Part shown: positions 1-64,000 of the stretch, piece after piece
Layout of the letters: the number at the start of each line of letters is the position of its first letter
Position numbering within the stretch: the stretch's first letter is position 1
Source of the DNA: Saccharothrix carnea
GTDB taxonomy: Bacteria > Actinomycetota > Actinomycetes > Mycobacteriales > Pseudonocardiaceae
Direction of reading: 5' to 3'
Assembly: GCF_003014735.1 (NCBI RefSeq)
Contig: NZ_PYAX01000003.1
Coordinates: forward strand, 496,001-560,000
DNA: 64,000 nt
Notes under the pieces: generated by a model
Seen by the model: only the letters and a program-made list of their open reading frames with translations
Databases searched by the model: none
What the model was told of the DNA's origin: nothing
Made by a program: the position numbers and the translations under genes

Positions 1-1
1 C

Positions 2-70
2 GCGATGAGCCCGCAGGAGTCCTTCGAGCTGATCGCGAAGGAGGTGCGGCGGACGACGGGAGTCGCATGA
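2..70 (+). CDS. 3' end of a probable XRE/DUF5753 regulator (partial)
   Basis: Only the last 22 codons are inside the window, so the start and any DNA-binding domain are missing. The tail contains SPQESFELIAKEV, which resembles the C-terminal end of actinobacterial XRE regulators with a DUF5753 domain. The stronger support is context: the stop codon overlaps the ATG of a DUF397 gene (ATGA), and DUF397 genes usually sit directly downstream of such regulators. The identification is an inference from 22 residues and a neighbour. Confidence 0.5.
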   Translation, partial: AMSPQESFELIAKEVRRTTGVA

Positions 71-228
71 CACTTCGGTGGAAGAAGTCCGGGAAGAGCG
101 CCAGTGGCGACTGCGTCGAGGTGGCGAACCACCTCGGCGCGGTGCGGGACAGCAAGAACCCCGGCGTGGTGCTCGGGGTCAGCCCGGCGCGGCTGAGGGC
201 GTTCGTGGACGCGCTCAAAGCCCGCTGA
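67..228 (+). CDS. DUF397 domain protein
   Basis: This 53-residue protein is essentially one DUF397 domain. The visible family pattern is W-K-K-S near the N-terminus, then the CVEVA block, then AVRDSKNP and a final SPARLRAFVDALK helix. The ATG overlaps the upstream stop (ATGA), so translation is probably coupled to the preceding XRE-type regulator, the usual arrangement in Streptomyces and Pseudonocardiaceae. Some such pairs influence development or secondary metabolism, and the DUF397 partner is thought to act through its regulator. Its molecular role here cannot be read from sequence. A longer ORF in another frame (78-302) was rejected because this frame carries the family signature. Confidence 0.85.
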   Translation: MTLRWKKSGKSASGDCVEVANHLGAVRDSKNPGVVLGVSPARLRAFVDALKAR

Positions 229-232
229 CGAC

Positions 233-265
233 GAAGGCCCCGGCGACGTGCGCGCCGGGGCCTTC
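233..265. terminator. bidirectional hairpin between convergent genes
   Basis: The arms GAAGGCCCCGGCG (233-245) and CGCCGGGGCCTTC (253-265) form a perfect 13-bp stem with a 7-base loop. It lies between the convergent DUF397 gene (ends 228) and DUF5130 gene (ends 281). There is no strong U-tract, as is common for actinobacterial terminators. Confidence 0.75.
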
Positions 266-280
266 ACTTCGGTTCGTGCG

Positions 281-766
281 TCAGGCGTTCTTCGGCGCGT
301 GACCCGCCTGGTCGGTCAGCATCCGCAGGCCGCTCACCAGGCCGCCGGCGAGGTCGCCCTCCTTGAAGGACGCGACCATGCTCATCACGGCGAGCTTCGC
401 GCCGCGGTCGGCGATGCGGCGGTGGGACTCCTCGCCCGTCACCACCTCGACCCGGCGTTCACCGGGCGACACGGCGACGAGCACGGCGTGCGTCGGGCGC
501 GGGGTGCTCGCGTGCAGCTCCTCGGCCTTCGCGCGGGAGTCGGCGCCCAGCTCGCCGAGGTAGACGCTGAAGTCCAGCCCGGTGGTGCGGCTGGCCAGCG
601 TCAACGCCTCGTCCAGGCTCGCCAGCTGCACCGGCGTGAACGGCAGGCTCGGCGCGTGCGGCTCGTACATCTTCGCGGCGGACACCCGGCCGCTGTTGGT
701 GACGACCGCGCCCTCGGGGAGGGTCGACGGGTCCACCTCCACCCTCGTCAGCTCACCAGTTGCCAC
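281..766 (-). CDS. DUF5130 family protein
   Basis: This 161-residue protein matches the actinobacterial DUF5130 family, whose fold is considered related to TPM/phosphatase-type domains; I see no catalytic signature and no function is established. There is no signal peptide or membrane segment. I place the start at the GTG at 766, because the ribosome site GGGAGG (777-772) is five bases upstream of it but would overlap the alternative GTG at 772. The gene overlaps the 3' end of ctaJ by 14 bases, so the two are cotranscribed. Linkage to ctaJ, which I recall also from mycobacteria, suggests a role around the respiratory chain, but that is inference. Confidence 0.75.
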   Translation of the reverse strand: MATGELTRVEVDPSTLPEGAVVTNSGRVSAAKMYEPHAPSLPFTPVQLASLDEALTLASRTTGLDFSVYLGELGADSRAKAEELHASTPRPTHAVLVAVSPGERRVEVVTGEESHRRIADRGAKLAVMSMVASFKEGDLAGGLVSGLRMLTDQAGHAPKNA

Positions 767-998
767 GGGCACCTCCCTTGGCGGTGCGGCCCTCGGCCGG
801 CGCCGTGACGGCCTGGTGCGCGCCGCCGGGCAAGCCCGCGGGGTTCGCCGTCCACCAGACGGGGGCGTAGTTCCACTCCTGGCCCGGGCGGTACCGCTGA
901 ATGCGGGTGGCCTTCGGCCTCAGCGTCAGTAGCGTGATCACGCCGTAGATGGCCAGCGGGATCAGCGCGAAGACGAGCACGGTCTCCACGATGGTCAC
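753..998 (-). CDS. ctaJ: aa3-type cytochrome oxidase subunit CtaJ
   Basis: This 81-residue protein has one N-terminal membrane helix (about residues 3-25) followed by the conserved RYRPGQEWNYAPVWWTANP block typical of CtaJ, a small accessory subunit of the actinobacterial cytochrome aa3 oxidase that sits in the bc1-aa3 supercomplex. The start is the GTG at 998. No Shine-Dalgarno precedes it, but TACCGT (1011-1006) lies seven bases upstream, which fits a leaderless mRNA. The DUF5130 gene follows in the same transcript. A copper and oxidase-assembly protein (CopD/CtaG type) is encoded elsewhere in the window at 29940-31895. Confidence 0.8.
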   Translation of the reverse strand: MTIVETVLVFALIPLAIYGVITLLTLRPKATRIQRYRPGQEWNYAPVWWTANPAGLPGGAHQAVTAPAEGRTAKGGARGNW

Positions 999-1000
999 GC

Positions 1001-1015
1001 CGGTTACGGTAACCG
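1001..1015 (-). promoter_or_regulatory. palindrome over the ctaJ -10 region
   Basis: CGGTTAC-C-GTAACCG is a perfect 7+1+7 inverted repeat three to seventeen bases upstream of the ctaJ GTG. It contains the proposed -10 hexamer TACCGT on the minus strand. A protein bound here would block the promoter, so it is a good operator candidate; the regulator is unknown. Confidence 0.5.
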
Positions 1016-1484
1016 ATCGTCCTGCTCACCCCGGGGTGAGGGCACCCGTTTCCGCACCGGTGGGGGTCCGGCGCGGTGCGCGGTGCCGTCCGGGGCGGGT
1101 TCCAACTGTGAACGCGGGTCCGGCGGGGCGGCTCCCGATCACGCGTACGGCGGTGTCCACGCCTCGGGACGCCGGGCCGACCGCGACCCCGCGTCCGCCG
1201 CCGGGATGGGCGCCGGCACATGGCATACCACGCGCTGTGATCTAGCCGACCCCCTACCTGCGACGACGTCACCCTGAGTATCCATCAATGCCGGATGCAC
1301 TAGCTCCCGTGCTCGATCGTCGCAGTGCGTACACCCGGACGGTCTTCCCCCGGACGGAGGCGAATGGCGGCCGGTTTGGCGTCTTGTCCTGGGCCCACTC
1401 GGCTTCTAGCTTTTCACCTGTACGGGTCTTGCGCATCCGATTCCGGAGACCAATTCCCGCCCGATGAGTCTCGGAGGACACGAC
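1016..1484. other. intergenic region upstream of the SVRIT-repeat gene
   Basis: About 470 bases between divergent genes hold no ORF I believe. The part from 1020 to 1230 is GC-rich with no clear signals. Nearer the downstream gene there is a weak promoter candidate, TTGTCC (1384-1389) and TAGCTT (1407-1412) separated by 17 bases, and a strong ribosome site GGAGGA at 1473-1478. The minus-strand ORF across 1269-1541 has no recognisable protein features. Confidence 0.4.
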
Positions 1485-1850
1485 ATGTACACCATGAACC
1501 TTGTTCTGGTCGCCGCCCTCACTCTTTCGTCGTACACCCAATCGGAGCAGAGCGTTACCACTGTTCAGCCTCAGACAGTGCTCGCCGAGTCGGTGCGCAT
1601 CACCTCCGATGACTCCGTTCGGATCACCGCCCAGGGCTCCGTCCGCATCACGTCCGGGCTGGACGACTCGGTCCGCATCACGGCGGCGGAGCCCGCGTCG
1701 GTCCGCATCACCGGGTCGGACACGGATTCGGTGCGCATCACGATGGCCGGTTCGGTGCGCATCACGTCCGACGCGAACGACTCGGTCCGGATCACGTCCG
1801 GTTCCGTGCGCATCACCGACGACCGCGAGGGCTACGTCCTCGCGGCGTGA
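1485..1850 (+). CDS. unrecognised protein with nine exact SVRIT repeats
   Basis: I do not recognise this 121-residue protein. Residues about 5-14 are hydrophobic (NLVLVAALTL) but the N-terminus has no Lys or Arg, so a signal peptide is only possible. From about residue 36 the pentapeptide SVRIT occurs nine times without any change, separated by short variable linkers of 3,3,5,5,5,3,5 and 2 residues that are often acidic (SDD, SGLDD, GSDTD, SDAND). The repeat period is therefore mostly 8 or 10 residues. There is no cysteine. Among the nine repeats the codons differ (TCG/TCC, GTG/GTC/GTT, CGC/CGG, ACC/ACG) but never change the amino acid, so the peptide itself is under selection. The start at 1485 is chosen because GGAGGA (1473-1478) is six bases upstream; the ATG at 1464 has no such site. 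Possible roles are a beta-rich surface or scaffold protein or a multicore peptide precursor; no modifying enzyme is nearby. Confidence 0.8.
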   Translation: MYTMNLVLVAALTLSSYTQSEQSVTTVQPQTVLAESVRITSDDSVRITAQGSVRITSGLDDSVRITAAEPASVRITGSDTDSVRITMAGSVRITSDANDSVRITSGSVRITDDREGYVLAA

Positions 1851-1866
1851 CGGGAGAGGGGTGGCG

Positions 1867-2532
1867 CTAAGCCGCGGGCTCGCCCAGGTACGGCAGCCAG
1901 AGCGGGTCGGCCTCGGTGACGCCGGCCAGCAGCCGCCAGTGCGGTCCGCGGGGCGCGTTCGGCACCACGCGCAGGCGCCAGCCCAGCTCCGAGAGGAGCT
2001 TGTCGGCCTTGCGGTGGTTGCACTTCGCGCAGCACGCCACGCAGTTGGTCCACGAGTGGGGGCCGCCGCGGCTGCGCGGGACGACGTGGTCGATCGTCTC
2101 GGCGCGCCCGCCGCAGTACGCGCAGCGGTACCGGTCGCGGTGCATCAACCCGGCCCGGGTCAGCGGCACCCGGCCGCGGTAGGGCACGCGCACGTAGTTC
2201 GCCAGCCGGATCACCGAGGGGACGACGACCTCGGACGTCGAGGAGTGGACGACGGCCCCGGCGGGGTCACCGTGCACGACCTCAGCCTTGCCGCACACGA
2301 CGAGGACCACCGCGCGGCGCAGCGGCAGCGCGGTGAGCGGTTCGAACGTGGCGTTGAGCAGCAGGACCTTGCGTCTTCCCCAAGGCAGCACCACAGGCGC
2401 CGGACCGGCTCCCTGCCCGTCGACCACGGCGTGCACGGTGCTCAGCGCGAGCTGTTTTTGACCGGACGGGACCGACGACGCGATCCCGGCGTTCACCAGG
2501 GCGCCGATCGGGGTGGGTTGTCGGTCTGGCAC
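1867..2532 (-). CDS. HNH endonuclease family protein
   Basis: This 221-residue protein belongs to a widely conserved actinobacterial HNH family. The first half carries the family block VLLLNATFEPLTALPLRRAV. The second half holds the HNH/zinc module: CAYCG, then TIDHVVPRSRGG with the catalytic His, then NCVACCAKCNHRKAD providing the second Cys pair and the final His. It is expected to be a cytoplasmic metal-dependent nuclease; its physiological substrate is not known. The GTG start at 2532 is supported by GGAGG seven bases upstream. The gene is convergent with the SVRIT gene, only 16 bases apart, and divergent from the prolyl oligopeptidase gene. Confidence 0.85.
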   Translation of the reverse strand: MPDRQPTPIGALVNAGIASSVPSGQKQLALSTVHAVVDGQGAGPAPVVLPWGRRKVLLLNATFEPLTALPLRRAVVLVVCGKAEVVHGDPAGAVVHSSTSEVVVPSVIRLANYVRVPYRGRVPLTRAGLMHRDRYRCAYCGGRAETIDHVVPRSRGGPHSWTNCVACCAKCNHRKADKLLSELGWRLRVVPNAPRGPHWRLLAGVTEADPLWLPYLGEPAA

Positions 2533-2597
2533 GCGACCACCTCCACCGGTTCAGCCCTAGCAGACCACAGATCGCCCCCAAAAATCACCTGTGATAT

Positions 2598-2609
2598 GTG
2601 ACGTGTCAC
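2598..2609. promoter_or_regulatory. inverted repeat between divergent HNH and peptidase genes
   Basis: GTGAC-GT-GTCAC is an inverted repeat in the 152-base divergent spacer. It could be an operator. It also covers the first in-frame GTG of the peptidase ORF (2598), which argues against that codon being the real start. Confidence 0.35.
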
Positions 2610-2684
2610 GAAGCCGGGATCAAAAGTTCGGTGAACGGACCCCTATCGGACATGGTTTTCATCACCCTCGCTACGCTCGGCGAG

Positions 2685-4778
2685 GTGACCGAAGCCTCCC
2701 GCGCAGCACTGCCTGCGACGATCACCTACCCCACCGCACCGCGCCTCGACCTCGTCGACGACCTGCACGGACACGCGGTCGAAGATCCGTACCGCTGGCT
2801 GGAAGACCCTGCGGACCCCCGCACCGCCGCCTGGTCGGCCGAGCAGGACGGGTTGGCGCGGTCGTGGCTGGACGCCATGCCGGGACGGGACGCGCTGGCC
2901 GCCCGGTTGGGTGAGCTGATGCGGACGGGTGCCGTGGGCACGCCGGTGTGGCGGGCCGGGCGGGCGTTCTACACGCGCCGCGGGCCGGATCAGGACCACC
3001 CCGTGCTGTACGTGCGGGTGGACGGCGTGGAGCGGGTGCTGCTGGACGTGTCGGCGCTCGACCCGTCCGGGCGGACCACGCTCGACCGCTGGTCGCCGTC
3101 GCGGGAGGGCACGCGGCTGGCCTACCAGGTGTCCGTGGGCGGCGACGAGCACTCGTTGCTGCACGTCGTGGACGTGGACACGGGTGAGCTGCTGGACGGG
3201 CCGATCGACCGGTGCCGGTACTCGCCGGTGGGCTGGCTGCCCGGTGGCGAGGAGTTCTTCTACGTGCGGCGGGTCGACCCGGCGCTGGTGCCCGAGGACG
3301 AGCGGCAGTTCCACCGGCGGGTGTGGCGGCACCGGGTGGGCACGCCCGCTTCCGAGGACGTGAACGTGCACGGTGACGGGCTCGACCACACCTACTACTA
3401 CGGGCTGTCGCTGTCGGAGGACGGGCGGTGGCTGGTGGTGAACGGCGCGCCCGGCACCGTGCGGCGCGACTCGGTGTGGATCGCCGACCTGCGCGGTTCC
3501 GGTGAGCTGGTGCCGGTCGTGCGGGACTCCGACGACGTGCAGTGCTCGGCGTGGGTGGCCCCGGACGGTCGGCTCTACCTGCGGACCAGCCTGGACGCGC
3601 CCCGGTTCCGGCTGTGCGTGGCGGACCCCTCGGCGCCGACGTCGTGGGCGGAACTGGTGCCGGAGCAGCCGGACTCGGTGCTCGACGCGGTCACGTGGCT
3701 GGACGGGTCGCTGGTGCTGCTGCGGACCCGGCACGCGGTGTCGGAACTGCACCTGCACTCCCCCGCCACGGGCGAGCACCTCGGTGAGATCCCCATGCCC
3801 GGGACGGGATCGCTGCACGGGTTGTCCACAGCCGACGAGCTGACCGTTGCCGATCGTGACGTCCTGTGGTTCGGGTGGTCCGACTTCACCACGCCCTTGT
3901 CGGTGTACCGGTACTCGCTCTCCGAGGGCCGGACGGAGCTGGATGCGGCGGCGCCCGGAACGGTGGCTATTCCGGAGTTGTCCACACAACAGGTCTCGTA
4001 CACGTCATCGGACGGCACAGTCGTGCGAATGTTCGTGGTGTCCGGGGAACAGCACCCGGACCTGCCCCGGCCGACGTTGCTCACCGGGTACGGCGGGTTC
4101 GCGGTGGGCCGCGGGCCGGGGTACAGCGCGACCACGCTGGCGTGGGTCGAGGCGGGCGGCGTGTGGGTGCACGCGTCGTTGCGGGGCGGCGACGAGGAGG
4201 GTGAGGAATGGCACCGGGCGGGGATGCGGGAGCGCAAGCAGAACGTGTTCGACGACTTCCACGCGGCGGCCGAGCGGTTGATCCGCGACGGGTGGACCAC
4301 GCCGCAGCAGTTGTCGATCATGGGTGGGTCGAACGGAGGGCTGCTGGTCGGCGCGGCGTTGACGCAGCGGCCGGAGCTGTACGCGGCGGTGGTGTGCTCA
4401 GCGCCACTGCTGGACATGGTGCGGTACGAGAACTTCCTGCTGGGGCGGTTGTGGGCGGAGGAGTACGGTTCCGCGTCGGTGCCCGAAGAGCTGGCGTGGC
4501 TGCTGGCCTACTCCCCGTACCACCGGGTGCGGCCGGGAGTTGAGTACCCTTCGGTGCTGTTCACGGTCTTCGAGTCGGACAGCCGCGTGGACCCCAACCA
4601 CGCCCGGAAGATGTGCGCGGCACTGCAGCACGCGACGTCGAGTGATCCGACCAAGCACCCCGTGCTGCTCCGCCGCGAGACCGAGGTGGGGCACGCGGGC
4701 CGATCGGTGAGCCGGTCGGTCGGCCTGGCCGTGGACCAGTTGACGTTCCTGGCCCGGGCTACCGGCCTCGAGTTGTGA
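2685..4778 (+). CDS. prolyl oligopeptidase family serine peptidase (S9A)
   Basis: This is a full-length cytoplasmic prolyl oligopeptidase, which cleaves short peptides after proline. The N-terminus has the family block DDLHGHAVEDPYRWLED, the middle is the seven-bladed propeller region, and the last third is the alpha/beta-hydrolase domain. The catalytic triad is visible: Ser549 in GGSNGG, Asp632 in DSRVDPNH and His670 in VGHAGRS. The frame is open back to 2598, but I choose the GTG at 2685 because TACGCT (2672-2677) lies seven bases upstream as a -10 for a leaderless mRNA, and because the homology starts just after it. An ATG at 2652 is the alternative. The MscS gene follows after 16 bases. 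Confidence 0.9.
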   Translation: MTEASRAALPATITYPTAPRLDLVDDLHGHAVEDPYRWLEDPADPRTAAWSAEQDGLARSWLDAMPGRDALAARLGELMRTGAVGTPVWRAGRAFYTRRGPDQDHPVLYVRVDGVERVLLDVSALDPSGRTTLDRWSPSREGTRLAYQVSVGGDEHSLLHVVDVDTGELLDGPIDRCRYSPVGWLPGGEEFFYVRRVDPALVPEDERQFHRRVWRHRVGTPASEDVNVHGDGLDHTYYYGLSLSEDGRWLVVNGAPGTVRRDSVWIADLRGSGELVPVVRDSDDVQCSAWVAPDGRLYLRTSLDAPRFRLCVADPSAPTSWAELVPEQPDSVLDAVTWLDGSLVLLRTRHAVSELHLHSPATGEHLGEIPMPGTGSLHGLSTADELTVADRDVLWFGWSDFTTPLSVYRYSLSEGRTELDAAAPGTVAIPELSTQQVSYTSSDGTVVRMFVVSGEQHPDLPRPTLLTGYGGFAVGRGPGYSATTLAWVEAGGVWVHASLRGGDEEGEEWHRAGMRERKQNVFDDFHAAAERLIRDGWTTPQQLSIMGGSNGGLLVGAALTQRPELYAAVVCSAPLLDMVRYENFLLGRLWAEEYGSASVPEELAWLLAYSPYHRVRPGVEYPSVLFTVFESDSRVDPNHARKMCAALQHATSSDPTKHPVLLRRETEVGHAGRSVSRSVGLAVDQLTFLARATGLEL

Positions 4779-4794
4779 GTGGAGGACTGAGCAG

Positions 4795-5712
4795 GTGCTG
4801 GACGTGCAACCGACGCCGTCACCGGTGTTCAACGTGGAGTCGACCCTCGCCGTCGAGTGGTGGGTGACCAACGGCCCCAAGATCGCCGAGGGCGCGTTGC
4901 GGATCGCGTTGACCTTGATCATCGCCGTGGTGGTCCGGTTCCTGCTCCGCCGGCTGATCGACCGGATGACCCGGGGCAACGGCGGTCGCAAGCCGAAGCT
5001 GCTCAAGCCGTTGCGGGAGCGCGCGCCCCAGGCGCTGGGCGCGCTGGTCTCCGAGCGGCGCGAGCAGAGGGCCAAGACCATCGGCTCGGTGCTCAAGTCG
5101 TTCGTCACGATCATCGTGTTCGGCGTGGCGTTCATCCAGATCCTCACCGAGCTGGGCATGAACCCGGCGCCGATCCTGACCTCGGCGGGCATCCTCGGCG
5201 TGGCCATCGGTTTCGGCGCGCAGAACCTGGTCAAGGACTTCCTGTCCGGCATGTTCATGATGTTGGAGGACCAGTACGGCGTCGGTGACGTGGTCGACCT
5301 CGGCCCGGCGACGGGCACGGTCGAGTCGGTGGCGCTGCGGATCACCACGATCCGCGACACCAACGGCACCGTCTGGTACGTCCGCAACGGCGAGATCCTG
5401 CGGGTCGGCAACTCCTCGCAGGGCTTCGCGGTGGCCGTGGTCGACCTGCCGCTCGGGTACGGCGCGAACCTGGCGTCGGCGACCGAGGTGCTGACCAAGG
5501 CCGTGGTCGACGCCACGGCCGAGGAGGTCCTGGCCAAGGACGTCATCGACAAGCCGCAGGTGCTCGGCGTGGAGAAGGTCACGCCCGAGGGCATCACCAT
5601 GCGGGTCACGGTGAAGGTCCGGCCGGGCCGCCAGTGGGCCGTCCAGCGGGCGCTGAGAGCCAAGCTGATGCCCGCCCTGGACGAGGCGGGCATCTCGCTG
5701 ACGTCCTCCTGA
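4795..5712 (+). CDS. MscS-family mechanosensitive ion channel
   Basis: This 305-residue membrane protein has about three N-terminal helices (roughly residues 32-52, 99-120 and 124-145) and then the MscS pore and beta domain. The pore-lining helix SAGILGVAIGFGAQNLVKDF is typical: the Gly/Ala-rich helix and the GAQNLVKDF kink define the family. The following segment (QYGVGDVVDLG, TVESVALRIT, YVRNGEIL) is the cytoplasmic beta domain. It should open under membrane tension to release solutes after osmotic downshock. The GTG start at 4795 has GGAGGA (4781-4786) eight bases upstream. It lies 16 bases after the peptidase gene and is probably cotranscribed with it. Confidence 0.92.
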   Translation: MLDVQPTPSPVFNVESTLAVEWWVTNGPKIAEGALRIALTLIIAVVVRFLLRRLIDRMTRGNGGRKPKLLKPLRERAPQALGALVSERREQRAKTIGSVLKSFVTIIVFGVAFIQILTELGMNPAPILTSAGILGVAIGFGAQNLVKDFLSGMFMMLEDQYGVGDVVDLGPATGTVESVALRITTIRDTNGTVWYVRNGEILRVGNSSQGFAVAVVDLPLGYGANLASATEVLTKAVVDATAEEVLAKDVIDKPQVLGVEKVTPEGITMRVTVKVRPGRQWAVQRALRAKLMPALDEAGISLTSS

Positions 5713-5736
5713 CCCGGCGGCGGGCGCCCCGGCCTG

Positions 5737-7071
5737 TCAGGCCGCGGTCAGGGTGGTGAGGGTGTCGGCCAGCAGCCGTGCGTCGTCGGAGCGGGCGGAG
5801 TCGGCTTCAGCCCGGTCGCGGACGACCTTGATCCGGTCGAACGTCCTGGTCGAGTTGATCCGCCCGGCCGGGGCCAGCACGGTGGACGCCAGGCGGTTCG
5901 CTTCCGCGTGCTCGCCCTGGAGGACGCGGACGCCCACCAGGGAGATGACGTCGAAGAGGTTCGACCGCTGGTAGGTGTCGCGGCGCAGGCGCAGTGCGTC
6001 GGCGAGGTGCGGTTCGGCCTTCTTCGCCGCGTCCGGCCGGTGGTCGGCCGCCGTCCGGTACGCCAGCGCCGCCATGCCCTCCAGTCCCGCCCGGTCGAAG
6101 TAGGACAGCCAGCCGGGCACGTCACCGTGGTCGGCGCGGGCGAACTGGTCCTCCGCGGCGCCGACCGCCCGGTCCACCGCCCGCAGGTCGCCCAGCGTCG
6201 CGTGTGCCCACGACTCGCAGGTCGTGAGCATCGCCGACGCCATCGGTCCCAGCCCGCTGCCCGCACCGCGTCGGGCCAGCGCGACCAGGGACAGGGCCTC
6301 CCGCGGCTTGCCCACGTGCACCATCTGGCGTGCCATCCGGGACAGCACCTCGACGCCCAGGCCGGTGTCACCCGCCCGCTTGGCGCAGTGCAACGCCAGG
6401 GTGAAGTACCGCTGCGCGGTCGACTGGAGGCCCACGTCGTGCGACATCCAGCCGGCCAACCTGGCCAGGTCCGCGGTCGAGCGGAACAGGCGGCGGCCGA
6501 TCGGGTCGGGGTAGCTGTGGTCGAGCAGGTCGGTCATCGCCTTGAGCTGACCCACCACCGCCTCGCGGTACAGGCCGCCGCCGCGCTGGGCGTCCCAGCT
6601 CCAGAAAGTCCTGGTCGCGGCCTCGATCTCGGCGATCTCGGCCGTGCCGATGCGCCCCGGGCCCAGCGCGGGCGCCGGTGTGGCGCGGTCGTCCCCGTCG
6701 AGCCACCCCGCCAGCACGCCCTCCAGCACCGCTCCCGTGGCCAGGGCGGCGGTCGCGCCGAGCACGTCCCTGCGCTTGATCATCAGATCGCTCCTCGTGA
6801 AGTCCTGCAACGTCGCGACGAGATCGCGGGTCGGGGCGAGCCCCAGCTCCGCCGCCGTGAACGGCCTGCCGACCCGTTCGGCGAACAACGCCACCAGCAG
6901 CTCCGGCACCGGGTGCCGAGGCCGTTCGCCCTCCAGCCACCGCCGCACCCGGGAGCTGTCCGGCGCCACGTTGTAGCCGCGTGCCTGCCCGAGCCGCCCC
7001 ACGGCACGCGCCAGTTCGAGCTGCGTCCACCCACCCCGCCGGAACCAGTACCGCAACGCCTCGTTGCCCAT
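5737..7071 (-). CDS. NsdA-like HTH/TPR transcriptional regulator
   Basis: This 444-residue protein begins with a helix-turn-helix region (residues about 8-60: [20 protein letters not shown], then [19 protein letters not shown]) of the type found in Streptomyces NsdA and relatives, which repress antibiotic production and sporulation. The segment [20 protein letters not shown] is also typical of that family. The rest is a helical, TPR-like domain. I choose the ATG at 7071 because GGGAGGAC is about six bases upstream; the open frame extends further (to 7221) but the extra residues look non-coding. It is divergent from the globin gene. Its targets cannot be told from sequence. Confidence 0.8.
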
Positions 7072-7213
7072 GTCCGTCCTCCCCGCGGCAGGCTGTCCGG
7101 CCCAGGATGCGGGGCCGCCGGGCGCGGTCACCACGGATCGCCGTGATGCGCCATGCGTTCGCCAACCCCGCCCGGCGTGGGTCGCACCCGGGGGACTGAG
7201 GCAGGATGGAGGG

Positions 7214-7600
7214 GTGACCACTCCTCCGGAGAACTTCTACGAAGCAGTGGGCGGGTACGAGACGTTCCACAAGATCGTCGCGCGCTTCTACGAGGAAGTG
7301 GCCAACGATCCCGTCCTGCGTCCGATGTACCCCGAAGAGGACCTCGGCCCCGCCGAGGAGCGCTTCCGGCTGTTCCTCATGCAGTACTGGGGCGGGCCGC
7401 ACACGTACTCCGACAACCGCGGTCATCCACGGTTGCGGATGCGTCACGCTCCGTTCGTCATCGGTCCCGTGGAGCGGGATGCCTGGCTGCGCTGCGCCAA
7501 GGTCGGCGTCGACTCCGTCGACCTGTCCCCTGAGCACCGCAAACAGCTCTGGGCGTACCTCGAGATGGCCGCCAACAGCATGATGAACGCCTGGGTCTGA
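7214..7600 (+). CDS. glbO: group II truncated haemoglobin (trHbO)
   Basis: This 128-residue protein is a complete group II truncated globin. The proximal haem ligand is His78 in RMRHAPF, preceded by the conserved QYWGGP motif and the [17 protein letters not shown] segment around helix B and the CD corner. Such globins bind O2 tightly and are linked to oxygen or NO chemistry near the respiratory chain. The GTG at 7214 is chosen because CAGGAT (7202-7207) lies six bases upstream, a leaderless-promoter arrangement, and the protein then has the usual family length. The longer frame starting at 7064 is rejected. Confidence 0.92.
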
Positions 7601-7657
7601 TTCTTGATCACTCGAACGTGGTCGTGGTGTCGGCCGCGAATGGCAGGATGACTTCTC

Positions 7658-9253
7658 GTGCGACGATCCTCCGATCTACAACCAGAGATCGCCGACGAGT
7701 CCGCCTGGTGGCGTGACGCCGTCTTCTACCAGGTCTACGTCCGATCCTTCGCCGACGCGAACGGTGACGGCGTGGGCGACCTCGACGGTATCCGCTCCCG
7801 GCTCGGCTACCTCGAACTGCTCGGCGTGGACGCCCTCTGGCTCACGCCGTTCTTCACCTCGCCGATGGCCGACCACGGCTACGACGTGGCCGACCCCCGC
7901 GACGTCGACCCGCTGTTCGGCGACCTGGCCGCGTTCGACCGGCTGGTCACCGAGGCGCACGCGCACAACCTCAAAGTCACCATCGACCTCGTGCCCAACC
8001 ACACCAGCGACCGGCACGCGTGGTTCCAGGCCGCGCTGCGGGCCGGGCCGGGGTCGATCGAGCGGGACCGGTTCGTCTTCCGCGACGGCGGCGGCTTCGA
8101 CGGTTCCGTGCCGCCGAACAACTGGCCGAGCCAGTTCGGCGGACCGGCGTGGACCCGGGTGCCGGACGGGCAGTGGTACCTGCACCTGTTCGCACCCGAG
8201 CAGCCCGACCTGAACTGGGACAACCCCGAGGTCGCCGCCGACCTGGCGCGCACGCTGCGGTTCTGGCTGGACCGCGGGGTGGACGGGTTCCGCATCGACG
8301 TCGCCCACGGCATGGCCAAGCCCTACGGGTTGCCGAACATCGACCCGCGGGTCGACCTGAACGCGCTCGACATGCACGACAACTCGCTGGACCCCCGGTT
8401 CGACGACGACGGCGTGCACGAGGTGCACCGGATGATCCGCAAGGTCATCGACGAGTACCCAGGCCGGATGGCCGTGGGCGAGATCTGGGTGAAGGACGAC
8501 GAGCGCTTCGCCCGCTACGTGCGGCCCGACGAGCTGCACCTGGGGTTCAACTTCCGGCTGGTCCAGGCGCCGTTCGACGCGGACGGCGTGCGTTCGGCGA
8601 TCGAGCACTCGCTGGGGGCCGTGCGCGGCCTGGACACCCCGCCGACCTGGACGCTGTCCAACCACGACGTGACACGGCACGTGACGCGGTACGGCGGCGG
8701 CGCTATCGGCACCCAGCGCGCACGGGCGATGACCCTGGTGGAACTGGCGCTGCCCGGTGTCGTCTACCTCTACAACGGCGAAGAACTCGGCCTGCCCGAC
8801 GTCGAACTGCCGGAGTGGGCGCTGCAGGACCCGATCTGGCTGCGCTCCGGCCACACCAACCGCGGCCGCGACGGCTGCCGCGTCCCGCTGCCGTGGGAGG
8901 GCGACACCCCACCGTTCGGCTTCTCCCAGGGCGTCACCACCTGGCTCCCGCAGCCCGACGAGTGGGCCGACCTGACCGCCGAGTCGCAGCTGGAAGACCC
9001 CGACTCGATGCTCTCGTTCTACCGCCACGCGCTTGAGCTGCGGAAATCGCACGGCGCCTTCAACGGCGACGAACTGGAGTGGTACGGCGCCCCACCCGGC
9101 TGCTTCGCCTTCCGCCGCAAGGGCGGCGGCCTCATCTGCGCCCTGAACACCTCGGGCGGCCCGGTCCCCCTCCCGCCCGGCGAGGTCCTGCTGTCCAGCG
9201 GCCCGATGGACGGCAACCAACTACCACCGGACACGGCGGTCTGGCTGGTGTAA
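7658..9253 (+). CDS. GH13 alpha-glucosidase (cytoplasmic)
   Basis: This 531-residue enzyme is a GH13 alpha-glucosidase of the actinobacterial oligo-1,6-glucosidase/maltase type. It has no signal peptide, so it acts on imported maltose or malto-oligosaccharides. The catalytic residues are Asp214 in GFRIDVAH (nucleophile), Glu275 in VGEIW (acid/base) and Asp337 in LSNHDVTRH (transition-state stabiliser). The GTG start at 7658 has CAGGAT (7644-7649) eight bases upstream and no Shine-Dalgarno, suggesting a leaderless mRNA. A close paralogue lies in the opposite orientation at 12496-14046; one 81-base block differs between them at only six positions. Confidence 0.93.
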   Translation: MRRSSDLQPEIADESAWWRDAVFYQVYVRSFADANGDGVGDLDGIRSRLGYLELLGVDALWLTPFFTSPMADHGYDVADPRDVDPLFGDLAAFDRLVTEAHAHNLKVTIDLVPNHTSDRHAWFQAALRAGPGSIERDRFVFRDGGGFDGSVPPNNWPSQFGGPAWTRVPDGQWYLHLFAPEQPDLNWDNPEVAADLARTLRFWLDRGVDGFRIDVAHGMAKPYGLPNIDPRVDLNALDMHDNSLDPRFDDDGVHEVHRMIRKVIDEYPGRMAVGEIWVKDDERFARYVRPDELHLGFNFRLVQAPFDADGVRSAIEHSLGAVRGLDTPPTWTLSNHDVTRHVTRYGGGAIGTQRARAMTLVELALPGVVYLYNGEELGLPDVELPEWALQDPIWLRSGHTNRGRDGCRVPLPWEGDTPPFGFSQGVTTWLPQPDEWADLTAESQLEDPDSMLSFYRHALELRKSHGAFNGDELEWYGAPPGCFAFRRKGGGLICALNTSGGPVPLPPGEVLLSSGPMDGNQLPPDTAVWLV

Positions 9254-9385
9254 CCCCGCGGTTGTCCACAGCCTGGTGCAGCCCCGCGGTGGGTCCACGG
9301 TTGCCCACCGGCTCGTGTCGCTCCCCGGTTGTCCCGGTTGTCCACAGGCACCCGGCGGGCGCCGCGCGGTGTCGGTCCCTCGTGG

Positions 9386-9432
9386 CAGAGTAAAAGCAGG
9401 GGTCCCCTGGGCGGGGACCCCTGCGTAGCGAG
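9386..9432 (-). terminator. terminator-like repeat, copy 1
   Basis: GCAGGGGTCCCC (9396-9407) and GGGGACCCCTGC (9413-9424) form a perfect 12-bp stem with a 5-base loop. Read on the minus strand it is followed by TTTTACTCTG, so it looks like an intrinsic terminator for the minus-strand gene ending at 9474. The same element, including flanks such as AGCGAG, occurs in inverted orientation at 15864-15892. Confidence 0.75.
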
Positions 9433-9473
9433 GGCTGTGCCGGGCTCGGACCAGCAGCGGTCGGACGGCAGGG

Positions 9474-10100
9474 TCAGACCAGCAGCGGCAGCATGGAGTG
9501 GCGGCGGCGGACCACGGCGCCGAAGCGGGCGTCGATGCGCAGCCACGAGTCGGTGGCGGTGATGCGCACGTCGTCGCCGCCCAGGAAGCCCATGCCCGAC
9601 AGCGCGAACAGGCACCGCATCGGCACCTTCACGTCCAGCCCCGAACCGCTCACCGTGATCACGGTCTGGTCCAGCAACGAGGCGGGCGGCGTGCCGCGCG
9701 GGCCCGCGTTCTCCCGTGCCACCTCCACCCCCTTCTCCGCCAACTCCGACACGACGCTGCCGGGCAGCCGGTCCACGGGCAACCAGCCCGCTGACGGCGG
9801 CAGCGCCGAGCGCCACATCATGTCCCGCGACGGGCCCGGGTCGACGGTCTCGCTGCGCACCACGGCAAGGCCGGTGAGCAGGTCGTTCCCGGACACAGTC
9901 ACGTCACCGGGCGTGATCCGACCGGCGACGGTGCGGGTGGCCAGCGTGTCGAACGGGGTCGCGACCCAGGCGTCCACCAGATCGCCGGACGGACGGTTGC
10001 GCAGCCGCACCACCGTCTGGGCGTCCAAGCGGACGGCACGGGCGACGAACGCACCGAGGTCGTCCCGCTCCGCGGGATCGGCGAAGACCAGCTCAGGCAC
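9474..10100 (-). CDS. conserved actinobacterial protein of unknown function
   Basis: I do not recognise a named domain in this 208-residue protein. It has no signal peptide, membrane helix or metal-binding motif; the C-terminus has a mixed beta-rich segment (VPMRCLFALSGMGFLGGDDVRIT). The start at GTG 10100 is preferred because GGAGG is five bases upstream; an ATG two bases after that site and a GTG at 10115 are less well placed. It overlaps the end of the thioesterase gene by eight bases, so the two are translationally coupled and may work on a shared substrate. It ends about 50 bases before the repeat terminator at 9424-9396. Confidence 0.65.
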   Translation of the reverse strand: MPELVFADPAERDDLGAFVARAVRLDAQTVVRLRNRPSGDLVDAWVATPFDTLATRTVAGRITPGDVTVSGNDLLTGLAVVRSETVDPGPSRDMMWRSALPPSAGWLPVDRLPGSVVSELAEKGVEVARENAGPRGTPPASLLDQTVITVSGSGLDVKVPMRCLFALSGMGFLGGDDVRITATDSWLRIDARFGAVVRRRHSMLPLLV

Positions 10101-10524
10101 CATTACCTCCGGCACGCCAGCCCGCGAGGAAGTCGCGCTCGGCTTCGAGAAGACGGCGCGGGCGTCCGGCCGTCAGGTTGTAGGGCACCATCAGGGTTTC
10201 GGCCGTCGTGACGACGGCGCTGCCCTCCTGACGACTGCCGCGGACCGTGTAGTCCAACGTGAACGACGCGGACTTCAATTCCCGCACCGACATCTCCACC
10301 ACGATCTCGTCACCGGTGAACACCAGCGGCGCGAGGTAGTCCACCACCAGCCGGGCCACGACCATGCCCTTCGACATCTCCGCCACCCCGTGCCTGGCGG
10401 CCTCGGTGAACAGCAGGTCGATCCGCGCCTCTTCCAGCAAGGTCACCGTGTTGGCGTGGTTGACGTGGCCGAACACGTCCATGTCCGACCAGCGCGGGCG
10501 CACGCCCGTGACGAACACACCCAA
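10093..10524 (-). CDS. 4-hydroxybenzoyl-CoA-type acyl-CoA thioesterase
   Basis: This 143-residue protein is a single hot-dog domain of the YbgC/4HBT acyl-CoA thioesterase family. The diagnostic N-terminal segment is WSDMDVFGHVNHANTVTLLEEAR, where Asp in SDMD is the usual catalytic residue and the following helix packs in the hot-dog core. It should hydrolyse an acyl- or aryl-CoA; the exact substrate is unknown. The start is a TTG at 10524 with GGAGG ten bases upstream; a GTG at 10518 is a possible alternative. It is the first gene of a two-gene unit with the overlapping unknown gene. Confidence 0.88.
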   Translation of the reverse strand: MGVFVTGVRPRWSDMDVFGHVNHANTVTLLEEARIDLLFTEAARHGVAEMSKGMVVARLVVDYLAPLVFTGDEIVVEMSVRELKSASFTLDYTVRGSRQEGSAVVTTAETLMVPYNLTAGRPRRLLEAERDFLAGWRAGGNGA

Positions 10525-10577
10525 GTTGAACGCGCCTCCCGGTGTCGATGCGTGGTGGCAGTGACCTTATCCACGTG

Positions 10578-11495
10578 CTACCCCCAGGTTAAGCGCGCGT
10601 CCACGTCGAGGAATCGCCCCAGGTCGGCGACCTCTTCCGCCACATCGGGACGCTCACCGAACGGCCGCACGGTGATCAGCGCGCCGTCACGCCGCCACAC
10701 CGCGACCACCTGCCCGTCGACCACGACGTGCGGCGTGAGGAAACCGCCCCCGGTCTGCACGAGCGGCGCGTGCTCGGGCGCCAACGCCGCCGACCGGTCG
10801 CGGTAGCCGAGCAGGTACGTGTCGAAGTGGCCGAGCATCCGCACCGCGCCACCGGGCTCCGCCGGCTCGTCGTCCACCTCGGGCAGGTCCTTGACCTGCC
10901 GCTTGGGCAGACCGCTCCACGCGGCGAAGTCATCGGGCGTCGCCGGCCCGTACGCCCGCCGGTAGCGCCGCCACAACTCCTCCACGCCACGCGGCTCGCC
11001 CTCGATCCGCAGTAGCCGATACGTGTCGTCCAACCCCCGGCACAGCACACCGGAGTGCGCCGCGAACGCCAACAGGTGCGCGGGCGCCTGGGACTTCGGG
11101 TCCAGTGCGATCCCGACCTCCCCCAACCGGTGCACGAGCTCAGCGCGCTCCAGCGGCTCGGTCAGCACCTCCCGAAGTGCGGGTAGCGCGCGCTCGCACA
11201 CGTCATAGGTGAGCCCGAGCTGCTCACGACGACGCCGTCCGGCAGCGATGAACGTCGGCCCCAACAACGGCACGACCCACAAATCGTCCTGGTGCAGCAG
11301 ATGCAGGGTGCCGCGCATCGCCCACGTGCGCACCAGAGGACCCTCCAAGGACTGCACACCTCGAGCGCGCGCCGCGAGCCGTGCCGCCGCGACATCCTGA
11401 GCCTGCAGCGCGAACACCGAGGCGAACAGGTCCGTCACATCACCGGCCGGGCACGACAGCCGCTGTGCCCGCATCCGCTGCGCGAGCAGGTTCAC
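10578..11495 (-). CDS. winged-helix DNA-binding protein, AlkZ/YcaQ (HTH_42) family
   Basis: This 305-residue protein belongs to the winged-helix HTH_42 family that includes the DNA glycosylases AlkZ and YcaQ, which excise alkylated or crosslinked bases. The characteristic Q-x-Q motif appears as LQAQD (Gln31-Ala-Gln33). Later conserved blocks are WAMRGTLHLL, the DFAAWSGL helix and LGHFDTYLLGYRDR. Its GTG start overlaps the stop of the upstream LacI gene (GTGA, 11495-11492), so it is translationally coupled to a sugar regulator, which is odd company for a repair enzyme. Self-resistance roles known for AlkZ need an adjacent toxin pathway, and none is visible here. A repair function is family-based inference. 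Confidence 0.82.
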   Translation of the reverse strand: MNLLAQRMRAQRLSCPAGDVTDLFASVFALQAQDVAAARLAARARGVQSLEGPLVRTWAMRGTLHLLHQDDLWVVPLLGPTFIAAGRRRREQLGLTYDVCERALPALREVLTEPLERAELVHRLGEVGIALDPKSQAPAHLLAFAAHSGVLCRGLDDTYRLLRIEGEPRGVEELWRRYRRAYGPATPDDFAAWSGLPKRQVKDLPEVDDEPAEPGGAVRMLGHFDTYLLGYRDRSAALAPEHAPLVQTGGGFLTPHVVVDGQVVAVWRRDGALITVRPFGERPDVAEEVADLGRFLDVDARLTWG

Positions 11496-12484
11496 CTGGG
11501 CCGCGCACCCGTCGAACCGCGCACCACCAGTTCCGGCTGGAACACGAACTCCGCGTGCGGGGCGGGCGTGCCGCCGATCTCCTCCAGCAGCGCGTGCACC
11601 GCCGCCTGCCCCATAGCCTCGACCGGCTGCCGGATCGTGGTCAACGGCGGATCGGCGAACACGATCAGCGGCGAGTCGTCGAACCCCACCACGGACACGT
11701 CCCGCGGCACGCTCAGCCCACGCTGCCGGGCCGCGCGGATCGCACCGAACGCCATCAGGTCGCTGCCGCACACGATCGCCGTGCAGCCGCGGTCCAGCAG
11801 GGCGTTGGCCGCCGCCTGGCCGCCCTCGACCGTGAACAGGGAGTGCTCCACCAGGTCGGACGCCTGCGGGCGGACGAGCGTGAAGCCCTCCACCATCCGC
11901 TGCGCGGGCACGAACCGCGGCGGACCCACCGCCAGCCCGATCGTCTCGTGCCCGAGTTCCACCAAGTGGGTGACCGCCAGTCGGACGGCGGCCCGGTTGT
12001 CCACCGAGACGAACGGCGCGGACACCTGGTCGGTGTAGCCGTTGATCATCACGAACGGTACGCCGCGCCCGGCCAGCTTGACGTACCGGTCCTTGTCGGC
12101 GGTCGTGTCGGCGTGCAGGCCGGACACGAACACGATCCCGGTGACGCCCCGGTCGACCAGCATCTCGGTCAGCTGGTCCTCGGTCGAGCCACCGGGCGTC
12201 TGCGTGCACAGCACCGGCGTGTAGCCGTCCCGCGTCAGCACCTGCTCGATGACCTGCGCGAACGCCGGGAAGATCGGGTTGTTCAACTCGGGGGTGATCA
12301 ACCCGATCAACCCGGCGCTGCGCTGGCGGAGCCTGGGTGGGCGCTCGTAGCCGAGCACGTCCATCGCGGCGACCACGGCCTGGCGGGTCGCGGCCGAGAC
12401 GCCTGGCTTGCCGTTGACCACTCGGCTGACCGTCGCCTCGCTCACGCCTGCCTGGGTCGCGATGTCACTGAGCCGCGCTGTCAC
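11492..12484 (-). CDS. LacI-family transcriptional regulator (maltose/glucoside type)
   Basis: This 330-residue regulator has an N-terminal LacI helix-turn-helix (LSDIATQAGVSEATVSRVVN, residues about 5-24) and a periplasmic-binding-protein-like sensor domain. The C-terminal block VSVVGFDDSPLIVFADPPLTTIRQP is typical. The GTG start at 12484 is 11 bases after the stop of the alpha-glucosidase gene, so the two form one transcript. It most likely represses this operon and perhaps the divergent amylase, releasing on a malto-oligosaccharide; that is inferred from context. The downstream AlkZ-like gene overlaps its stop codon. Confidence 0.9.
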   Translation of the reverse strand: MTARLSDIATQAGVSEATVSRVVNGKPGVSAATRQAVVAAMDVLGYERPPRLRQRSAGLIGLITPELNNPIFPAFAQVIEQVLTRDGYTPVLCTQTPGGSTEDQLTEMLVDRGVTGIVFVSGLHADTTADKDRYVKLAGRGVPFVMINGYTDQVSAPFVSVDNRAAVRLAVTHLVELGHETIGLAVGPPRFVPAQRMVEGFTLVRPQASDLVEHSLFTVEGGQAAANALLDRGCTAIVCGSDLMAFGAIRAARQRGLSVPRDVSVVGFDDSPLIVFADPPLTTIRQPVEAMGQAAVHALLEEIGGTPAPHAEFVFQPELVVRGSTGARPR

Positions 12485-12495
12485 ACCGGGTGACT

Positions 12496-14046
12496 CTACG
12501 GGCGCGAGAGCCACACGGTCGTGTCCGGCGGCACGAGGACGTCCGCGTCTTCGGTCGCGAAAGCACCCGAGGCGAGCACCACGGCACCGTCCGCGGGCAC
12601 CCGTGCCACGTCCGGGCCGAAGTTCACCACGCAGGTGAACGCGCCGCGGCGGAACGACAGCACACCTTCCGGCACGTCCAGCCAGTCCACGTCGGAGCCC
12701 GCACCGAGGTCCGGGTGCTCCCGCCGCACGCGCAGCGCACTCCGGTACAGCTCCAGCACCGAGTTCGGGTCGCCGACCTGGCTCGCGACGCTGAGCCCGG
12801 CCCAGTCCGCGGGCTGCGGCAGCCACGAGCCGCCGTCGCCGAAGCCGAGCGACGGGCCGTCCGCCGTCCACGGGATCGGCACGCGGCAGCCGTCGCGGCC
12901 CCGGTCGGTGTGGCCGGACCGCTCCCACACCGGGTCCTGCAGCACGTCCTCGGGCAGGTCGAGCACCTCGGGCAGGCCCAACTCCTCGCCCTGGTAGACG
13001 TACGCGCTGCCGGGCAGCGCCAGCATCAGCAACGCCGCCGCCCGCGCCCGCGCCACGCCGCCGTACCGCGTCACGTGCCGCTGCACGTCGTGGTTGGACA
13101 GCACCCACGTCGTCGGCGCGGCCACCGGCCTCATCGCGGCCAGCGAGTCGTCGATGACCTGCTTGACGTCGGCGGCGTCCCACTCGGCGGTCAGGTAGTG
13201 GAAGTTGAACGCCTGGTGCAGCTCGTCGGAACGCAGGTAGCGGGCGGTGCGGTCGGGGCTGGGCGTCCACGCCTCGGCCACGCCGATCCGGTTGCCCGGG
13301 TAGGAGTCGAGCACCTTGCGCCAGTCGCGGTAGATCTCGTGCACGCCGTCTTGGTCGAAGAACGGCAGCGCCTCCGTGCCCAGCAGCTTGAGGTGGCCGG
13401 GCGTGCCGACGTCGGGCAGGCCATCGGCCTTGACCATGCCGTGCGCGACGTCGATGCGGAAGCCGTCCACGCCGAGGTCGAGCCAGAAGCGCAGCACGTC
13501 GAGGAACTCGTCGCGCACCTCCGGCTGGTCCCAGTTCAGGTCCGGCTGCTCGGGGGCGAACAGGTGCAGGTACCACTGGCCGTCCGGGACCCGGGTCCAC
13601 GCGGGGCCGCCGAAGACGGACTCCCAGTCGTTCGGCGGACCCTCGCCGCGGCCGTCGCGGAAGTGGTAGCGGGCGCGTTCCGGTGAGCCCGGCGCCGCCG
13701 CGAGCGCCTGCTGGAACCACACGTGCCGGTCGCTGGTGTGGTTCGGGACCAGGTCGACGATCACCCGGATGCCCAGCCGGTGCGCGTCCTCGACCAGGGC
13801 CTTCGCGTCGTCGTTCGTGCCGAACAGCGGGTCCACCGTGCGGTAGTCGGCGACGTCGTAGCCGCCGTCCGCCATCGGCGACCGGTAGAACGGCGTGATC
13901 CACACCGCGTCCACACCCAGGTCGGCCAGGTAGGGCAGCCGGGAGCGGATGCCGGGCAGGTCACCGACGCCGTCGCCGTCCGAGTCGGCGAAGCTGCGCA
14001 CGTAGACCTGGTAGATGACGGCATCGCGCCACCAGTCCTGCGTCAT
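12496..14046 (-). CDS. GH13 alpha-glucosidase (cytoplasmic), second paralogue
   Basis: This 516-residue enzyme is a paralogue of the alpha-glucosidase at 7658-9253. It has no signal peptide and should hydrolyse imported malto-oligosaccharides. Catalytic residues are Asp199 in GFRIDVAH, Glu258 in GVAEAW and Asp320 in LSNHDVQRH. The ATG at 14046 (MTQDWWRDAV) is preferred over the upstream in-frame codon at 14097 because GGAAGGA stands just before it and the paralogue aligns from this point. It is followed after 11 bases by a LacI gene and is divergent from a secreted alpha-amylase, which makes a compact starch-degradation locus. Confidence 0.93.
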   Translation of the reverse strand: MTQDWWRDAVIYQVYVRSFADSDGDGVGDLPGIRSRLPYLADLGVDAVWITPFYRSPMADGGYDVADYRTVDPLFGTNDDAKALVEDAHRLGIRVIVDLVPNHTSDRHVWFQQALAAAPGSPERARYHFRDGRGEGPPNDWESVFGGPAWTRVPDGQWYLHLFAPEQPDLNWDQPEVRDEFLDVLRFWLDLGVDGFRIDVAHGMVKADGLPDVGTPGHLKLLGTEALPFFDQDGVHEIYRDWRKVLDSYPGNRIGVAEAWTPSPDRTARYLRSDELHQAFNFHYLTAEWDAADVKQVIDDSLAAMRPVAAPTTWVLSNHDVQRHVTRYGGVARARAAALLMLALPGSAYVYQGEELGLPEVLDLPEDVLQDPVWERSGHTDRGRDGCRVPIPWTADGPSLGFGDGGSWLPQPADWAGLSVASQVGDPNSVLELYRSALRVRREHPDLGAGSDVDWLDVPEGVLSFRRGAFTCVVNFGPDVARVPADGAVVLASGAFATEDADVLVPPDTTVWLSRP

Positions 14047-14074
14047 GGGGTGTCCTTCCGGATCGGTTCCGCCG

Positions 14075-14129
14075 GAGGGCAATGAAATACTTTGCAAGTG
14101 TTTTCAGCAAGTCTGGCAGCTGGTATGAC
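14075..14129. promoter_or_regulatory. divergent promoter region of the alpha-glucosidase operon and amylase
   Basis: An AT-rich island separates the two start codons. Towards the amylase, TTTTCA (14101-14106) and TATGAC (14124-14129) are spaced by 17 bases. On the other strand, TTGCTG and TTTCAT are also 17 bases apart. The minus strand carries CTTGCTG and CTTGCAAAG, close to the CTTGCAG motif described for Streptomyces MalR sites, so the adjacent LacI regulator could control both directions. Confidence 0.5.
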
Positions 14130-14161
14130 CTAGAGCACATCCCTGCCAGCTAGGAGACAAC

Positions 14162-15826
14162 GTGGTTTCCGCTAGTCGACGCGCTTTGGGCGCGATAGCC
14201 GTACTCCTGTTCAGCCTTTTGGCGGTTCCGCAAAGTTTTGCAGCGCCGCCGTCCGCGAAGGACGTGACCGCGACCCTGTTCCAGTGGCCGTTCGCGCGGG
14301 TCGCCACCGAGTGCACGAACGTGCTCGGACCCCGCGGCTACGGGTTCGTGGAGATCTCGCCGGCCACCGAGCACATCCAGGGTCCCCAGTGGTGGACCTC
14401 GTACCAGCCGGTCAGCTACCGCATCGCCGGGCGGCTCGGTGACGAGACCGCGTTCCGGAACATGGTGAACACCTGCCACGCGGCGGGCGTGAAGGTCATC
14501 GCGGACGCGGTGATCAACCACATGAGCGCCGGGTCGGGCACCGGCACCGGCGGCTCGTCGTACACGAAGTACAACTACCCCGGCATCTACAGCGACCCGG
14601 ACTTCCACTCGTGCCGGTCGCACATCAGCGACTACCGCAACCGCGACAACGTGCAGAACTGCGAACTGGTCGGGCTGTCGGACCTGAACACCGGCAGCGA
14701 CTACGTGCGCGGGCGGATCGCGTCGTACCTCAACCACCTGATCTCGCTCGGCGTGGACGGGTTCCGGATCGACGCGGCCAAGCACATGCCGGCGGCCGAC
14801 CTGTCGGCGATCAAGTCGCGGCTGAGCAACCCGAACGTGTTCTGGGTGCACGAGGTGATCTACGGTGCCGGTGAGGCCGTGCAGCCCGGCGAGTACACCG
14901 GGTCGGGTGACGTGGACGAGTTCCGGTACGCCTACGACCTCAAGCGGATCTTCACCAACGAGAACCTGGCGTACCTGAGCACGTTCGGGCAGTCGTGGGG
15001 CTACCTGCCCAGCGGTCAGGCGCGGTCGTTCGTGGACAACTGGGACACCGAGCGCAACGGGTCGACGCTGACCTACCGCGACGGGTCCACCTACACGTTG
15101 GCGAACGTGTTCATGCTGGCCTGGCCCTACGGTTCGCCGAACGTGTACTCGGGCTACGAGTTCTCGTCGCACGACGCCGGGCCGCCGTCCGGGTCGGAGT
15201 GCTACACGTCCGGGTGGAAGTGCCAGCACCGGTGGACGCAGATCGCGTCGATGGTCAAGTTCCGCAACGCCGTGGCCGGGACGTCGGTGGTGAACTGGTG
15301 GGACAACGGCGGCGACGCGATCGCGTTCGGGCGGGGCAACAAGGGCTTCGTCGCGATCAACCGGGAGTCCTTCGCGGTGACGCGGACGTTCCAGACCTCG
15401 CTGCCCGCCGGGTCGTACTGCAACGTGCAGCAGGAGGGGTGCGTCGCGGTCGCGGTGGGGTCGAACGGCCAGTTCACCGCCACGTTGGGCGCTGGTGAGG
15501 CGTTGGCGCTGCACGTCGGTGCGACGGGGGTCGGCAACCCGCCGGCCGGGACGACGTCGTTCGCGGTGAACGCCACGACGTCGTCGGGGCAGAACATCTT
15601 CGTGGTGGGCGACCACCCGTCGCTGGGCTCCTGGAACCCGGCCGCCGCGGTCGCCCTGTCCTCGGCCACCTACCCGACCTGGCGGGGCTCGGTATCGCTG
15701 CCCGCGGGGACCTCGTTCCAGTACAAGTACATCCGGAAGGAGTCCAACGGCGCGGTGACCTGGGAGAGCGGGACGAACCGTTCCGCCACCTCACCGACGA
15801 CGCTGTCGGACTCCTGGCGCAGTTAG
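14162..15826 (+). CDS. secreted alpha-amylase GH13 with C-terminal CBM20
   Basis: This 554-residue protein has a signal peptide ([20 protein letters not shown], cleavage near SFAAPP) and a Streptomyces-type alpha-amylase catalytic domain. Catalytic residues are Asp204 in [10 protein letters not shown], Glu231 in WVHEVIYG and Asp295 in VDNWDTERN. Residues about 455-554 form a CBM20 starch-binding domain ([34 protein letters not shown]). It degrades extracellular starch to maltodextrins, which would feed the two cytoplasmic alpha-glucosidases. The GTG start has AGGAG five bases upstream. A conserved terminator-like hairpin follows at 15864-15892. Confidence 0.95.
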
Positions 15827-15863
15827 ACGCCGATCACGCGCGGAGCCGTCCCGAGCTCGCTTC

Positions 15864-15892
15864 GCAGGGGTCCTCGCCAAGGGGACCCCTGC
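15864..15892 (+). terminator. terminator-like repeat, copy 2 (amylase terminator)
   Basis: GCAGGGGTCCTC (15864-15875) pairs with GGGGACCCCTGC (15881-15892) across a 5-base loop, with one G-U pair, and is followed by TTTCATTCT on the plus strand. It is about 40 bases after the amylase stop. Apart from a few positions it is the inverted copy of the element at 9396-9424, including its flanks. Confidence 0.8.
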
Positions 15893-15962
15893 TTTCATTC
15901 TCCCAGAGGGGTACGACATTTCCGGGCCGCGAGGTGGTGCGGTCGGCTTCGAGCGGCGGCGA

Positions 15963-15996
15963 CCGGGGTGTCGCGGAGCGGTCCGCGACACCCCGG
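15963..15996 (-). terminator. hairpin terminator of the glutamate dehydrogenase gene
   Basis: CCGGGGTGTCGCGG (15963-15976) and CCGCGACACCCCGG (15983-15996) form a perfect 14-bp stem with a 6-base loop. It starts five bases after the minus-strand gene ending at 16001. No U-tract follows. Confidence 0.75.
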
Positions 15997-16000
15997 GCCT

Positions 16001-19000
16001 TCAGCGGATCATGCTGCGGACCTGGCGGGCTGCCACGGAGAGGGTCGCCAGGTCGAGCTTGCTGACCCGGTTGATCTCCTCCAGGGCGGCACGCGCGCGG
16101 CTCAGGCGGGAGGAGTTGGCCTGCTCCCACGTGGCGATCTTCTCCTCCGGGGTGTCACCCGGCTCAGCCGACCGCAGCACGTCGATCGTGATCGACCGCA
16201 GCGACGAGTAGAAGTCGTCCCGCAACGCCAGGCGGGCCAGCGAGTGCCAGCGGTTCAGGCGTTCCAGGCTCGACACCGAGCTGAGCATCCGGTCGACGTC
16301 CAGGTGCTCGGACAGCGCGAAGTACAGCTCCGCCGTCTCCTCGTGCGTCCGCTCCTGCCCGGTCGCGCCCTCGCCCTCCTCGCGCTCGGCGAGCTCGGCC
16401 ACCTCGGTCACGTCCAGCAGCCCGTAGGTGAACAGCAGCCCGGCGATCCGGCGCGCCAGGTCCACCGGCACGCCCTGGCCCACCAGCCGCTCGACGTGCT
16501 CGATCACGGACTCCTTCTCGTGCCCCTGGAGCAGGTCGATCGCGCGCGGCGCGAGTTCGGCGACCACCGGGGCGAACCGGCTGATCGTGGACCCGACCGC
16601 CAACGGCTGCGGCCGGTTGGTGAGCAGCCAGCGCGACGCCCGGTCGAGCAGGCGGCGGGTCTCCAGCACCATGTCGTCCTGCACGTCGGTCGGCACGACG
16701 TTGTCCAGCGCCCGGATCTGCTGCCAGATCGACGGCAGGTCGTAGATCGCGGTCACCACGGTGTACGCGCGCACCGCGTCCGTCGCCGACGCGCTGGTCT
16801 CCTCGGCCAGCCGGAACGGGTACGACACGCCGCCGCCGTCCACGACCTCGTTGACCAGCACCGTCGTGATGATCTCGCGGGACAGCGGGTGGTTGCCGAT
16901 GGCGTCGGCGAACCGCTCCCGCAGCTCGCTCGGGAAGTAGTCGGGCAGCCGGCGGGCCAGCACGTCGATCGTCGGCAGGTCGCTGGCCAGCACCTCCTCC
17001 TTCAACGCCAGCTTCACGTGCGCGAGCACCGTGGCCAGCTCCGGCGAGGTGAGCCCGTCGCCCGCCTTCTCCAGCGCCTTGAACTCGGCCGCGCTCGGCA
17101 GGGCTTCGAGCGCGCGGTCGAGCACGCCGCGCTGTTCGAGGTCGGCGACCAGGCGGGCGTGCACCGAGAGCATCGGCGCGGCGTGGGCGCGGGAGACGCC
17201 GAGCACGGCGTTCTGCGAGTAGTTGTCGGCCAGCACCAGCTCACCGACCTCATCGGTCATCTGGCCCAGCAGCTCGTTGCGCTGGTCCTGGTCGAGCTTG
17301 CCGTCGCGGACCAGCTCGTCCAGCAGGATCTTGATGTTGACCTCGTGGTCGGAGCAGTCGACACCGGCGGAGTTGTCCAGCGCGTCGGTGTTGACCTTGC
17401 CACCGGCCCGGGCGAACTCGATCCGGCCGCGCTGGGTCAGGCCCAGGTTGCCGCCCTCGCCGACGACCTTGACCCGCAGGTCGGCGCCGTTGACCCGGAT
17501 CGCGTCGTTGGCCTTGTCGCCGACCTCGGCGTGCGACTCGGCGCCCGCCTTCACGTACGTGCCGATGCCGCCGTTCCACAGCAGGTCCACCGGGGCGAGC
17601 AGGATCGCCTTCATCAGCTCCGGCGGCGACAGCTTCGCCACGCCCTCGGGCAGCCCCAGGGCTTCCCGTGCCCGCTCGCTGATCGGGATCGACTTGGCCG
17701 TGCGCGGCCACACGCCGCCACCCTCGCTGATCAGCGAGCGGTCGTAGTCGTCCCAGGACGAGCGGGGCAGCTCGAACAGCCGCTTGCGCTCCGCGTAGGA
17801 CAGCTGGGCGACCGGGTTCGGGTCGATGAAGATGTGCCGGTGGTCGAACGCGGCCACCAGCCGGATGTGCTCGGACAGCAGCATGCCGTTGCCGAACACG
17901 TCACCGGACATGTCGCCGACGCCGACGACGGTGAACTCCTCCGACTGCGTGTCCGTGCCCAGCTCGCGGAAGTGCCGCTTCACGCTCTCCCACGCGCCCT
18001 TGGCGGTGATGCCCATCGCCTTGTGGTCGTAGCCCACGGAACCGCCGGACGCGAACGCGTCGCCCAGCCAGAAGCCGTAGGACTTCGACACCTCGTTGGC
18101 GATGTCGGAGAACGACGCCGTGCCCTTGTCCGCCGCGACCACCAGGTACGTGTCGTCGCCGTCGTGCCGGACGACCTGCGGCGCGGGCAGCACCGTGCCC
18201 GAGTTGAGGTTGTCGGTCAGGTCCAGCAGGCCGGAGATGAACTGCCGGTAGCAGGCGATGCCTTCGGTCAGCAGCGCCTCGCGGTCCAGGCCGGGGTCGC
18301 CGGTGGGCGCGGGCGGGCGCTTGAGCACGAACCCGCCCTTCGCGCCGACCGGCACGATCACCGCGTTCTTCACCGCCTGCGCCTTGACCAGGCCCAGGAT
18401 CTCGGTGCGGAAGTCCTCGCGCCGGTCGGACCAGCGCAACCCGCCGCGGGCCACCGGGCCGAACCGCAGGTGCACGCCCTCCAGCCGCGGCGAGTACACG
18501 AAGATCTCGAACCGGGGCCGCGGCTGCGGCAGGTCCGGGATCGCGCGCGGGTCCAACTTCACCGCCAGGTACGGGCGCGGGTTGCCGTCCGCGTCGCGGA
18601 CGAAGTAGTTCGTGCGCAGCGTGGCCTGCACCAGCGTGAGCAGGCTGCGCAGGATGCGGTCCGCGTCCAGGCTGGTCACGTCGTCGATCATCGCGGTGAT
18701 CTCGTCGACCAGGTGCTCGGTGCGGCCGGTGCGCTGCTCGTCGGACAGCGACGGGTCGAACCGCGCCTCGAACAGCCGCACCAAGGCCATGGCGACCTCG
18801 GTGTGCGCCAGGACGGCGTCCTCGATGTAGTCCTGGCTGTACGGGGTGCCCGCCTGGCGCAGGTACTTGGCGTAGGCGCGCAGCATCGCGGCCTGCTGCC
18901 ACGTGACACCGGCCTTGAGCACCAGCGTGTTGAAGCCGTCGACCTCGGCCTCACCGCGCCACGCGGCGGCGAACGCGTCCTGGAAGCGGGTGCGGACGGA

Positions 19001-20959
19001 CTCCACGTCCTCGGCGGACAGCTTGTCCAGCGTGACCTGGTCGATGCGCAGGCCGAAGTCGTAGATCCAGCACTCGACGCCGTCGTCGCGGGACAGCTCG
19101 TAGGGCCGCTCGTCCACCACGACCACGCCCATGCGCTGCAACATCGGCAGCACGTCCGACAGCGTCAGCCGGGCGCCCACGAGGAACAGCTTGAACCGCC
19201 GCTCACCCGGCTCGGCGTCGCGCGGCGTGTAGAACACCAGGTCCAGGTCGCCGGGCTTGAGCGCCTCGATGCGCCGGAAGTCCGCCAGGCCCTCGACGGA
19301 GGTGAAGTCCTCCTTGTACGCCTCGGGGAACGCCGCGGCGATCCGCTGGCCCTGCTCCGACGACGACTCCGCGCCCAGGCCGGTGCCGTGGTCGTCCAGG
19401 ACCGCCTCGACCATGCGGTCGTCCCACGAGCGCACCGCCTCGGCCAGCAACTGCTGGATGTAACCGGTGTCCGGCTCGACCTGGCGGGCCGGGTCGGTGT
19501 GCACGGTGAAGTGCACGCGGGCCAGCGCCGACTCGCCCACGCGGGCGCTGTACTCCAGGTTCACGCCGCCGAGCTGGTCGATCAGGACTTCCTGCATGGC
19601 CAGCCGGGACGTCGTGGTGTAGCGGTCGCGCGGCAGGTAGACCAGGCACGAGTAGAACCGGCCGTACGGGTCACGGCGCAGGAACAGGCGCAGCCGGCGG
19701 CGTTCGGCCAGCGCGATCACGCCCGTCACGGTCTGGTAGAGCGTGTCCGTGTCGACCGAGAACAGCTCGGTGCGCGGGTAGTTCTGGATCACCTCCAGCA
19801 TCCGCTGCCCCGAGTACGAGTGCAGCGGGAAGCCGGCGCGGTGGATGACGTCGCGGACCCGGCGCTCGATGGCCGGGATGTCCAGCACGTCCTCGTGCAG
19901 GGCCGTCGTGGAGAACACGCCCAGGAACCGGTGCTCGCCGGTCACGTTGCCGTCCGCGTCGAAGGTCTTCACGCCGACGTAATACGGATACACCGAGCGG
20001 TGCACGCTCGACTGCGCGCTTGCCTGCGTCAGGACCAGCAGTTCGGGTGACAGTGCCTGCGCGCCCGCGTCCGGGCCCGCGGTCAGGCTGCGCGCCGCGA
20101 GGCTGTCCTGTCTGAGCACACCGAGACCACTCGCCAGGACCGCGCGCAGCGCCGGTTCGCCATCGGTGGCCGGGTCGTCGCGGACCAGCTCGTACTGGCG
20201 GTAGCCGAGGAAGGTGAAGTGGTCGTCGGCGAGCCAGCGCAGCAGGTTCGCGCCGTCGGCCACCTCGTGGCTGGCCAGCGGCGGCGGGTCGGACTCCAGC
20301 TGTTCGGCCAGCTGCAGGGCCGTGCCGGCCATCTTGTCGGTGTCCTCGACGACCTCGCGGACGTCGTTGAGCACGGCGTGCAGCTTGGTTTCCAGCTCAC
20401 GCGCCCGGTCCGGGTCGGTGAGCAGGTCGACCTCGATGTACATCCACGACTCGGCCAGCGCGTCACCCGGCGGGTCGGCCGGGTCGGCGGTCGGCAGCAC
20501 CTCCTGGAGCGCACCCGTCACCAGGTCCCGGCGCACCACCACGATCGGGTGCACCACCCGCTGCACCTGCACGCCGCCGCGGGTCAGCTCGGAGGCCACC
20601 GAGTCGACCAGGTACGGCATGTCGTCGGTGACCACCTGCACCACCGTGGCCGGACACGTCCAGCCGTCGTGCCCGCGGGTGGGGTTGATGATCCGCACCA
20701 CCGGACGACCAGGCACCCGGGTCTCGGCGAGCTGGTAGTTCGAGCGCACCGCGCCCACCAGGTCGACCGGGTCGTCGTCGATGACTTCCTCGGCCGGGAC
20801 GTGGCGGTAGTACAGGCGGATCAGGTCGGCGAGCTCGGGGGCGTTGGCGGCGGCTCGTTCGATCAATTCGTCACGAGCCTGTTCGGGACTGGCCGGGCCG
20901 GCCGCGCCGACATCACGCGCGGTCTGCTCGGATCGGGACGGGGCTCCAGTCGAGGTCAT
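16001..20959 (-). CDS. gdh: NAD-specific glutamate dehydrogenase, 180-kDa class
   Basis: This 1652-residue protein is the large NAD-dependent glutamate dehydrogenase (Bac_GDH family, GDH-180), which oxidises glutamate to 2-oxoglutarate and ammonium and is mainly catabolic. The long N-terminal half holds ACT-like regulatory segments; the catalytic core begins around GPVARGGLRWSDRREDFRTE and continues with KNAVIVPVGAKGGFVLK, where the family lysines lie. The length is normal for the class. I use the ATG at 20959 (MTSTGAPS) rather than the in-frame codon at 21010, since a TGGAG site lies a little upstream and the extra residues look unconserved. The gene stands alone, with strong hairpins on its 3' side. 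Confidence 0.95.
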   Translation of the reverse strand: MTSTGAPSRSEQTARDVGAAGPASPEQARDELIERAAANAPELADLIRLYYRHVPAEEVIDDDPVDLVGAVRSNYQLAETRVPGRPVVRIINPTRGHDGWTCPATVVQVVTDDMPYLVDSVASELTRGGVQVQRVVHPIVVVRRDLVTGALQEVLPTADPADPPGDALAESWMYIEVDLLTDPDRARELETKLHAVLNDVREVVEDTDKMAGTALQLAEQLESDPPPLASHEVADGANLLRWLADDHFTFLGYRQYELVRDDPATDGEPALRAVLASGLGVLRQDSLAARSLTAGPDAGAQALSPELLVLTQASAQSSVHRSVYPYYVGVKTFDADGNVTGEHRFLGVFSTTALHEDVLDIPAIERRVRDVIHRAGFPLHSYSGQRMLEVIQNYPRTELFSVDTDTLYQTVTGVIALAERRRLRLFLRRDPYGRFYSCLVYLPRDRYTTTSRLAMQEVLIDQLGGVNLEYSARVGESALARVHFTVHTDPARQVEPDTGYIQQLLAEAVRSWDDRMVEAVLDDHGTGLGAESSSEQGQRIAAAFPEAYKEDFTSVEGLADFRRIEALKPGDLDLVFYTPRDAEPGERRFKLFLVGARLTLSDVLPMLQRMGVVVVDERPYELSRDDGVECWIYDFGLRIDQVTLDKLSAEDVESVRTRFQDAFAAAWRGEAEVDGFNTLVLKAGVTWQQAAMLRAYAKYLRQAGTPYSQDYIEDAVLAHTEVAMALVRLFEARFDPSLSDEQRTGRTEHLVDEITAMIDDVTSLDADRILRSLLTLVQATLRTNYFVRDADGNPRPYLAVKLDPRAIPDLPQPRPRFEIFVYSPRLEGVHLRFGPVARGGLRWSDRREDFRTEILGLVKAQAVKNAVIVPVGAKGGFVLKRPPAPTGDPGLDREALLTEGIACYRQFISGLLDLTDNLNSGTVLPAPQVVRHDGDDTYLVVAADKGTASFSDIANEVSKSYGFWLGDAFASGGSVGYDHKAMGITAKGAWESVKRHFRELGTDTQSEEFTVVGVGDMSGDVFGNGMLLSEHIRLVAAFDHRHIFIDPNPVAQLSYAERKRLFELPRSSWDDYDRSLISEGGGVWPRTAKSIPISERAREALGLPEGVAKLSPPELMKAILLAPVDLLWNGGIGTYVKAGAESHAEVGDKANDAIRVNGADLRVKVVGEGGNLGLTQRGRIEFARAGGKVNTDALDNSAGVDCSDHEVNIKILLDELVRDGKLDQDQRNELLGQMTDEVGELVLADNYSQNAVLGVSRAHAAPMLSVHARLVADLEQRGVLDRALEALPSAAEFKALEKAGDGLTSPELATVLAHVKLALKEEVLASDLPTIDVLARRLPDYFPSELRERFADAIGNHPLSREIITTVLVNEVVDGGGVSYPFRLAEETSASATDAVRAYTVVTAIYDLPSIWQQIRALDNVVPTDVQDDMVLETRRLLDRASRWLLTNRPQPLAVGSTISRFAPVVAELAPRAIDLLQGHEKESVIEHVERLVGQGVPVDLARRIAGLLFTYGLLDVTEVAELAEREEGEGATGQERTHEETAELYFALSEHLDVDRMLSSVSSLERLNRWHSLARLALRDDFYSSLRSITIDVLRSAEPGDTPEEKIATWEQANSSRLSRARAALEEINRVSKLDLATLSVAARQVRSMIR

Positions 20960-21106
20960 GTTCAGGCGGCTCCACGCTATCCGGTACCTCTGTGTACCGG
21001 GTCCGCGCACAACTTAACCAGACGCGCGCGAACCCGTTCGCCACAACCCTCTCACTGAATCGAACAACTTGCCGTCAGGTGGCGAATTCACTGGTGACGT
21101 GGGCTA

Positions 21107-21132
21107 TTTCCGGCTTTGTTACCGGCCGGAAA
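21107..21132. other. inverted repeat upstream of the glutamate dehydrogenase gene
   Basis: TTTCCGGC (21107-21114) and GCCGGAAA (21125-21132) are perfect arms around a 10-base loop in the 196-base gap between the unknown gene ending at 21156 and gdh starting at 20959. It could be a weak terminator for the former, or an operator or leader hairpin for gdh. The adjacent 21133-21160 is unusually AT-rich and may hold the gdh promoter. Confidence 0.4.
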
Positions 21133-21155
21133 CCTTATTACAAGCTCAAATGATT

Positions 21156-24100
21156 TCACGATTCGGGAAGTGTCCACGTGTCGAACCGGCGTGGCGGGTC
21201 GACGCGCTGGATCGGGGCGGTGGTCTCGTTCTCGGAGGCCGGCGGCGGATTCCCGACAGGTGAGATCGGCACGGTGTCCTCGTCCACTTCCCCGCGCCCG
21301 GCCGCTTCGTCCTCGCGTCGGGCGTCCTCGTAGGCGACCAGTGCTTCGGCGAGGAGTTCGGCCAGGCTCAGGTCGCTCTTGTGGCGGCGCGAGGCGCGGG
21401 TGGCGCTGGGCGAGTCGGGAGCGGGCGGCGTCGGCTCGACGATCGCCGGCAGGTCGATCGTCTTGCCACCGACCACGACGGCGGTGACGAACGGTTCCTT
21501 GGGCGTCTCCGTGGCCGTGGCCGGCTCGGCTGCCTGCTCGACCGGCGGCGTGTCGTCGTGCTCGACGTCGGCGGCGCTGAGGAACCCGGTCGGGCTGAAC
21601 GGCGGCGTGGCCTCCGGTGAGGGATCGGCCGGCACCGGGTCCGGCACGGGCACCGGCGGCACCTGGTCGGGTTCGGGCACGCCCGGCACCTGGTCCGGCT
21701 CGGGCTGCGGCGTCGACAAGTCCACGGCGGCCGCCGAATCGACGTCGGTGGCGGGGAAGACCGGCCGCTCCTCGACGTCCGTCGTCTGCGCCCCTTCGAC
21801 GCTCGTCGCTTGCGGTGGCACCGTGCGCGCCACTGCCCCGCTGGACTCGGCCACCGGCAGGCCGAAATCGCTCACCGGCGGCACGGGGTAGTCGGGCGGG
21901 TCGGGCACGCGGGCGGTGGGGATGAGAGGCCCCTTCACAAAAGCCGCGCCGAGCCCGACCGGCGGCACGTCATCCCGCACGGCGGGTTGGACCATCGTCG
22001 GCGAGTCGAACATGTCGACCGGCGCCGGTGGCTCCTCACTCCGCAACCGGGACGGCGGCTCCACCCGCCACTGCACCGGTTCGGGTTCCGGCTGGGACTG
22101 CCGCACGGCCTCGGACGTGAACCGGACCTGCTGCACCGGCTGGGACTCGGCCTGCTCCGACTGCGGCTCGGGCTGCACCGGCCAGGGCTCAGGCTGGTCG
22201 GGCCGCGCGGACTGCGGCTCGGGCTGCACCAACTGCACCGGCCAGGACTCGGCCTGGTCCGACCGCACCGACTGCGGCTCGGGCTGCATCAATTGCACCG
22301 ACCTCGACTCAGGCTGGTTCGACCGCGTCCGCTCGAGTTCAGGCCGGTCCGGCTGCACCGACTCGGCCGTGAGTTGGACCTGCCGCACCGGCTCAGCCGG
22401 CTCAGGCCCGGGCTGGGCTTCCGGCTCCGACTCGCGTTCAGGCCCAGCCTGCCGCACGGGTTCCGGCCCCGCAGGCTGAGACTCAACCCCGACCGGCCAC
22501 ACCGACTGGGCCTGCTGCGGGAACTGGGTTCGAGACTGGTCCTGCCGCGCCGACTCGGGCTCAGGCAGCGCCTGCCGGACCGACTCGGGCTCGGGCCGCG
22601 CCTGCCGGACCGACTCCGACTCCGACTCCGGCTGCCGCAGCGGCGCGGGCTCGGTCCGGACCTGCACCGGCTGGGGTCCGCCCGGTTCGTCATCGGCATC
22701 AGGCGCCCGCCGCCGGCCACCGGCGCGTTGCGGGTCGAGGAGCCCAGCCGCCTTCAACGTGTCCAACACGCTGGAATCGGCCCCGGACTCACCACTCGAC
22801 CGCTCCCCGTCCGCAGCCTCACGAGCCGCCCGCCGTCGCCCACTGCGCACCGCACCCGCCGCCGCGATCAACCCGGCCGCAGGCACACTCCGCTCGCCGC
22901 CCTCATGCGCGGCGGCGGGCGAAGACACCTCCGTCGCAGCCTCCCCACCGGCCGCCACCTCACCCTGTCCAGCACCGGTGTGGTCGGCTGCCGACGGAAC
23001 GCTGAGTTCAGTACCGCTGGACATCGGCTCGTCCGCTCCCGCGCTCGCCACGTGACTGTCGACCGGTGCGCCGTCGAAGGCACCGCCAAGCCCTCCACCG
23101 GCGGTCACGTCCGATCCCGGGTACGCAGTGGATCGGGGCTTGGCGAGTGCCGTGGTCGGGTTGGCGGCCTGGGTCGGGGACTCGGGGGCCGAGGCTTGGG
23201 GTCCCGGGCTCTGATGCGCGGACGCGTGGGGTCCCAGGCTCTGGGCCCCGGATGGTGCCGGGCTCTGGGGCGCGGACACCTGCGGAACCGGGCTCTGCGG
23301 TGCGGAGTCCTGGCGTGCGGAGTCCTCGGGTGCGGTTGCCGAAGGTGCGGTTGCCGAAGGTGCGGTTGCCGAAGGTGCGGTTGCCGAAGGTGCGGAAACA
23401 GCAGGTGCGGGTACCGAGGGTGCGGGAACAGGGGTGCCGGGGACCACGGGCGCGGTGTCGGCGGCTTGGTGCGGGTTGGCGGGGCGTGCTTCGACGGTCC
23501 TGGCGTGCTCCGGCCGACCGTGGGTGGGGCGGGCTTCCGGTTCCGGAGCGCGGCGGCGGCCTCCCGGTTGGGGGTCGCCTTCCGTCTCGCCGAACGGTTG
23601 GACCAGGCGCCAGCGGTCGGCGGCGTGGGCCCTCGCCGCGGAGATGCCGTCCACCGTCATGTCCTCGGCGGCTCGGCGGGAGCGCTTGACCCGGACGCCC
23701 TCGTTGCGGTGCATCTGGACCGGGCGCCACTGACGGAGCTGTTGCTTGACGTCCGGGGCGAGGTCGGGGTCGGTGGGCGGCACGGTCGCCGGGGTTCCGG
23801 TGCGCAGCAACGCGGCCAGTTCGTCGTGCAGGCCACCGGCGGGACGGCGGTGGACACCCGCGAACTCGGCGGCGAGCCTGGCCCGCACCGCGTAGACCGC
23901 CCGCGCCCGCCTGCGCTCGGCCGCGTGGGCGGAACGCAGGTTGGCCAACGCCTCGGCCAGGTCGCCCGCCACCTCGTGGACGTGCGCCAGCGCCAGCAAG
24001 CTCTCCGCCAGGAGGGTGTCCAACTGGTGGCGTTCAGCACTGTCCGCGGCGTCACGGAGCAGATCACGTGCCTGGTCGACGCGGCCGGCGGGGAGGTGGA

Positions 24101-24911
24101 CCCTGGTCGCCAGGGCCAACCGGAGCCAGCCGGCGGTGGACGCGGACGGCGCCCGCACCGGGCGTTCCAGGAGCGGGGTGCCGAGTTCGGAGGCCTCCCC
24201 CGGCTTGTTCAGGTCCATCAGGGCGCAGACCAGTTCGACCGTGAGCCTGCCCCGCACCTGGCCGTTGTCGGACTCGGCCTCCTTGAGGCGGTCGAGCACG
24301 GCGAGGCCGTCACGGGCCGCGGCGACCGCCGCCTGCAGGTCGCCCCAACGGCGGTGCTGACCCGCGGCGGACGCGCGGAGCAGGCCCCGGTGCAGCAGGG
24401 TCGTGTCGTGGTCCAGCAGCGGGTCAGCCTGGTAGAGCTGGTCCGCTTCGTCCAGCGCCTGGGCGAGCGCCGCGCCGCGGCCCACCGAGACCAGGCACTC
24501 GCTGGCCTGGACGAGGGCCGCGGCCCGCAGGCCCGGCGGGACGTCGTCGGCTTCCAGGACCGGCCGGACGGCGGCGAAGCCCGTGAGGGGCGCGCCGACC
24601 GCCCTGGCGCTGTCGGCCAACTCGACCCGCAGCCGCCAGGCCGTTTCCCGCTCGGACGCGGCCTCGGCCGCCTTGAGGGCGTCCAGTGCCCGGTCCGCGA
24701 TCCGGACGCCCCGGCCCATCCGGTTGCTCGCGAAGACCACCAGGGCCTCCGCGCGCAACCGGTCCACCTCGTCACGGCGGGTGGAGGCGAGCGCGACGGC
24801 GCGTTCGCCCAGCACCAGAGCAAGCTCCGGTGCCCGCCAACGCAGCCGCCAGGCGGGCACGACCAGCGTGCTCACCTCGACGTCCGCCTGCGCCTCGCCC
24901 CTCGCCGCCAC
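21156..24911 (-). CDS. large protein: helical TPR-like N-terminus plus long Pro/Gln-rich disordered region
   Basis: I cannot assign a function to this 1251-residue protein. Residues 1 to about 360 are Ala/Leu/Arg-rich helices with TPR-like spacing. From about 430 onward the chain is low-complexity: first a Pro/Ala/Ser region with SATAP repeats, then long Gln/Pro/Glu tracts with repeated PEPxSVRQ-like and QPEPQS-like units. A short ordered block returns near the C-terminus (AVVVGGKTIDLPAI, then HKSDLSLAELLAEALVAYEDARR). There is no signal peptide or membrane helix. Its GTG start lies 18 bases after the stop of ettA, so it is probably cotranscribed with that translation factor. The architecture suggests an interaction scaffold, which is inference. 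Confidence 0.75.
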   Translation of the reverse strand: MAARGEAQADVEVSTLVVPAWRLRWRAPELALVLGERAVALASTRRDEVDRLRAEALVVFASNRMGRGVRIADRALDALKAAEAASERETAWRLRVELADSARAVGAPLTGFAAVRPVLEADDVPPGLRAAALVQASECLVSVGRGAALAQALDEADQLYQADPLLDHDTTLLHRGLLRASAAGQHRRWGDLQAAVAAARDGLAVLDRLKEAESDNGQVRGRLTVELVCALMDLNKPGEASELGTPLLERPVRAPSASTAGWLRLALATRVHLPAGRVDQARDLLRDAADSAERHQLDTLLAESLLALAHVHEVAGDLAEALANLRSAHAAERRRARAVYAVRARLAAEFAGVHRRPAGGLHDELAALLRTGTPATVPPTDPDLAPDVKQQLRQWRPVQMHRNEGVRVKRSRRAAEDMTVDGISAARAHAADRWRLVQPFGETEGDPQPGGRRRAPEPEARPTHGRPEHARTVEARPANPHQAADTAPVVPGTPVPAPSVPAPAVSAPSATAPSATAPSATAPSATAPEDSARQDSAPQSPVPQVSAPQSPAPSGAQSLGPHASAHQSPGPQASAPESPTQAANPTTALAKPRSTAYPGSDVTAGGGLGGAFDGAPVDSHVASAGADEPMSSGTELSVPSAADHTGAGQGEVAAGGEAATEVSSPAAAHEGGERSVPAAGLIAAAGAVRSGRRRAAREAADGERSSGESGADSSVLDTLKAAGLLDPQRAGGRRRAPDADDEPGGPQPVQVRTEPAPLRQPESESESVRQARPEPESVRQALPEPESARQDQSRTQFPQQAQSVWPVGVESQPAGPEPVRQAGPERESEPEAQPGPEPAEPVRQVQLTAESVQPDRPELERTRSNQPESRSVQLMQPEPQSVRSDQAESWPVQLVQPEPQSARPDQPEPWPVQPEPQSEQAESQPVQQVRFTSEAVRQSQPEPEPVQWRVEPPSRLRSEEPPAPVDMFDSPTMVQPAVRDDVPPVGLGAAFVKGPLIPTARVPDPPDYPVPPVSDFGLPVAESSGAVARTVPPQATSVEGAQTTDVEERPVFPATDVDSAAAVDLSTPQPEPDQVPGVPEPDQVPPVPVPDPVPADPSPEATPPFSPTGFLSAADVEHDDTPPVEQAAEPATATETPKEPFVTAVVVGGKTIDLPAIVEPTPPAPDSPSATRASRRHKSDLSLAELLAEALVAYEDARREDEAAGRGEVDEDTVPISPVGNPPPASENETTAPIQRVDPPRRFDTWTLPES
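23326..23400. repeat. 15-bp tandem repeat inside the disordered-region gene
   Basis: Three exact copies of GAAGGTGCGGTTGCC (23341-23385) are flanked by one degenerate unit on each side. In the minus-strand protein they encode the SATAP repeat. Because the unit is 15 bases, copy-number changes keep the reading frame. Confidence 0.85.
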
Positions 24912-24929
24912 GATGTAGGTACCCGGCTC

Positions 24930-26606
<1,677 letters not shown>

Positions 26607-26924
26607 GCCCGCGATCGTAGAGCGGTGCCGATCGGGCCCGAACCTCGGACGCCGGCAACGGACGTGGGCACAACGCAGAGTTAACGCGAACGTGGGTCAC
26701 CCACAGACGTAACACGCCCGTCGACCCCGCCTGGCGCGACCCTGCGACCAGCGACTCCGACCGGATGCGCGAACTCGGTGCGCTGTCAACCCCCGGTGCC
26801 TGCGTGCGGACCCGGCCCTGGCGCCGGCCCGACGACCTCCCTCCTCCACGCTCGCAACGGCGACGACTGCCCGCGCATTCTCCGCCCCGATCGCACCGGC
26901 GGAAGCCCTTGTCGCTCGATTGGC
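26607..26924. other. 318-base gap between ettA and ssb with one palindrome
   Basis: The gap holds the ettA promoter (TACGAT at 26619-26614, minus strand) and a palindrome GTGGG-TCA-CCCAC at 26692-26704 that could be an operator about 90 bases upstream of ettA. From 26760 to 26920 I see nothing. Plus-strand ORFs here show no protein features. Confidence 0.45.
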
Positions 26925-27416
26925 TCAGAACGGCACTTCGGCCACCTCCTTCGGTCGCTCGGCCTCACCCGGGAGGACCAGCGGCAACTCGTCCGGTTTG
27001 CGCGGTGCGACGATCTCGGGCGCGGCCCTGGCCTCGACGGCGTCCGGCGTGTGCCTGGTGCGCGTCGGCATGGCGGTGCACAGGGCCAGGTTGGGACCGA
27101 TCGCGGTGGCCTCGACCTCCACCACCGGCTGCGACTTGCCGTCGAACTCCACGTCCCTGATCGTCAACCGGCCGGTCACCACCACCGGGTCGCCCTTGTT
27201 CAGCGATGCCTGCGCGTTGTCCGCGAGCATGCGCCAGCAGGACACCGTCAGGAACATCCGCGAGCCGTCTGACCAGCGGCTGTCCTTCTCGTCCCACACC
27301 CGCTCGGCGCTGAACAACCGGAACTTCGCGCGGCTGAAGCCGGTGCCGACCTTGGTGTGGGTGACCGAGCTGGCGACGTTGCCGCAGATGGTGACCCGGG
27401 TCTCGTTGTAAGCCAT
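26925..27416 (-). CDS. ssb: single-stranded DNA-binding protein
   Basis: This 163-residue protein has the SSB OB-fold (residues about 1-110): ETRVTICGNVASS, FRLFSAERVWDEKD, FLTVSCWRMLADNAQASLNKGDPVVVTGRL. The C-terminal tail is short and ends in EVAEVPF, keeping the terminal Pro-Phe that usually binds partner proteins but without a run of aspartates. It is probably a second SSB paralogue of the chromosome rather than the essential one that sits between rpsF and rpsR, neither of which is present here. The ATG at 27416 has AGGAGG upstream; the frame extends to 27500 but without a good start. It is divergent from the tetR operon. Confidence 0.9.
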   Translation of the reverse strand: MAYNETRVTICGNVASSVTHTKVGTGFSRAKFRLFSAERVWDEKDSRWSDGSRMFLTVSCWRMLADNAQASLNKGDPVVVTGRLTIRDVEFDGKSQPVVEVEATAIGPNLALCTAMPTRTRHTPDAVEARAAPEIVAPRKPDELPLVLPGEAERPKEVAEVPF

Positions 27417-27526
27417 GTCCGCCTCCTGGGTTGATCTCTTGGGACCAGGTTGCCGGGCGTTGAGCTGGGCGGACAGCGGTGGTTCCAAATCTGTGGACAA
27501 CTCCCTGAAGCACGCATAATCGCAAT

Positions 27527-27573
27527 GAGTGAGCGCTCACTCGTTGACATGAGTGAGGACTCACTCATAAGCT
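27527..27573 (+). promoter_or_regulatory. TetR-controlled promoter with two palindromic operators
   Basis: Operator 1 is GAGTGAGCGCTCACTC (27527-27542), a perfect palindrome. Operator 2 is ATGAGTGAG-GA-CTCACTCAT (27549-27568), a perfect 9+2+9 inverted repeat; the centres are 24 bases apart. A consensus -35 TTGACA occupies 27544-27549, and a -10 near TAAGCT (27568-27573) ends six bases before the tetR ATG, so operator 2 fills the spacer. The promoter is probably leaderless and autorepressed by the TetR protein. Confidence 0.85.
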
Positions 27574-27579
27574 GGCCAC

Positions 27580-28200
27580 ATGCCCGACGAGACCACCCAA
27601 CGCCGCCGCCGCGCACCCGCGATGAGCGTCGAGGACCGCCGCGAGACGATCGTCACCGCTACCGTCCCGCTGCTGTTCACGCACGGCGCCAACGTCACCA
27701 CCAGCCAGATCGCCAAGGCGGCCGGCATCGCGGAGGGCACCGTCTTCCGGGCGTTCAAGGACAAGCAGGAACTCATCCGCACGTGCGTGCAGAGCGTGCT
27801 GGCCGTCGACTCGGAACTGGAGCTCATCGAGCAGGCCAGGCAGGCGAAGACCCTCGCCGAACGCCTCTCCTGGGCCATCAGCGCCGTCTCCGGCTACCTG
27901 GACCGGATGTGGCAGCTCATGAGCGTCCTGCGCGACTCCGGCTACGACCCGCACGACGGGCACGGCAAGGAGCGCGAGCACAAGGGACCGCCGGTCGAGA
28001 TGCAGCGCATCACCGAGCGCGTCGCCTCGCTGTTCGGCCCGGACGACGAACTGCGCGTCGACCCGTCCCTGGCCGCACGCCTGCTGCTCGGGCTCGTGTT
28101 CACCAACCGCATGCAGGGCGAGGGCTTCGGCGACTCCACCGCCGACGCCGACCAGCTCGTGCAGCTCTTCCTGCACGGCGTACTGAGGGGGAAGCAGTGA
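27580..28200 (+). CDS. TetR-family regulator of the adjacent ABC exporter
   Basis: This 206-residue regulator has a TetR helix-turn-helix at residues about 20-65 (RRETIVTATVPLLFTHGANV, TTSQIAKAAGIAEGTVFRAF, KDKQELI) and a variable C-terminal ligand domain. It is the first gene of an operon with a DrrA-type ATPase, whose GTG overlaps its stop (GTGA), and a DrrB-type permease. Two palindromic operators cover its own promoter, so it very likely represses the operon and is released by a compound the pump exports. The ligand cannot be predicted. The ATG at 27580 has no Shine-Dalgarno and lies six bases after the -10. Confidence 0.92.
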   Translation: MPDETTQRRRRAPAMSVEDRRETIVTATVPLLFTHGANVTTSQIAKAAGIAEGTVFRAFKDKQELIRTCVQSVLAVDSELELIEQARQAKTLAERLSWAISAVSGYLDRMWQLMSVLRDSGYDPHDGHGKEREHKGPPVEMQRITERVASLFGPDDELRVDPSLAARLLLGLVFTNRMQGEGFGDSTADADQLVQLFLHGVLRGKQ

Positions 28201-29126
28201 CGGACCTGATGATCGAGGCAACGGACGTCGGCAAGGCGTTCGGTGCGCAGAAGGCCCTGGACGGCGTGAGCATCGCCGTGCCCAAGGGCACCGTGCTCGG
28301 CTTGCTCGGCCACAACGGCGCGGGCAAGACGACGCTGGTCAACGTGCTCACCACGATGCTCCCGCCGGACTCGGGCCACGCGCAGGTGGCCGGGTTCGAC
28401 GTCGTCACGCAGGCGCACCAGGTGCGCAGCCGGATCGGCCTGACCGGCCAGTTCGCCGCCGTGGACGAGCAGCTGTCCGGCCTGGACAACCTGGTCCTGA
28501 TCGCCCGGCTGCTCGGCGCAACCCCGCGTGAGGCCAGGGCCAGGGGCGCCGAGCTGCTGGAGCTGTTCGGGCTGGCCGACGCGGCGAAGCGGCCGTCCCG
28601 CACCTACTCCGGCGGCATGCGGCGACGCCTCGACCTGGCCGCGAGCCTCGTCGGCCACCCGGAGGTGATCTTCCTGGACGAGCCGACCACGGGCCTGGAC
28701 CCGGCCGGTCGGCTCGGGCTGTGGGAGATCGTGGAAGGCCTGGTCACCAACGGCACCACGGTCCTGCTCACCACCCAGTACCTGGACGAGGCCGACCGCC
28801 TGGCCGACTCGATCACGGTGCTCTCGAAGGGCAAGGTCGTCGCCGCGGGCACCAGCGCCGAGCTGAAGGCCCAAGTCGGCCTGCGCACGGTCACCGTGAC
28901 CCTGGCGGACGTCTCGGACGTCCCCAAGGCCACCGGAGCCCTGGAACGGGCGGGCCTGCAGCCCGTGACGGCGCAGAACACGCTCACCGCGCCCGTCACG
29001 TCGTCCCGCGAGATCGCCACGGTGGTCCGCGCGCTGGACGAGGTCGGCCTGGAAGCCACCGAACTGGCCCTCGGCGAACCGACCCTGGACGACGTCTACC
29101 TCACCCTCGCGCAGCACGCGGCCTGA
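28197..29126 (+). CDS. ABC transporter ATPase, DrrA/daunorubicin-resistance type
   Basis: This 309-residue protein is the ATP-binding subunit of an ABC-2 exporter. Walker A is GHNGAGKTT, the signature is YSGGMRRRLDLA, Walker B is VIFLDEPTTGLD and the switch His follows TQYLDEADRLAD as in the DrrA subfamily. The C-terminal extension (about residues 220-309, ending LGEPTLDDVYLTL) is typical of DrrA-like drug-exporter ATPases. The GTG at 28197 overlaps the tetR stop by four bases. With the following permease it should form a drug or lipid export pump induced through the upstream TetR protein. Confidence 0.94.
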   Translation: MTDLMIEATDVGKAFGAQKALDGVSIAVPKGTVLGLLGHNGAGKTTLVNVLTTMLPPDSGHAQVAGFDVVTQAHQVRSRIGLTGQFAAVDEQLSGLDNLVLIARLLGATPREARARGAELLELFGLADAAKRPSRTYSGGMRRRLDLAASLVGHPEVIFLDEPTTGLDPAGRLGLWEIVEGLVTNGTTVLLTTQYLDEADRLADSITVLSKGKVVAAGTSAELKAQVGLRTVTVTLADVSDVPKATGALERAGLQPVTAQNTLTAPVTSSREIATVVRALDEVGLEATELALGEPTLDDVYLTLAQHAA

Positions 29127-29139
29127 ACAGGAGCCCCGG

Positions 29140-29943
29140 ATGACCACCCTCACCGCCGCACCCCGCTGGCGCGGCACCGACTTCGGCACTCAAGTGCTCG
29201 TGCTGACCCAACGGTCACTGCGCACGCTGGTCAGCGACCCGCGCATGATCGTGTTCAGCATCCTCCAGCCGCTGATCATGCTGACCCTGTTCAGCCAGAT
29301 CTTCGCGAGCATCGCCAACACCCCCGGCTTCCCGCAGGGCGTGGCCTACATCGACTTCCTGATGCCCGCGATCCTGGTCAACACCGCCATGCAGTCGGCG
29401 TTGCAGGCGGGCGTCGGCCTGGTCACGGACATGAAGAACGGCGTGCTGGCCCGGTTCCGCTCGCTGCCCATCCGGTCGGGTTCGGTGCTGATCGCGCGCA
29501 GCCTGTCCGACCTGGTGCGCACGGCCGCGCAGTTGCTGTTGATGCTGGTGTTCGCGGTCGTGGTGTTCGGCTACTCCCCCGCGGGCGGTGTGGTGGGCAC
29601 CGTCGCGGCGCTCGCGCTCGCGCTGGCCGTGGGCTGGGGCCTCGGCTGGATCTTCCTGGCCATCGCGGCGTGGCTGCGCAACGCCGAGCTGATGCAGACC
29701 GTGGGCTTCCTGGCGATGTTCCCGCTGATGTTCGCGTCCAGCGCGTACGTGCCGATCAGCGGGCTGCCCGGCTGGCTCCAGGCGGTCGCCAACGTCAACC
29801 CGTTGACGTTCGCGGTGGACGCGGCACGGTCCTTGGCGCTGGCCCAGCCGGTCACCGGTGTGGTCGGCGCGCTGGTCACCAGTGCCGTGCTGGCCGCCGC
29901 GGGCTGGGTCGCGGCGGTCAAGGGCTTCCGCAGGCCCCTCTAG
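29140..29943 (+). CDS. ABC-2 type permease, DrrB type
   Basis: This 267-residue membrane protein has six predicted helices and belongs to the ABC-2 permease family. The motif GLVTDMKNGVLARFRSLPI between helices 2 and 3 is the signature of DrrB-like subunits. The last helix pair follows the conserved LPGWLQAVANVNPLTFAVDA segment. It begins 13 bases after the ATPase gene with a GGAG site, and its stop codon overlaps the end of the convergent CopD/CtaG gene by four bases. It is expected to export a hydrophobic compound. Confidence 0.94.
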   Translation: MTTLTAAPRWRGTDFGTQVLVLTQRSLRTLVSDPRMIVFSILQPLIMLTLFSQIFASIANTPGFPQGVAYIDFLMPAILVNTAMQSALQAGVGLVTDMKNGVLARFRSLPIRSGSVLIARSLSDLVRTAAQLLLMLVFAVVVFGYSPAGGVVGTVAALALALAVGWGLGWIFLAIAAWLRNAELMQTVGFLAMFPLMFASSAYVPISGLPGWLQAVANVNPLTFAVDAARSLALAQPVTGVVGALVTSAVLAAAGWVAAVKGFRRPL

Positions 29944-31895
29944 GAGTCTTTGCCGGACATCTTGCGCAGCATCGCGTTGTACGCGGCCAGGTCCGCGTCA
30001 CCGTCCGCGTCCGCCCGCCGGTCCGCCCGGCGGGCGTCACGGCTGTCCGACCGCGCCCACTGCACGAGCAGCGCCACCATCACCACGATCAGCGGCAACT
30101 CGCCCGCCGCCCACGCGATACCGCCACCGAGCCGCTGGTCCTCCAGCTGCGACGTCACCCACGGCAGGCCGAGCGAGCGGTAGAAGTTCTCGCCGATCAC
30201 GGTCTGCGAGCTCATCAGCACGATGCCGAAGAACGCGTGGAACGGGATCGAGGCGAACAGCAGGCCGAGCCGTCCCAGCGGCGGCAGCCGGTTCGGCGCC
30301 GGGTCGATGCCGATCACCGGCCAGTAGAAGACGTACCCGACCAGGATGAAGTGGGCGTTCATCGCCAGGTGCGCCCAGTGGTAGTCCAGCGCGCTGTCGA
30401 ACAACCCGGAGAAGTACAGGCCGTAGAACGAGCCCACGAACAGCGCCAACGCCACGAACGGGTTGGTCAGCACCTTCGTCACCGGCGAGTGCACGAACGC
30501 CAGCAGCCACTCCCTCGGCCCCGGCGGGTTGCCCTTGCCCGCCACGGGCAGCGCCCGCATCGCCAACGTCACCGGACCGCCCAGCACCAGCAGGATCGGC
30601 GCCAGCATGGACAGCAGCATGTGCGCTTCCATGTGGATGCTGAACATCGCCGGCGCGTACCGGCCCACCCCGGACGACGTGGCGAACACCACGGTCAGGC
30701 ACCCCGCGACCCACGCGACCGTGCGACCGACCGGCCACGCGTCACCGCGCTTGCGCAGCCGCCGCACACCCAGCAGGTACAGCACGCCGAGCGCGATGAA
30801 GATCGCGCCGAAGACCAGGTCGAACCGCCAGTCGAACAGCAACCGCGACCACGTCGGCGCGCCGAACAGGTCGTAGCCGATGCGCAGCTCCACCGTGCTG
30901 GGCAGCACCCGGCCCTCGACCGGCGGAGGCGTGCGGCTCAACGCGGCGGCCAGTCCCAGCGTGAGGAACATCAGCAGCACCTCGACGCCCGCGAGCTTCA
31001 CCAGCGACCGCCCGGAGCCCGTGGCCACGACCTCCTTCACGCTCTTCTCGCGCTGGAAGTAGCCCACGACACCCAGCACGGCGAGCGCGAGCGCCTTGCC
31101 GAGCACCAGCAGCCCGTACTCGCTGCCGAACAACTGGCTCACCGGCAGCCGCACCCAAGCGTTGACCACGCCGGAGGCGGCCATCACGATCCAGCAGACC
31201 AGCGCCAGCCGGGAGAACCGCGACGTCGCCAACCCCAGGTGGTCGCCGCCCCGCTTGCCGTGCGCCAGCAGCGCGATCAGGCCGCCGACCCACAACGCCG
31301 CCGCGATCAGGTGGTACAGCAGGCTGTTCGTGGCCACGTCGTGCGAGCCGCCGCCGGACGAGTGCCCCGTCACCGCCACCGGGATCAGCGCGAACACCGA
31401 CAGGAAGAACAGCGGCACGGTCCAGCCCCACGACAGCACCAGCCGGCAGCCCAGCGCCAGCAGCGCTACGATCACCGCCGTGATCATCCACGCCTTCGCC
31501 TGCTCCACCAGCCCGGCCACCTGGACCAGCACCGAGGGCTCCAGCAGCGCCGTCACCGGCTGCCCGAGCGCGTCGGCCACCGTGAACGGCACCGACAGCA
31601 CCGCGCCCAACGTCCACACCAACGCCGCCCAGGCCGCCGTGCGCACGGCCGCGTAACCGTCCGCGGCGAGCGTGCCGCTCTCCTGGGGCGGCACCAGGAA
31701 CGCCGCCAGCAGCAGCGAGCCGACCGTCACCACGGCCGCGGCCTCGGTCAGCACGCGCACGACGATCAGCGCCGACGCGTCACCGCCGGTGAGGACGAGC
31801 AGCCCCGCCGCCACCAGGGCGGCTATCGCCGTGCCGACGATCAGCAGGGGGATGAGACCGGTCCGCCGGGTGCGGGAAGGCGCGTCAGTGGGCAC
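29940..31895 (-). CDS. fused CopD copper-resistance / CtaG cytochrome oxidase assembly protein
   Basis: This 651-residue polytopic membrane protein joins two domains. The N-terminal half (to about residue 330) is CopD-like, with helices carrying HSSGGGSHD and HLIAAALWVGGLIAL, where His residues could take up copper. The C-terminal half (about 340-610) is the caa3_CtaG domain (MFSIHMEAHMLLSMLAPILL, HFILVGYVFYWPVIGIDP, HAFFGIVLMSS). Such fusions are common in actinobacteria and are thought to import copper and help load cytochrome oxidase. The GTG at 31895 has TACGCT (31907-31902) six bases upstream, so it is probably leaderless. The last ~40 residues are charged and cytoplasmic. Confidence 0.92.
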   Translation of the reverse strand: MPTDAPSRTRRTGLIPLLIVGTAIAALVAAGLLVLTGGDASALIVVRVLTEAAAVVTVGSLLLAAFLVPPQESGTLAADGYAAVRTAAWAALVWTLGAVLSVPFTVADALGQPVTALLEPSVLVQVAGLVEQAKAWMITAVIVALLALGCRLVLSWGWTVPLFFLSVFALIPVAVTGHSSGGGSHDVATNSLLYHLIAAALWVGGLIALLAHGKRGGDHLGLATSRFSRLALVCWIVMAASGVVNAWVRLPVSQLFGSEYGLLVLGKALALAVLGVVGYFQREKSVKEVVATGSGRSLVKLAGVEVLLMFLTLGLAAALSRTPPPVEGRVLPSTVELRIGYDLFGAPTWSRLLFDWRFDLVFGAIFIALGVLYLLGVRRLRKRGDAWPVGRTVAWVAGCLTVVFATSSGVGRYAPAMFSIHMEAHMLLSMLAPILLVLGGPVTLAMRALPVAGKGNPPGPREWLLAFVHSPVTKVLTNPFVALALFVGSFYGLYFSGLFDSALDYHWAHLAMNAHFILVGYVFYWPVIGIDPAPNRLPPLGRLGLLFASIPFHAFFGIVLMSSQTVIGENFYRSLGLPWVTSQLEDQRLGGGIAWAAGELPLIVVMVALLVQWARSDSRDARRADRRADADGDADLAAYNAMLRKMSGKDS

Positions 31896-31974
31896 GTGAC
31901 GAGCGTAGGCGGCCCGGCCACACCGCCACCAACCGCCGGACGTGCGCAGATCACACCCACTACCGTTGCCGGAC

Positions 31975-32547
31975 GTGACCAGTTCTCGCACGGTGCTCTT
32001 GATGGCCCTCGCCTTGCTCCTGTCGGCGGGGTGCAGCTACTCCATCAACGGGGACGCGTTGCCCCAGGCCGGTGTCACACCCACGACGACGTCCGCGGAC
32101 GAGCCCTCGGGCGCGCCGAAGATCGCCAAGCCGCGCACGGTCGTCGGCGTGGAGCCGTGCTCCCTGCTCACCGCGGCCGACCTGAAGTCCATCGGCCCGT
32201 ACAAGAAGGACCCGGCGCGCAAGGACGATGTGATCCAGGAGTCGTGCCAGTACGTGCTGGACGACGGCTCCCAGGCCGGGCGGACCGTGATCGCCGCGCT
32301 CTACCAGAAGTACGAGCAGGTGCGGACGCGGCAGGCCGAGGGGCGCGAGGTGGTCGTGGAGGGGCACTCGACGTGGGTGCTGTGCGAGCCGACCGGCGGC
32401 GAGACGGCGTGCACCGCGACCCTGGCGGTGAACGCCAACCGCAGCGTCCTGGTGGCGATGGCCCAGCCCGCCGGCGTGCCCGACCAGATGCTGGCCGCGA
32501 TGCAGCCGCTGCTCAAAGCGGCGTTGGGCCGGCTCCCGATCGCGTGA
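31975..32547 (+). CDS. DUF3558 lipoprotein
   Basis: This 190-residue protein has a lipoprotein signal with the lipobox LLSAGC (Cys at about residue 20), followed by a Thr/Ser/Pro linker and a DUF3558 domain starting at EPCSLLTAADLKSIG. Two further cysteines (ESCQYVL and WVLCEP/ETACTA) may form disulfides outside the membrane. The function of DUF3558 proteins is unknown; they are abundant in Pseudonocardiaceae. The GTG at 31975 has TACCGT (31961-31966) eight bases upstream, suggesting a leaderless transcript. Its 3' end overlaps the convergent MFS gene by 35 bases. Confidence 0.88.
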   Translation: MTSSRTVLLMALALLLSAGCSYSINGDALPQAGVTPTTTSADEPSGAPKIAKPRTVVGVEPCSLLTAADLKSIGPYKKDPARKDDVIQESCQYVLDDGSQAGRTVIAALYQKYEQVRTRQAEGREVVVEGHSTWVLCEPTGGETACTATLAVNANRSVLVAMAQPAGVPDQMLAAMQPLLKAALGRLPIA

Positions 32548-33700
32548 GCTCACGGGCGCGCGACCGACGCGCCAGCAGCACGGCGGGCACCATCAACGCG
32601 ATCACGAACGCCACGAAACCCAGTGAGATCGACAGGTTGCTGGCGTGCGCGAGACCGCCGACGACCGGCGGGCCGAGCAGGAAACCGGTGTAGGCGACCG
32701 TTGTCACCAGGCCGATCTCGCGTTCACCGCCCGTGCCGTCGGCGCGCCTGCCCGCGTCACCGGCCAGGTCCATGATCACCGGGAACGCGAACGCCAGGCC
32801 GAGGCCCACCAGCGCGAACCCGACGTAACCCACGGCGGCCGACCGCACCAGCACCGCGAGCGCTAGGCCGACCGCGGCCACCACGGCACCCGACGCAAGC
32901 AGGCGGTACGGGCCGACGCGGCGTTGCGCGGGCTCGCCGAGCAGGCGGGCGGTGGCCATCGCGACGGAGAACCCCGCGTACGCCGCCGCGGCCGCGGCCT
33001 CGCTCACCCCGCGTTCGTTGACGAAGAACAGCGCCGACCAGTCCGACGCCGCGCCCTCGGCGATCGCGGAGAACAGCGTGATCGTGGCCAGCAGCCACAA
33101 CAGCGGCCGCTTGAGGACCGGCCGGTCCTCCGCCACCGCGTCGGTGCTCTCGCCGGTCGTGGTGGGCACGGCCCTGATCACCCACGCGATGGTGATCGCG
33201 CCGATCACCGCGACCGTGATGAGGTGCCGGGTCAGGCCCCAGCCGACACCCGCCGCGGCTGCCGCGCCCAGCGAGCCGACCAGGCCACCGACGCTGAAGC
33301 CCGCGTGGAACTGCGGCATCAGCGGCCGGTCCAGGCTGCGGGTGACGGCGACTGCGGCGACGTTCATGCCGACGTCGAGCGACGCGCCGCACGCGCCGAG
33401 CACGAACAGCACCAGGCCGAGCTGGAACGGCGTGTCGGCGAGCGTGAGCGAGGGCACGGCCACCACGGTGACCGACGCGCCCACCACGATCAGCTTCCGC
33501 GCACCCACCCGCGCGCAGATCCGGGCCGCGAACGGCGCCGTCGCCGCCAGACCGACGCTCGCGCCGAACAGGGCCAGTCCCAGCGTCGCCTCGGTCGCGC
33601 CCACTTGTGCCGCCAACGCGGGCATGCGTGCCGCCCAGGACAGGAACAGCGCCCCGTTGAACAGGAACACCGCGAAGACGGCGAGACGTGGCGTCGGCAT
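32513..33700 (-). CDS. MFS transporter
   Basis: This 395-residue protein has about twelve membrane helices and a major-facilitator architecture. The loop between helices 2 and 3 has the family pattern ICARVGARKLI, and the helix 4-5 region carries the FHAGFSVGGLVGSL motif seen in fucose/proton-type and related MFS proteins. The substrate is not predictable. It is divergent from a LacI regulator (63 bases between starts), which suggests sugar-related control and possibly a sugar or sugar-derived substrate. Its stop lies inside the convergent DUF3558 gene. Confidence 0.88.
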   Translation of the reverse strand: MPTPRLAVFAVFLFNGALFLSWAARMPALAAQVGATEATLGLALFGASVGLAATAPFAARICARVGARKLIVVGASVTVVAVPSLTLADTPFQLGLVLFVLGACGASLDVGMNVAAVAVTRSLDRPLMPQFHAGFSVGGLVGSLGAAAAAGVGWGLTRHLITVAVIGAITIAWVIRAVPTTTGESTDAVAEDRPVLKRPLLWLLATITLFSAIAEGAASDWSALFFVNERGVSEAAAAAAYAGFSVAMATARLLGEPAQRRVGPYRLLASGAVVAAVGLALAVLVRSAAVGYVGFALVGLGLAFAFPVIMDLAGDAGRRADGTGGEREIGLVTTVAYTGFLLGPPVVGGLAHASNLSISLGFVAFVIALMVPAVLLARRSRARELTRSGAGPTPL

Positions 33701-33736
33701 GCTTTCGAGTGTGAACTAGAGCGCTTCAGAACGTCC

Positions 33737-33757
33737 AACCGATTACCTGGTTACGCT
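33737..33757 (+). promoter_or_regulatory. possible operator and -10 of the LacI/MFS divergent promoter
   Basis: AACC (33737-33740) and GGTT (33749-33752) form a short inverted repeat with an 8-base spacer. TACGCT (33752-33757) is six bases before the LacI GTG and would be its -10. Autorepression and control of the MFS gene are plausible, but the arms are short. Confidence 0.35.
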
Positions 33758-33763
33758 CATCAC

Positions 33764-34819
33764 GTGGACCGCCCTCGCAAGCCGACGCTCGACACGGTGG
33801 CCGGCGCGGTCGGCGTGTCGCGCGCCACGGTGTCCAACGCCTACAACCGGCCGGACCAGCTGTCCGCCGCCTTGCGCGAGCGGATCCTGGAGACCGCCGC
33901 CTCCCTGGGTTATGCCGGGCCGGACCCGGTGGCGCGCAGCCTGGCGACCCGGCACAGCGCCGCGGTCGGGTTCATGCTCGGGCAGGGGCTGTCGGCCTCG
34001 TTCGCCGACGCGGCGCTGTCGATCGTGCTGGACGGGCTTGCGTCGACCGTGGACGGGCACGACCACTGCCTCGTGCTGATGCCGGGCAAGGACAAGGGCG
34101 GGCCGCGGCCGGAGACCGTGGCGCGGGCGCAGGCCGACGTCGTGGTGGCCTACTCGCTGCCCGACGACGCGCCGGCGTTGACCGCGGCCCGGACGCGCGG
34201 GCTGCCCATGGTGGTGATCGACCAGCCCGTGCTGCCGGACACGGCACGCGTCGAGGTGGACGACTTCGGCGGTGCCCGGCTGGCGGCGTCCTCGTTGTGG
34301 GCCTCGGGGCACCGGCGGTTCGGCGTGGTGACGTTCGCGCTGCACCCGGACGGGCACAACGGCCCGGTGACGACCGCACGGCTGGCTTCGACGTCGTTCC
34401 GCGTGACGCGGGACCGGCTGCACGGGTACCTCGACGTGACGGGGACGGACACGCCCGTGTGGGAGTGCGCGCGGAGCAGCCGCGAACTGGGCCGTGCGGG
34501 TGCCCGCGCCCTGCTCTCGGCCTCCCCGCGGCCCACGGCGCTGCTGTGCGCTTCGGACGAGTTGGCGTTCGGCGCGCTCCAGGCGGTGCGCGACCTCGGG
34601 CTGCGCGTGCCGACCGACGTGTCGGTGATCGGCTTCGACGACGTACCCGCCGCCGAACACGCAGACCCACCTTTGACTACCGTGCGTCAACCCCTGGCCG
34701 AGAAGGGCAGGCACGCGGGCGAACTGGCCCTGCGCCTGCTCGACGGCGGCAGACCGGGAGAGCCGACAAGACTGCCGGTTTCCCTCGTCTCGCGCGACTC
34801 GACGGCCCCTCCAAAGTGA
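33764..34819 (+). CDS. LacI-family transcriptional regulator
   Basis: This 351-residue regulator has a LacI helix-turn-helix (LDTVAGAVGVSRATVSNAYN, about residues 8-27) and a sensor domain ending with the family block VSVIGFDDVPAAEHADPPLTTVRQP. It is divergent from the MFS transporter gene, which it probably controls together with itself. The GTG at 33764 is six bases after TACGCT, fitting a leaderless mRNA. The effector is unknown. The stop codon lies inside a small hairpin that also matches a CRP-type site (34813-34832). Confidence 0.92.
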   Translation: MDRPRKPTLDTVAGAVGVSRATVSNAYNRPDQLSAALRERILETAASLGYAGPDPVARSLATRHSAAVGFMLGQGLSASFADAALSIVLDGLASTVDGHDHCLVLMPGKDKGGPRPETVARAQADVVVAYSLPDDAPALTAARTRGLPMVVIDQPVLPDTARVEVDDFGGARLAASSLWASGHRRFGVVTFALHPDGHNGPVTTARLASTSFRVTRDRLHGYLDVTGTDTPVWECARSSRELGRAGARALLSASPRPTALLCASDELAFGALQAVRDLGLRVPTDVSVIGFDDVPAAEHADPPLTTVRQPLAEKGRHAGELALRLLDGGRPGEPTRLPVSLVSRDSTAPPK

Positions 34820-34832
34820 TCCACATCACTTT
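34813..34832 (+). terminator. AT-rich hairpin at the end of the LacI gene; also GTGA-N6-TCAC
   Basis: AAAGTGAT (34813-34820) and ATCACTTT (34825-34832) form an 8-bp stem with a CCAC loop, followed by one more T. It could be a weak intrinsic terminator. The same bases contain GTGA-TCCACA-TCAC, the half-site spacing of CRP/GlxR-type sites, so a regulatory site is an alternative reading. Confidence 0.45.
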
Positions 34833-34945
34833 TCGGCCATCTTGATCACCCTTCCGGCACCTGGACGGAAACGCGACGAGTCTTCCGGACGATGTGTCCG
34901 GTGGGGCGGCTACGCTGCTACAGCGCGTGGTCAACAGCCCCTCCA

Positions 34946-35018
34946 GCCTCCGTAGCTCAGTGGAGAGAGCGAGGGACTTCTAATCCCGAGGTCGCAGGTT
35001 CGAATCCTGCCGGGGGCG
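34946..35018 (+). tRNA. tRNA-Arg (anticodon TCT)
   Basis: The acceptor arms GCCTCCG (34946-34952) and CGGGGGC (35011-35017) pair with one G-T wobble. The D arm is GCTC/GAGC, the anticodon loop CTTCTAA presents TCT and the T arm is GCAGG-TTCGAAT-CCTGC. The anticodon reads AGA, a rare codon in such a GC-rich genome. The outermost anticodon-stem pair appears mismatched (A-G). CCA is not encoded. Confidence 0.93.
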
Positions 35019-35036
35019 CGCGAGCGTGTCAGGAGC

Positions 35037-35072
35037 GGTGTGGCCGGTCTTCGGTCAGGATCGGCCCACACC
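35037..35072 (+). terminator. probable tRNA terminator hairpin
   Basis: GGTGTGGCCG (35037-35046) pairs with CGGCCCACACC (35062-35072) with one bulged base. It begins 19 bases after the tRNA and precedes the 3' end of the convergent gene at 35093. Confidence 0.5.
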
Positions 35073-35092
35073 ACACCGACACTTGGTGAGGG

Positions 35093-36355
35093 TCAGAGTG
35101 GGCCGGTCGAGTGGCAGGTTTCGGCTCGGCAGCCCCAGGTGGTGGTGGTCGTGCCGACCGTGACGAGGGCGGCGTGGGCGAGGAAGCGGTCGCGTTTGGT
35201 GCGTTCGTCCAGGGTGGCGCAGTCGCACGTGGGCGCGGGTGGGGGTGGCTCGTTGTGGGCCAGGCCCATGTAGCCCAGCGGGACGCCCAGTCCCTCGGCG
35301 ATGGCGGTCAGGGTGTCGTAGGACTCGACCTTGGTGCCGGATAGGACCCGCTCGACCTCGTGGGCCGGTTGGCCGGTCAACGCGGCGATCCGGTCACGTG
35401 GCACGCCGTGGTGGGTCAACAGCCGGTAGACGGTGGTGATGTCGCGCAACGCCAAGGCGGCGCGCATCTCCTGCTGCTCCCAGACGTCGGGCAGGTCGGG
35501 GCGCGACTGGACGGGGCGGACGGCGCGTTCGTCCACCGCGGGACCCGGCGCGGTGGCGGCGTCCCAGTCGACCCACGCCCACTCCGGTTCCGCCACCTTG
35601 GCCACGGCACGTGGGTCGGCCGCGGACAGGGCGATGCCGCGCACGGCGTTGCGGAAGCGGTACGGGACGGCGGAGGACGCCGGGATGCCGCACGTGGAAC
35701 GGGCCAGGATCGCGGCGATCGAGTCGCTCGGCGGACCACCCCGCCAGTACAGCTCCAGCACGTCGCCGACGACGACGCCGTCCAGCCACGCGGCGCCCCG
35801 CCACAGCGGCAACCGGCGCAGCACCCCGCTCATCAGGTCCACGGGCAGGTCCGGCCTGGATGCCGCCTCACGGGGATCGAGGCCGCCGGTCAGGGCCAGG
35901 TCGACCGGCAGACCCGTGGCGACGGCCTGCCGCCAGCGTTCCCGCGTCACGCCGAGCAGACGCGCCTCACCATCGGGTGAACGCAGGTCCAGGTGGTCCC
36001 GGCGGGGGTGGACGCGCAGCCCCGGCACGCCGTCGACCCGGTCGCCCGCCGCCACCGGCAGCAACTGGGTCAGCAGGTCGTCCAGCGCCGCGTCGTGGAC
36101 CCGCAGGCCGAGCACCTTCGCGTCCGGCCGCACCCGGCTCACCAGGGACGTCGGCCGCAGCGAGTGGCCACGCCGGCGCATGCCCGCCATCGTCCGGTTG
36201 GCCGCCGCCAGCAACGCCGCCTCGAACCGGCGTTGGCCGGACGTGCGGGCACTGGGCACGACACCGTCCGGCGGCACGCCACCGCGTTGCCTGCGCACCA
36301 TGTTCGGTGTCTCACCGGTGCACCGGTTGCGCTTGACCAGAGAGCTTGTCGACAC
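35093..36355 (-). CDS. large protein with C-terminal XRE-like HTH and Cys-rich tail
   Basis: This 420-residue protein is not one I can name. Residues about 1-290 are basic with no domain I recognise. Around residues 295-365 there is an XRE-like helix-turn-helix region (LRDITTVYRLLTHHGVPRDR, IAALTGQPAHEVERVLSGTK, YDTLTAIAEGLGVPLGYMGL). The C-terminus holds CDCATLDERTK and later WGCRAETC, four cysteines that could bind a metal. The GTG at 36355 is chosen because GGAGG is six bases upstream; the frame is open to 36478 without a good site. A small AT-rich patch near 36530 may be the promoter. It could be a transcription factor with a C-terminal sensor, but that is inference. Confidence 0.7.
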   Translation of the reverse strand: MSTSSLVKRNRCTGETPNMVRRQRGGVPPDGVVPSARTSGQRRFEAALLAAANRTMAGMRRRGHSLRPTSLVSRVRPDAKVLGLRVHDAALDDLLTQLLPVAAGDRVDGVPGLRVHPRRDHLDLRSPDGEARLLGVTRERWRQAVATGLPVDLALTGGLDPREAASRPDLPVDLMSGVLRRLPLWRGAAWLDGVVVGDVLELYWRGGPPSDSIAAILARSTCGIPASSAVPYRFRNAVRGIALSAADPRAVAKVAEPEWAWVDWDAATAPGPAVDERAVRPVQSRPDLPDVWEQQEMRAALALRDITTVYRLLTHHGVPRDRIAALTGQPAHEVERVLSGTKVESYDTLTAIAEGLGVPLGYMGLAHNEPPPPAPTCDCATLDERTKRDRFLAHAALVTVGTTTTTWGCRAETCHSTGPL

Positions 36356-36594
36356 GAGGAACCTCCGCGGACGCCACCCGGTCGACGCCACCGGGTTCGC
36401 GAACGCGCCAACGCCGAACCCCGGGAACCGGCGGACATGCGGGGCACGTTCGCCAGAACGCGCTCTGGAGGCACCCACTCCCTCCGGGCCGGGAGGAGCC
36501 TCGGTGGCAGCCGCACCTGCCAGGTCACAAAACTACAACAACGGCGATGGCCCACGGGGCGCGATCACTCGAAGGTGCGAACCACTCGGTTTCG

Positions 36595-37386
36595 TCAGAG
36601 CTTGCGGCCGACCGCGGCCAGGCCGGCGAACCGCTCCGGGTGCTCGTCCACGTCCTCCGACGACGCCGGACGCCACAGCGGCAGGTGCACGACACCCGGC
36701 TCGACCAGCTCGTAGCCCTCGAACAGCGCCTCGACCTCCGGCTTGGACCGCATGGTCATCGGGGTCGCGGTGCGGCGCCGGTACAGGTCGGTGTGCTCGT
36801 CGGCCTGGGTGTCCTGGCCGTCGTGGGTGGCGTGCGAGATGACCAGGTAGCTGCCCGGCGGCACGGCGTCGTGGTAGGCGGCGATGATCTTCGCCGGGTC
36901 GTCCTGGACGAAGTGCAGCACCGCGACCAGCATGACCGCGACCGGCCGGTCGAAGTCGAGCAGGCCGGTGACCTCGCGGGCGGCCAGCACCTCGTCCGGC
37001 TCGCGCAGGTCGTGCTGGACGACGGTGGTCCGGGGGTCGTCGCCGAGGATCGTGCGGCTGTACGTCACCGCGATCGGGTCGTTGTCGACGTACACCACGC
37101 GCGAGTCGGGTGCGGCTTCACGGGCCACCTCGTGCACGTTGCCCACGGTGGGGATGCCGGAGCCGAGGTCGAGGAACTGGGTCACGCCCTCGCGCACGCA
37201 GAACTGCACGGCACGGCGCAGGAACGCCCGGTTGGCCTGCATGATCAGCGGCAGCTCGGGCCACATCGAGATCGCCTGCTCGGCCATCTCCCGGTCGACG
37301 GCGAAGTTGTGCGCACCGCCGAGGTAGTAGTCGTACACCCGGGCGGCGCTCGGCCTGGTCAGGTCGATGTCCGGTCGTTCACCCAC
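36595..37386 (-). CDS. SAM-dependent methyltransferase, DUF574 (Methyltransf_19) family
   Basis: This 263-residue protein matches the actinobacterial DUF574 family. It begins with the signature PSAARVYDYYLGGAHNFAVD and has the SAM-binding motif FLDLGSGIPTVGNVHEV, then VVYVDNDPIAV with the acidic residue that contacts the ribose. These enzymes occur in many copies in actinomycetes and their substrates are mostly unknown. The GTG at 37386 is preceded by GGAAGGAG. It is divergent from the gene with the DNA-damage-type promoter; their starts are 148 bases apart. Confidence 0.92.
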   Translation of the reverse strand: MGERPDIDLTRPSAARVYDYYLGGAHNFAVDREMAEQAISMWPELPLIMQANRAFLRRAVQFCVREGVTQFLDLGSGIPTVGNVHEVAREAAPDSRVVYVDNDPIAVTYSRTILGDDPRTTVVQHDLREPDEVLAAREVTGLLDFDRPVAVMLVAVLHFVQDDPAKIIAAYHDAVPPGSYLVISHATHDGQDTQADEHTDLYRRRTATPMTMRSKPEVEALFEGYELVEPGVVHLPLWRPASSEDVDEHPERFAGLAAVGRKL

Positions 37387-37473
37387 GGCTTGCTCCTTCC
37401 CCCGCCCGGCAGCTTAGGCGCTCGTCGGACGGGGGTGCGTGGCCGGTGGGATAGCCCGTTCGCAGCCCGCGGA

Positions 37474-37511
37474 TTGTCGGACCCCCTCGGTAGAATCGAA
37501 CACGAGTTCGA
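37474..37511 (+). promoter_or_regulatory. LexA SOS box plus PafBC-type promoter
   Basis: TTGTCGGAC (37474-37482), eight bases, and TAGAAT (37491-37496) match the RecA-NDp promoter layout TTGTCRGTG-N8-TAnnnT used by PafBC, except at the last two bases of the first element. Immediately overlapping the -10 is TCGAAC-ACGA-GTTCGA (37496-37511), a perfect actinobacterial LexA box. Mycobacterial recA combines the same two signals. Confidence 0.8.
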
Positions 37512-37533
37512 TCGCGCGCGAGGGGAGCTTGTC

Positions 37534-38163
37534 GTGGAGCCGATCAGCGTCACCGCCCTGTCCTTCACCGAGTACGTCATGAGCGGCCAGCGTGGCCGGA
37601 TCAGCATCGTGTCCGAGCAGCGCCGCATCTACCTGTCGTCCGAGCAGTGGGTGGCGGGGTTCTACAACCCGATGCGGGACGCGATGCGGCGGGCGGCGAA
37701 CTCGCCCGACCCGGCCGCGGAGCTGGAGAAGGCGGTGGAGGCGGCGCACCGGCAGCCCCGGGCCGGTCAGCCGCGCGCGTTCGAGGAGCTGCGGGAGGGG
37801 TTCCTGCCGTGGCTGCTGGCGACGAGGGCGACCGGCGTGCCGACCGCGGCGGCCCGGTGGCAGGCCGGTGACCTGGCGTTGCGCGTCCGGCCGCACCTGG
37901 GGTTGCGGTTGCCGGACGGGTCGCGGGCGGCGGTGCTGGTGTACGTGAAGGAGACCCCGATGACGCAGGAGGCGGCCAACGTCGGGCTGCGGATCCTGCA
38001 GCAGACGGTCTCCGACACGTTGCCGGGCGCGGTGCCGCTGGTGCTGGACGCGCGGCGCGGGCGGGCGTTCCGGATGTCCCGGCGGACGAACCTGGCGAAG
38101 CTGGACGCGCTGATCGCGGCCGAGGCGGCCGGGTACGTGGTGCACTGGCGGATGAGCGCCTGA
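37534..38163 (+). CDS. unknown protein with a DNA-damage-type promoter
   Basis: I do not recognise this 209-residue protein. It has no signal peptide or membrane helix. The N-terminal half is basic and helical; residues about 120-205 look like an alpha/beta domain (LGLRLPDGSRAAVLVYVKE, then AANVGLRILQQTV, VPLVLDARRGRAFR and a helical end). The strand-rich PDG...YVKE stretch faintly recalls PD-(D/E)XK nucleases but lacks the acidic residue before Lys, so I do not call it one. GGGGAG precedes the GTG at 37534 by a few bases. A perfect LexA box and a PafBC-like promoter lie 23-60 bases upstream, so it is probably induced by DNA damage and may act in repair or damage tolerance. Confidence 0.75.
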   Translation: MEPISVTALSFTEYVMSGQRGRISIVSEQRRIYLSSEQWVAGFYNPMRDAMRRAANSPDPAAELEKAVEAAHRQPRAGQPRAFEELREGFLPWLLATRATGVPTAAARWQAGDLALRVRPHLGLRLPDGSRAAVLVYVKETPMTQEAANVGLRILQQTVSDTLPGAVPLVLDARRGRAFRMSRRTNLAKLDALIAAEAAGYVVHWRMSA

Positions 38164-38166
38164 CAA

Positions 38167-39756
38167 TCACGCGGTGGTGAAACCGGCCGGGTCGTGGGCG
38201 AAGTCGCCGCCCACGACGGTGGCCGCGATCCCGATGTCGCCGATCTCGGAGGCGTCGCAGGTCAGCGGGTCGACTTCGAGGACGGCGAAGTCGGCCAGCT
38301 TGCCCGGCGTGATGCTGCCCAGCGCGTGTTCGCGGCGGCACGCGTAGGCCGCGCCAATCGTGTAGGCGGCGATGGCCTCGCGCACCGAGACGACCTCGTC
38401 CGGGCCGATGGGGTGTCCTTCCTTCGACCGCCGTTCGACCATGAACTGGATGCCGCGCAACGGTTTGCCGTCGACCACCGGGCGGTCCGAGCTGCCCGCC
38501 ACCACGATGCCGCGGTCGAGGAAGGACTTGCCCCGGTACATCCACGGCGCCCGTTCGGCGCCCATGATCCTGGCGTAGTCGTCGCCGTACGCCCAGAGGA
38601 AGGACGGTTGGATCACCGGGATCACGTTCAGCTCGGCGATCCGGTCCAGCTGCTCGGGCCGCACGAGCCCGCAGTGCTCGATCCGGTGCCTGGCGTCCAG
38701 GCGCGGCACGGCGCGCTGCGCTTCAGCCACCGCGTCCAGGGCGAAGTCGACGGCGCGGTCGCCGATGGCGTGCACGGCCAACTGCCAGCCGGCGGCGTGC
38801 CCGTCGACGATCGCGGCACGCATCAGGTCCGGGTCGTCCTGCAGTTGACCGGCGGTGTCCATGCCCTCGTACGGCCAGGTCAACGCCGCCGTGCGGGCCA
38901 TCATGCCGCCGTCCGTCCACAGCTTGAGCGGGCCGATCGACAGGCGGTCGTCGCCGAGGCCGGTGCGCAGGCCGAGCGGCACGGCACGCCGGATGCCGTC
39001 GGTCGCGTGCGCGGCAACGGGTTCCAGCCGGTCCGCGGACACCATGAGCTGGATCCGGATGGGCAGGGAAGCCCGCTGGTACGCCTCGACCTCCAACGGG
39101 CTGCTGCCGATCAGGCCACCGCCGACACCGGCTTCGGCGGCCAGCACGACGCCTTCCCGCAGGCACTGGTGCGCGCCCGACTCGACGTCCGCCGCGATGT
39201 CGTCCAACGAGTACGGCAGCCGGAGCGCGCGCACGGCCGTCTGCGCGGCTTCGGCCAGGAAGCCGGTCGGGGTGCCGGTCGCGTCACGCTGGGCGTCGCG
39301 CAACGCCGACGCGGGCAGCACGGCGAGCACGTCGCCGCTGACCACGCACGCGTGCCCGGACAGGTCCTGCACGTAGATCCGCGGCCCGATCAGGTCCAGG
39401 TCGCGCGAGGTCAACGGGCGGTCCAGGGCACGGTGGTCGTACCCGGCCGCCTCGACCCAGCCCGACGAACGCGGTGCGTGGCGCAGGACGTCCAGGACCT
39501 GGGCGACGGTGGCGCAGGACGACACGTCCGGGGTCCGCGCCGCGCGTCCGGCCCACGCGAGGTGGTTGTGGGCGTCCACGAAACCCGGCAGCACGGTCGC
39601 GCCGCCGAGGTCGACCACCCGGCGCGCGGGCAGGTCGGCGACGTCGTCGTCCAGGCCGACGATCCGCCCGGCCCAGACACCGATCACGGACGCCACCGGC
39701 CGGGCCGGGTCCATGGTCACGACCCGCCCGCCCACCACCTTGAGGTCGAGGATCAC
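38167..39756 (-). CDS. amidohydrolase family protein (YtcJ-like)
   Basis: This 529-residue protein is a metal-dependent amidohydrolase of the YtcJ/Amidohydro_3 type. The first metal-binding motif is FVDAHNHLAWAG; later ones are the LAVHAIGDRAVD segment, the RIEHCGLV motif and GSSDRPVVDGKPL, which supply further His and Asp ligands. The substrate is unknown; relatives act on N-acylated or cyclic amides. The start is the GTG at 39756, six bases after TAGCCT (39768-39763), a leaderless layout; a TTG at 39762 is less likely. It lies four bases from the end of the convergent DNA-damage-type gene, with no terminator between. Confidence 0.9.
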   Translation of the reverse strand: MILDLKVVGGRVVTMDPARPVASVIGVWAGRIVGLDDDVADLPARRVVDLGGATVLPGFVDAHNHLAWAGRAARTPDVSSCATVAQVLDVLRHAPRSSGWVEAAGYDHRALDRPLTSRDLDLIGPRIYVQDLSGHACVVSGDVLAVLPASALRDAQRDATGTPTGFLAEAAQTAVRALRLPYSLDDIAADVESGAHQCLREGVVLAAEAGVGGGLIGSSPLEVEAYQRASLPIRIQLMVSADRLEPVAAHATDGIRRAVPLGLRTGLGDDRLSIGPLKLWTDGGMMARTAALTWPYEGMDTAGQLQDDPDLMRAAIVDGHAAGWQLAVHAIGDRAVDFALDAVAEAQRAVPRLDARHRIEHCGLVRPEQLDRIAELNVIPVIQPSFLWAYGDDYARIMGAERAPWMYRGKSFLDRGIVVAGSSDRPVVDGKPLRGIQFMVERRSKEGHPIGPDEVVSVREAIAAYTIGAAYACRREHALGSITPGKLADFAVLEVDPLTCDASEIGDIGIAATVVGGDFAHDPAGFTTA

Positions 39757-39779
39757 CCGCAAAGGCTAGCCCAGGGTTA

Positions 39780-39815
39780 TTAGGTTAGGGTTGGATAACT
39801 TAGGCGAGCCTATCC
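39780..39815 (+). promoter_or_regulatory. iron-box (IdeR/DmdR) region of the formyltransferase gene
   Basis: TTAGGTTAGG at 39780-39789 matches the first ten bases of the IdeR/DmdR consensus exactly, and the 19-mer 39780-39798 agrees at 14 positions by my count. A second element, TTAGGCGAGCCTA (39800-39812), contains the palindrome TAGGC-GA-GCCTA. GATAACT between them may be the -10. The gene is therefore probably iron-repressed. Confidence 0.7.
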
Positions 39816-39829
39816 AAGGAGGAGCTCCC

Positions 39830-40777
39830 ATGCGGGTCGTCATGTTCGGCTACCAGACCTGGGGTCACCGCACGCTCCAGGCACTGCTGGACTCCGAGCA
39901 CGAGGTGGTGCTGGTCGTCACGCACCCCAAGAGCGACCACGCCTACGAGCGCATCTGGAGCGACTCGGTCGCGGACCTGGCCGCCGAGCACGGCGTCGAG
40001 ACGATCATCCGCAACCGACCGGACGACGACGAGCTGTTCCAGCGCCTCAAGGAGGTCGAGCCGGACGTCATCGTCGCCACGAACTGGCGCACCTGGATCC
40101 CGCCGCACATCTTCGCCCTCCCCAAGCACGGCACGCTGAACGTGCACGACTCGCTGCTGCCCGCCTACGCGGGCTTCTCGCCGCTGATCTGGGCCCTGAT
40201 CAACGACGAGAAGGAGGTCGGCGTCACCGCGCACATGATGGACGAGACGCTGGATGCCGGTGACATCGTGCTGCAGCGCGCCGTCCCGGTCGGCCCGCGC
40301 GACACCACGGCGGACCTGTTCCACAAGACCCTGGAGCTGTTCGGGCCGATCACCGTGGACGGCCTGGCCGAGATCGCCGGGGGCCGCACGGACTTCACCA
40401 AGCAGGACCGGTCGAAGGCCAGCTTCTTCCACAAGCGCGCGGAAGAGGACTTGCGCATCGACTGGACGTGGGAGGCCGACGAACTGGACCGGCTGGTCCG
40501 CGCCCAGTGCCCGCCGTACCCGAGCGCGTTCGCGTTCCACAAGGGCAAGCGGCTGGAGATCCTGGAGGCCGAGGTGTCCCAGGAGCGCTACGGCGGCACG
40601 CCCGGTCGGATCTTCTACCGCGAGGGTGACGGTGTCGCGATCGTCGCGGGCGCGCAGGCACGGCGTGGGCGCAACCACGCGTTGCTGGTCAAGCGGGTGC
40701 GCACGGAGGACGGCACGGAGCTGGGTGCGACGGAGTACTTCACGCACATGGGCGGGTACCTCACGAGCCGACCCTGA
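39830..40777 (+). CDS. siderophore-type formyltransferase (CchA-like)
   Basis: This 315-residue protein is in the methionyl-tRNA formyltransferase superfamily. The hydrolase/formyltransferase triad is Asn104 and His106 in NVHDSLLP and Asp142 in LDAGDI, and SLLPAYAG is the folate-binding loop. The C-terminal domain is shorter than in a true tRNA formyltransferase. The N-terminus (MRVVMFGYQTWGHRTLQALL) resembles formyltransferases of hydroxamate siderophore pathways such as CchA of coelichelin, which formylate N5-hydroxyornithine from N10-formyl-tetrahydrofolate. AAGGAGGAG stands before the ATG at 39830, and iron-box sequences cover the promoter. No peptide synthetase or ornithine monooxygenase gene is nearby, so it probably serves a siderophore cluster elsewhere. 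Confidence 0.85.
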   Translation: MRVVMFGYQTWGHRTLQALLDSEHEVVLVVTHPKSDHAYERIWSDSVADLAAEHGVETIIRNRPDDDELFQRLKEVEPDVIVATNWRTWIPPHIFALPKHGTLNVHDSLLPAYAGFSPLIWALINDEKEVGVTAHMMDETLDAGDIVLQRAVPVGPRDTTADLFHKTLELFGPITVDGLAEIAGGRTDFTKQDRSKASFFHKRAEEDLRIDWTWEADELDRLVRAQCPPYPSAFAFHKGKRLEILEAEVSQERYGGTPGRIFYREGDGVAIVAGAQARRGRNHALLVKRVRTEDGTELGATEYFTHMGGYLTSRP

Positions 40778-41690
40778 CCGAGGCCTGTCGGACCACGAAC
40801 AGGAAAGCCCACGTGAGGACGACGAGGACGGCGTGGGCGATGAGTGCTCCGGCGGACTTCTCCACCAGGATCCACCCCACCCACGTGTAGGTGACCAGGG
40901 CGCCGGCCGCCACCGCGAACCGGTGGGCGGCGCCCCACCCCGTGCTCCGGCCCCACCACGCCAGGGCGGTGGCGGCCACGACCGTCAACGCGACCTTCAG
41001 GCCGAAACCGGTCCAGTCCTCCGGCACCGCGACGAAGGCCGACGAGACGACGAACGTGCCCACGCCCACGAGCCCAGGGCGAGGCACACGTCGTGCCACC
41101 GCGGCACGCGGCCGGATCAGGAACGCCACCGCGATCAGGGCCAGGACGACCACGGCGGCGCCGATGCGCTGCGCGGGCGTGGCCATGAAGCCTTCTTCGT
41201 TGAGCAGGATCAGGAAGACGAGGGCGGAACCGGCCAGGAAGACCAGCGAGAAGACGACCAAGCCGGTGCGACCGAGCCACGGGGTGGTGCGCCGCCGCCA
41301 GGCCAGTGATTCGACCAGGGCGATCGGCACGCCGATGCTCCAGACGGCGTGGCCGACGATGAACGCGTAGCCGTTCAACGCGCTGATCCCGAGCGCCGGC
41401 ACCGGTGTCACGGCCTGGAACTCGTACTCCTCGAACGACGGGTTGAACAGCGACTGGTCCAGCAGGCCGGCTTCCAGCACGCCGTACGCCAGGCCGAGCA
41501 CGAGCATGGTCGGCCAGCCGCGGCCGGTGCGCCGGGCGATCTCGCGGATCAGCAGCGCTCCCCCGCCGTACATCGGCGCGAGGACGATGATCGCGGCGAT
41601 CTCGGACAACGGGATGTTGCCGAGCACGAACTCGCCCACGAGTGGCGCGAGCAGGAACAGGACCAACGCGGCGCGGAGGTTGCGGGACAT
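40761..41690 (-). CDS. polytopic membrane protein of unknown function
   Basis: This 309-residue protein has about eight to nine hydrophobic helices and no domain I recognise. A conserved-looking acidic segment NPSFEEYEFQAVTPVPALG lies between helices about a third of the way in, and an IREIARRTGRGW loop precedes it. The ATG at 41690 has TACCGT (41704-41699) eight bases upstream, so it appears to have its own leaderless promoter even though it follows the response regulator in the same direction. The two-component system could still control it. Its 3' end overlaps the convergent formyltransferase gene by 17 bases. Confidence 0.7.
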   Translation of the reverse strand: MSRNLRAALVLFLLAPLVGEFVLGNIPLSEIAAIIVLAPMYGGGALLIREIARRTGRGWPTMLVLGLAYGVLEAGLLDQSLFNPSFEEYEFQAVTPVPALGISALNGYAFIVGHAVWSIGVPIALVESLAWRRRTTPWLGRTGLVVFSLVFLAGSALVFLILLNEEGFMATPAQRIGAAVVVLALIAVAFLIRPRAAVARRVPRPGLVGVGTFVVSSAFVAVPEDWTGFGLKVALTVVAATALAWWGRSTGWGAAHRFAVAAGALVTYTWVGWILVEKSAGALIAHAVLVVLTWAFLFVVRQASVRVGS

Positions 41691-41758
41691 GGGCCGCAAC
41701 GGTAGGAGCGCCGCGGGCCCGGGACATCAGGCGTGAGAACGGTGTCCGGTCTCCGTCT

Positions 41759-42412
41759 TCAGACCGAGCGCGGCCGGACCAGCCCCACTTCGTAGGCCAG
41801 CACGACGGCTTGGACGCGGTCGCGGAGGCCGAGCTTGCGCAGCACGGCGGACACGTGCGTCTTGATCGTGGCCTCGGTGAGCACGAGGTGCTCGGCGATC
41901 TCGGCGTTCGACAGGGCCAGCGCGACCAGCCGGAGCACCTCGACCTCACGGCCGGTCAACGCGTCCAGCGCACGGGGCGAGGGTGCGGGGAGGGTGTCGA
42001 CGAAGCGGTCGAGGAGGCGGCGGGTGACCGATGGCGCGAGGAGGGCGTCGCCGCGGGCGATGACGCGGACGGCTTCCACGAGCTCGGACGGGCGCACGTC
42101 CTTGAGCAGGAACCCGCCCGCGCCCGCGCGCAGCGCCGCGTACACCGAGTCGTCCACGTCGTAGGTGGTGAGGACCAGCACCCGGGCCGGGCTGCCGGAC
42201 GTGACGATGCGGCGGGTCGCCTCCAGGCCGTCCACACCGGGCATCCGCACGTCCATGAGCACGACGTCCGGGTCCAGGGACGCGGTGAGGGCGACCGCTT
42301 CCGCGCCGTCAGCCGCCTCACCGACCACGTCCAGGTCGTCGCGCGACTCCAGGATCATCCGGAAACCGCCGCGCACCAACGCCTGGTCGTCGGCGATGAG
42401 CACGCGGATCAC
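41759..42412 (-). CDS. two-component response regulator, NarL/LuxR type
   Basis: This 217-residue regulator has an N-terminal receiver domain (acidic pocket Asp8/Asp9, phosphoacceptor Asp54 in VVLMDVRMPG, Lys in GGFLLKDV) and a C-terminal LuxR helix-turn-helix (LTGREVEVLRLVALALSNAE, IAEHLVLTEATIKTHVSAVL, RKLGLRDR). Its ATG overlaps the stop of the sensor kinase (ATGA, 42412-42409), so kinase and regulator are made together. Targets are unknown; the membrane protein gene downstream is one candidate. Confidence 0.95.
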   Translation of the reverse strand: MIRVLIADDQALVRGGFRMILESRDDLDVVGEAADGAEAVALTASLDPDVVLMDVRMPGVDGLEATRRIVTSGSPARVLVLTTYDVDDSVYAALRAGAGGFLLKDVRPSELVEAVRVIARGDALLAPSVTRRLLDRFVDTLPAPSPRALDALTGREVEVLRLVALALSNAEIAEHLVLTEATIKTHVSAVLRKLGLRDRVQAVVLAYEVGLVRPRSV

Positions 42413-43452
42413 GCGGTCACCGCCAGCGGCAGGCGGGCGTGCACCCGGAAACCGCCTTCGGGCAACGGGCCCGCGTCGACCGTGCCGCCGAGCAGCGCCG
42501 CGCGTTCGCGCATCCCCGTGATGCCGCGACCGAATCCCGCCACACCGCCCCGGCCGTCGTCGCGCACTTCCAGTTCCAGCACGCCGGAGTCGTTGCGCAC
42601 CACCACTTCGGCACGGCCGGCGTGCGCGTGGCGGAGGGTGTTCGTCAGCGCCTCCTGCACGATCCGGTAGGCCGACAGGTCGACACCGGCGGGCAGCGGC
42701 ACGGGGTCGAGGCGCACGTCGACGTGCAAACCCGCGGCCCGCAGCGGTTCCACGAGTTCGGCCAGCCGGTCCAGCCCAGGACGTTTCTCCGGCCGCACGG
42801 CGCCGAGGAGCTTGCGCAACTCCTCCAGCGTCGCCCGACCCGTCGCGTCGATCGAGCGCAACGCTTCCCGTGCCCGGTCGGGCCGTTGGTCGAACACGTC
42901 GTCCGCCGCCGCGGCCTGCACCACGATCACCGAGACGCCGTGCGCGATGACGTCGTGCAGTTCCCGTGCGATCCGCGCCTGCTCCTCACCGACCGCGCGT
43001 TGCGCCGCTTGCGCCAACGCGACCCGCCGATTGCGCACCGCTTCACCCACCGCGCACACCACCACCGCGACCGCCATCACGAACTGCGTGTCCTCGGCGG
43101 TCGTGGTGCGGAAGTTCAGCGAGATCACGCCGAGCAGCAAGACCAAGGCGGGCAAGGAGAACCGCGGCGAGCGCGCGGCGGCCAGCGAGCCGATGGCGAC
43201 GAGCGCGGCGAGCGGGAACACCGTCAGCGGCGCGACGAGCTGCACGACCAAGCCGCCGACCAGCGTGATGGCCATGACCAGCACGGGTTTGCGGCGGCGC
43301 CACCACAGTGCGGCACCGGACGCCAGCGCCACGAGTGCGGCGGGTACCGCGATCGCGGCCGTGAAGGCGGACGTCGCCACGACCGTGAACGCGACGAGCA
43401 CCCCGACCAAGGCCGGCACTACCACGTCGAACGACTGTCGAAGGCGGCGCAC
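42409..43452 (-). CDS. two-component sensor histidine kinase, NarL-partner (HisKA_3) type
   Basis: This 347-residue kinase has about five N-terminal membrane helices with almost no extracellular loops, then the dimerisation/phosphoacceptor helix EEQARIARELHDVIAHGVSV with the His in RELHDV, and the HATPase_c domain (VQEALTNTLRHAHAG, VRDDGRGG, GMRERAALLGG). The absence of a sensor loop suggests it senses a membrane-associated cue. The GTG at 43452 is preferred because AATAAT lies seven bases upstream as a -10; the frame is open to 43506, but that would leave almost no space to the divergent gene. Confidence 0.92.
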   Translation of the reverse strand: MRRLRQSFDVVVPALVGVLVAFTVVATSAFTAAIAVPAALVALASGAALWWRRRKPVLVMAITLVGGLVVQLVAPLTVFPLAALVAIGSLAAARSPRFSLPALVLLLGVISLNFRTTTAEDTQFVMAVAVVVCAVGEAVRNRRVALAQAAQRAVGEEQARIARELHDVIAHGVSVIVVQAAAADDVFDQRPDRAREALRSIDATGRATLEELRKLLGAVRPEKRPGLDRLAELVEPLRAAGLHVDVRLDPVPLPAGVDLSAYRIVQEALTNTLRHAHAGRAEVVVRNDSGVLELEVRDDGRGGVAGFGRGITGMRERAALLGGTVDAGPLPEGGFRVHARLPLAVTA

Positions 43453-43523
43453 GTCCGGGATTATTCCGGACGATTTCGGCCCCGGTGTTCCGGTCGGGGC
43501 GATCATCGCTGATCATGGGGAGC

Positions 43524-44186
43524 ATGAGCGGCAAGCGGTCGGCGGCAGTGATCAGCGGTGTCCTGGTGATCTTCATGATCATCGCCGGTTGCGGCACCGA
43601 CCTGTTGCTGCCCGACACGTCGTCAACGGCCACCGTCCCACCGGGCCCGGCCGCGCCCGGCGACGACCCGGCCGCGCAACTGGCGGCGTTGACCGTGGCA
43701 CCCGAGGCGAAGATGGCGGGCTACAGCCGCGACCGCTTCCCGCACTGGAGCAGTCAGGGCGACGGGTGCGACACGCGGGACGTCGTGCTGCAGCGGCAAG
43801 GTGCGGACGTGCGGACCGGTAACGGTTGCAAGATCACGTCGGGGACGTGGACGAGCGCGTACGACGGCAAGGTCGTGACCGACCCGGGCGAGCTGGACAT
43901 CGACCACGTCGTGGCGCTGGCCGAGGGGTGGCGTTCGGGCGCGGACAAGTGGACCGACGAGCAGCGGGAGAAGTTCGCCAACGACCTCGGCGGGTTGCAG
44001 TTGATCGCCGTGACGGCGAGCAGCAACCGGGCCAAGGGCGACCAGGACGCGGCGAAGTGGAAGCCTCCGGTGGAGACCTACTGGTGCACGTACGCGCGGG
44101 CCGTGGTTTCGGTGAAGACGCTGTACGCGCTGACGGTGGACGAGGCGGAACGCGACGCGCTGGCCGTCATGCTGAAGACCTGCTAG
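43524..44186 (+). CDS. HNH-family (DUF1524-like) nuclease lipoprotein
   Basis: This 220-residue protein has a lipoprotein signal (SGKRSAAVISGVLVIFMIIA, lipobox IAGC) and an HNH domain related to DUF1524. The core is LDIDHVVALAEGWRSGADKW followed by LQLIAVTASSNRAKGDQDAAKW, which gives the catalytic Asp-His and the Asn of the fold; three cysteines (GDGC, GNGC, YWCTY) may form disulfides. It is probably an exported nuclease used on extracellular DNA; the substrate is inferred. The ATG at 43524 gives a proper signal peptide; an ATG at 43515 is an alternative. It is divergent from the sensor kinase. Confidence 0.88.
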   Translation: MSGKRSAAVISGVLVIFMIIAGCGTDLLLPDTSSTATVPPGPAAPGDDPAAQLAALTVAPEAKMAGYSRDRFPHWSSQGDGCDTRDVVLQRQGADVRTGNGCKITSGTWTSAYDGKVVTDPGELDIDHVVALAEGWRSGADKWTDEQREKFANDLGGLQLIAVTASSNRAKGDQDAAKWKPPVETYWCTYARAVVSVKTLYALTVDEAERDALAVMLKTC

Positions 44187-44211
44187 GACGCAGGGCTCGG
44201 AGCGAGAGGGC

Positions 44212-45003
44212 TCAGGGGCGCAGGGATTCGAGCTGGTCGACGATGTCGGTGTGGGCTTCGGCGCGGCGGACCCAGGCGGCGAAGCCCGAGGCAGCCGAGG
44301 GGATCTCGCCCAGCGGGGAGATCGGGTCCGTCACCCCGTACTCGAGGCGGTAGGCGACCAGGGCGACGGCGGCTTCGACCCAGCGTGACGGGTCGGGGCT
44401 GGTGATCTCGCCCAGGCCCACGCGGAACCACAGGGGCAGGCGGGTGTCGGCGGCCAGGGCGCGGTCCAGGCGGTGGCGGGCGATGTCCAGGATTTCCTCG
44501 CGCGCCTTGTCGCCTGCCATCACCGCCTCCGCGCGCCACGGCTCCTCGGCGGCCAGCTGGTCGGCGGCCAGTCGTCGGTCGGCGGCCATCGCGCCCGCTT
44601 CCTGCGCGGTGACCCGCCACTCCAGGTTCTGCACCTCGTGCTGCAAGGCGTCGCGCTCGAAGCGCGGCATCCGGCCGGCCGACAGCTTGGCCAGGCCCGC
44701 GTCCATCTGCTCCTTCAACGACTCGTACTCGGCGACCTCGGCCCGCAGCTCGGCGCGGACGGAGTCGGCCAGCAGGTCCTGCTCGGCGTCCCAGGCGGCG
44801 CGCAGCGCGGCCACGGTCTCGGTGATGCCCTCGGTCGAGTCGAGGTCCTCGTCCGGGCCGGACCCGGCGCCGGACAACCGCCGTTCCAGCACGAGCAGGC
44901 GGGCGCTCACCCGACCGAGCTCGGCCGTCAGCGCCTGGGTGGTGGCGACGAGATCAGCGACGGTCGGCTCGACCTCGTCGAGCCGTTCCTTCTCAGTGGG
45001 CAC
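44212..45003 (-). CDS. coiled-coil protein of unknown function
   Basis: This 263-residue protein is highly charged and mostly helical. Residues about 5-60 and 75-165 have heptad-like Leu/Ala spacing and are probably coiled coils (TVADLVATTQALTAELGRVS, ELRAEVAEYESLKEQMDAGL). The C-terminal part has a WFRVGLGEITSPDPSRWVEA segment and ends with a helical stretch. There is no signal peptide, membrane helix or nucleotide-binding motif. The GTG at 45003 is chosen because the longer frame to 45075 reads through sequence without coding character. It could be a structural or cell-division-associated protein, but nothing in the sequence proves this. Confidence 0.65.
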   Translation of the reverse strand: MPTEKERLDEVEPTVADLVATTQALTAELGRVSARLLVLERRLSGAGSGPDEDLDSTEGITETVAALRAAWDAEQDLLADSVRAELRAEVAEYESLKEQMDAGLAKLSAGRMPRFERDALQHEVQNLEWRVTAQEAGAMAADRRLAADQLAAEEPWRAEAVMAGDKAREEILDIARHRLDRALAADTRLPLWFRVGLGEITSPDPSRWVEAAVALVAYRLEYGVTDPISPLGEIPSAASGFAAWVRRAEAHTDIVDQLESLRP

Positions 45004-45152
45004 GCGATCCAGCCAACCGCACCGGGAGGTCCAGTCCAGGGACGAAACCGGAAGACCACGCGTACGGGCCGACACAAACCCCCGGCCTGGTTAACGGGCG
45101 ATCACGCACGGTGACACGTCTGAACAGCGGTCGAACGGTGTATGTCTTGTAC

Positions 45153-46643
45153 ATGTCAACGTCGGTGCACGAGACGGAACGCAAGTACGAGGCGGCCGGT
45201 GGCACCGCGCTGCCGGACCTGGCCGACCTGCCCGGCGTGGCCGCCGTGGCGGGCCCGGAGGAACAACGACTGGAGGCGGTCTACTACGACACCGCGGACC
45301 TGAGGCTGGCACGGGCCGGCTTGACGTTGCGCCGCCGCACGGGCGGCGACGACGCGGGCTGGCACCTGAAGCTGCCCGCGGGCGTGGACACGCGGGAGGA
45401 GGTGCGGCTCCCACCAGGCCGCGCGGCCAAGCACCCGCCCAAGCAGCTCGGCTCGCTGGTCCAGGTGCACGCCCGCGGCAACGAGCTGGCGCCGGTGGCG
45501 CGCATCCAGACGACGCGGCAGCGCTGGCAGCTCGTGGACGACAAGGGCCGCCTGCTCACCGAGGTGGTCGAGGACCTGGTGTCCGGGCAGGCCCTGGCGG
45601 ACGACTCGCCGGTCGACTCGTGGCGCGAGATCGAGGTGGAGCTGGGCGAACGCGGTGACGTCGCGCTGCTGGACCGGGTCGAGGCACGGCTGGCGGACGC
45701 GGGCATCAGTCGGTCCACCTCGTCGGCGAAGCTGACCCGCCTGCTGGCCGACCGGATGGCCACGACCACGCCGCCGAAGCCGAAGGCGCCGGCCAAGTCC
45801 GCCGGTGACGTCGTGCTGGCCTACCTGCGGGAGCAGGCCGACGCGTTGAAGCACCAGGACCCGCGGGTGCGCCGGGGCGAGGACGACGCCGTGCACCAGA
45901 TGCGGGTGGCGACCCGGCGGATGCGCAGCGCGCTCCAGGCCTTCGGCACGATCGTGGAACGCGACGACACGCGTCAGCTGACCGAGGAGCTGAAGTGGCT
46001 CGCGGGCGTGCTCGGCGAAGCCCGTGACCTGGAGGTGCTGCGGACCCGGTTCGAGGGCGCCGTCGGCGCGCTCGACCGGGAGCTGGTGCTCGGCCCGGTG
46101 CGGGCGCAGCTCACCCGGCACTTCGGCCCGCTGGAGGCCGCCGCGCACGAGTCGGCCGTGGCGGCGTTGGACAGCGACCGGTACTTCGCCCTGCTGGACG
46201 CGGTCGACGCGTTGATCGCCGACCCGCCGTTCACGGCGGTGGCGGGTCAGAAGGCCACGAAGGCGCTGCCCGCGCTGGTCGACAGGACCTACCGCAGGCT
46301 GGCGAAGCGGGCCGAGGGCGCGCACGACGACTTCGAGCTGCACGAGGCGCGCAAGGCGGCGAAGCGGCTGCGGTACGCGGTGGAGGTGTCCGAACCCCGG
46401 TTCGGCGAGCGGGCCAAGAAGTACCGCAAGAAGGTCAAGGCGGTGCAGGAGCTGCTCGGCGAGCACCAGGACGGCGTGGTGGCGCGGCCGGTGCTGCGGG
46501 AACTGGGCGCGAAGGCGCAGCTCGACAACGAGAACGGCTTCACGTTCGGCCTGCTGCACGGTCTGGAGACGGCCGCGGCGCAGCGCGTCGAGGACCGGTT
46601 CCCCGCTGTGTGGCGTGCTCTCGGCAAGCCGAAGCTGCGGTAA
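45153..46643 (+). CDS. CYTH-CHAD domain protein
   Basis: This 496-residue protein joins an N-terminal CYTH domain (ETERKYE signature of the triphosphate tunnel, YYDTADLRLARAGLTLRRR) to a C-terminal CHAD domain rich in conserved His and basic residues (DDAVHQMRVATRRMRSALQA, ELHEARKAAKRLRYAVE). CYTH domains bind or hydrolyse triphosphates and CHAD domains bind polyphosphate, so it is likely involved in polyphosphate metabolism or granules. The ATG at 45153 directly precedes STSVHETERKYE; TATGTC (45141-45146) is six bases upstream, suggesting a leaderless mRNA. Confidence 0.95.
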   Translation: MSTSVHETERKYEAAGGTALPDLADLPGVAAVAGPEEQRLEAVYYDTADLRLARAGLTLRRRTGGDDAGWHLKLPAGVDTREEVRLPPGRAAKHPPKQLGSLVQVHARGNELAPVARIQTTRQRWQLVDDKGRLLTEVVEDLVSGQALADDSPVDSWREIEVELGERGDVALLDRVEARLADAGISRSTSSAKLTRLLADRMATTTPPKPKAPAKSAGDVVLAYLREQADALKHQDPRVRRGEDDAVHQMRVATRRMRSALQAFGTIVERDDTRQLTEELKWLAGVLGEARDLEVLRTRFEGAVGALDRELVLGPVRAQLTRHFGPLEAAAHESAVAALDSDRYFALLDAVDALIADPPFTAVAGQKATKALPALVDRTYRRLAKRAEGAHDDFELHEARKAAKRLRYAVEVSEPRFGERAKKYRKKVKAVQELLGEHQDGVVARPVLRELGAKAQLDNENGFTFGLLHGLETAAAQRVEDRFPAVWRALGKPKLR

Positions 46644-46661
46644 TTGGTCTGGACCTTGACA
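46643..46661 (+). promoter_or_regulatory. DasR-like (dre) operator and -35 of the hexosaminidase gene
   Basis: GGTC-TG-GACC (46646-46655) lies within ATTGGTCTGGACCTTG, which agrees with the DasR responsive element ACTGGTCTAGACCAGT at 11 of 16 positions. A consensus -35 TTGACA occupies 46656-46661 directly beside it. DasR is the GntR regulator of N-acetylglucosamine genes, so the site suits the downstream gene. The -10 is not clear. Confidence 0.65.
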
Positions 46662-46730
46662 CCTCCTGGTGCGGCTGAAACGGTGGCGTGAGCCGCCGCT
46701 CGGTGATCCACGCTGGCCAGGAGGACGTCA

Positions 46731-48314
46731 GTGCTTCTTACAGAAGGCGCCGGACGGCGCGGGTTCGGTCGAGTGCTCGTCGCGTTGCTGTTCGTCGGCG
46801 CGGTGGGCGCGGCGGTTCCCGCCCAAGCAGCTCCGGAGACGCCGTTGCAGCACATCGTGCCCGCTCCCGTCACAGTCACACCGCGACCGGGCGTGACGTT
46901 CACGCTCGGCCCGGACACCAGGATCCACACCCAGCCCGGCTCGGCCGGGGCGCGGCAGGTCGGCGAGTTCCTGGCGGGCGTGCTGCGCCCGTCCACGGGC
47001 TACCGCCTGCCGGTCGTGCCCGGTGCGTCCGGGCGGCACATCTCGCTGCTGCTCGTCGGCGCGGACCCCCGCGTCGGCGCGGAGGGCTACCAGCTCGACG
47101 TGACCAAGCGGGGCGTGCTGATCCGGGCGCGAACGGCGGCGGGCCTGTTCGCGGGCGTGCAGACGTTCCGCCAGCTCCTGCCCGCGAAGGTGGAGGCGAA
47201 GACCAGGCAGCGCGGTCCGTGGACGGCGCCCGGCGGCCGGGTGCTGGACTACCCGCGCTACGCCCACCGGGGCGCGATGCTCGACGTGGCCAGGCACTTC
47301 TTCTCGCCCGACGAGGTCAAGCGGTACATCGACCAGATCGCGCTCTACAAGATCAACCGGCTGCACCTGCACCTGACCGACGACCAGGGCTGGCGGCTGG
47401 AGATCAAGAGCTGGCCCAACCTCACCGCGCACGGCGGCAGCACGGAGGTCGGCGGCGGTCCCGGCGGCTTCTACACCCAGGAGCAGTACAAGGACCTGGT
47501 CGCCTACGCCGCCGCACGGCACATCACGGTGATCCCGGAGATCGACATGCCGGGCCACACCAACGCCGCGCTGTCGTCGTACCCGGAGCTGAACTGCGAC
47601 GGCGTCGCCCCGCCTCTCTACACCGGCATCGAGGTCGGCTTCAGCTCCCTGTGCATCGACAAGGACATCACCTACAAGTTCGTGGACGACGTGCTGCGCG
47701 AGGTGGCCGCGTTGACGCCGGGCGAGTACCTGCACATCGGCGGCGACGAGGCGCACGCCACCACCGACCCGGACTTCGACCTGTTCATGGACAAGGTGCT
47801 GCCGCTGGTCGCCAAGCACGGCAAGACCGCGACCGGCTGGCACGAGTTCGTGAAGTCCGGTCCGCCCGCGTCGGCGGTGCCGCAGTTCTGGGGCACGAAG
47901 ACGGTCGCGCCGGACATGGTCGCCGCCGCCGCGCGCGGCAGTCGGATCGTGCTGTCGCCCGCGACCAAGGCGTATCTGGACATGAAGTACGACGCCGACA
48001 CCAAGCTCGGGTTGAGCTGGGCCGGGTACACCGACGTGCAGGACGCCTACGACTGGAACCCCGGCGCGTACATCGAGGGCCTGCCCGCCGAAGCGGTGCG
48101 CGGTGTCGAGGCGCCGCTGTGGAGCGAGACCATCACCAACACGGCCGACCTGGAGTACCTGGCGTTCCCGCGGCTGCCCGCGATCGCCGAGCTGGGCTGG
48201 TCGCCGTGGTCGACCCACGACTGGGAGAAGTTCAAGGTCCGGCTGGCGGCGCAGGCCGACCGGTGGGACGTGATGGGCGTGAACTACTACGCCTCGCCGC
48301 AGGTGCCCTGGTAA
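46731..48314 (+). CDS. secreted beta-N-acetylhexosaminidase (GH20)
   Basis: This 527-residue enzyme has a signal peptide (RRGFGRVLVALLFVGAVGAA, cleavage near AQAAP), an N-terminal GH20b domain (about residues 40-165) and a GH20 catalytic barrel. The catalytic pair is Asp339-Glu340 in IGGDEAH; other barrel markers are LHLTDDQGWRLEI and PEIDMPGH. It releases terminal N-acetylhexosamine from chito-oligosaccharides outside the cell, giving N-acetylglucosamine for uptake. The GTG at 46731 has GGAGG six bases upstream. A DasR-like site about 75 bases upstream suggests control by aminosugar supply. Confidence 0.95.
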   Translation: MLLTEGAGRRGFGRVLVALLFVGAVGAAVPAQAAPETPLQHIVPAPVTVTPRPGVTFTLGPDTRIHTQPGSAGARQVGEFLAGVLRPSTGYRLPVVPGASGRHISLLLVGADPRVGAEGYQLDVTKRGVLIRARTAAGLFAGVQTFRQLLPAKVEAKTRQRGPWTAPGGRVLDYPRYAHRGAMLDVARHFFSPDEVKRYIDQIALYKINRLHLHLTDDQGWRLEIKSWPNLTAHGGSTEVGGGPGGFYTQEQYKDLVAYAAARHITVIPEIDMPGHTNAALSSYPELNCDGVAPPLYTGIEVGFSSLCIDKDITYKFVDDVLREVAALTPGEYLHIGGDEAHATTDPDFDLFMDKVLPLVAKHGKTATGWHEFVKSGPPASAVPQFWGTKTVAPDMVAAAARGSRIVLSPATKAYLDMKYDADTKLGLSWAGYTDVQDAYDWNPGAYIEGLPAEAVRGVEAPLWSETITNTADLEYLAFPRLPAIAELGWSPWSTHDWEKFKVRLAAQADRWDVMGVNYYASPQVPW

Positions 48315-48320
48315 CCGGGT

Positions 48321-49628
48321 TCAGCCCTGCTCGACCAGGATCGTCTTCGTCCGCTGGTACTGGTCGAGCAGGGCGCGGTGGTCTTCGTGGTCGTCGCCGG
48401 ACCGGAAGGTGTTGACCCGCACGCGGCGTGCGGCGACGCGTCGACCGGCCCGGAAGCCCACGCCCGCCTCCCTGGACCACAGGCCGACGCCGGGCGCGGC
48501 GGCGCCCAGCTCCTTCACCGCGTCGTCGAAGTGGTCGAACGCGCTCACCCACACCACGGGGCCGACGAGGTCGGACCGGCAGACCCGCGACTCGCCCACG
48601 ATGACCGTCGGCTCCAGGTAGCACCCGCCGGACAGCTCGCCGCCGAGGTCCGCGGGCCCGCCGCCGCACAGGACCCGGGCGCCGTCCCGCTCGGCGACCT
48701 CGATCATGGACAACGTCCGGTCGAGGTGGTTGCGGTTGATCACCGCCCCGACCGCGGTCGCGGTGTCGAGGGGGTGGCCCTGCCTGGCCGTCCGCGCGCG
48801 CTCGGTGGCGTCGGCCAGGAACCGGTCGTGGATCGGGCTCTGGACGAGCGCCCGGTCGAGGGCGAACGTGGCGAAGCCCTCCAGCGCCCGGTCGTAGAAC
48901 GCGTCACGGCTCGCGGCAACGTCGGCGAAGAAGACGTCCGCACCCCTGCCGACCGGCGGTTCTTCCCCACCGACGCCGTTGACGACGTTGACCACGCCCG
49001 GCGGCAGCAGGTCGGCGACCAGGTCCACCAGCGCGTGCACCACCGCGGGCGCCTCCTCGGCCGGTCTGAGCACCGCCGGGTTGCCCGCCGCCAGCGCGGG
49101 CGCGAGGTCCGCGGCGACCGTGAGCAGCGGGGAGTGCCACGGGACGAGCCGGTCGACCACCCCGAGCGGCTCCCGGAAGTGGTAGGCCACCAGGTCGTCG
49201 CCGAGCTGCGTGACGCCGCCCTCCTGCGCCCGGATCACCGCGGCGAAGCGGCGGAAGCAGTCCACCGCGCTGGCCAGGTCGGCCAGCGCCTCGCGGACGG
49301 GCCGACCGGTGTCCCAGGTCTCGGCGACGGCCAGTGCCTCGACGTGGTCCTCCACGCGGTCGGCGATCTCGTTGAGCACGGTCGCGCGCTCGGCGGGCGG
49401 CGTGCGGCCCCACCCGCGTGCGGCGGCGTGCGCGGCGGCCAACGCGCGGTCCACGTCCTCGGCGGTGCCGCGGGCGATCGCCGTGAACACCTCACCGGTG
49501 ACCGGGGTGCGGTCGAAGAAGTAGCCGCCCTCGGCCGGCGGCACGTACTCCCCGCCGATGAAGTGGTCGTACCGGTCCCGGTACGACCCGACGCCGCCCC
49601 GCTCGCCCGGTGCCGCGAACCTGCCCAT
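48321..49628 (-). CDS. aldehyde-dehydrogenase-like protein lacking the catalytic segments
   Basis: This 435-residue protein is clearly related to the ExaC/AldB-type aldehyde dehydrogenases (normally about 505 residues) but looks catalytically dead. The stretch that should contain the GSTxxG cofactor turn and ELGGK glutamate is collapsed to VGGEEPPVGRGADVFF. The segment that should read NQGEVCTCPSRALxQ is DRALVQ, so the nucleophilic Cys is gone. The NAD-binding PWNFP is PWHSPL, and the second glutamate motif E-x-FGPV is DLVGPV. All changes keep the frame open. It is probably a pseudoenzyme, or a pseudogene that has not yet acquired stops. GGGGAGG precedes the ATG at 49628. It is divergent from a GAF-domain regulator, the normal partner of active family members. 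Confidence 0.85.
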   Translation of the reverse strand: MGRFAAPGERGGVGSYRDRYDHFIGGEYVPPAEGGYFFDRTPVTGEVFTAIARGTAEDVDRALAAAHAAARGWGRTPPAERATVLNEIADRVEDHVEALAVAETWDTGRPVREALADLASAVDCFRRFAAVIRAQEGGVTQLGDDLVAYHFREPLGVVDRLVPWHSPLLTVAADLAPALAAGNPAVLRPAEEAPAVVHALVDLVADLLPPGVVNVVNGVGGEEPPVGRGADVFFADVAASRDAFYDRALEGFATFALDRALVQSPIHDRFLADATERARTARQGHPLDTATAVGAVINRNHLDRTLSMIEVAERDGARVLCGGGPADLGGELSGGCYLEPTVIVGESRVCRSDLVGPVVWVSAFDHFDDAVKELGAAAPGVGLWSREAGVGFRAGRRVAARRVRVNTFRSGDDHEDHRALLDQYQRTKTILVEQG

Positions 49629-49759
49629 GACGCCTCCCCGCGTTGATCGACGGGAGCAGCGTGGACGGCACAACGTTGCAGTCGCGTTGCACCCGAACGG
49701 ACCAGCGATTCGCTTGCCGCGACCGGCGCGGCCGGGTCATCCTGGTCGGGGAGGCGCCC

Positions 49760-51172
49760 ATGCAACCGGACCCGCGACGGCTCGCGCGCGTGCGCGAGAC
49801 CGTGCTGAGCGGGGATCGGGCGCGCGGGGCGCGTGAGCTGATCGTGGAGTCGTGGCGGCGCTCGCTGGCCGCGCGGGTCGACCCGGACCGGCACGAGCCG
49901 CCGGTGGTGCTCGACCCGGCCGAAGTGGTCGAACGGCGTGGCGCGCACCCGCTCGCGGCGGCGCTGCCGGTGCTGCGCGAGACGTTGGTGGGCATCGCCG
50001 ACGAGGCCGAGCACGTCATGATCATCACCGACGCGGACGGCAACATCCTGTGGTGCGAGGGCGCGAACTCGGTGCGCGGCCTGGCCGAACGGGTCCGGCT
50101 GACCGAGGGCGCGTGCTGGGCCGAACCCGCGATCGGCACGAACGCGATGGGCACGGCGCTGGCGGTGGGCCGTCCGGTGACCGTGCACTCCGCCGAGCAC
50201 CTGGTGCGGACCTACCACGGGTGGACGTGCGCGGCGAGCCCCGTGCGCGACCCGGACACCGGCCGCACGATCGGCGTGGTCGACGTCAGCGGCCCGTTGC
50301 GCAGCACGCACCCGGCGATGGTGGCGCTGGTGTCGGCCGCGGCACGGCTCGCGGAGGGCCAGTTGCAGGTGCGGCAGGCCGCCCGGGACGAACGGCTGCG
50401 CTCGGTGAACATGCGGCACCTGATCGGCCTGCGCGGCGAGCCGGGCGCGCTGCTGAGCCCCAGCGGCCGGGTGCTGGCCGCCGAACCGCACGGCCTGCTG
50501 GCCACGCGGGTGGACGTGCACGACGGCAGCGTGCGGCTGGCCGACGGACGGGAAGCGGTCCTGGAGCAGTTGGACGAGGGGTATCTGCTGCGGGTGCCAC
50601 GACAGGGCACCCGAAGACCCGTGCTGTCGCTGCGGTTCCTGGGCGGGGCGAAGGGTTCGCTGGACGGGCGGGCGCTGCCGCTGTCGTTGCGGCACGCGGA
50701 GCTGTTGACGGCTCTGGCACTGCACCCGCGCGGGCTGACGGCCGAGCAGCTGGCGTTGCGCCTGTACGGCGAACGCGGCAACCCGACGACCGTGCGGGCG
50801 GAACTGCACCGGCTGCGCGCGCAGTTGGGCGGGGTGCTGCTGACCAGGCCTTATCGGCTCTCGGCGGACGTGCGCGGTGACTTCCTGGCGATGCGTGACG
50901 CCCTGCGTGCCGGTGATGTCGGCACGGCCGCGGCGGCGTACCGGGGTGAGCTGCTCCCCCGGTCCGAGGCGCCGGTGGTGTGCGAGGAGCGGGAGGACCT
51001 CGCGGCGGCGTTGCGCCGGGGCGTGCTGGAACGCGGTGACGTCGAGGCGCTGTGGGCGTTCGGGCTGGTGACCGAGGACGTGACGGTGCTGGAACGCCTG
51101 GTCCTGCTGCTGCCCCGCACCGATCCGCGCCGAGAGGTGGCGACCACCCGTCTGAGACGCGCACTAGATTGA
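49760..51172 (+). CDS. GAF-domain transcriptional regulator (AcoR-like, without AAA domain)
   Basis: This 470-residue protein has the N-terminal half of acetoin-regulator-type proteins: LIVESWRRSLAARVDPD, then a GAF sensor (ADGNILWCEGANSVRGLAER, CWAEPAIGTNAMGTALAVGR, GWTCAASPVRDPDTGRTIGV). It lacks the sigma54-activating AAA domain, as expected in actinobacteria, and ends with a winged-helix-like region (LRHAELLTALALHPRGLTAE, QLALRLYGERGNPTTVRAEL). Proteins of this kind usually lie next to alcohol or aldehyde dehydrogenase genes and control them. The ATG at 49760 has GGAGG five bases upstream. Here the divergent partner is the catalytically gutted ALDH-like protein. Confidence 0.88.
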   Translation: MQPDPRRLARVRETVLSGDRARGARELIVESWRRSLAARVDPDRHEPPVVLDPAEVVERRGAHPLAAALPVLRETLVGIADEAEHVMIITDADGNILWCEGANSVRGLAERVRLTEGACWAEPAIGTNAMGTALAVGRPVTVHSAEHLVRTYHGWTCAASPVRDPDTGRTIGVVDVSGPLRSTHPAMVALVSAAARLAEGQLQVRQAARDERLRSVNMRHLIGLRGEPGALLSPSGRVLAAEPHGLLATRVDVHDGSVRLADGREAVLEQLDEGYLLRVPRQGTRRPVLSLRFLGGAKGSLDGRALPLSLRHAELLTALALHPRGLTAEQLALRLYGERGNPTTVRAELHRLRAQLGGVLLTRPYRLSADVRGDFLAMRDALRAGDVGTAAAAYRGELLPRSEAPVVCEEREDLAAALRRGVLERGDVEALWAFGLVTEDVTVLERLVLLLPRTDPRREVATTRLRRALD

Positions 51173-51177
51173 TCAGC

Positions 51178-51777
51178 ATGGGGTACTTCCGGCCGGGGGA
51201 CGTGGCGTTGCGCCGCGAGGTGCTGCACGGCGAGCCGTGGGTGGTGACCCCGACGAGAGTGGTGGAGGACGGGCCTGACCTGCTGGTCGTGTTCACCGCG
51301 CCCGGCACCGGGTTCGGCTTCTACCCCCACCCGCGCACGCACCACTGGCAGGAGTTGGGCCGAACGCACTGGAAAGGCATCGGCAAGCTGCAACTGCACC
51401 GACCCGGCGACGCCTACTCGGTCGACCTGTACTGGCAGGGCGAGCAGCGCCGGTTCGCGGGCTACTACCTGAACCTCCAGGCACCGTTCCGCCGCACCGC
51501 CCTCGGCTTCGACACGCTCGACCACGCGCTGGACTTCTGGGCACCGGTCGACGGCGACTGGCAGGAGCTGGACCGCGACGAGTTCGAGCAGATGGTCGCC
51601 GACGGCAAGTACGACCCCGACGAGGCCGAACGCATCCGGCGCACCGGCAAGGAGGTCGAGGCGATGCTGACGGCCGGCACGACCTGGTGGGACCCGGCGT
51701 GGGCGTCCTGGGAGCCGGACCCGGACTGGCCGGTGCCCGTGCTGCCCGCCGGCTGGGAGGACCACCCGCTGCCGTGA
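51178..51777 (+). CDS. DUF402 family protein (nucleoside di/triphosphatase-like)
   Basis: This 199-residue protein matches the DUF402 fold, some members of which are nucleoside tri- and diphosphatases. Visible family features are RRFAGYYLNLQAPFRRT, FDTLDHALDFWAPVDGDWQELDRDEFEQ and the acidic DPDEAERIRRTGKEVE helix. The ATG at 51178 is seven bases after TAGATT (51165-51170), so the transcript is probably leaderless and separate from the GAF gene. Its stop overlaps the next gene's GTG (GTGA). The reaction here is inferred from the family. Confidence 0.88.
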   Translation: MGYFRPGDVALRREVLHGEPWVVTPTRVVEDGPDLLVVFTAPGTGFGFYPHPRTHHWQELGRTHWKGIGKLQLHRPGDAYSVDLYWQGEQRRFAGYYLNLQAPFRRTALGFDTLDHALDFWAPVDGDWQELDRDEFEQMVADGKYDPDEAERIRRTGKEVEAMLTAGTTWWDPAWASWEPDPDWPVPVLPAGWEDHPLP

Positions 51778-52388
51778 AGGTCGTCCCCCTCTCGCCGCAG
51801 ACCCTCGTGGCCGAGCTGGTCGGGCGGATCGACGCGTTGCCGCGCACGACGTGGGCGCGGGTGCTGGTCGACGGCGCCCTGCCGACCAAGCCGGGCGAGC
51901 TGGCGGACGCCCTGGTGGAGCCGCTGCGCGCGCTGGGCCGTCCGGTGCTGCGGGTGTCGGCGTGGGACTTCCTGCGGCCCGCGTCCGTGCGGCTGGAGTA
52001 CGGGCACGAGGACCCGGACTCGTTCCGCGACTCGTGGCTGGACGTGGGCGGGCTGCTGCGCGAGGTGCTGGAACCGCTCGACCCCGGTGGGTCGGGGCGG
52101 GTGCTGCCGGCGTTGTGGAACGCCGAGACCGACCGGGCGCACCGGGCCGACTACGTGACGCTCGGCGCCGGTGGCGTGCTGCTGGTCGACGGCACGGTGT
52201 TGCTGGACAAGTGGCTGCCCGCGGAGCTGACCGTGCACCTGTGGCTGTCGTCGGGAGCGCTCGACCGACAGGTGCCCGACGAGTGGCGGTGGACGTTGCC
52301 CGCGTACGCCTCGTACGAGCCGCAAGCCGATGTGACGGTGCGCTACGACCACCCCGCACGACCCGCTCTCGTGGGTACAGTGCGGTGA
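51774..52388 (+). CDS. uridine-kinase-like protein with degenerate P-loop
   Basis: This 204-residue protein resembles proteins annotated as uridine kinase in actinobacteria. The expected Walker A at the N-terminus is replaced by VLVDGALPTKPGELADAL: the position of GK[ST] is lost. Downstream kinase-like features remain, such as VLRVSAWDFLRPASVRLEYG, the DSWLDVGGLLREVL helix and the VLLVDGTVLL strand. It may bind a nucleotide without hydrolysing it or have another role. It starts with a GTG overlapping the DUF402 stop, so the two are coupled. Confidence 0.75.
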   Translation: MKVVPLSPQTLVAELVGRIDALPRTTWARVLVDGALPTKPGELADALVEPLRALGRPVLRVSAWDFLRPASVRLEYGHEDPDSFRDSWLDVGGLLREVLEPLDPGGSGRVLPALWNAETDRAHRADYVTLGAGGVLLVDGTVLLDKWLPAELTVHLWLSSGALDRQVPDEWRWTLPAYASYEPQADVTVRYDHPARPALVGTVR

Positions 52389-52402
52389 GGGGAGGTGAGG
52401 GC

Positions 52403-52678
52403 ATGACCAGGCTGCGGCTGCTGTTGGCGCTGTACCTGCCGGCTCTCTACGCCCTCACCCTGCTCAGCACGCCCACCGAGGTGCTGGCCGCCGTGACGGC
52501 CGTGGCCCTGGTCGTGCTGCTGCTCACCGCCGCGCCGGTGGTCCAGGCCGCGCCCGCGTGGGTGCGGTCGCTGTCGATCCGCGAGAAGTCCCTGCGCGCC
52601 GCGTTCCTGCGGTTGCGCGACCCCGACGCGGCGGGCCGTCCCCGTCCTCGAGCGCCCGGACTCGGCCTCAGCTCCTGA
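52403..52678 (+). CDS. small membrane protein, DUF6412-like
   Basis: This 91-residue protein has two hydrophobic helices (residues about 4-22 and 27-48) followed by a basic tail (IREKSLRAAFLRLRDPDAAG). It matches small actinobacterial proteins found immediately upstream of a second Oxa1/YidC-type insertase, as here. It may assist that insertase, which is inference from gene order. The ATG at 52403 has GGAGG about nine bases upstream. The end of the gene overlaps a hairpin at 52664-52682. Confidence 0.75.
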   Translation: MTRLRLLLALYLPALYALTLLSTPTEVLAAVTAVALVVLLLTAAPVVQAAPAWVRSLSIREKSLRAAFLRLRDPDAAGRPRPRAPGLGLSS

Positions 52679-52682
52679 GGCC
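52664..52682 (+). other. hairpin between the small membrane protein and the insertase
   Basis: GGCCTCAG and CTGAGGCC form an 8-bp stem with a 3-base loop, covering the stop codon of the upstream gene. It lies about 34 bases before the TTG start of the insertase and could modulate readthrough or translation. Confidence 0.45.
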
Positions 52683-52715
52683 CGCAGTTCCCCGCTCTGA
52701 GGACGGAGTTCCCCC

Positions 52716-53384
52716 TTGTTCCACGCCCTGGGCTCAGCCCTGGCCGCGTTCGCCACGCCCGCCTTGGCCATCGTCGCGTTCACCGCCGCCGTGCGGCTGC
52801 TCATGCACCCGCTCAGCCGTGCCGCCGTGCGCGGTGAGAAAGCCCGCGCCGCGTTGGCGCCCGAAGTACGCAAGTTGACCGACAAGTACGGCAAGGACCG
52901 GGTCGAGCTCCAGGAGAAGACGCTGGAGCTGTACCGGTCCAACGGCACGTCGATGCTGGCCGGGTGCCTGCCCGCGCTGGTGCAGGCGCCGTTCTTCATG
53001 GTGATGTACCGGCTGGTCACGACCCCGAACCCGCTGCTGGACGGCACGCTGCTCGGCGTGCCGCTCGGCACGTCCTGGTTCGGGGTCTGGACGCACACGC
53101 CGGTGTTCCTGGCGCTGTTCGCCGTGCTCACGGCGGTCGCGTTCGCCACATCGCGTTGGCAGGCGGCGATCGCGGCGAAGACCGGCGGGCCGCAGCCGCC
53201 GTTCGCGCGGCTGCTGCGGCTCCTGCCGTTCGGGACGGTGCTGATCGCCGCCGTGCTGCCGCTGGCGGCCGGGATCTACCTGGTGACGACGACTACCTGG
53301 ACCCTGCTGGAGCGAGCTTTCCTGTACCGCGTAGTTCAGCTCCCGCCTCGTGCAGGTACTTCAACACGTACCCGTACGACGTGA
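52716..53384 (+). CDS. Oxa1/YidC-family membrane protein insertase (second paralogue)
   Basis: This 222-residue protein has the YidC2/Oxa1 core: a first helix with the basic residue VRLLMHPLSRAAVRGEKARA, the coiled cytoplasmic segment VRKLTDKYGKDRVELQEKTL, and helices with MLAGCLPALVQAPFFMVMYR. It lacks the long periplasmic domain of proteobacterial YidC and is shorter than the main actinobacterial YidC near oriC, so it is an accessory paralogue. The start is a TTG at 52716 with GAGGACGGAG seven bases upstream. Its last 92 bases overlap the convergent desaturase gene, and those residues (RVVQLPPRAGTSTRTRTT) look unconserved. Confidence 0.85.
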   Translation: MFHALGSALAAFATPALAIVAFTAAVRLLMHPLSRAAVRGEKARAALAPEVRKLTDKYGKDRVELQEKTLELYRSNGTSMLAGCLPALVQAPFFMVMYRLVTTPNPLLDGTLLGVPLGTSWFGVWTHTPVFLALFAVLTAVAFATSRWQAAIAAKTGGPQPPFARLLRLLPFGTVLIAAVLPLAAGIYLVTTTTWTLLERAFLYRVVQLPPRAGTSTRTRTT

Positions 53385-54327
53385 ACAGGCCGCACTCCGC
53401 GTAGGACACCGACTGCCGGTGGCAGAAGTCGCGGACCAGCGCCTGCGCGCGGCGCAGGTGCGGTCGCGGCATGCTCGGGAACAGGTGGTGCTCGATCTGG
53501 TAGTTCAGGCCGCCGAGCAGGAAGTCGGTGAACCAGCCGCCGGTGACGTTGCGGGAGGTCAGCACCTGCTTGCGCAGGAAGTCGAGCTGGTGGCCCGCCT
53601 GGAGCACGGGCATGCCCTTGTGGTTGGGCGCGAACGAGATGCCCATGTAGACGCCGAACAGGCCCTGGTGGACCGCGATGAACACGAGCGCCTTCACCGG
53701 GGACATCAGCAGGAACACGGCGCCCAGGTAGACCACGACGTGCACGCTCAGCAGCACGAGCTCCAGCTTCCAGCCCTTGACCTCGCGGCGGGCCGCGGCG
53801 GCGGCGCTGATGATGTGCAGGCTGAAGCCTTCGAGCAGCAGCAGGGGGAAGAACAGGAACGCCTGGCGCTTGACGACCCAGCGGAAGAAGCCGCGCTTGC
53901 GCTCGGCCTGCTCGGCGCTGAACGCGAGGACGGCGATGTCGACGTCCGGGTCCTCGTCCTCGTGGTTGGGGTTGGCGTGGTGGCGGGTGTGCTTGCCCAT
54001 CCACCAGCCGTAGCCGACCCCGATGAGGAGGTTGCCGAGCAGCAGGCCCATGGTCTGGTTGGCCTTGTGGTCGGCGAACACCTGCCGGTGGCCCGCGTCG
54101 TGACCGAGGAACGCGATCTGGGTGAAGACGACGGCGAGCACGACGGCCGGCACGAGCTGCCACCACGAGTCGCCGATCAGCACCATGGATACGCCGGTGA
54201 GGGCGAACGCGGCGAGGACGCCGACCGAGAACGTGATGTAGAAACCGATGCGCCGGTCGAGCAGACCTTGCTGCTTGACCAACCTGGACAATTCAGCGAA
54301 GTCGCTGCCGCGGGCTTGGGTGCTCAC
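53293..54327 (-). CDS. membrane fatty-acid (acyl-CoA) desaturase
   Basis: This 344-residue integral membrane enzyme has the three histidine boxes of di-iron desaturases: HDAGH, HTRHHANPNH and QIEHHLFPSMPR. Between them are four membrane helices. It resembles the actinobacterial DesA3-like acyl-CoA desaturases that introduce a cis double bond and adjust membrane fluidity; an electron-transfer partner is needed and is not in this window. The gene is convergent with the Oxa1-type insertase, overlapping it by 92 bases. Confidence 0.93.
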   Translation of the reverse strand: MSTQARGSDFAELSRLVKQQGLLDRRIGFYITFSVGVLAAFALTGVSMVLIGDSWWQLVPAVVLAVVFTQIAFLGHDAGHRQVFADHKANQTMGLLLGNLLIGVGYGWWMGKHTRHHANPNHEDEDPDVDIAVLAFSAEQAERKRGFFRWVVKRQAFLFFPLLLLEGFSLHIISAAAAARREVKGWKLELVLLSVHVVVYLGAVFLLMSPVKALVFIAVHQGLFGVYMGISFAPNHKGMPVLQAGHQLDFLRKQVLTSRNVTGGWFTDFLLGGLNYQIEHHLFPSMPRPHLRRAQALVRDFCHRQSVSYAECGLFTSYGYVLKYLHEAGAELRGTGKLAPAGSR

Positions 54328-54359
54328 TCCCGGAGGGTACGGCGCGCGGCGCCGCCGGC

Positions 54360-55901
54360 TCAGCCCAGCCTGAGTTGCAACTGGGCGAACAACCGGAGCA
54401 GCGGGTCGTCGAGATCGAATCCGCCGACCTCCGCCGCACGTCGCACGCGGTATCGCAGCGTGTTCGGGTGGACGTGCAGCTTCGCGGCTGCGCTTTTGAC
54501 ATCGCCGAATTCGTCCAGGTACGCCAAAAGAGAACGAGCCAGTTCCCCATCGAGCCGGCTGAGCCGCGGATCGCGGATGCGTGGATGTTCACCCAAAAGG
54601 GCGAGCGTTTCACTGATCAACACCCGGGACCGGACGTCTTCGAGCGTGGCCACCTCGGCGTCGAGGTCGCGCGACATCGCGTCGAGCACGCGGTCGGCCT
54701 CGGCCCGGGAGATCATCACCTCGTCCACCGTGGGCACGGTGGAGCCGATCGCGCCCTGCACCCGCAGGCCCATGTGCTTGCGCGCGGCGGCCACGATCTC
54801 CTTGGTCAACGTGAGCAGCGGCGCCTTCGGCGGCAGGTCGGTGAGCAGGGCGTACGTGCGCCCGCTCTGCCGGCTGACCAGGGCGCTGCGCCGGTACGAG
54901 GCGGCGTGCACGGAGATCAGGCTGGTCATCTCGGCCCGGCGCAGCTCGTGCTCGGTGCGGTCGGCGTGCTCCTGGCCGCGCAGCGCGAAGACCACGACGG
55001 CGGCGGGCTTGTCCGGGTCGGCGCCGATCTGCTCGGCGATCGCCTCGGCGTCCATCCGGCCGTCGAGCAGGGACGCGAGCAGGTTCTCCCGGAACGCGGC
55101 GGCGGGCTCGCGCTGCTGGACCAGGTGCAGGGCGGTGACGCGGGCGGCGCCGAGCAGCGCCCGTTCGGCCTGCTCGGTGAGCGGCGTGGTGCCTTCCTGC
55201 ACCCAGATCGTGCCCAGCGGTTGCGCGCCCGCGTGGATGCCGACGGCGATGCGGCGGCGGATGCCCAGCTCGGGCCGTTCGTCGATGCGGACGACCTCCT
55301 CGCCGGAGCGCAGGCGCTGGTAGACGCCCCACTCGCGGAGCATCTTGAGGTACGGCTCCGGGCCTTGGCGGCCGAGGATGGACAGCCGGCGCAGCTCGTC
55401 CACCTCGTCGGTGGAGCGGGAGTAGGCCAGCACCCGGCTGGCGGTGTCCTCGATGCTGACGATGCCGCCGGTCAGCGAGGCGATGGTCTGGGCGAGGCCG
55501 AACAGGTCGCCGAGGACTTCGCCCGCGCCCGCGTCGGCTGTCAGGCGGGCGTTGTGCACGACACCCCGGGCGAGCGACTCGAGGTGTTCCCAGCGGACCT
55601 CCGGCCGCACCGCCAGCAGCGCCACGCCCGCGTCCGCCGCCGCCTGCCGCAGCACCGGCGACGGCGTGTCCACCTTGACCGCCACGGCCACCGCTCCCCC
55701 GGCCCCGGCCGCCCTGACCAGCGGTGACGCCGCACGGCCGCGGGCGCCGATGACCAGCGCGAGGTCACCGGGCCGCACGTCGGGCGTGTCGTCGGGATCG
55801 AGGATCACCACGTCGAGGACGTCGGCCTCCAGCCCGTGCGGCGCGACCTGCACCTCGACCAGCGGATCACCGAGCGCGATCAGGACCTGCCGCAGGCTCA
55901 T
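54360..55901 (-). CDS. PucR-family regulator of proline catabolism
   Basis: This 513-residue protein has the PucR layout: an N-terminal purine-catabolism-like domain (MSLRQVLIALGDPLVEVQVA, to about residue 125), a central GGDEF-like/GAF-like region, and a C-terminal HTH_30 (LLAYLDEFGDVKSAAAKLHV, HPNTLRYRVRRAAEVGGFDL). It is divergent from pruA-pruB, 114 bases apart, and related regulators activate proline utilisation in response to proline in other actinobacteria. The start at ATG 55901 is where the family homology begins; the frame itself continues far upstream through the antisense of pruA. Confidence 0.92.
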   Translation of the reverse strand: MSLRQVLIALGDPLVEVQVAPHGLEADVLDVVILDPDDTPDVRPGDLALVIGARGRAASPLVRAAGAGGAVAVAVKVDTPSPVLRQAAADAGVALLAVRPEVRWEHLESLARGVVHNARLTADAGAGEVLGDLFGLAQTIASLTGGIVSIEDTASRVLAYSRSTDEVDELRRLSILGRQGPEPYLKMLREWGVYQRLRSGEEVVRIDERPELGIRRRIAVGIHAGAQPLGTIWVQEGTTPLTEQAERALLGAARVTALHLVQQREPAAAFRENLLASLLDGRMDAEAIAEQIGADPDKPAAVVVFALRGQEHADRTEHELRRAEMTSLISVHAASYRRSALVSRQSGRTYALLTDLPPKAPLLTLTKEIVAAARKHMGLRVQGAIGSTVPTVDEVMISRAEADRVLDAMSRDLDAEVATLEDVRSRVLISETLALLGEHPRIRDPRLSRLDGELARSLLAYLDEFGDVKSAAAKLHVHPNTLRYRVRRAAEVGGFDLDDPLLRLFAQLQLRLG

Positions 55902-56015
55902 CTTTGTCCAGTTCCACAACGACGGGTGGCCAAGCCTAGACGTGCGGACAACGGGACGCATGGTTGGAAGTCCTACCGTTGGGACAACCCCAACCTTGTG
56001 GCGAAGGAGCTGCTT

Positions 56016-57641
56016 GTGGATGCCGTGACCACGGTCCCCGCACCGGTGAACGAGCCCGTCCTGAGCTACGCCCCCGGCACCCCGGAACGGGCGCAGCTGC
56101 AGGCCAAGCTGGCGGAACTGGCCAAGGAGCCCACCGAGCTGACCCTCACCATCGGCGGTGAGCAGCGGGTCGGCGGCGGCGAGCGCTTCGACGTCGTGCA
56201 GCCGCACAACCACCGCGCCGTCCTCGGCACGCTGCACGGCGCCACCGAGCAGGACACCCGCGACGCCATCGCCGCCGCCAAGCAGGCCGCGCCCGCGTGG
56301 CGTGCCCTGTCCTACGACGACCGCGCGGCGATCCTGCTGCGCGCCGCGGACCTGCTCGCGACCAAGTGGCGGGCCACGCTCAACGCGGCCACCATGCTCG
56401 GCCAGTCGAAGACCGCCGTCCAGGCCGAGATCGACGCCGCCTGCGAGCTGATCGACTTCTGGCGCTTCAACGTCTCCTTCGGCCGTCAGCTGCTGGCCGA
56501 GCAGCCGCAGTCCTCCCCCGGTGTGTGGAACCGCACGGACCACCGCCCGCTGGAGGGCTTCGTCTACGCGATCACCCCGTTCAACTTCACCGCGATCGCG
56601 GGCAACCTGCCCACCGCGCCCGCCCTGATGGGCAACGTGGTGCTGTGGAAGCCGTCGCCGACGCAGAGCTTCGCCGCGCACCTGACCATGCGGCTGCTCG
56701 AAGAGGCCGGTATGCCGCCCGGCGTGATCAACCTGCTGCCCGGTGACGGCCTGGCCGTGTCCGAGGTGGCGTTGGCCGACCCGGACCTCGCGGGCATCCA
56801 CTTCACCGGCTCCACCCGCACGTTCCAGCACCTGTGGGGCCAGGTGGGCGCGAACATCGCGAACTACCGCTCGTACCCGCGGATCGTGGGCGAGACCGGC
56901 GGCAAGGACTTCGTGCTGGCGCACCCGTCTGCCGACATCGACGTGCTGCGCACCGCGCTGGTCCGCGGCGCGTTCGAGTACCAGGGCCAGAAGTGCTCGG
57001 CCGCGTCCCGCGCGTACATCCCCCGCTCGGTGTGGAACCGGGTGAAGGACGACTTCCTGGCCGACGTCGAGTCGCTGACCATGGGTGACGTCACGGACCT
57101 GTCGAACTTCATGGGCGCGGTCATCGACCGGCGCTCGTTCGACAAGCTGTCCGGGGTGCTGGAGTCCGCGCACGCCGACGACCAGCTCGAAGTCGTCGCG
57201 GGCGGCACGGCGGACGACTCCGAGGGCTTCTTCGTGCGGCCGACCGTGCTGCTGGGCACCAACCCCGAGCACGAGGTGTTCACCACCGAGTACTTCGGGC
57301 CGGTGCTGGCGGTGCACGTGTTCGAGGACGCCGACTACGACACCGTGCTCAAGCAGATGGAGAGCGCCGCACCGTACGCCCTGACCGGCGCCGTCATCGC
57401 GCAGGACCGGGCCGCCATCGCGCACGCGCAGCGGGAGCTGCGGTTCGCCGCGGGCAACTTCTACGTCAACGACAAGCCGACCGGCGCGGTCGTCGGCCAG
57501 CAGCCGTTCGGCGGCGGTCGGGCGTCGGGCACGAACGACAAGGCGGGCTCGGTGCACAACCTGCTGCGCTGGGTGAGCCCCCGTTCGATCAAGGAGACGT
57601 TCGCGGCTCCGACCTCCTACCGCTACCCGCACCAGGGGTGA
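56016..57641 (+). CDS. pruA: L-glutamate gamma-semialdehyde (P5C) dehydrogenase
   Basis: This 541-residue NAD-dependent aldehyde dehydrogenase performs the second step of proline catabolism, oxidising glutamate semialdehyde to glutamate. The catalytic Cys is in YQGQKCSAASRAYI, the general base Glu in RIVGETGGKDF and the cofactor-binding Asn in AITPFNFTAIAG. Length and motifs are normal, in contrast to the defective ALDH-like protein at 48321. The GTG at 56016 has AAGGAG seven bases upstream. Proline dehydrogenase follows immediately. The glutamate formed could be deaminated by the large glutamate dehydrogenase at 16001-20959. Confidence 0.96.
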   Translation: MDAVTTVPAPVNEPVLSYAPGTPERAQLQAKLAELAKEPTELTLTIGGEQRVGGGERFDVVQPHNHRAVLGTLHGATEQDTRDAIAAAKQAAPAWRALSYDDRAAILLRAADLLATKWRATLNAATMLGQSKTAVQAEIDAACELIDFWRFNVSFGRQLLAEQPQSSPGVWNRTDHRPLEGFVYAITPFNFTAIAGNLPTAPALMGNVVLWKPSPTQSFAAHLTMRLLEEAGMPPGVINLLPGDGLAVSEVALADPDLAGIHFTGSTRTFQHLWGQVGANIANYRSYPRIVGETGGKDFVLAHPSADIDVLRTALVRGAFEYQGQKCSAASRAYIPRSVWNRVKDDFLADVESLTMGDVTDLSNFMGAVIDRRSFDKLSGVLESAHADDQLEVVAGGTADDSEGFFVRPTVLLGTNPEHEVFTTEYFGPVLAVHVFEDADYDTVLKQMESAAPYALTGAVIAQDRAAIAHAQRELRFAAGNFYVNDKPTGAVVGQQPFGGGRASGTNDKAGSVHNLLRWVSPRSIKETFAAPTSYRYPHQG

Positions 57642-57643
57642 TC

Positions 57644-58567
57644 ATGCTCCGCTCCGCGCTGCTCGCCGCCTCGCGCTCCGGGTCCATCCGCGAGCTGGTC
57701 GAACGCACGCCGCTGACCAGGCCCGTCGTCAAGCGCTTCATCTCCGGTGACGACGTGGACGCCGCCGTCCGCACCACCGGCGAGGTGCTGACCGACGGCC
57801 GGTACGTCACGCTGGACCACCTCGGCGAGGACACCAGGGACGCGGCACAGGCCACGGCCACCGTCGAGGCGTACCTGGACCTGCTGCGCAGGCTCGAACT
57901 CGCCGGGCACACCGAGCGGGCCGAGGTGTCGGTGAAGCTGTCCGCGGTGGGCCAGTTCCTGCCCGCGGACGGCGAGAAGATCGCGTTGGAGAACGCCCGC
58001 CGCATCTGCGCGGCGGCGGGCGCGGTCGGCACCACGGTCACCCTCGACATGGAGGACCACACCACGACCGACTCGACGCTGGGCATCCTGCGCGAGCTGC
58101 GGGTCGACTTCCCGTGGGTCGGCGCGGTGCTGCAGGCGTACCTGAAGCGGACCGAGCAGGACTGCCGGGACCTCGCCTACGCGGGGTCGCGCGTGCGGCT
58201 GTGCAAGGGCGCGTACCAGGAGCCGGCTTCGGTGGCGTTCCAGGACAAGACCGACGTCGACCGGTCGTACGTGCGGTGCCTGAAGGTGCTGATGGCGGGC
58301 GAGGGCTACCCGATGGTCGCCTCGCACGACCCGCGGCTGATCGCGATCGCGGGCGAGCTGGCCAAGGACCGGTCGCCGGACAGCTACGAGTACCAGATGC
58401 TGTACGGCATCCGGCCGGACGAGCAGCGCCGCCTCGCCGCGGCGGGCAACCGGATGCGCGTGTACGTCCCGTACGGCGACGAGTGGTACGGCTACTTCAT
58501 GCGGCGGCTGGCGGAGCGCCCGGCGAACGTGGCGTTCTTCCTCCGCTCACTGGTCACCACGGGTTAG
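57644..58567 (+). CDS. pruB: proline dehydrogenase
   Basis: This 307-residue FAD enzyme carries out the first step of proline catabolism, passing electrons to the membrane quinone pool. It has the ProDH barrel motifs EVSVKLSAVGQF, VRLCKGAYQEP, VASHDPRLI and the C-terminal RPAN region after YVPYGDEWYGYFMRRLAE, where two Arg bind the substrate carboxylate. It is the separate, actinobacterial-type enzyme rather than a PutA fusion. I choose the ATG at 57644 with AGGGG seven bases upstream; a GTG at 57638 overlapping the pruA stop is the alternative. Its end overlaps the convergent AAA/TPR gene by 21 bases. Confidence 0.95.
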   Translation: MLRSALLAASRSGSIRELVERTPLTRPVVKRFISGDDVDAAVRTTGEVLTDGRYVTLDHLGEDTRDAAQATATVEAYLDLLRRLELAGHTERAEVSVKLSAVGQFLPADGEKIALENARRICAAAGAVGTTVTLDMEDHTTTDSTLGILRELRVDFPWVGAVLQAYLKRTEQDCRDLAYAGSRVRLCKGAYQEPASVAFQDKTDVDRSYVRCLKVLMAGEGYPMVASHDPRLIAIAGELAKDRSPDSYEYQMLYGIRPDEQRRLAAAGNRMRVYVPYGDEWYGYFMRRLAERPANVAFFLRSLVTTG

Positions 58568-59863
58568 CCCGGCCCGCTGGCGGGTGAGGTTCGCCAGGTC
58601 CACCCGGAACAGCTTCGGGTGGACCTCGGCGAGCGCGCGGTAGAGGTCGGTGGCCTCCTCCAGCGCGGCCAACGCCTCGTCGCGGTGGCCCAGCGCGGCG
58701 TGCCGCCGGCTGAGCTGGTCGAGCGCGCGGGCCAACTGCGGCGTGCAGTCGCGGTCCGCGGCGGCGACGACCCGGCACAGCGCCACGGCTTCCTCCGACA
58801 CGGCGAGGGCGTCCTCGGGCCGGCCGACCGCGAGGTACCGCAGGCTCAGGTCCGCCAACGCGTCCGCGACCGCCGCGCGGTGCTCGGCGGGGTCCTCTTC
58901 GGCCAGTTCGCGGTACAGGGCGACCTCTTGGCGGGCCGCCGCCAGCGCTTCTTCGTGCAGTGACGCGAGGGCCGCGCGGGCGGCCAGCAGACCGTGCAGC
59001 TCGGCCCGTTCCAGCCGCTGGTCGGCGTCCCGCGCGAGGGTCCGGGTGAGGATGGCGGGCAGCGGGTCGCCGGCGAAGCGGGGGTCGTCGAAGACGCGGC
59101 GGGCGACGGCAGCGGCCGGTGCCGGCCACTCGGCGAGGATCCTCAGCGTGGCGGTGGTGGCGTTGTCCGCGAGTTCCGGGTGGGCGGTGAACAGCTCCTC
59201 GGCGCGGCGGCGGGCGTGTGGCAGGCGTGCGGCGGCGCGGAGCAGGGTCTCCAGGGCCTCCGGGGTGCGGTCGGGCGTGATCCGGTCGTCCAGCAGCGCG
59301 GCGGCCAGGACGTCCTCGGCGAGCCGGCCGTGCACCGGGTCGGTGGGCACCAGCCAGTGGGCGGGCGGGCCGCACACCGCGATCAGCGCCGCCAGGTGCA
59401 GGTCGTGCAACGTCGGCGCGTCGGGTGCGGCCGCGGTCGGGAGCGGGAGGCCCAGCGCGTAGGCGAAGTGGGCGCAGGCGGTGGCGAAGGACGTCTCGTG
59501 CTCGTCCGGGCACGGCTCGACGGCGAGGTGCGCGGTCCGGTAGCCGAGGCGCGCGGCGCGTTGGCTGATCGAGGACCACCACCAGCCGGTGGTCCGGGCG
59601 ATGAGCAGCACGCGGGGTTGCCGCAGGTCGAGCCGGGGGACGAGGTCGGCGTCGTCCACGACCAGGACGTCCGAGCCGGTGGCGAACTGCCGGGCCAACC
59701 GCGTCTTGCCGACGCCCGCCTGGCCGTGCAGGAGCAGCACGGAGGCCGCCGCGTCGCCGGCACGCCACCGCTCCAGCTCGGCCAGCTCTTCCACGCGCCC
59801 GTGGAACGGCACCACTTCGTACCGCGGGTCCAGCAGCTCACCGGGCGACAGGGTGCGGTCCAC
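58547..59863 (-). CDS. AAA/NTPase protein with TPR-like repeats
   Basis: This 438-residue protein has a short N-terminal ATPase module: FHGRVEELAELERWRAGD, Walker A HGQAGVGKTRLAR and a Walker B-like VLVVDDADLVPRL. It is followed by helical regions and, from about residue 300, TPR-like repeats (LASLHEEALAAARQEVALYR, LGHRDEALAALEEATDLYRA). This resembles the STAND-type ATPase/TPR proteins of actinomycetes, but no effector or DNA-binding domain is present, so its role is open. The GTG at 59863 has CAGGAT (59875-59870) six bases upstream, suggesting a leaderless mRNA. Confidence 0.78.
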   Translation of the reverse strand: MDRTLSPGELLDPRYEVVPFHGRVEELAELERWRAGDAAASVLLLHGQAGVGKTRLARQFATGSDVLVVDDADLVPRLDLRQPRVLLIARTTGWWWSSISQRAARLGYRTAHLAVEPCPDEHETSFATACAHFAYALGLPLPTAAAPDAPTLHDLHLAALIAVCGPPAHWLVPTDPVHGRLAEDVLAAALLDDRITPDRTPEALETLLRAAARLPHARRRAEELFTAHPELADNATTATLRILAEWPAPAAAVARRVFDDPRFAGDPLPAILTRTLARDADQRLERAELHGLLAARAALASLHEEALAAARQEVALYRELAEEDPAEHRAAVADALADLSLRYLAVGRPEDALAVSEEAVALCRVVAAADRDCTPQLARALDQLSRRHAALGHRDEALAALEEATDLYRALAEVHPKLFRVDLANLTRQRAGLTRGDQ

Positions 59864-60056
59864 CGGCACATCCTGCCCCCAGCCTCCGGCCACGATCGGG
59901 CGACCGCCACCACCACGCCACCACGCCCCGGCTGCGGCTTGACAACCCCATGGGGACACCCCCCCGCGAGGTCGCGTCGGTCTTCCAGGCGACCGAGCCG
60001 CGACACCGGAGGCGGCGCAATCGAACACTGTCGGACCCTGTCGGCACAATCAGGTC

Positions 60057-61730
60057 ATGCTGGTGGCCCTGGTGTCGGAAGGCGGGAACGCGGGACGCTT
60101 CCGCGTGCTCTCCGACGCCGGGGTGCCCGAGGGACCCGTGGTGGCGACGGCGGACCTGGCGGCGGCGGTGTCCGATTTGGAGGATCGGCACCGACCCCGG
60201 TGGCTGTGGGCGGAGACGGCGGAGGTCTACCCCGACCTGTTGGCGCGCGGGGTGCGGGTGGAGCGGTGCCAGGACTTGGCGCACGTCGAGTACCTGTTGC
60301 TGGCCTACCAGGGGCGGCACGGCGAGCCGCGTGGACTGGGCGCGGCGCTCGCCCGGCTGCGCGGGCTGCCCGTGCCGGACGACCACGGGCCGCGCAAGCG
60401 CGACACCCAGCCGACCCTGTTCGAGCCCGAGCAGCAACCGCTGCCCGGTGACGCCGACCCGCTCGACGCGGTGGTCGCGGTGCACGCCGAGCAGCAGCGG
60501 CTGGCCGCCACGCTCCCGCACGCCGACCGGCTGCGGCTGCTGTTCGCGGCCGAGTCCGCCAGTGCGTTGGCCGCCGCCGAGATGACGCACTTCGGCCTGC
60601 CCTGGCGGGCCGACGTGCACGACCAGTTACTGGTGGACACGCTGGGCCCGCGCCCGGCCAACGGCGTGCGCCCGGCACGGCTGGCCGAGTTGGCCGACCG
60701 GATCACGGCGGCGTTCGGCGGCAGGCAGGTCAACCCGGACCACCCGCCGGGGATCGTGCGCGCGTTCGCCCGGGAGGGCATCGACGTCCCCTCGGCACGT
60801 GCCTGGGTGCTCAAGGGGGTGGACCACCCGGCCGTGGAGCCGCTGCTGGAGTACAAGGAACTGGCCAGGCTGTGGGTTGCGCACGGCTGGTCGTGGCTGG
60901 ACGCGTGGGTCGCGGACGGGAGGTTCCGGCCGGACTACGTGGTGGGCGGCGTGGTGTCCGGGCGGTGGGCGACGCGGGGCGGTGCGGCGTTGCAGATCCC
61001 GCGCGTGCTGCGCACGGCGGTGCGGGCCGATCCGGGGTGGAAGCTGGTGGCGGCGGACGCGGCGCAACTGGAGCCGCGGGTGCTGGCGGCGTTGTCGAAC
61101 GACCACAGGTTCACCGAGGTGTCGTCGGACGACGACCTCTACACGTCGTTGGCCGCGGAGGCGTTCGACGGCGACCGGGGCAAGGCGAAGCTCGCCATGC
61201 TGTCCGCGATGTACGGCGGCACGGGCGGCAACGCCGGTCCCGCGATGGCCGTGCTGCGCCGCCGTTTCCCCGAGGCCGTCGGGTACGTGGAGGCCGCCGC
61301 GCTGGCGGGCGAGCAGGGCCGGGTGGTGCGCTCGCGGCTGGGTCGCACGAGCCCGCCGCCTTCGGACGCGTGGCGCGCCATGACCGGCAGCACCGACGAC
61401 GGCGAGGACGCGTTGCGCCAGTCGCGGCGGGCCGCGCGGGACTGGGGCCGGTTCACCCGCAACTTCGTGGTGCAGGCCAGCGCGGCGGACTGGACGGCGG
61501 CACTGCTCGGCGTGCTGCGGCGGCGGCTGCACCAGTCGGCCCGGGGCGCGCACCTGGTGTTCTTCCAGCACGACGAGGTGCTGGTGCACTGCCCGGCGGA
61601 ATTGGCCGAGGTGGTGTGCGCGGAGGTGACGGCGGCGGGCGGGGAGGCGTCCCGGCTGGTGTTCGGCGCGACTCCGGTGCGTTTTCCGCTCAAAGCCGTG
61701 GCGGTGGACTCCTACGCCGACGCCAAGTAG
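60057..61730 (+). CDS. bifunctional 3'-5' exonuclease/DNA polymerase (PolA-like)
   Basis: This 557-residue protein matches the family A polymerases that actinobacteria carry beside PolA. The N-terminal third resembles a 3'-5' exonuclease domain but has few recognisable active-site acids. The polymerase part has motif A AADAAQLEPRVLAALSND (Asp334; the usual Ser of D-x-S-Q is Ala), motif B GKAKLAMLSAMYGGTGGN and motif C FQHDEVLVHC (Asp506-Glu507). It may act in repair or lesion tolerance. The ATG at 60057 has CACAAT (60045-60050) six bases upstream, so the message is probably leaderless. No DNA-damage box is visible upstream. Confidence 0.88.
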   Translation: MLVALVSEGGNAGRFRVLSDAGVPEGPVVATADLAAAVSDLEDRHRPRWLWAETAEVYPDLLARGVRVERCQDLAHVEYLLLAYQGRHGEPRGLGAALARLRGLPVPDDHGPRKRDTQPTLFEPEQQPLPGDADPLDAVVAVHAEQQRLAATLPHADRLRLLFAAESASALAAAEMTHFGLPWRADVHDQLLVDTLGPRPANGVRPARLAELADRITAAFGGRQVNPDHPPGIVRAFAREGIDVPSARAWVLKGVDHPAVEPLLEYKELARLWVAHGWSWLDAWVADGRFRPDYVVGGVVSGRWATRGGAALQIPRVLRTAVRADPGWKLVAADAAQLEPRVLAALSNDHRFTEVSSDDDLYTSLAAEAFDGDRGKAKLAMLSAMYGGTGGNAGPAMAVLRRRFPEAVGYVEAAALAGEQGRVVRSRLGRTSPPPSDAWRAMTGSTDDGEDALRQSRRAARDWGRFTRNFVVQASAADWTAALLGVLRRRLHQSARGAHLVFFQHDEVLVHCPAELAEVVCAEVTAAGGEASRLVFGATPVRFPLKAVAVDSYADAK

Positions 61731-61751
61731 CGGCTTTGGGCCGTTCGGCGC

Positions 61752-61780
61752 TTGAACGATCTCTGTGAGAGCGCTCTCAT
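61752..61780 (+). promoter_or_regulatory. LacI-type operator inside the GH16 promoter
   Basis: TGAGAGCGCTCTCA (61766-61779) is a perfect 14-bp palindrome close to the CebR/CelR operator TGGGAGCGCTCCCA. It starts inside the spacer between -35 TTGAAC (61752-61757) and -10 TCTCAT (61775-61780), 17 bases apart, and overlaps the -10. No LacI gene is adjacent, so the repressor must be encoded elsewhere. Confidence 0.8.
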
Positions 61781-61824
61781 GAAGTGGTCGTGCCTTGGCG
61801 ACTGTGACAAGGAGGTCACCGCTC

Positions 61825-63222
61825 ATGGAGTTCAGCCCGAGCAGACGACGACGAGTCCTCGCGACCGCTGCCGCCCTGATCACCGCCGTGCCGCTGGCTG
61901 TCGTCGCCACGATGTCGGCCGACGCCTCCGTGCCGCCCACCCCACCGGGCTGGTCGCTGCAGTGGAGCGACGACTTCAACGGCTCCGCGAACACGCTGCC
62001 GTCGTCCTCGAACTGGATCTTCGACCTCGGCCACGGCTACCCGGGCGGCCCCGGCAACTGGGGCACCGGCGAGATCCAGAACTACACCAACAGCACGAAC
62101 AACATCAAGCTCGACGGCTCGGGCAACCTGCGCATCACCGCGCTGCGCGACGGCGCGGGCAACTGGACGTCGGCCCGCATCGAGACCCAGCGGGCGAACT
62201 TCAAGGCGCCGGCGGGCGGCAAGCTCGCCATCGAGGGCCGCATCCAGATGCCCAACGTCACCGGCCAGGCCGCGCTCGGCTACTGGCCCGCGTTCTGGGC
62301 GCTCGGCTCGCCGTACCGGGGCAACTACTGGAACTGGCCCGCCATCGGCGAGTTCGACGTCATGGAGAACGTCAACGGCATCAACTCCGTGTGGGGCGTG
62401 CTGCACTGCGGCGTGAACCCGGGCGGGCCGTGCAACGAGACGAACGGCCTCGGCGCCAGCCGCGCGTGCCCCGGCTCGACGTGCCAGTCGGCGTTCCACA
62501 CCTACCGGTTCGAGTGGGACGACAGCTCCTCGCCCAAGGCGTTGCGCTGGTACGTCGACGGCCAGCAGTTCCACAGCGTCACCCAGAACCAGATGGACGC
62601 GACCACGTGGAACAACATGACCAGCCACGCGGGCTACTTCCTGCTGCTGAACCTGGCCATCGGCGGCGCGTTCCCCAACGGCGTGGCCGGTCACGGCACG
62701 CCGACTGCGGCGACCGTGCCGGGTCACTCGATGCTGGTGGACTACGTCGCCGTGTGGACGGCGGGAGGCGGCACGCCGCCCACCACCACGACCACCACCA
62801 ACCCGCCCGGCGGCAGCGGCTGGGACGCGTTCGCCGACATCCAGGCCGAGCAGGCGACGTCGCGGTCCGGAGGATCCATCGTGTCGGGTGACGGCGGTCA
62901 GGCGGTGGCGCAGTTGGCCAACGGCAACTCGCTGCGGTTCTCCGGCGTCAGGTTCGGCTCGCGCACGGCCACCCAGTTCGTCGCACGGGCCGCGTCCGGT
63001 GCGTCCGGCGGGGTGAGCGGCCTGGTCGAGGTGCGGCTGGACAGCCCGACCGCGGCACCGGTCGGCAGCTTCGCCATCGCCAACACCGGCGGCTGGCAGA
63101 GCTGGCGCACGATACCCGCGAACATCTCCGGCGTCACCGGCACGCACGACGTCTACATCACGTTCACCAGCGGCCAGCCCGCGCCTTTCGTGAGCCTGAA
63201 CTGGATCCGTTTCGGCACGTGA
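61825..63222 (+). CDS. secreted GH16 beta-glucanase with C-terminal CBM6-like domain
   Basis: This 465-residue protein has a twin-arginine-like signal (SRRRRVLATAAALITAVPLA), a GH16 catalytic domain (about residues 40-310) and, after a Thr/Pro linker, a CBM6-type carbohydrate-binding domain (about 335-465, ending FVSLNWIRF). The GH16 active-site motif is E-F-D-V-M-E at Glu176-Glu181 (nucleophile Glu176, Asp178, acid/base Glu181). It most likely cleaves beta-1,3-glucans such as laminarin or fungal walls. The ATG at 61825 has AGGAGG nine bases upstream; an in-frame codon at 61795 is less suitable. A LacI-type operator lies in the promoter. Confidence 0.94.
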   Translation: MEFSPSRRRRVLATAAALITAVPLAVVATMSADASVPPTPPGWSLQWSDDFNGSANTLPSSSNWIFDLGHGYPGGPGNWGTGEIQNYTNSTNNIKLDGSGNLRITALRDGAGNWTSARIETQRANFKAPAGGKLAIEGRIQMPNVTGQAALGYWPAFWALGSPYRGNYWNWPAIGEFDVMENVNGINSVWGVLHCGVNPGGPCNETNGLGASRACPGSTCQSAFHTYRFEWDDSSSPKALRWYVDGQQFHSVTQNQMDATTWNNMTSHAGYFLLLNLAIGGAFPNGVAGHGTPTAATVPGHSMLVDYVAVWTAGGGTPPTTTTTTNPPGGSGWDAFADIQAEQATSRSGGSIVSGDGGQAVAQLANGNSLRFSGVRFGSRTATQFVARAASGASGGVSGLVEVRLDSPTAAPVGSFAIANTGGWQSWRTIPANISGVTGTHDVYITFTSGQPAPFVSLNWIRFGT

Positions 63223-63281
63223 GTGCTCGTGGCGGGCCGCGCGACCCTCCTGCCGCGCGGCCCGCCACTACCATCGTCGAC

Positions 63282-63950
63282 GTGTACGCGGAACGCCCGT
63301 TCCCCGGTCTGGCCTGCGTGTGGCGACGGACCACGTCGTCGGCCGCCGTGGGGCGGGTCGTGCCGGACGGGTGCACCGACATCATCTACTCGACCGCCAC
63401 CGGGCAGCTGCACGTGGCCGGGCCGGACACGGTCGGGCACGTGACGTCCACGGCGCCCGGGACGCTGTTCGGCGTGCGGTTCGGTCCGGGTGTGGGGCCC
63501 TCGGCGTTCGGCCTGCCCGCGGTGGAGCTGCGTGACCAGCGAGTTCCGCTGTCGGAGCTGTGGGGGCCGTCGTCCCGGCTGGAGGACGCCCTGGGTGCGG
63601 CGTCGGACCCGTGCTCGGTGTTGGCGTCAGCCGCGCTGGCACGGCTGCGGGAGACGCCGCCGGATCCCGCGGTGGGTGCCATCGCGTCGTTCTCGGGCAA
63701 CGTCGGCGACCTGGCGCGGACGCTGGGCCTCAGCACCCGGCAACTGCACCGGCGCAGCCTGGCCGCGTTCGGCTACGGACCCAAGGTGCTGCACCGCGTG
63801 CTGCGGTTCGACCGGGCGGTCAAGCTGGCGTGGGAGGGCGTGCCGTTCGCCGACATCGCCCACCGCACCGGGTACGCCGACCAGGCACACCTGGCGCGCG
63901 AGGTGCGCGAGCTGGCGGGCGTGCCGCTGGGTCAGCTGATCCGGTCGTAG
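63282..63950 (+). CDS. AraC-family transcriptional regulator
   Basis: This 222-residue regulator has an N-terminal domain of the type seen in DUF6597 proteins (VVPDGCTDIIYSTATGQLHV, AGPDT, FGVRFGPGVGP) and a C-terminal AraC helix-turn-helix (NVGDLARTLGLSTRQLHRRS, FGYGPKVLHRVLRFDRAVKL, DIAHRTGYADQAHLAREVRE). The GTG at 63282 is seven bases after TACCAT (63269-63274), a leaderless layout, and begins where the homology starts; the in-frame GTG at 63219 overlaps the GH16 stop and is less likely. Its target is unknown. Its end overlaps a convergent partial gene. Confidence 0.9.
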   Translation: MYAERPFPGLACVWRRTTSSAAVGRVVPDGCTDIIYSTATGQLHVAGPDTVGHVTSTAPGTLFGVRFGPGVGPSAFGLPAVELRDQRVPLSELWGPSSRLEDALGAASDPCSVLASAALARLRETPPDPAVGAIASFSGNVGDLARTLGLSTRQLHRRSLAAFGYGPKVLHRVLRFDRAVKLAWEGVPFADIAHRTGYADQAHLAREVRELAGVPLGQLIRS

Positions 63951-64000
63951 GCGCGCAGCGTCAGCAACGCCTCGATGGTCACCACGGGGCGCCACTCGAA
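63932..64000 (-). CDS. 3' end of an unrecognised convergent gene (partial)
   Basis: The last 22 codons of a minus-strand frame (FEWRPVVTIEALLTLRAYDR plus two residues) end with a stop at 63934-63932. The composition looks like real protein and convergent overlaps are common in this window, but the start and any domain lie outside. It overlaps the AraC gene by 19 bases. Confidence 0.4.
   Translation of the reverse strand, partial: FEWRPVVTIEALLTLRAYDRIS

What the first reader, a model, noticed from the sequence alone, without database searches (positions are those of the whole stretch)
1485..1850. Unknown protein built from nine invariant SVRIT pentapeptides
Seen: nine copies of SVRIT with no amino-acid difference, separated by short variable, often acidic linkers (2, 3 or 5 residues), in a 121-residue protein with a strong ribosome site. 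The nine copies use different codons at the Ser, Val, Arg and Thr positions, and all differences are synonymous, while the linkers vary freely. That pattern means selection holds the peptide, not the DNA. Inference: either a beta-strand scaffold exposed at the surface or a multicore peptide precursor whose repeats are modified or cut. I know of no described family with this repeat, and no modification enzyme lies nearby.
Basis: partly seen in the sequence, partly recalled or inferred. Interest (0 to 1): 0.85.

Follow-up and report, generated by a model that had tools for sequence, protein, structure and literature searches.

The report
Lineage-specific pentapeptide-repeat protein under strict selection
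A small bacterial protein made of many identical five-residue words separated by free linkers sits at one genomic spot in much of the Pseudonocardiaceae, with one word per protein that differs between lineages, and no description of it was found in the sources searched.

Summary
Confirmed, and larger than reported. The 121-aa ORF at 1485-1850 has nine SVRIT copies; all 76 codon differences among them are synonymous. The 54 SVRIT loci extracted share one place and gene order (53 of 53 others), with 3-29 copies. In 45 close pairs, motif codons differ 1191 times silently and 14 times non-silently, linkers 445 and 656. Silent sites differ as much within an array as between genomes, so DNA homogenisation is not the cause. 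At this locus 22 of 28 genomes of other genera of the family carry a different word: GTRVT, GVRIS, GVRIH, GVRIE, GVRVT or GIRVT. In 75 proteins: 1202 exact copies, 29 one-off variants, no foreign word. A conserved leader precedes the gene. 54 of 75 end in LAA, like the own tmRNA tag.

Best reading: a short-lived cytosolic protein, cleared by ClpXP, whose words bind each other or one partner. Turnover and binding are inferred; the structural support is weak. A peptide precursor remains possible. No Pfam match above cut-off, and for the window's protein no PHROG, PADLOC, PDB, phage or plasmid match.

The parts
1383..1412 (+). putative promoter: CTTGTC (1383-1388), 18 nt, TAGCTT (1407-1412)
   Evidence: conserved in 54 SVRIT loci and in an alignment of 24 loci from many genera; the generic sigma-70 scan reports no site, so the assignment is inference
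1411..1433 (+). leader block TTTTCACCTGTACGGGTCTTGCG
   Evidence: TTTCACCTRTNNGGNNCTTGC nearly invariant in 24 loci; its first 15 bases have one exact site in the own genome; no conserved RNA fold, no Rfam match
1473..1478 (+). ribosome-binding site GGAGGA
   Evidence: sequence; conserved
1485..1850 (+). SVRIT-array protein, 121 aa plus stop
1485..1589 (+). N-terminal segment (MYT...TLSSY...), 35 aa, weakly conserved
   Evidence: alignment A2
1590..1604 (+). SVRIT copy 1
1614..1628 (+). SVRIT copy 2
1638..1652 (+). SVRIT copy 3
1668..1682 (+). SVRIT copy 4
1698..1712 (+). SVRIT copy 5
1728..1742 (+). SVRIT copy 6
1752..1766 (+). SVRIT copy 7
1782..1796 (+). SVRIT copy 8
1803..1817 (+). SVRIT copy 9
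1839..1847 (+). C-terminal LAA, putative ClpXP degron
   Evidence: 54 of 75 family proteins end in LAA, 0 of 212 neighbour proteins; own tmRNA tag AESNDQRAFALAA
281..772 (-). DUF5130 gene, conserved neighbour, not thought part of the function
1867..2532 (-). HNH endonuclease gene, convergent conserved neighbour, not thought part of the function

Best explanation
It is a conditionally made, short-lived cytosolic repeat protein kept in much of one bacterial family. Shown: an array of 3-37 identical pentapeptides of the form [GS]-[VTI]-R-[IV]-[T/S/H/E], held by purifying selection (measured on SVRIT), in free linkers, behind a conserved promoter-like leader at one genomic place; the exact copies in one protein all carry the same word, and the word differs between lineages. 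Inferred: each word is a short beta-strand that pairs with an identical word or docks as an edge strand on one partner, so the protein is a multivalent binder (scaffold or sponge) whose strength scales with copy number. A wrong word is a defect, hence uniformity within an array, while the word can be replaced wholesale by array renewal together with its partner or itself. The ssrA-like LAA end, present in most members studied, would let ClpXP remove the protein quickly, so that it acts only when transcribed or when ClpXP is busy.
For: Motif codons 1191 synonymous against 14 non-synonymous differences, linkers and ends 445 against 656, in 45 close pairs, which are not independent. 1202 exact copies, 29 one-off variants, 0 foreign words in 75 proteins. 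Synonymous identity within SVRIT arrays 12.23 of 15 nt, between genomes 12.30. Same gene order and strands in 53 of 53 other SVRIT loci, and a different word there in 22 of 28 genomes of other genera. SVRIT is one side of a branch on the HNH tree (support 92/86), and 9 changes explain 8 labels, shuffled mean 34.3. Leader block conserved over many genera. LAA in 54 of 75 and in 0 of 212 neighbour proteins; 14 tmRNA tags all end in LAA, 13 of them in ALAA. Precedent: a C-terminal Ala-Ala needed for ClpXP degradation of Streptomyces sigma-AntA, conserved in 67 of 71 orthologues (PMC7142297, passages seen). Model with nine strands on nine copies.
Against: Model confidence is modest (mean pLDDT 59; a GTRVT array gave 42 and only two-residue strands), and Foldseek's best E is 0.052. 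Spacing between copies runs from 6 to 40 residues and is mostly 6 in GTRVT but 8-9 in SVRIT and GVRIS, which suits independent motifs better than one rigid fold. LAA is missing in 13 of 21 non-SVRIT proteins, and the HNH neighbour also ends in Ala-Ala in 53 of 53 loci (PAA or EAA), so a double-alanine end alone is not special. Net charge runs from -11 to +38 in the 15 proteins computed. No partner, expression data or phenotype.
Confidence: 0.4

Rival explanations
1. Precursor of a repeated peptide: each word is cut out, with or without modification, as a signal or peptide product, as in fungal dikaritins and alpha-factor precursors or Bacillus Phr pentapeptides (all recalled). Uniform words inside a precursor that differ between lineages are what repeated-core precursors show.
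For: Proteins with an apparent signal peptide and SVRIT copies exist: five copies in Kribbella sp. ALI-6-A and four in a second Kribbella genome, and four or five in the three g50 genomes read, of four of eight that match. Words are uniform inside an array and differ between lineages.
Against: By eye the canonical gene has no family-wide signal peptide, and often an ssrA-like end. No maturation enzyme among the neighbours typed by Pfam, whose core order is kept in 53 of 53 loci. In GTRVT arrays words are mostly one residue apart (98 of 120 spacings; Arg or Ala in 82 of 98), leaving little room for a specific cleavage site. A faulty copy among 20 should cost little, yet faulty copies are rare.
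Confidence: 0.2
2. Multivalent decoy or hub made of disordered short linear motifs that bind one cellular protein; no self-assembly. The word tracks the binding pocket of a co-evolving partner.
For: Variable spacing and copy number; low-confidence models; words differ by one residue between neighbouring lineages, e.g. GTRVT and GVRVT inside one supported four-row clade.
Against: No partner known. The palindrome-like order polar / beta-branched / Arg / beta-branched / polar suits strand pairing (inference).
Confidence: 0.25
3. ClpXP brake: a substrate with a tag-like end and a low-complexity body that is hard to translocate, titrating the protease.
For: LAA end in 54 of 75 and a repetitive body.
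Against: Does not explain why a particular pentapeptide is invariant; 21 of 75 lack LAA.
Confidence: 0.07
4. Cell-surface beta-scaffold or adhesin.
For: Strand-per-copy model; apparently exported SVRIT proteins in other genomes.
Against: No signal peptide seen by eye across the canonical family; ssrA-like end.
Confidence: 0.05
5. DNA- or RNA-level repeat (binding-site array, RNA sponge) or neutral repeat expansion.
For: Tandem array with changing copy number.
Against: Codon-box switching at Ser and Arg, 14 against 1191 differences, saturated synonymous sites.
Confidence: 0.02

Closest known systems
ClpXP substrates of Streptomyces with a native C-terminal signal (sigma-AntA; also PopR and ClgR)
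   Same: C-terminal Ala-Ala as in the ssrA tag, conserved between sigma-AntA orthologues (PMC7142297, passages); ClgR and PopR are natural Clp substrates (PMC9765437, passages; their end sequences are recalled)
   Different: those are transcription factors; this is a repeat array, 21 of 75 members lack LAA, and degradation is untested
Multicore RiPP precursors and dikaritin / alpha-factor repeat precursors (recalled)
   Same: identical short words in free spacers; words differ between lineages
   Different: no maturase found among the typed neighbours, no signal peptide seen in the canonical family, one-residue spacers in most GTRVT repeats
Bacillus Phr pentapeptides (recalled)
   Same: five residues with Arg and often Thr; the apparently exported SVRIT proteins look like secreted precursors
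   Different: Phr has one copy at the C-terminus of an exported protein; no receptor gene is linked here
Pentapeptide-repeat proteins (Pfam Pentapeptide family, recalled)
   Same: a five-residue unit
   Different: those are contiguous A(D/N)LXX solenoids (recalled); no such Pfam match here
CPAP G-box / TCP10 domain, MORN1, OspA
   Same: among the top 50 Foldseek matches of the model; that these are open or single-layer beta-sheets is recalled
   Different: E 0.052 or worse; 11-17% identity for the CPAP rows in the first ten; no evidence of kinship
DUF4402 (Pfam PF14352)
   Same: weak match over residues 40-111, E 3e-4
   Different: 21.9 bits, under the 25.2 cut-off; repeat composition is the likely cause

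Membership tests
Native ClpXP substrate (ssrA-like degron) | C-terminal Leu-Ala-Ala matching the host tmRNA tag | tested here: met
   window ends YVLAA; own tag AESNDQRAFALAA; 54 of 75 in the family, but only 8 of 21 non-SVRIT members
Native ClpXP substrate (ssrA-like degron) | degradation by ClpXP that depends on the tail | not testable with these tools
   needs in vitro or in vivo proteolysis
Multicore RiPP precursor | modification enzyme encoded nearby | tested here: not met
   of 13 nearby genes of the own genome scanned (3, 10), none has a maturation-enzyme domain: M1 peptidase, a phosphatase-family gene, DUF397, DUF5130, HNH, S9 peptidase, MscS, globin, amylase, LacI, and three without a match; flanks of other genomes were compared only by homology to these
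Multicore RiPP precursor | repeated cores behind a conserved leader | tested here: inconclusive
   short, weakly conserved N-terminus; Q in residues 7-16 in 58 of 75
Phr-type peptide precursor | signal peptide for export | tested here: inconclusive
   by eye none across the canonical proteins, apparent in the separate g50 and Kribbella proteins; no predictor was run
Pentapeptide-repeat family | match to a Pfam model | tested here: not met
   no match
DUF4402 | score above Pfam gathering cut-off | tested here: not met
   21.9 against 25.2 bits
Anti-phage defence or phage protein | PADLOC, PHROG, phage or plasmid match | tested here: not met
   none for P0001; a GTRVT protein has no PADLOC match and two weak PHROG hits of unknown function, E 4e-4 and 5e-4

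The most novel reading that the evidence does not exclude
A lineage-specific molecular code word: each Pseudonocardiaceae lineage keeps one pentapeptide that recognises only itself (homotypic beta pairing) or one co-evolving partner, written 3-37 times in a ClpXP-timed protein. Words do not mix and are replaced wholesale. Some other bacteria (four of eight g50 genomes by match, two of 38 Kribbella) export the SVRIT word of the Saccharothrix-Lentzea lineage from unrelated loci, as a message, decoy or mimic.
Probability: 0.15. Interest if true: 0.95.

Novelty: categorically new. Interest (0 to 1): 0.8.

Why it matters
A protein in which one five-residue word is held nearly invariant in every copy while the linkers drift, and in which the word itself is swapped between lineages without mixing in any protein seen, is a natural experiment on how short peptide recognition evolves. 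It gives a family with a fixed place, promoter-like leader and, mostly, a tag-like tail, whose partner or self-assembly can be sought directly in soil actinomycetes.

Tried and rejected
DNA-level or antisense coding explanation: rejected by codon switching and pairwise counts. RNA leader structure: two invariant pairs only, energy -0.55; no Rfam match. Regulon sharing the leader block: one exact site in the own genome, none with one mismatch, eight with two; 106 sites at up to 3 mismatches against 69 for the reversed control; not followed further. Nucleic-acid binding by charge: net charge differs in sign among the 15 proteins computed. A regulator-like gene at 5737-7221 as receptor: no Pfam match and found in only 6 of the other loci, dropped. 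Family in the rest of the order: 0 of 28 genomes outside the family have an array in the fetched stretch, though several HNH hits there are not clear orthologues. Class-wide search with a GVRIS protein: 18 of 394 genomes matched. Of the 20 loci returned, three hold five or more motif-like units; one is a real array (same family, GTRVT, 37 copies), the others (AVRVA/AVQVA and STRLT repeats) lie outside the consensus. That query failed to reach the own SVRIT array, so this negative is weak. Phylum-wide search with the Kribbella protein: 1 of 396, the own genome. GTDB-wide DNA pattern: 43 stretches, 41 of them in records named Lentzea, Saccharothrix, Umezawaea, Actinosynnema, Goodfellowiella, Solihabitans or (one) Nocardia sp., plus Kribbella and a Bacteroidota contig with two copies, judged chance; the pattern misses AGC serines and AGG arginines, so it is a lower bound. 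A GTRVT protein has a sub-cut-off Pfam hit, SOR_N, E 0.0014. Literature, listings only: SVRIT, GTRVT and GVRIS inside words gave 10, 3 and 14 papers, none on this by title; term searches on repeats, Pseudonocardiaceae, Phr, multicore precursors and the genera listed nothing that by title or abstract start describes this family. Passages were seen in PMC9765437 and PMC7142297.

Full report
Observation. The ORF at 1485-1850 (+) codes for 121 residues with exactly nine SVRIT pentapeptides and linkers of 2, 3 or 5 residues. A GGAGGA ribosome site precedes the ATG. Ser, Val, Arg and Thr codons vary between copies; Ile is always ATC. Among 180 pairwise codon comparisons 76 differ and none changes the residue.

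Distribution. A search of 60 relatives matched 26 of 60 genomes: all 25 of the window's genus (own included) and one of another genus. A family search matched 85 of 390 genomes, weak matches included. I extracted 54 SVRIT loci: 25 from the genus of the window (g1), 24 from g8, three from g65, one each from g66 and g47, with 3 to 29 copies. A DNA pattern for three successive copies over GTDB genomes gave 43 stretches, 41 of them in records named Lentzea, Saccharothrix, Umezawaea, Actinosynnema, Goodfellowiella, Solihabitans or, once, Nocardia sp., and none in viral contigs. Shared contig lengths make g1 Saccharothrix and Actinosynnema, g8 Lentzea, g65 and g66 Umezawaea and g47 Goodfellowiella; Lentzea belongs to Pseudonocardiaceae. 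Two members look decayed: L025 has four copies and L026 three.

Place. DUF5130, HNH endonuclease, S9 peptidase and MscS genes stand in the same order and on the same strands around the array in 53 of 53 other SVRIT loci (Pfam names). HNH is also found in genomes without an array, so I take these genes as landmarks, not partners.

The same locus elsewhere. I searched the HNH protein in 28 genomes of 21 other genera of the family; 16 of the 28 had been chosen because they showed weak matches, the other 12 not. HNH was found in 28 of 28. Beside it, 22 of 28 carry an array of another word: GTRVT (8 genomes), GVRIS (8), GVRIH (2), GVRVT (2), GIRVT (1), GVRIE (1). Six of 28 have none (L183, L185, L193, L196-L198). 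Among the 12 not chosen by a prior match, 8 have an array. So the family motif is [GS]-[VTI]-R-[IV]-[TSHE]. No array was found at HNH hits in 28 genomes of other families of the order. On an HNH tree of 90 rows the SVRIT loci form one side of a branch (support 92/86), GTRVT needs four changes and GVRIS two, and the eight labels together need 9 changes against a shuffled mean of 34.3. GTRVT and GVRVT occur inside one supported four-row clade, so neighbouring lineages can differ by one residue in the repeated word.

Selection. In 75 proteins (54 SVRIT, 21 others; GVRIE not included) there are 1202 exact copies, 29 copies with one mismatch, and no copy of another lineage's word. Of 812 SVRIT copies, Ser is AGC or AGT in 88 and Arg is AGG in 48. 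Other words also use varied codons. Within SVRIT arrays two copies share 12.23 of 15 nt on average, adjacent copies 12.36, copies from different genomes 12.30: synonymous sites look saturated, so uniformity is not recent duplication or gene conversion. In 45 close pairs (not independent; identity at least 85%), motif codons show 1191 synonymous and 14 non-synonymous differences, linkers and ends 445 and 656.

Leader. The stretch TTGNCGNCTTGT ... TA ... TTTCACCTRTNNGGNNCTTGC is nearly invariant in the 24 loci aligned (9 of 54 SVRIT, 15 of 21 others), is conserved in the consensus of all 54 SVRIT loci, and lies usually 72-75 nt before the ATG. Of the 21 others, 19 have the block within two mismatches; L191 has it elsewhere in its stretch, and L194 lacks it. 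It fits a sigma-70-like promoter with a conserved block over the probable start site (inference; a consensus scan found no site). It does not fold, and its first 15 bases occur exactly once in the own genome.

Tail. 54 of 75 proteins end in LAA and three more in LAG; 0 of 212 neighbour proteins end in LAA, though HNH ends in PAA or EAA in 53 of 53. The own tmRNA tag is AESNDQRAFALAA, and 13 further tags in other genomes of the family also end in LAA. A native Ala-Ala end makes Streptomyces sigma-AntA a ClpXP substrate (PMC7142297, passages seen). Against: only 8 of 21 non-SVRIT members end in LAA.

Structure. AlphaFold2 on nine aligned sequences gives one strand on each of the nine copies (mean pLDDT 59; blocks within the array 53-73; pTM 0.43). 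Foldseek's best matches are CPAP G-box domains at E 0.052 and worse; that these are open single-layer sheets is recalled. A GTRVT array gave pLDDT 42 and only two-residue strands. This is a hint of a beta-meander, not proof. No relative has a solved structure by sequence.

Exported namesakes. In g50 (genomes of 10-13 Mb; canonical GTRVT array in the three looked at) 4 of 8 genomes match a separate protein; in the three I read (L057, L058, L060) it has an apparent signal peptide and four or five SVRIT copies. In Kribbella 2 of 38 genomes carry such a protein, five copies in L098 and four in L148; the third match covers only the signal-peptide part. They show that the word SVRIT is used in other settings.

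Mechanism. I commit to a short-lived multivalent binder whose words pair with each other or one partner (confidence 0.4). Shown: words, selection, place, leader, tail. Inferred: strand pairing, ClpXP turnover, scaffold or sponge role. Uniform words in an array with saturated silent sites suggest that a wrong word is disfavoured, not only that some right ones are needed. Rivals are listed with their tests.

Novelty. For the window's protein: no Pfam model above its cut-off (DUF4402 at E 3e-4 is under it), no NCBIfam match under E 0.4, no PHROG, PADLOC, phage, plasmid or PDB match. For GTRVT proteins: only sub-cut-off Pfam hits (two proteins), two weak PHROG hits and no PADLOC match (one protein). 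No paper on it among the searches named (open-access library, listings only).

Noticed in passing
L057, L058, L060 (g50 genomes): Separate protein with an apparent signal peptide and four or five SVRIT copies; in L058 and L060 it lies among genes for a D-Ala-D-Ala ligase and a D-Ala-D-Ala dipeptidase (typed in L058), a two-component histidine kinase (typed in L060) and a beta-lactamase-family protein (typed in L058); the neighbours in L057 differ.
   Followed up: partly
L098:7545-7922 and L150; L148: Kribbella protein with apparent signal peptide and five (L098) or four (L148) SVRIT copies; in L150 it lies between an ABC/FtsX pair and a gyrase-A-family gene.
   Followed up: partly
window 1411-1433: Leader block that looks more conserved across genera than the N-terminus of the protein, without RNA fold; its first 15 bases have no second exact site in the genome.
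   Followed up: partly
window 753-998 (-): Small 81-aa ORF with a hydrophobic N-terminus between the DUF5130 gene and the array promoter; no Pfam match, conservation not examined.
   Followed up: no
window 5737-7221 (-): 494-aa regulator-like protein without a Pfam match, found in only 6 of the other loci.
   Followed up: no
L257 (about 1461 onward): STRLT repeated 12 times with ERC spacers in a 1.2-Mb genome of another family; resembles the motif but lies outside its consensus, probably unrelated.
   Followed up: no
L086, L089: Two SVRIT loci of the window's genus whose proteins end differently from their relatives (GQAPAV; RITAS); may be decay or assembly error, left as found.
   Followed up: no
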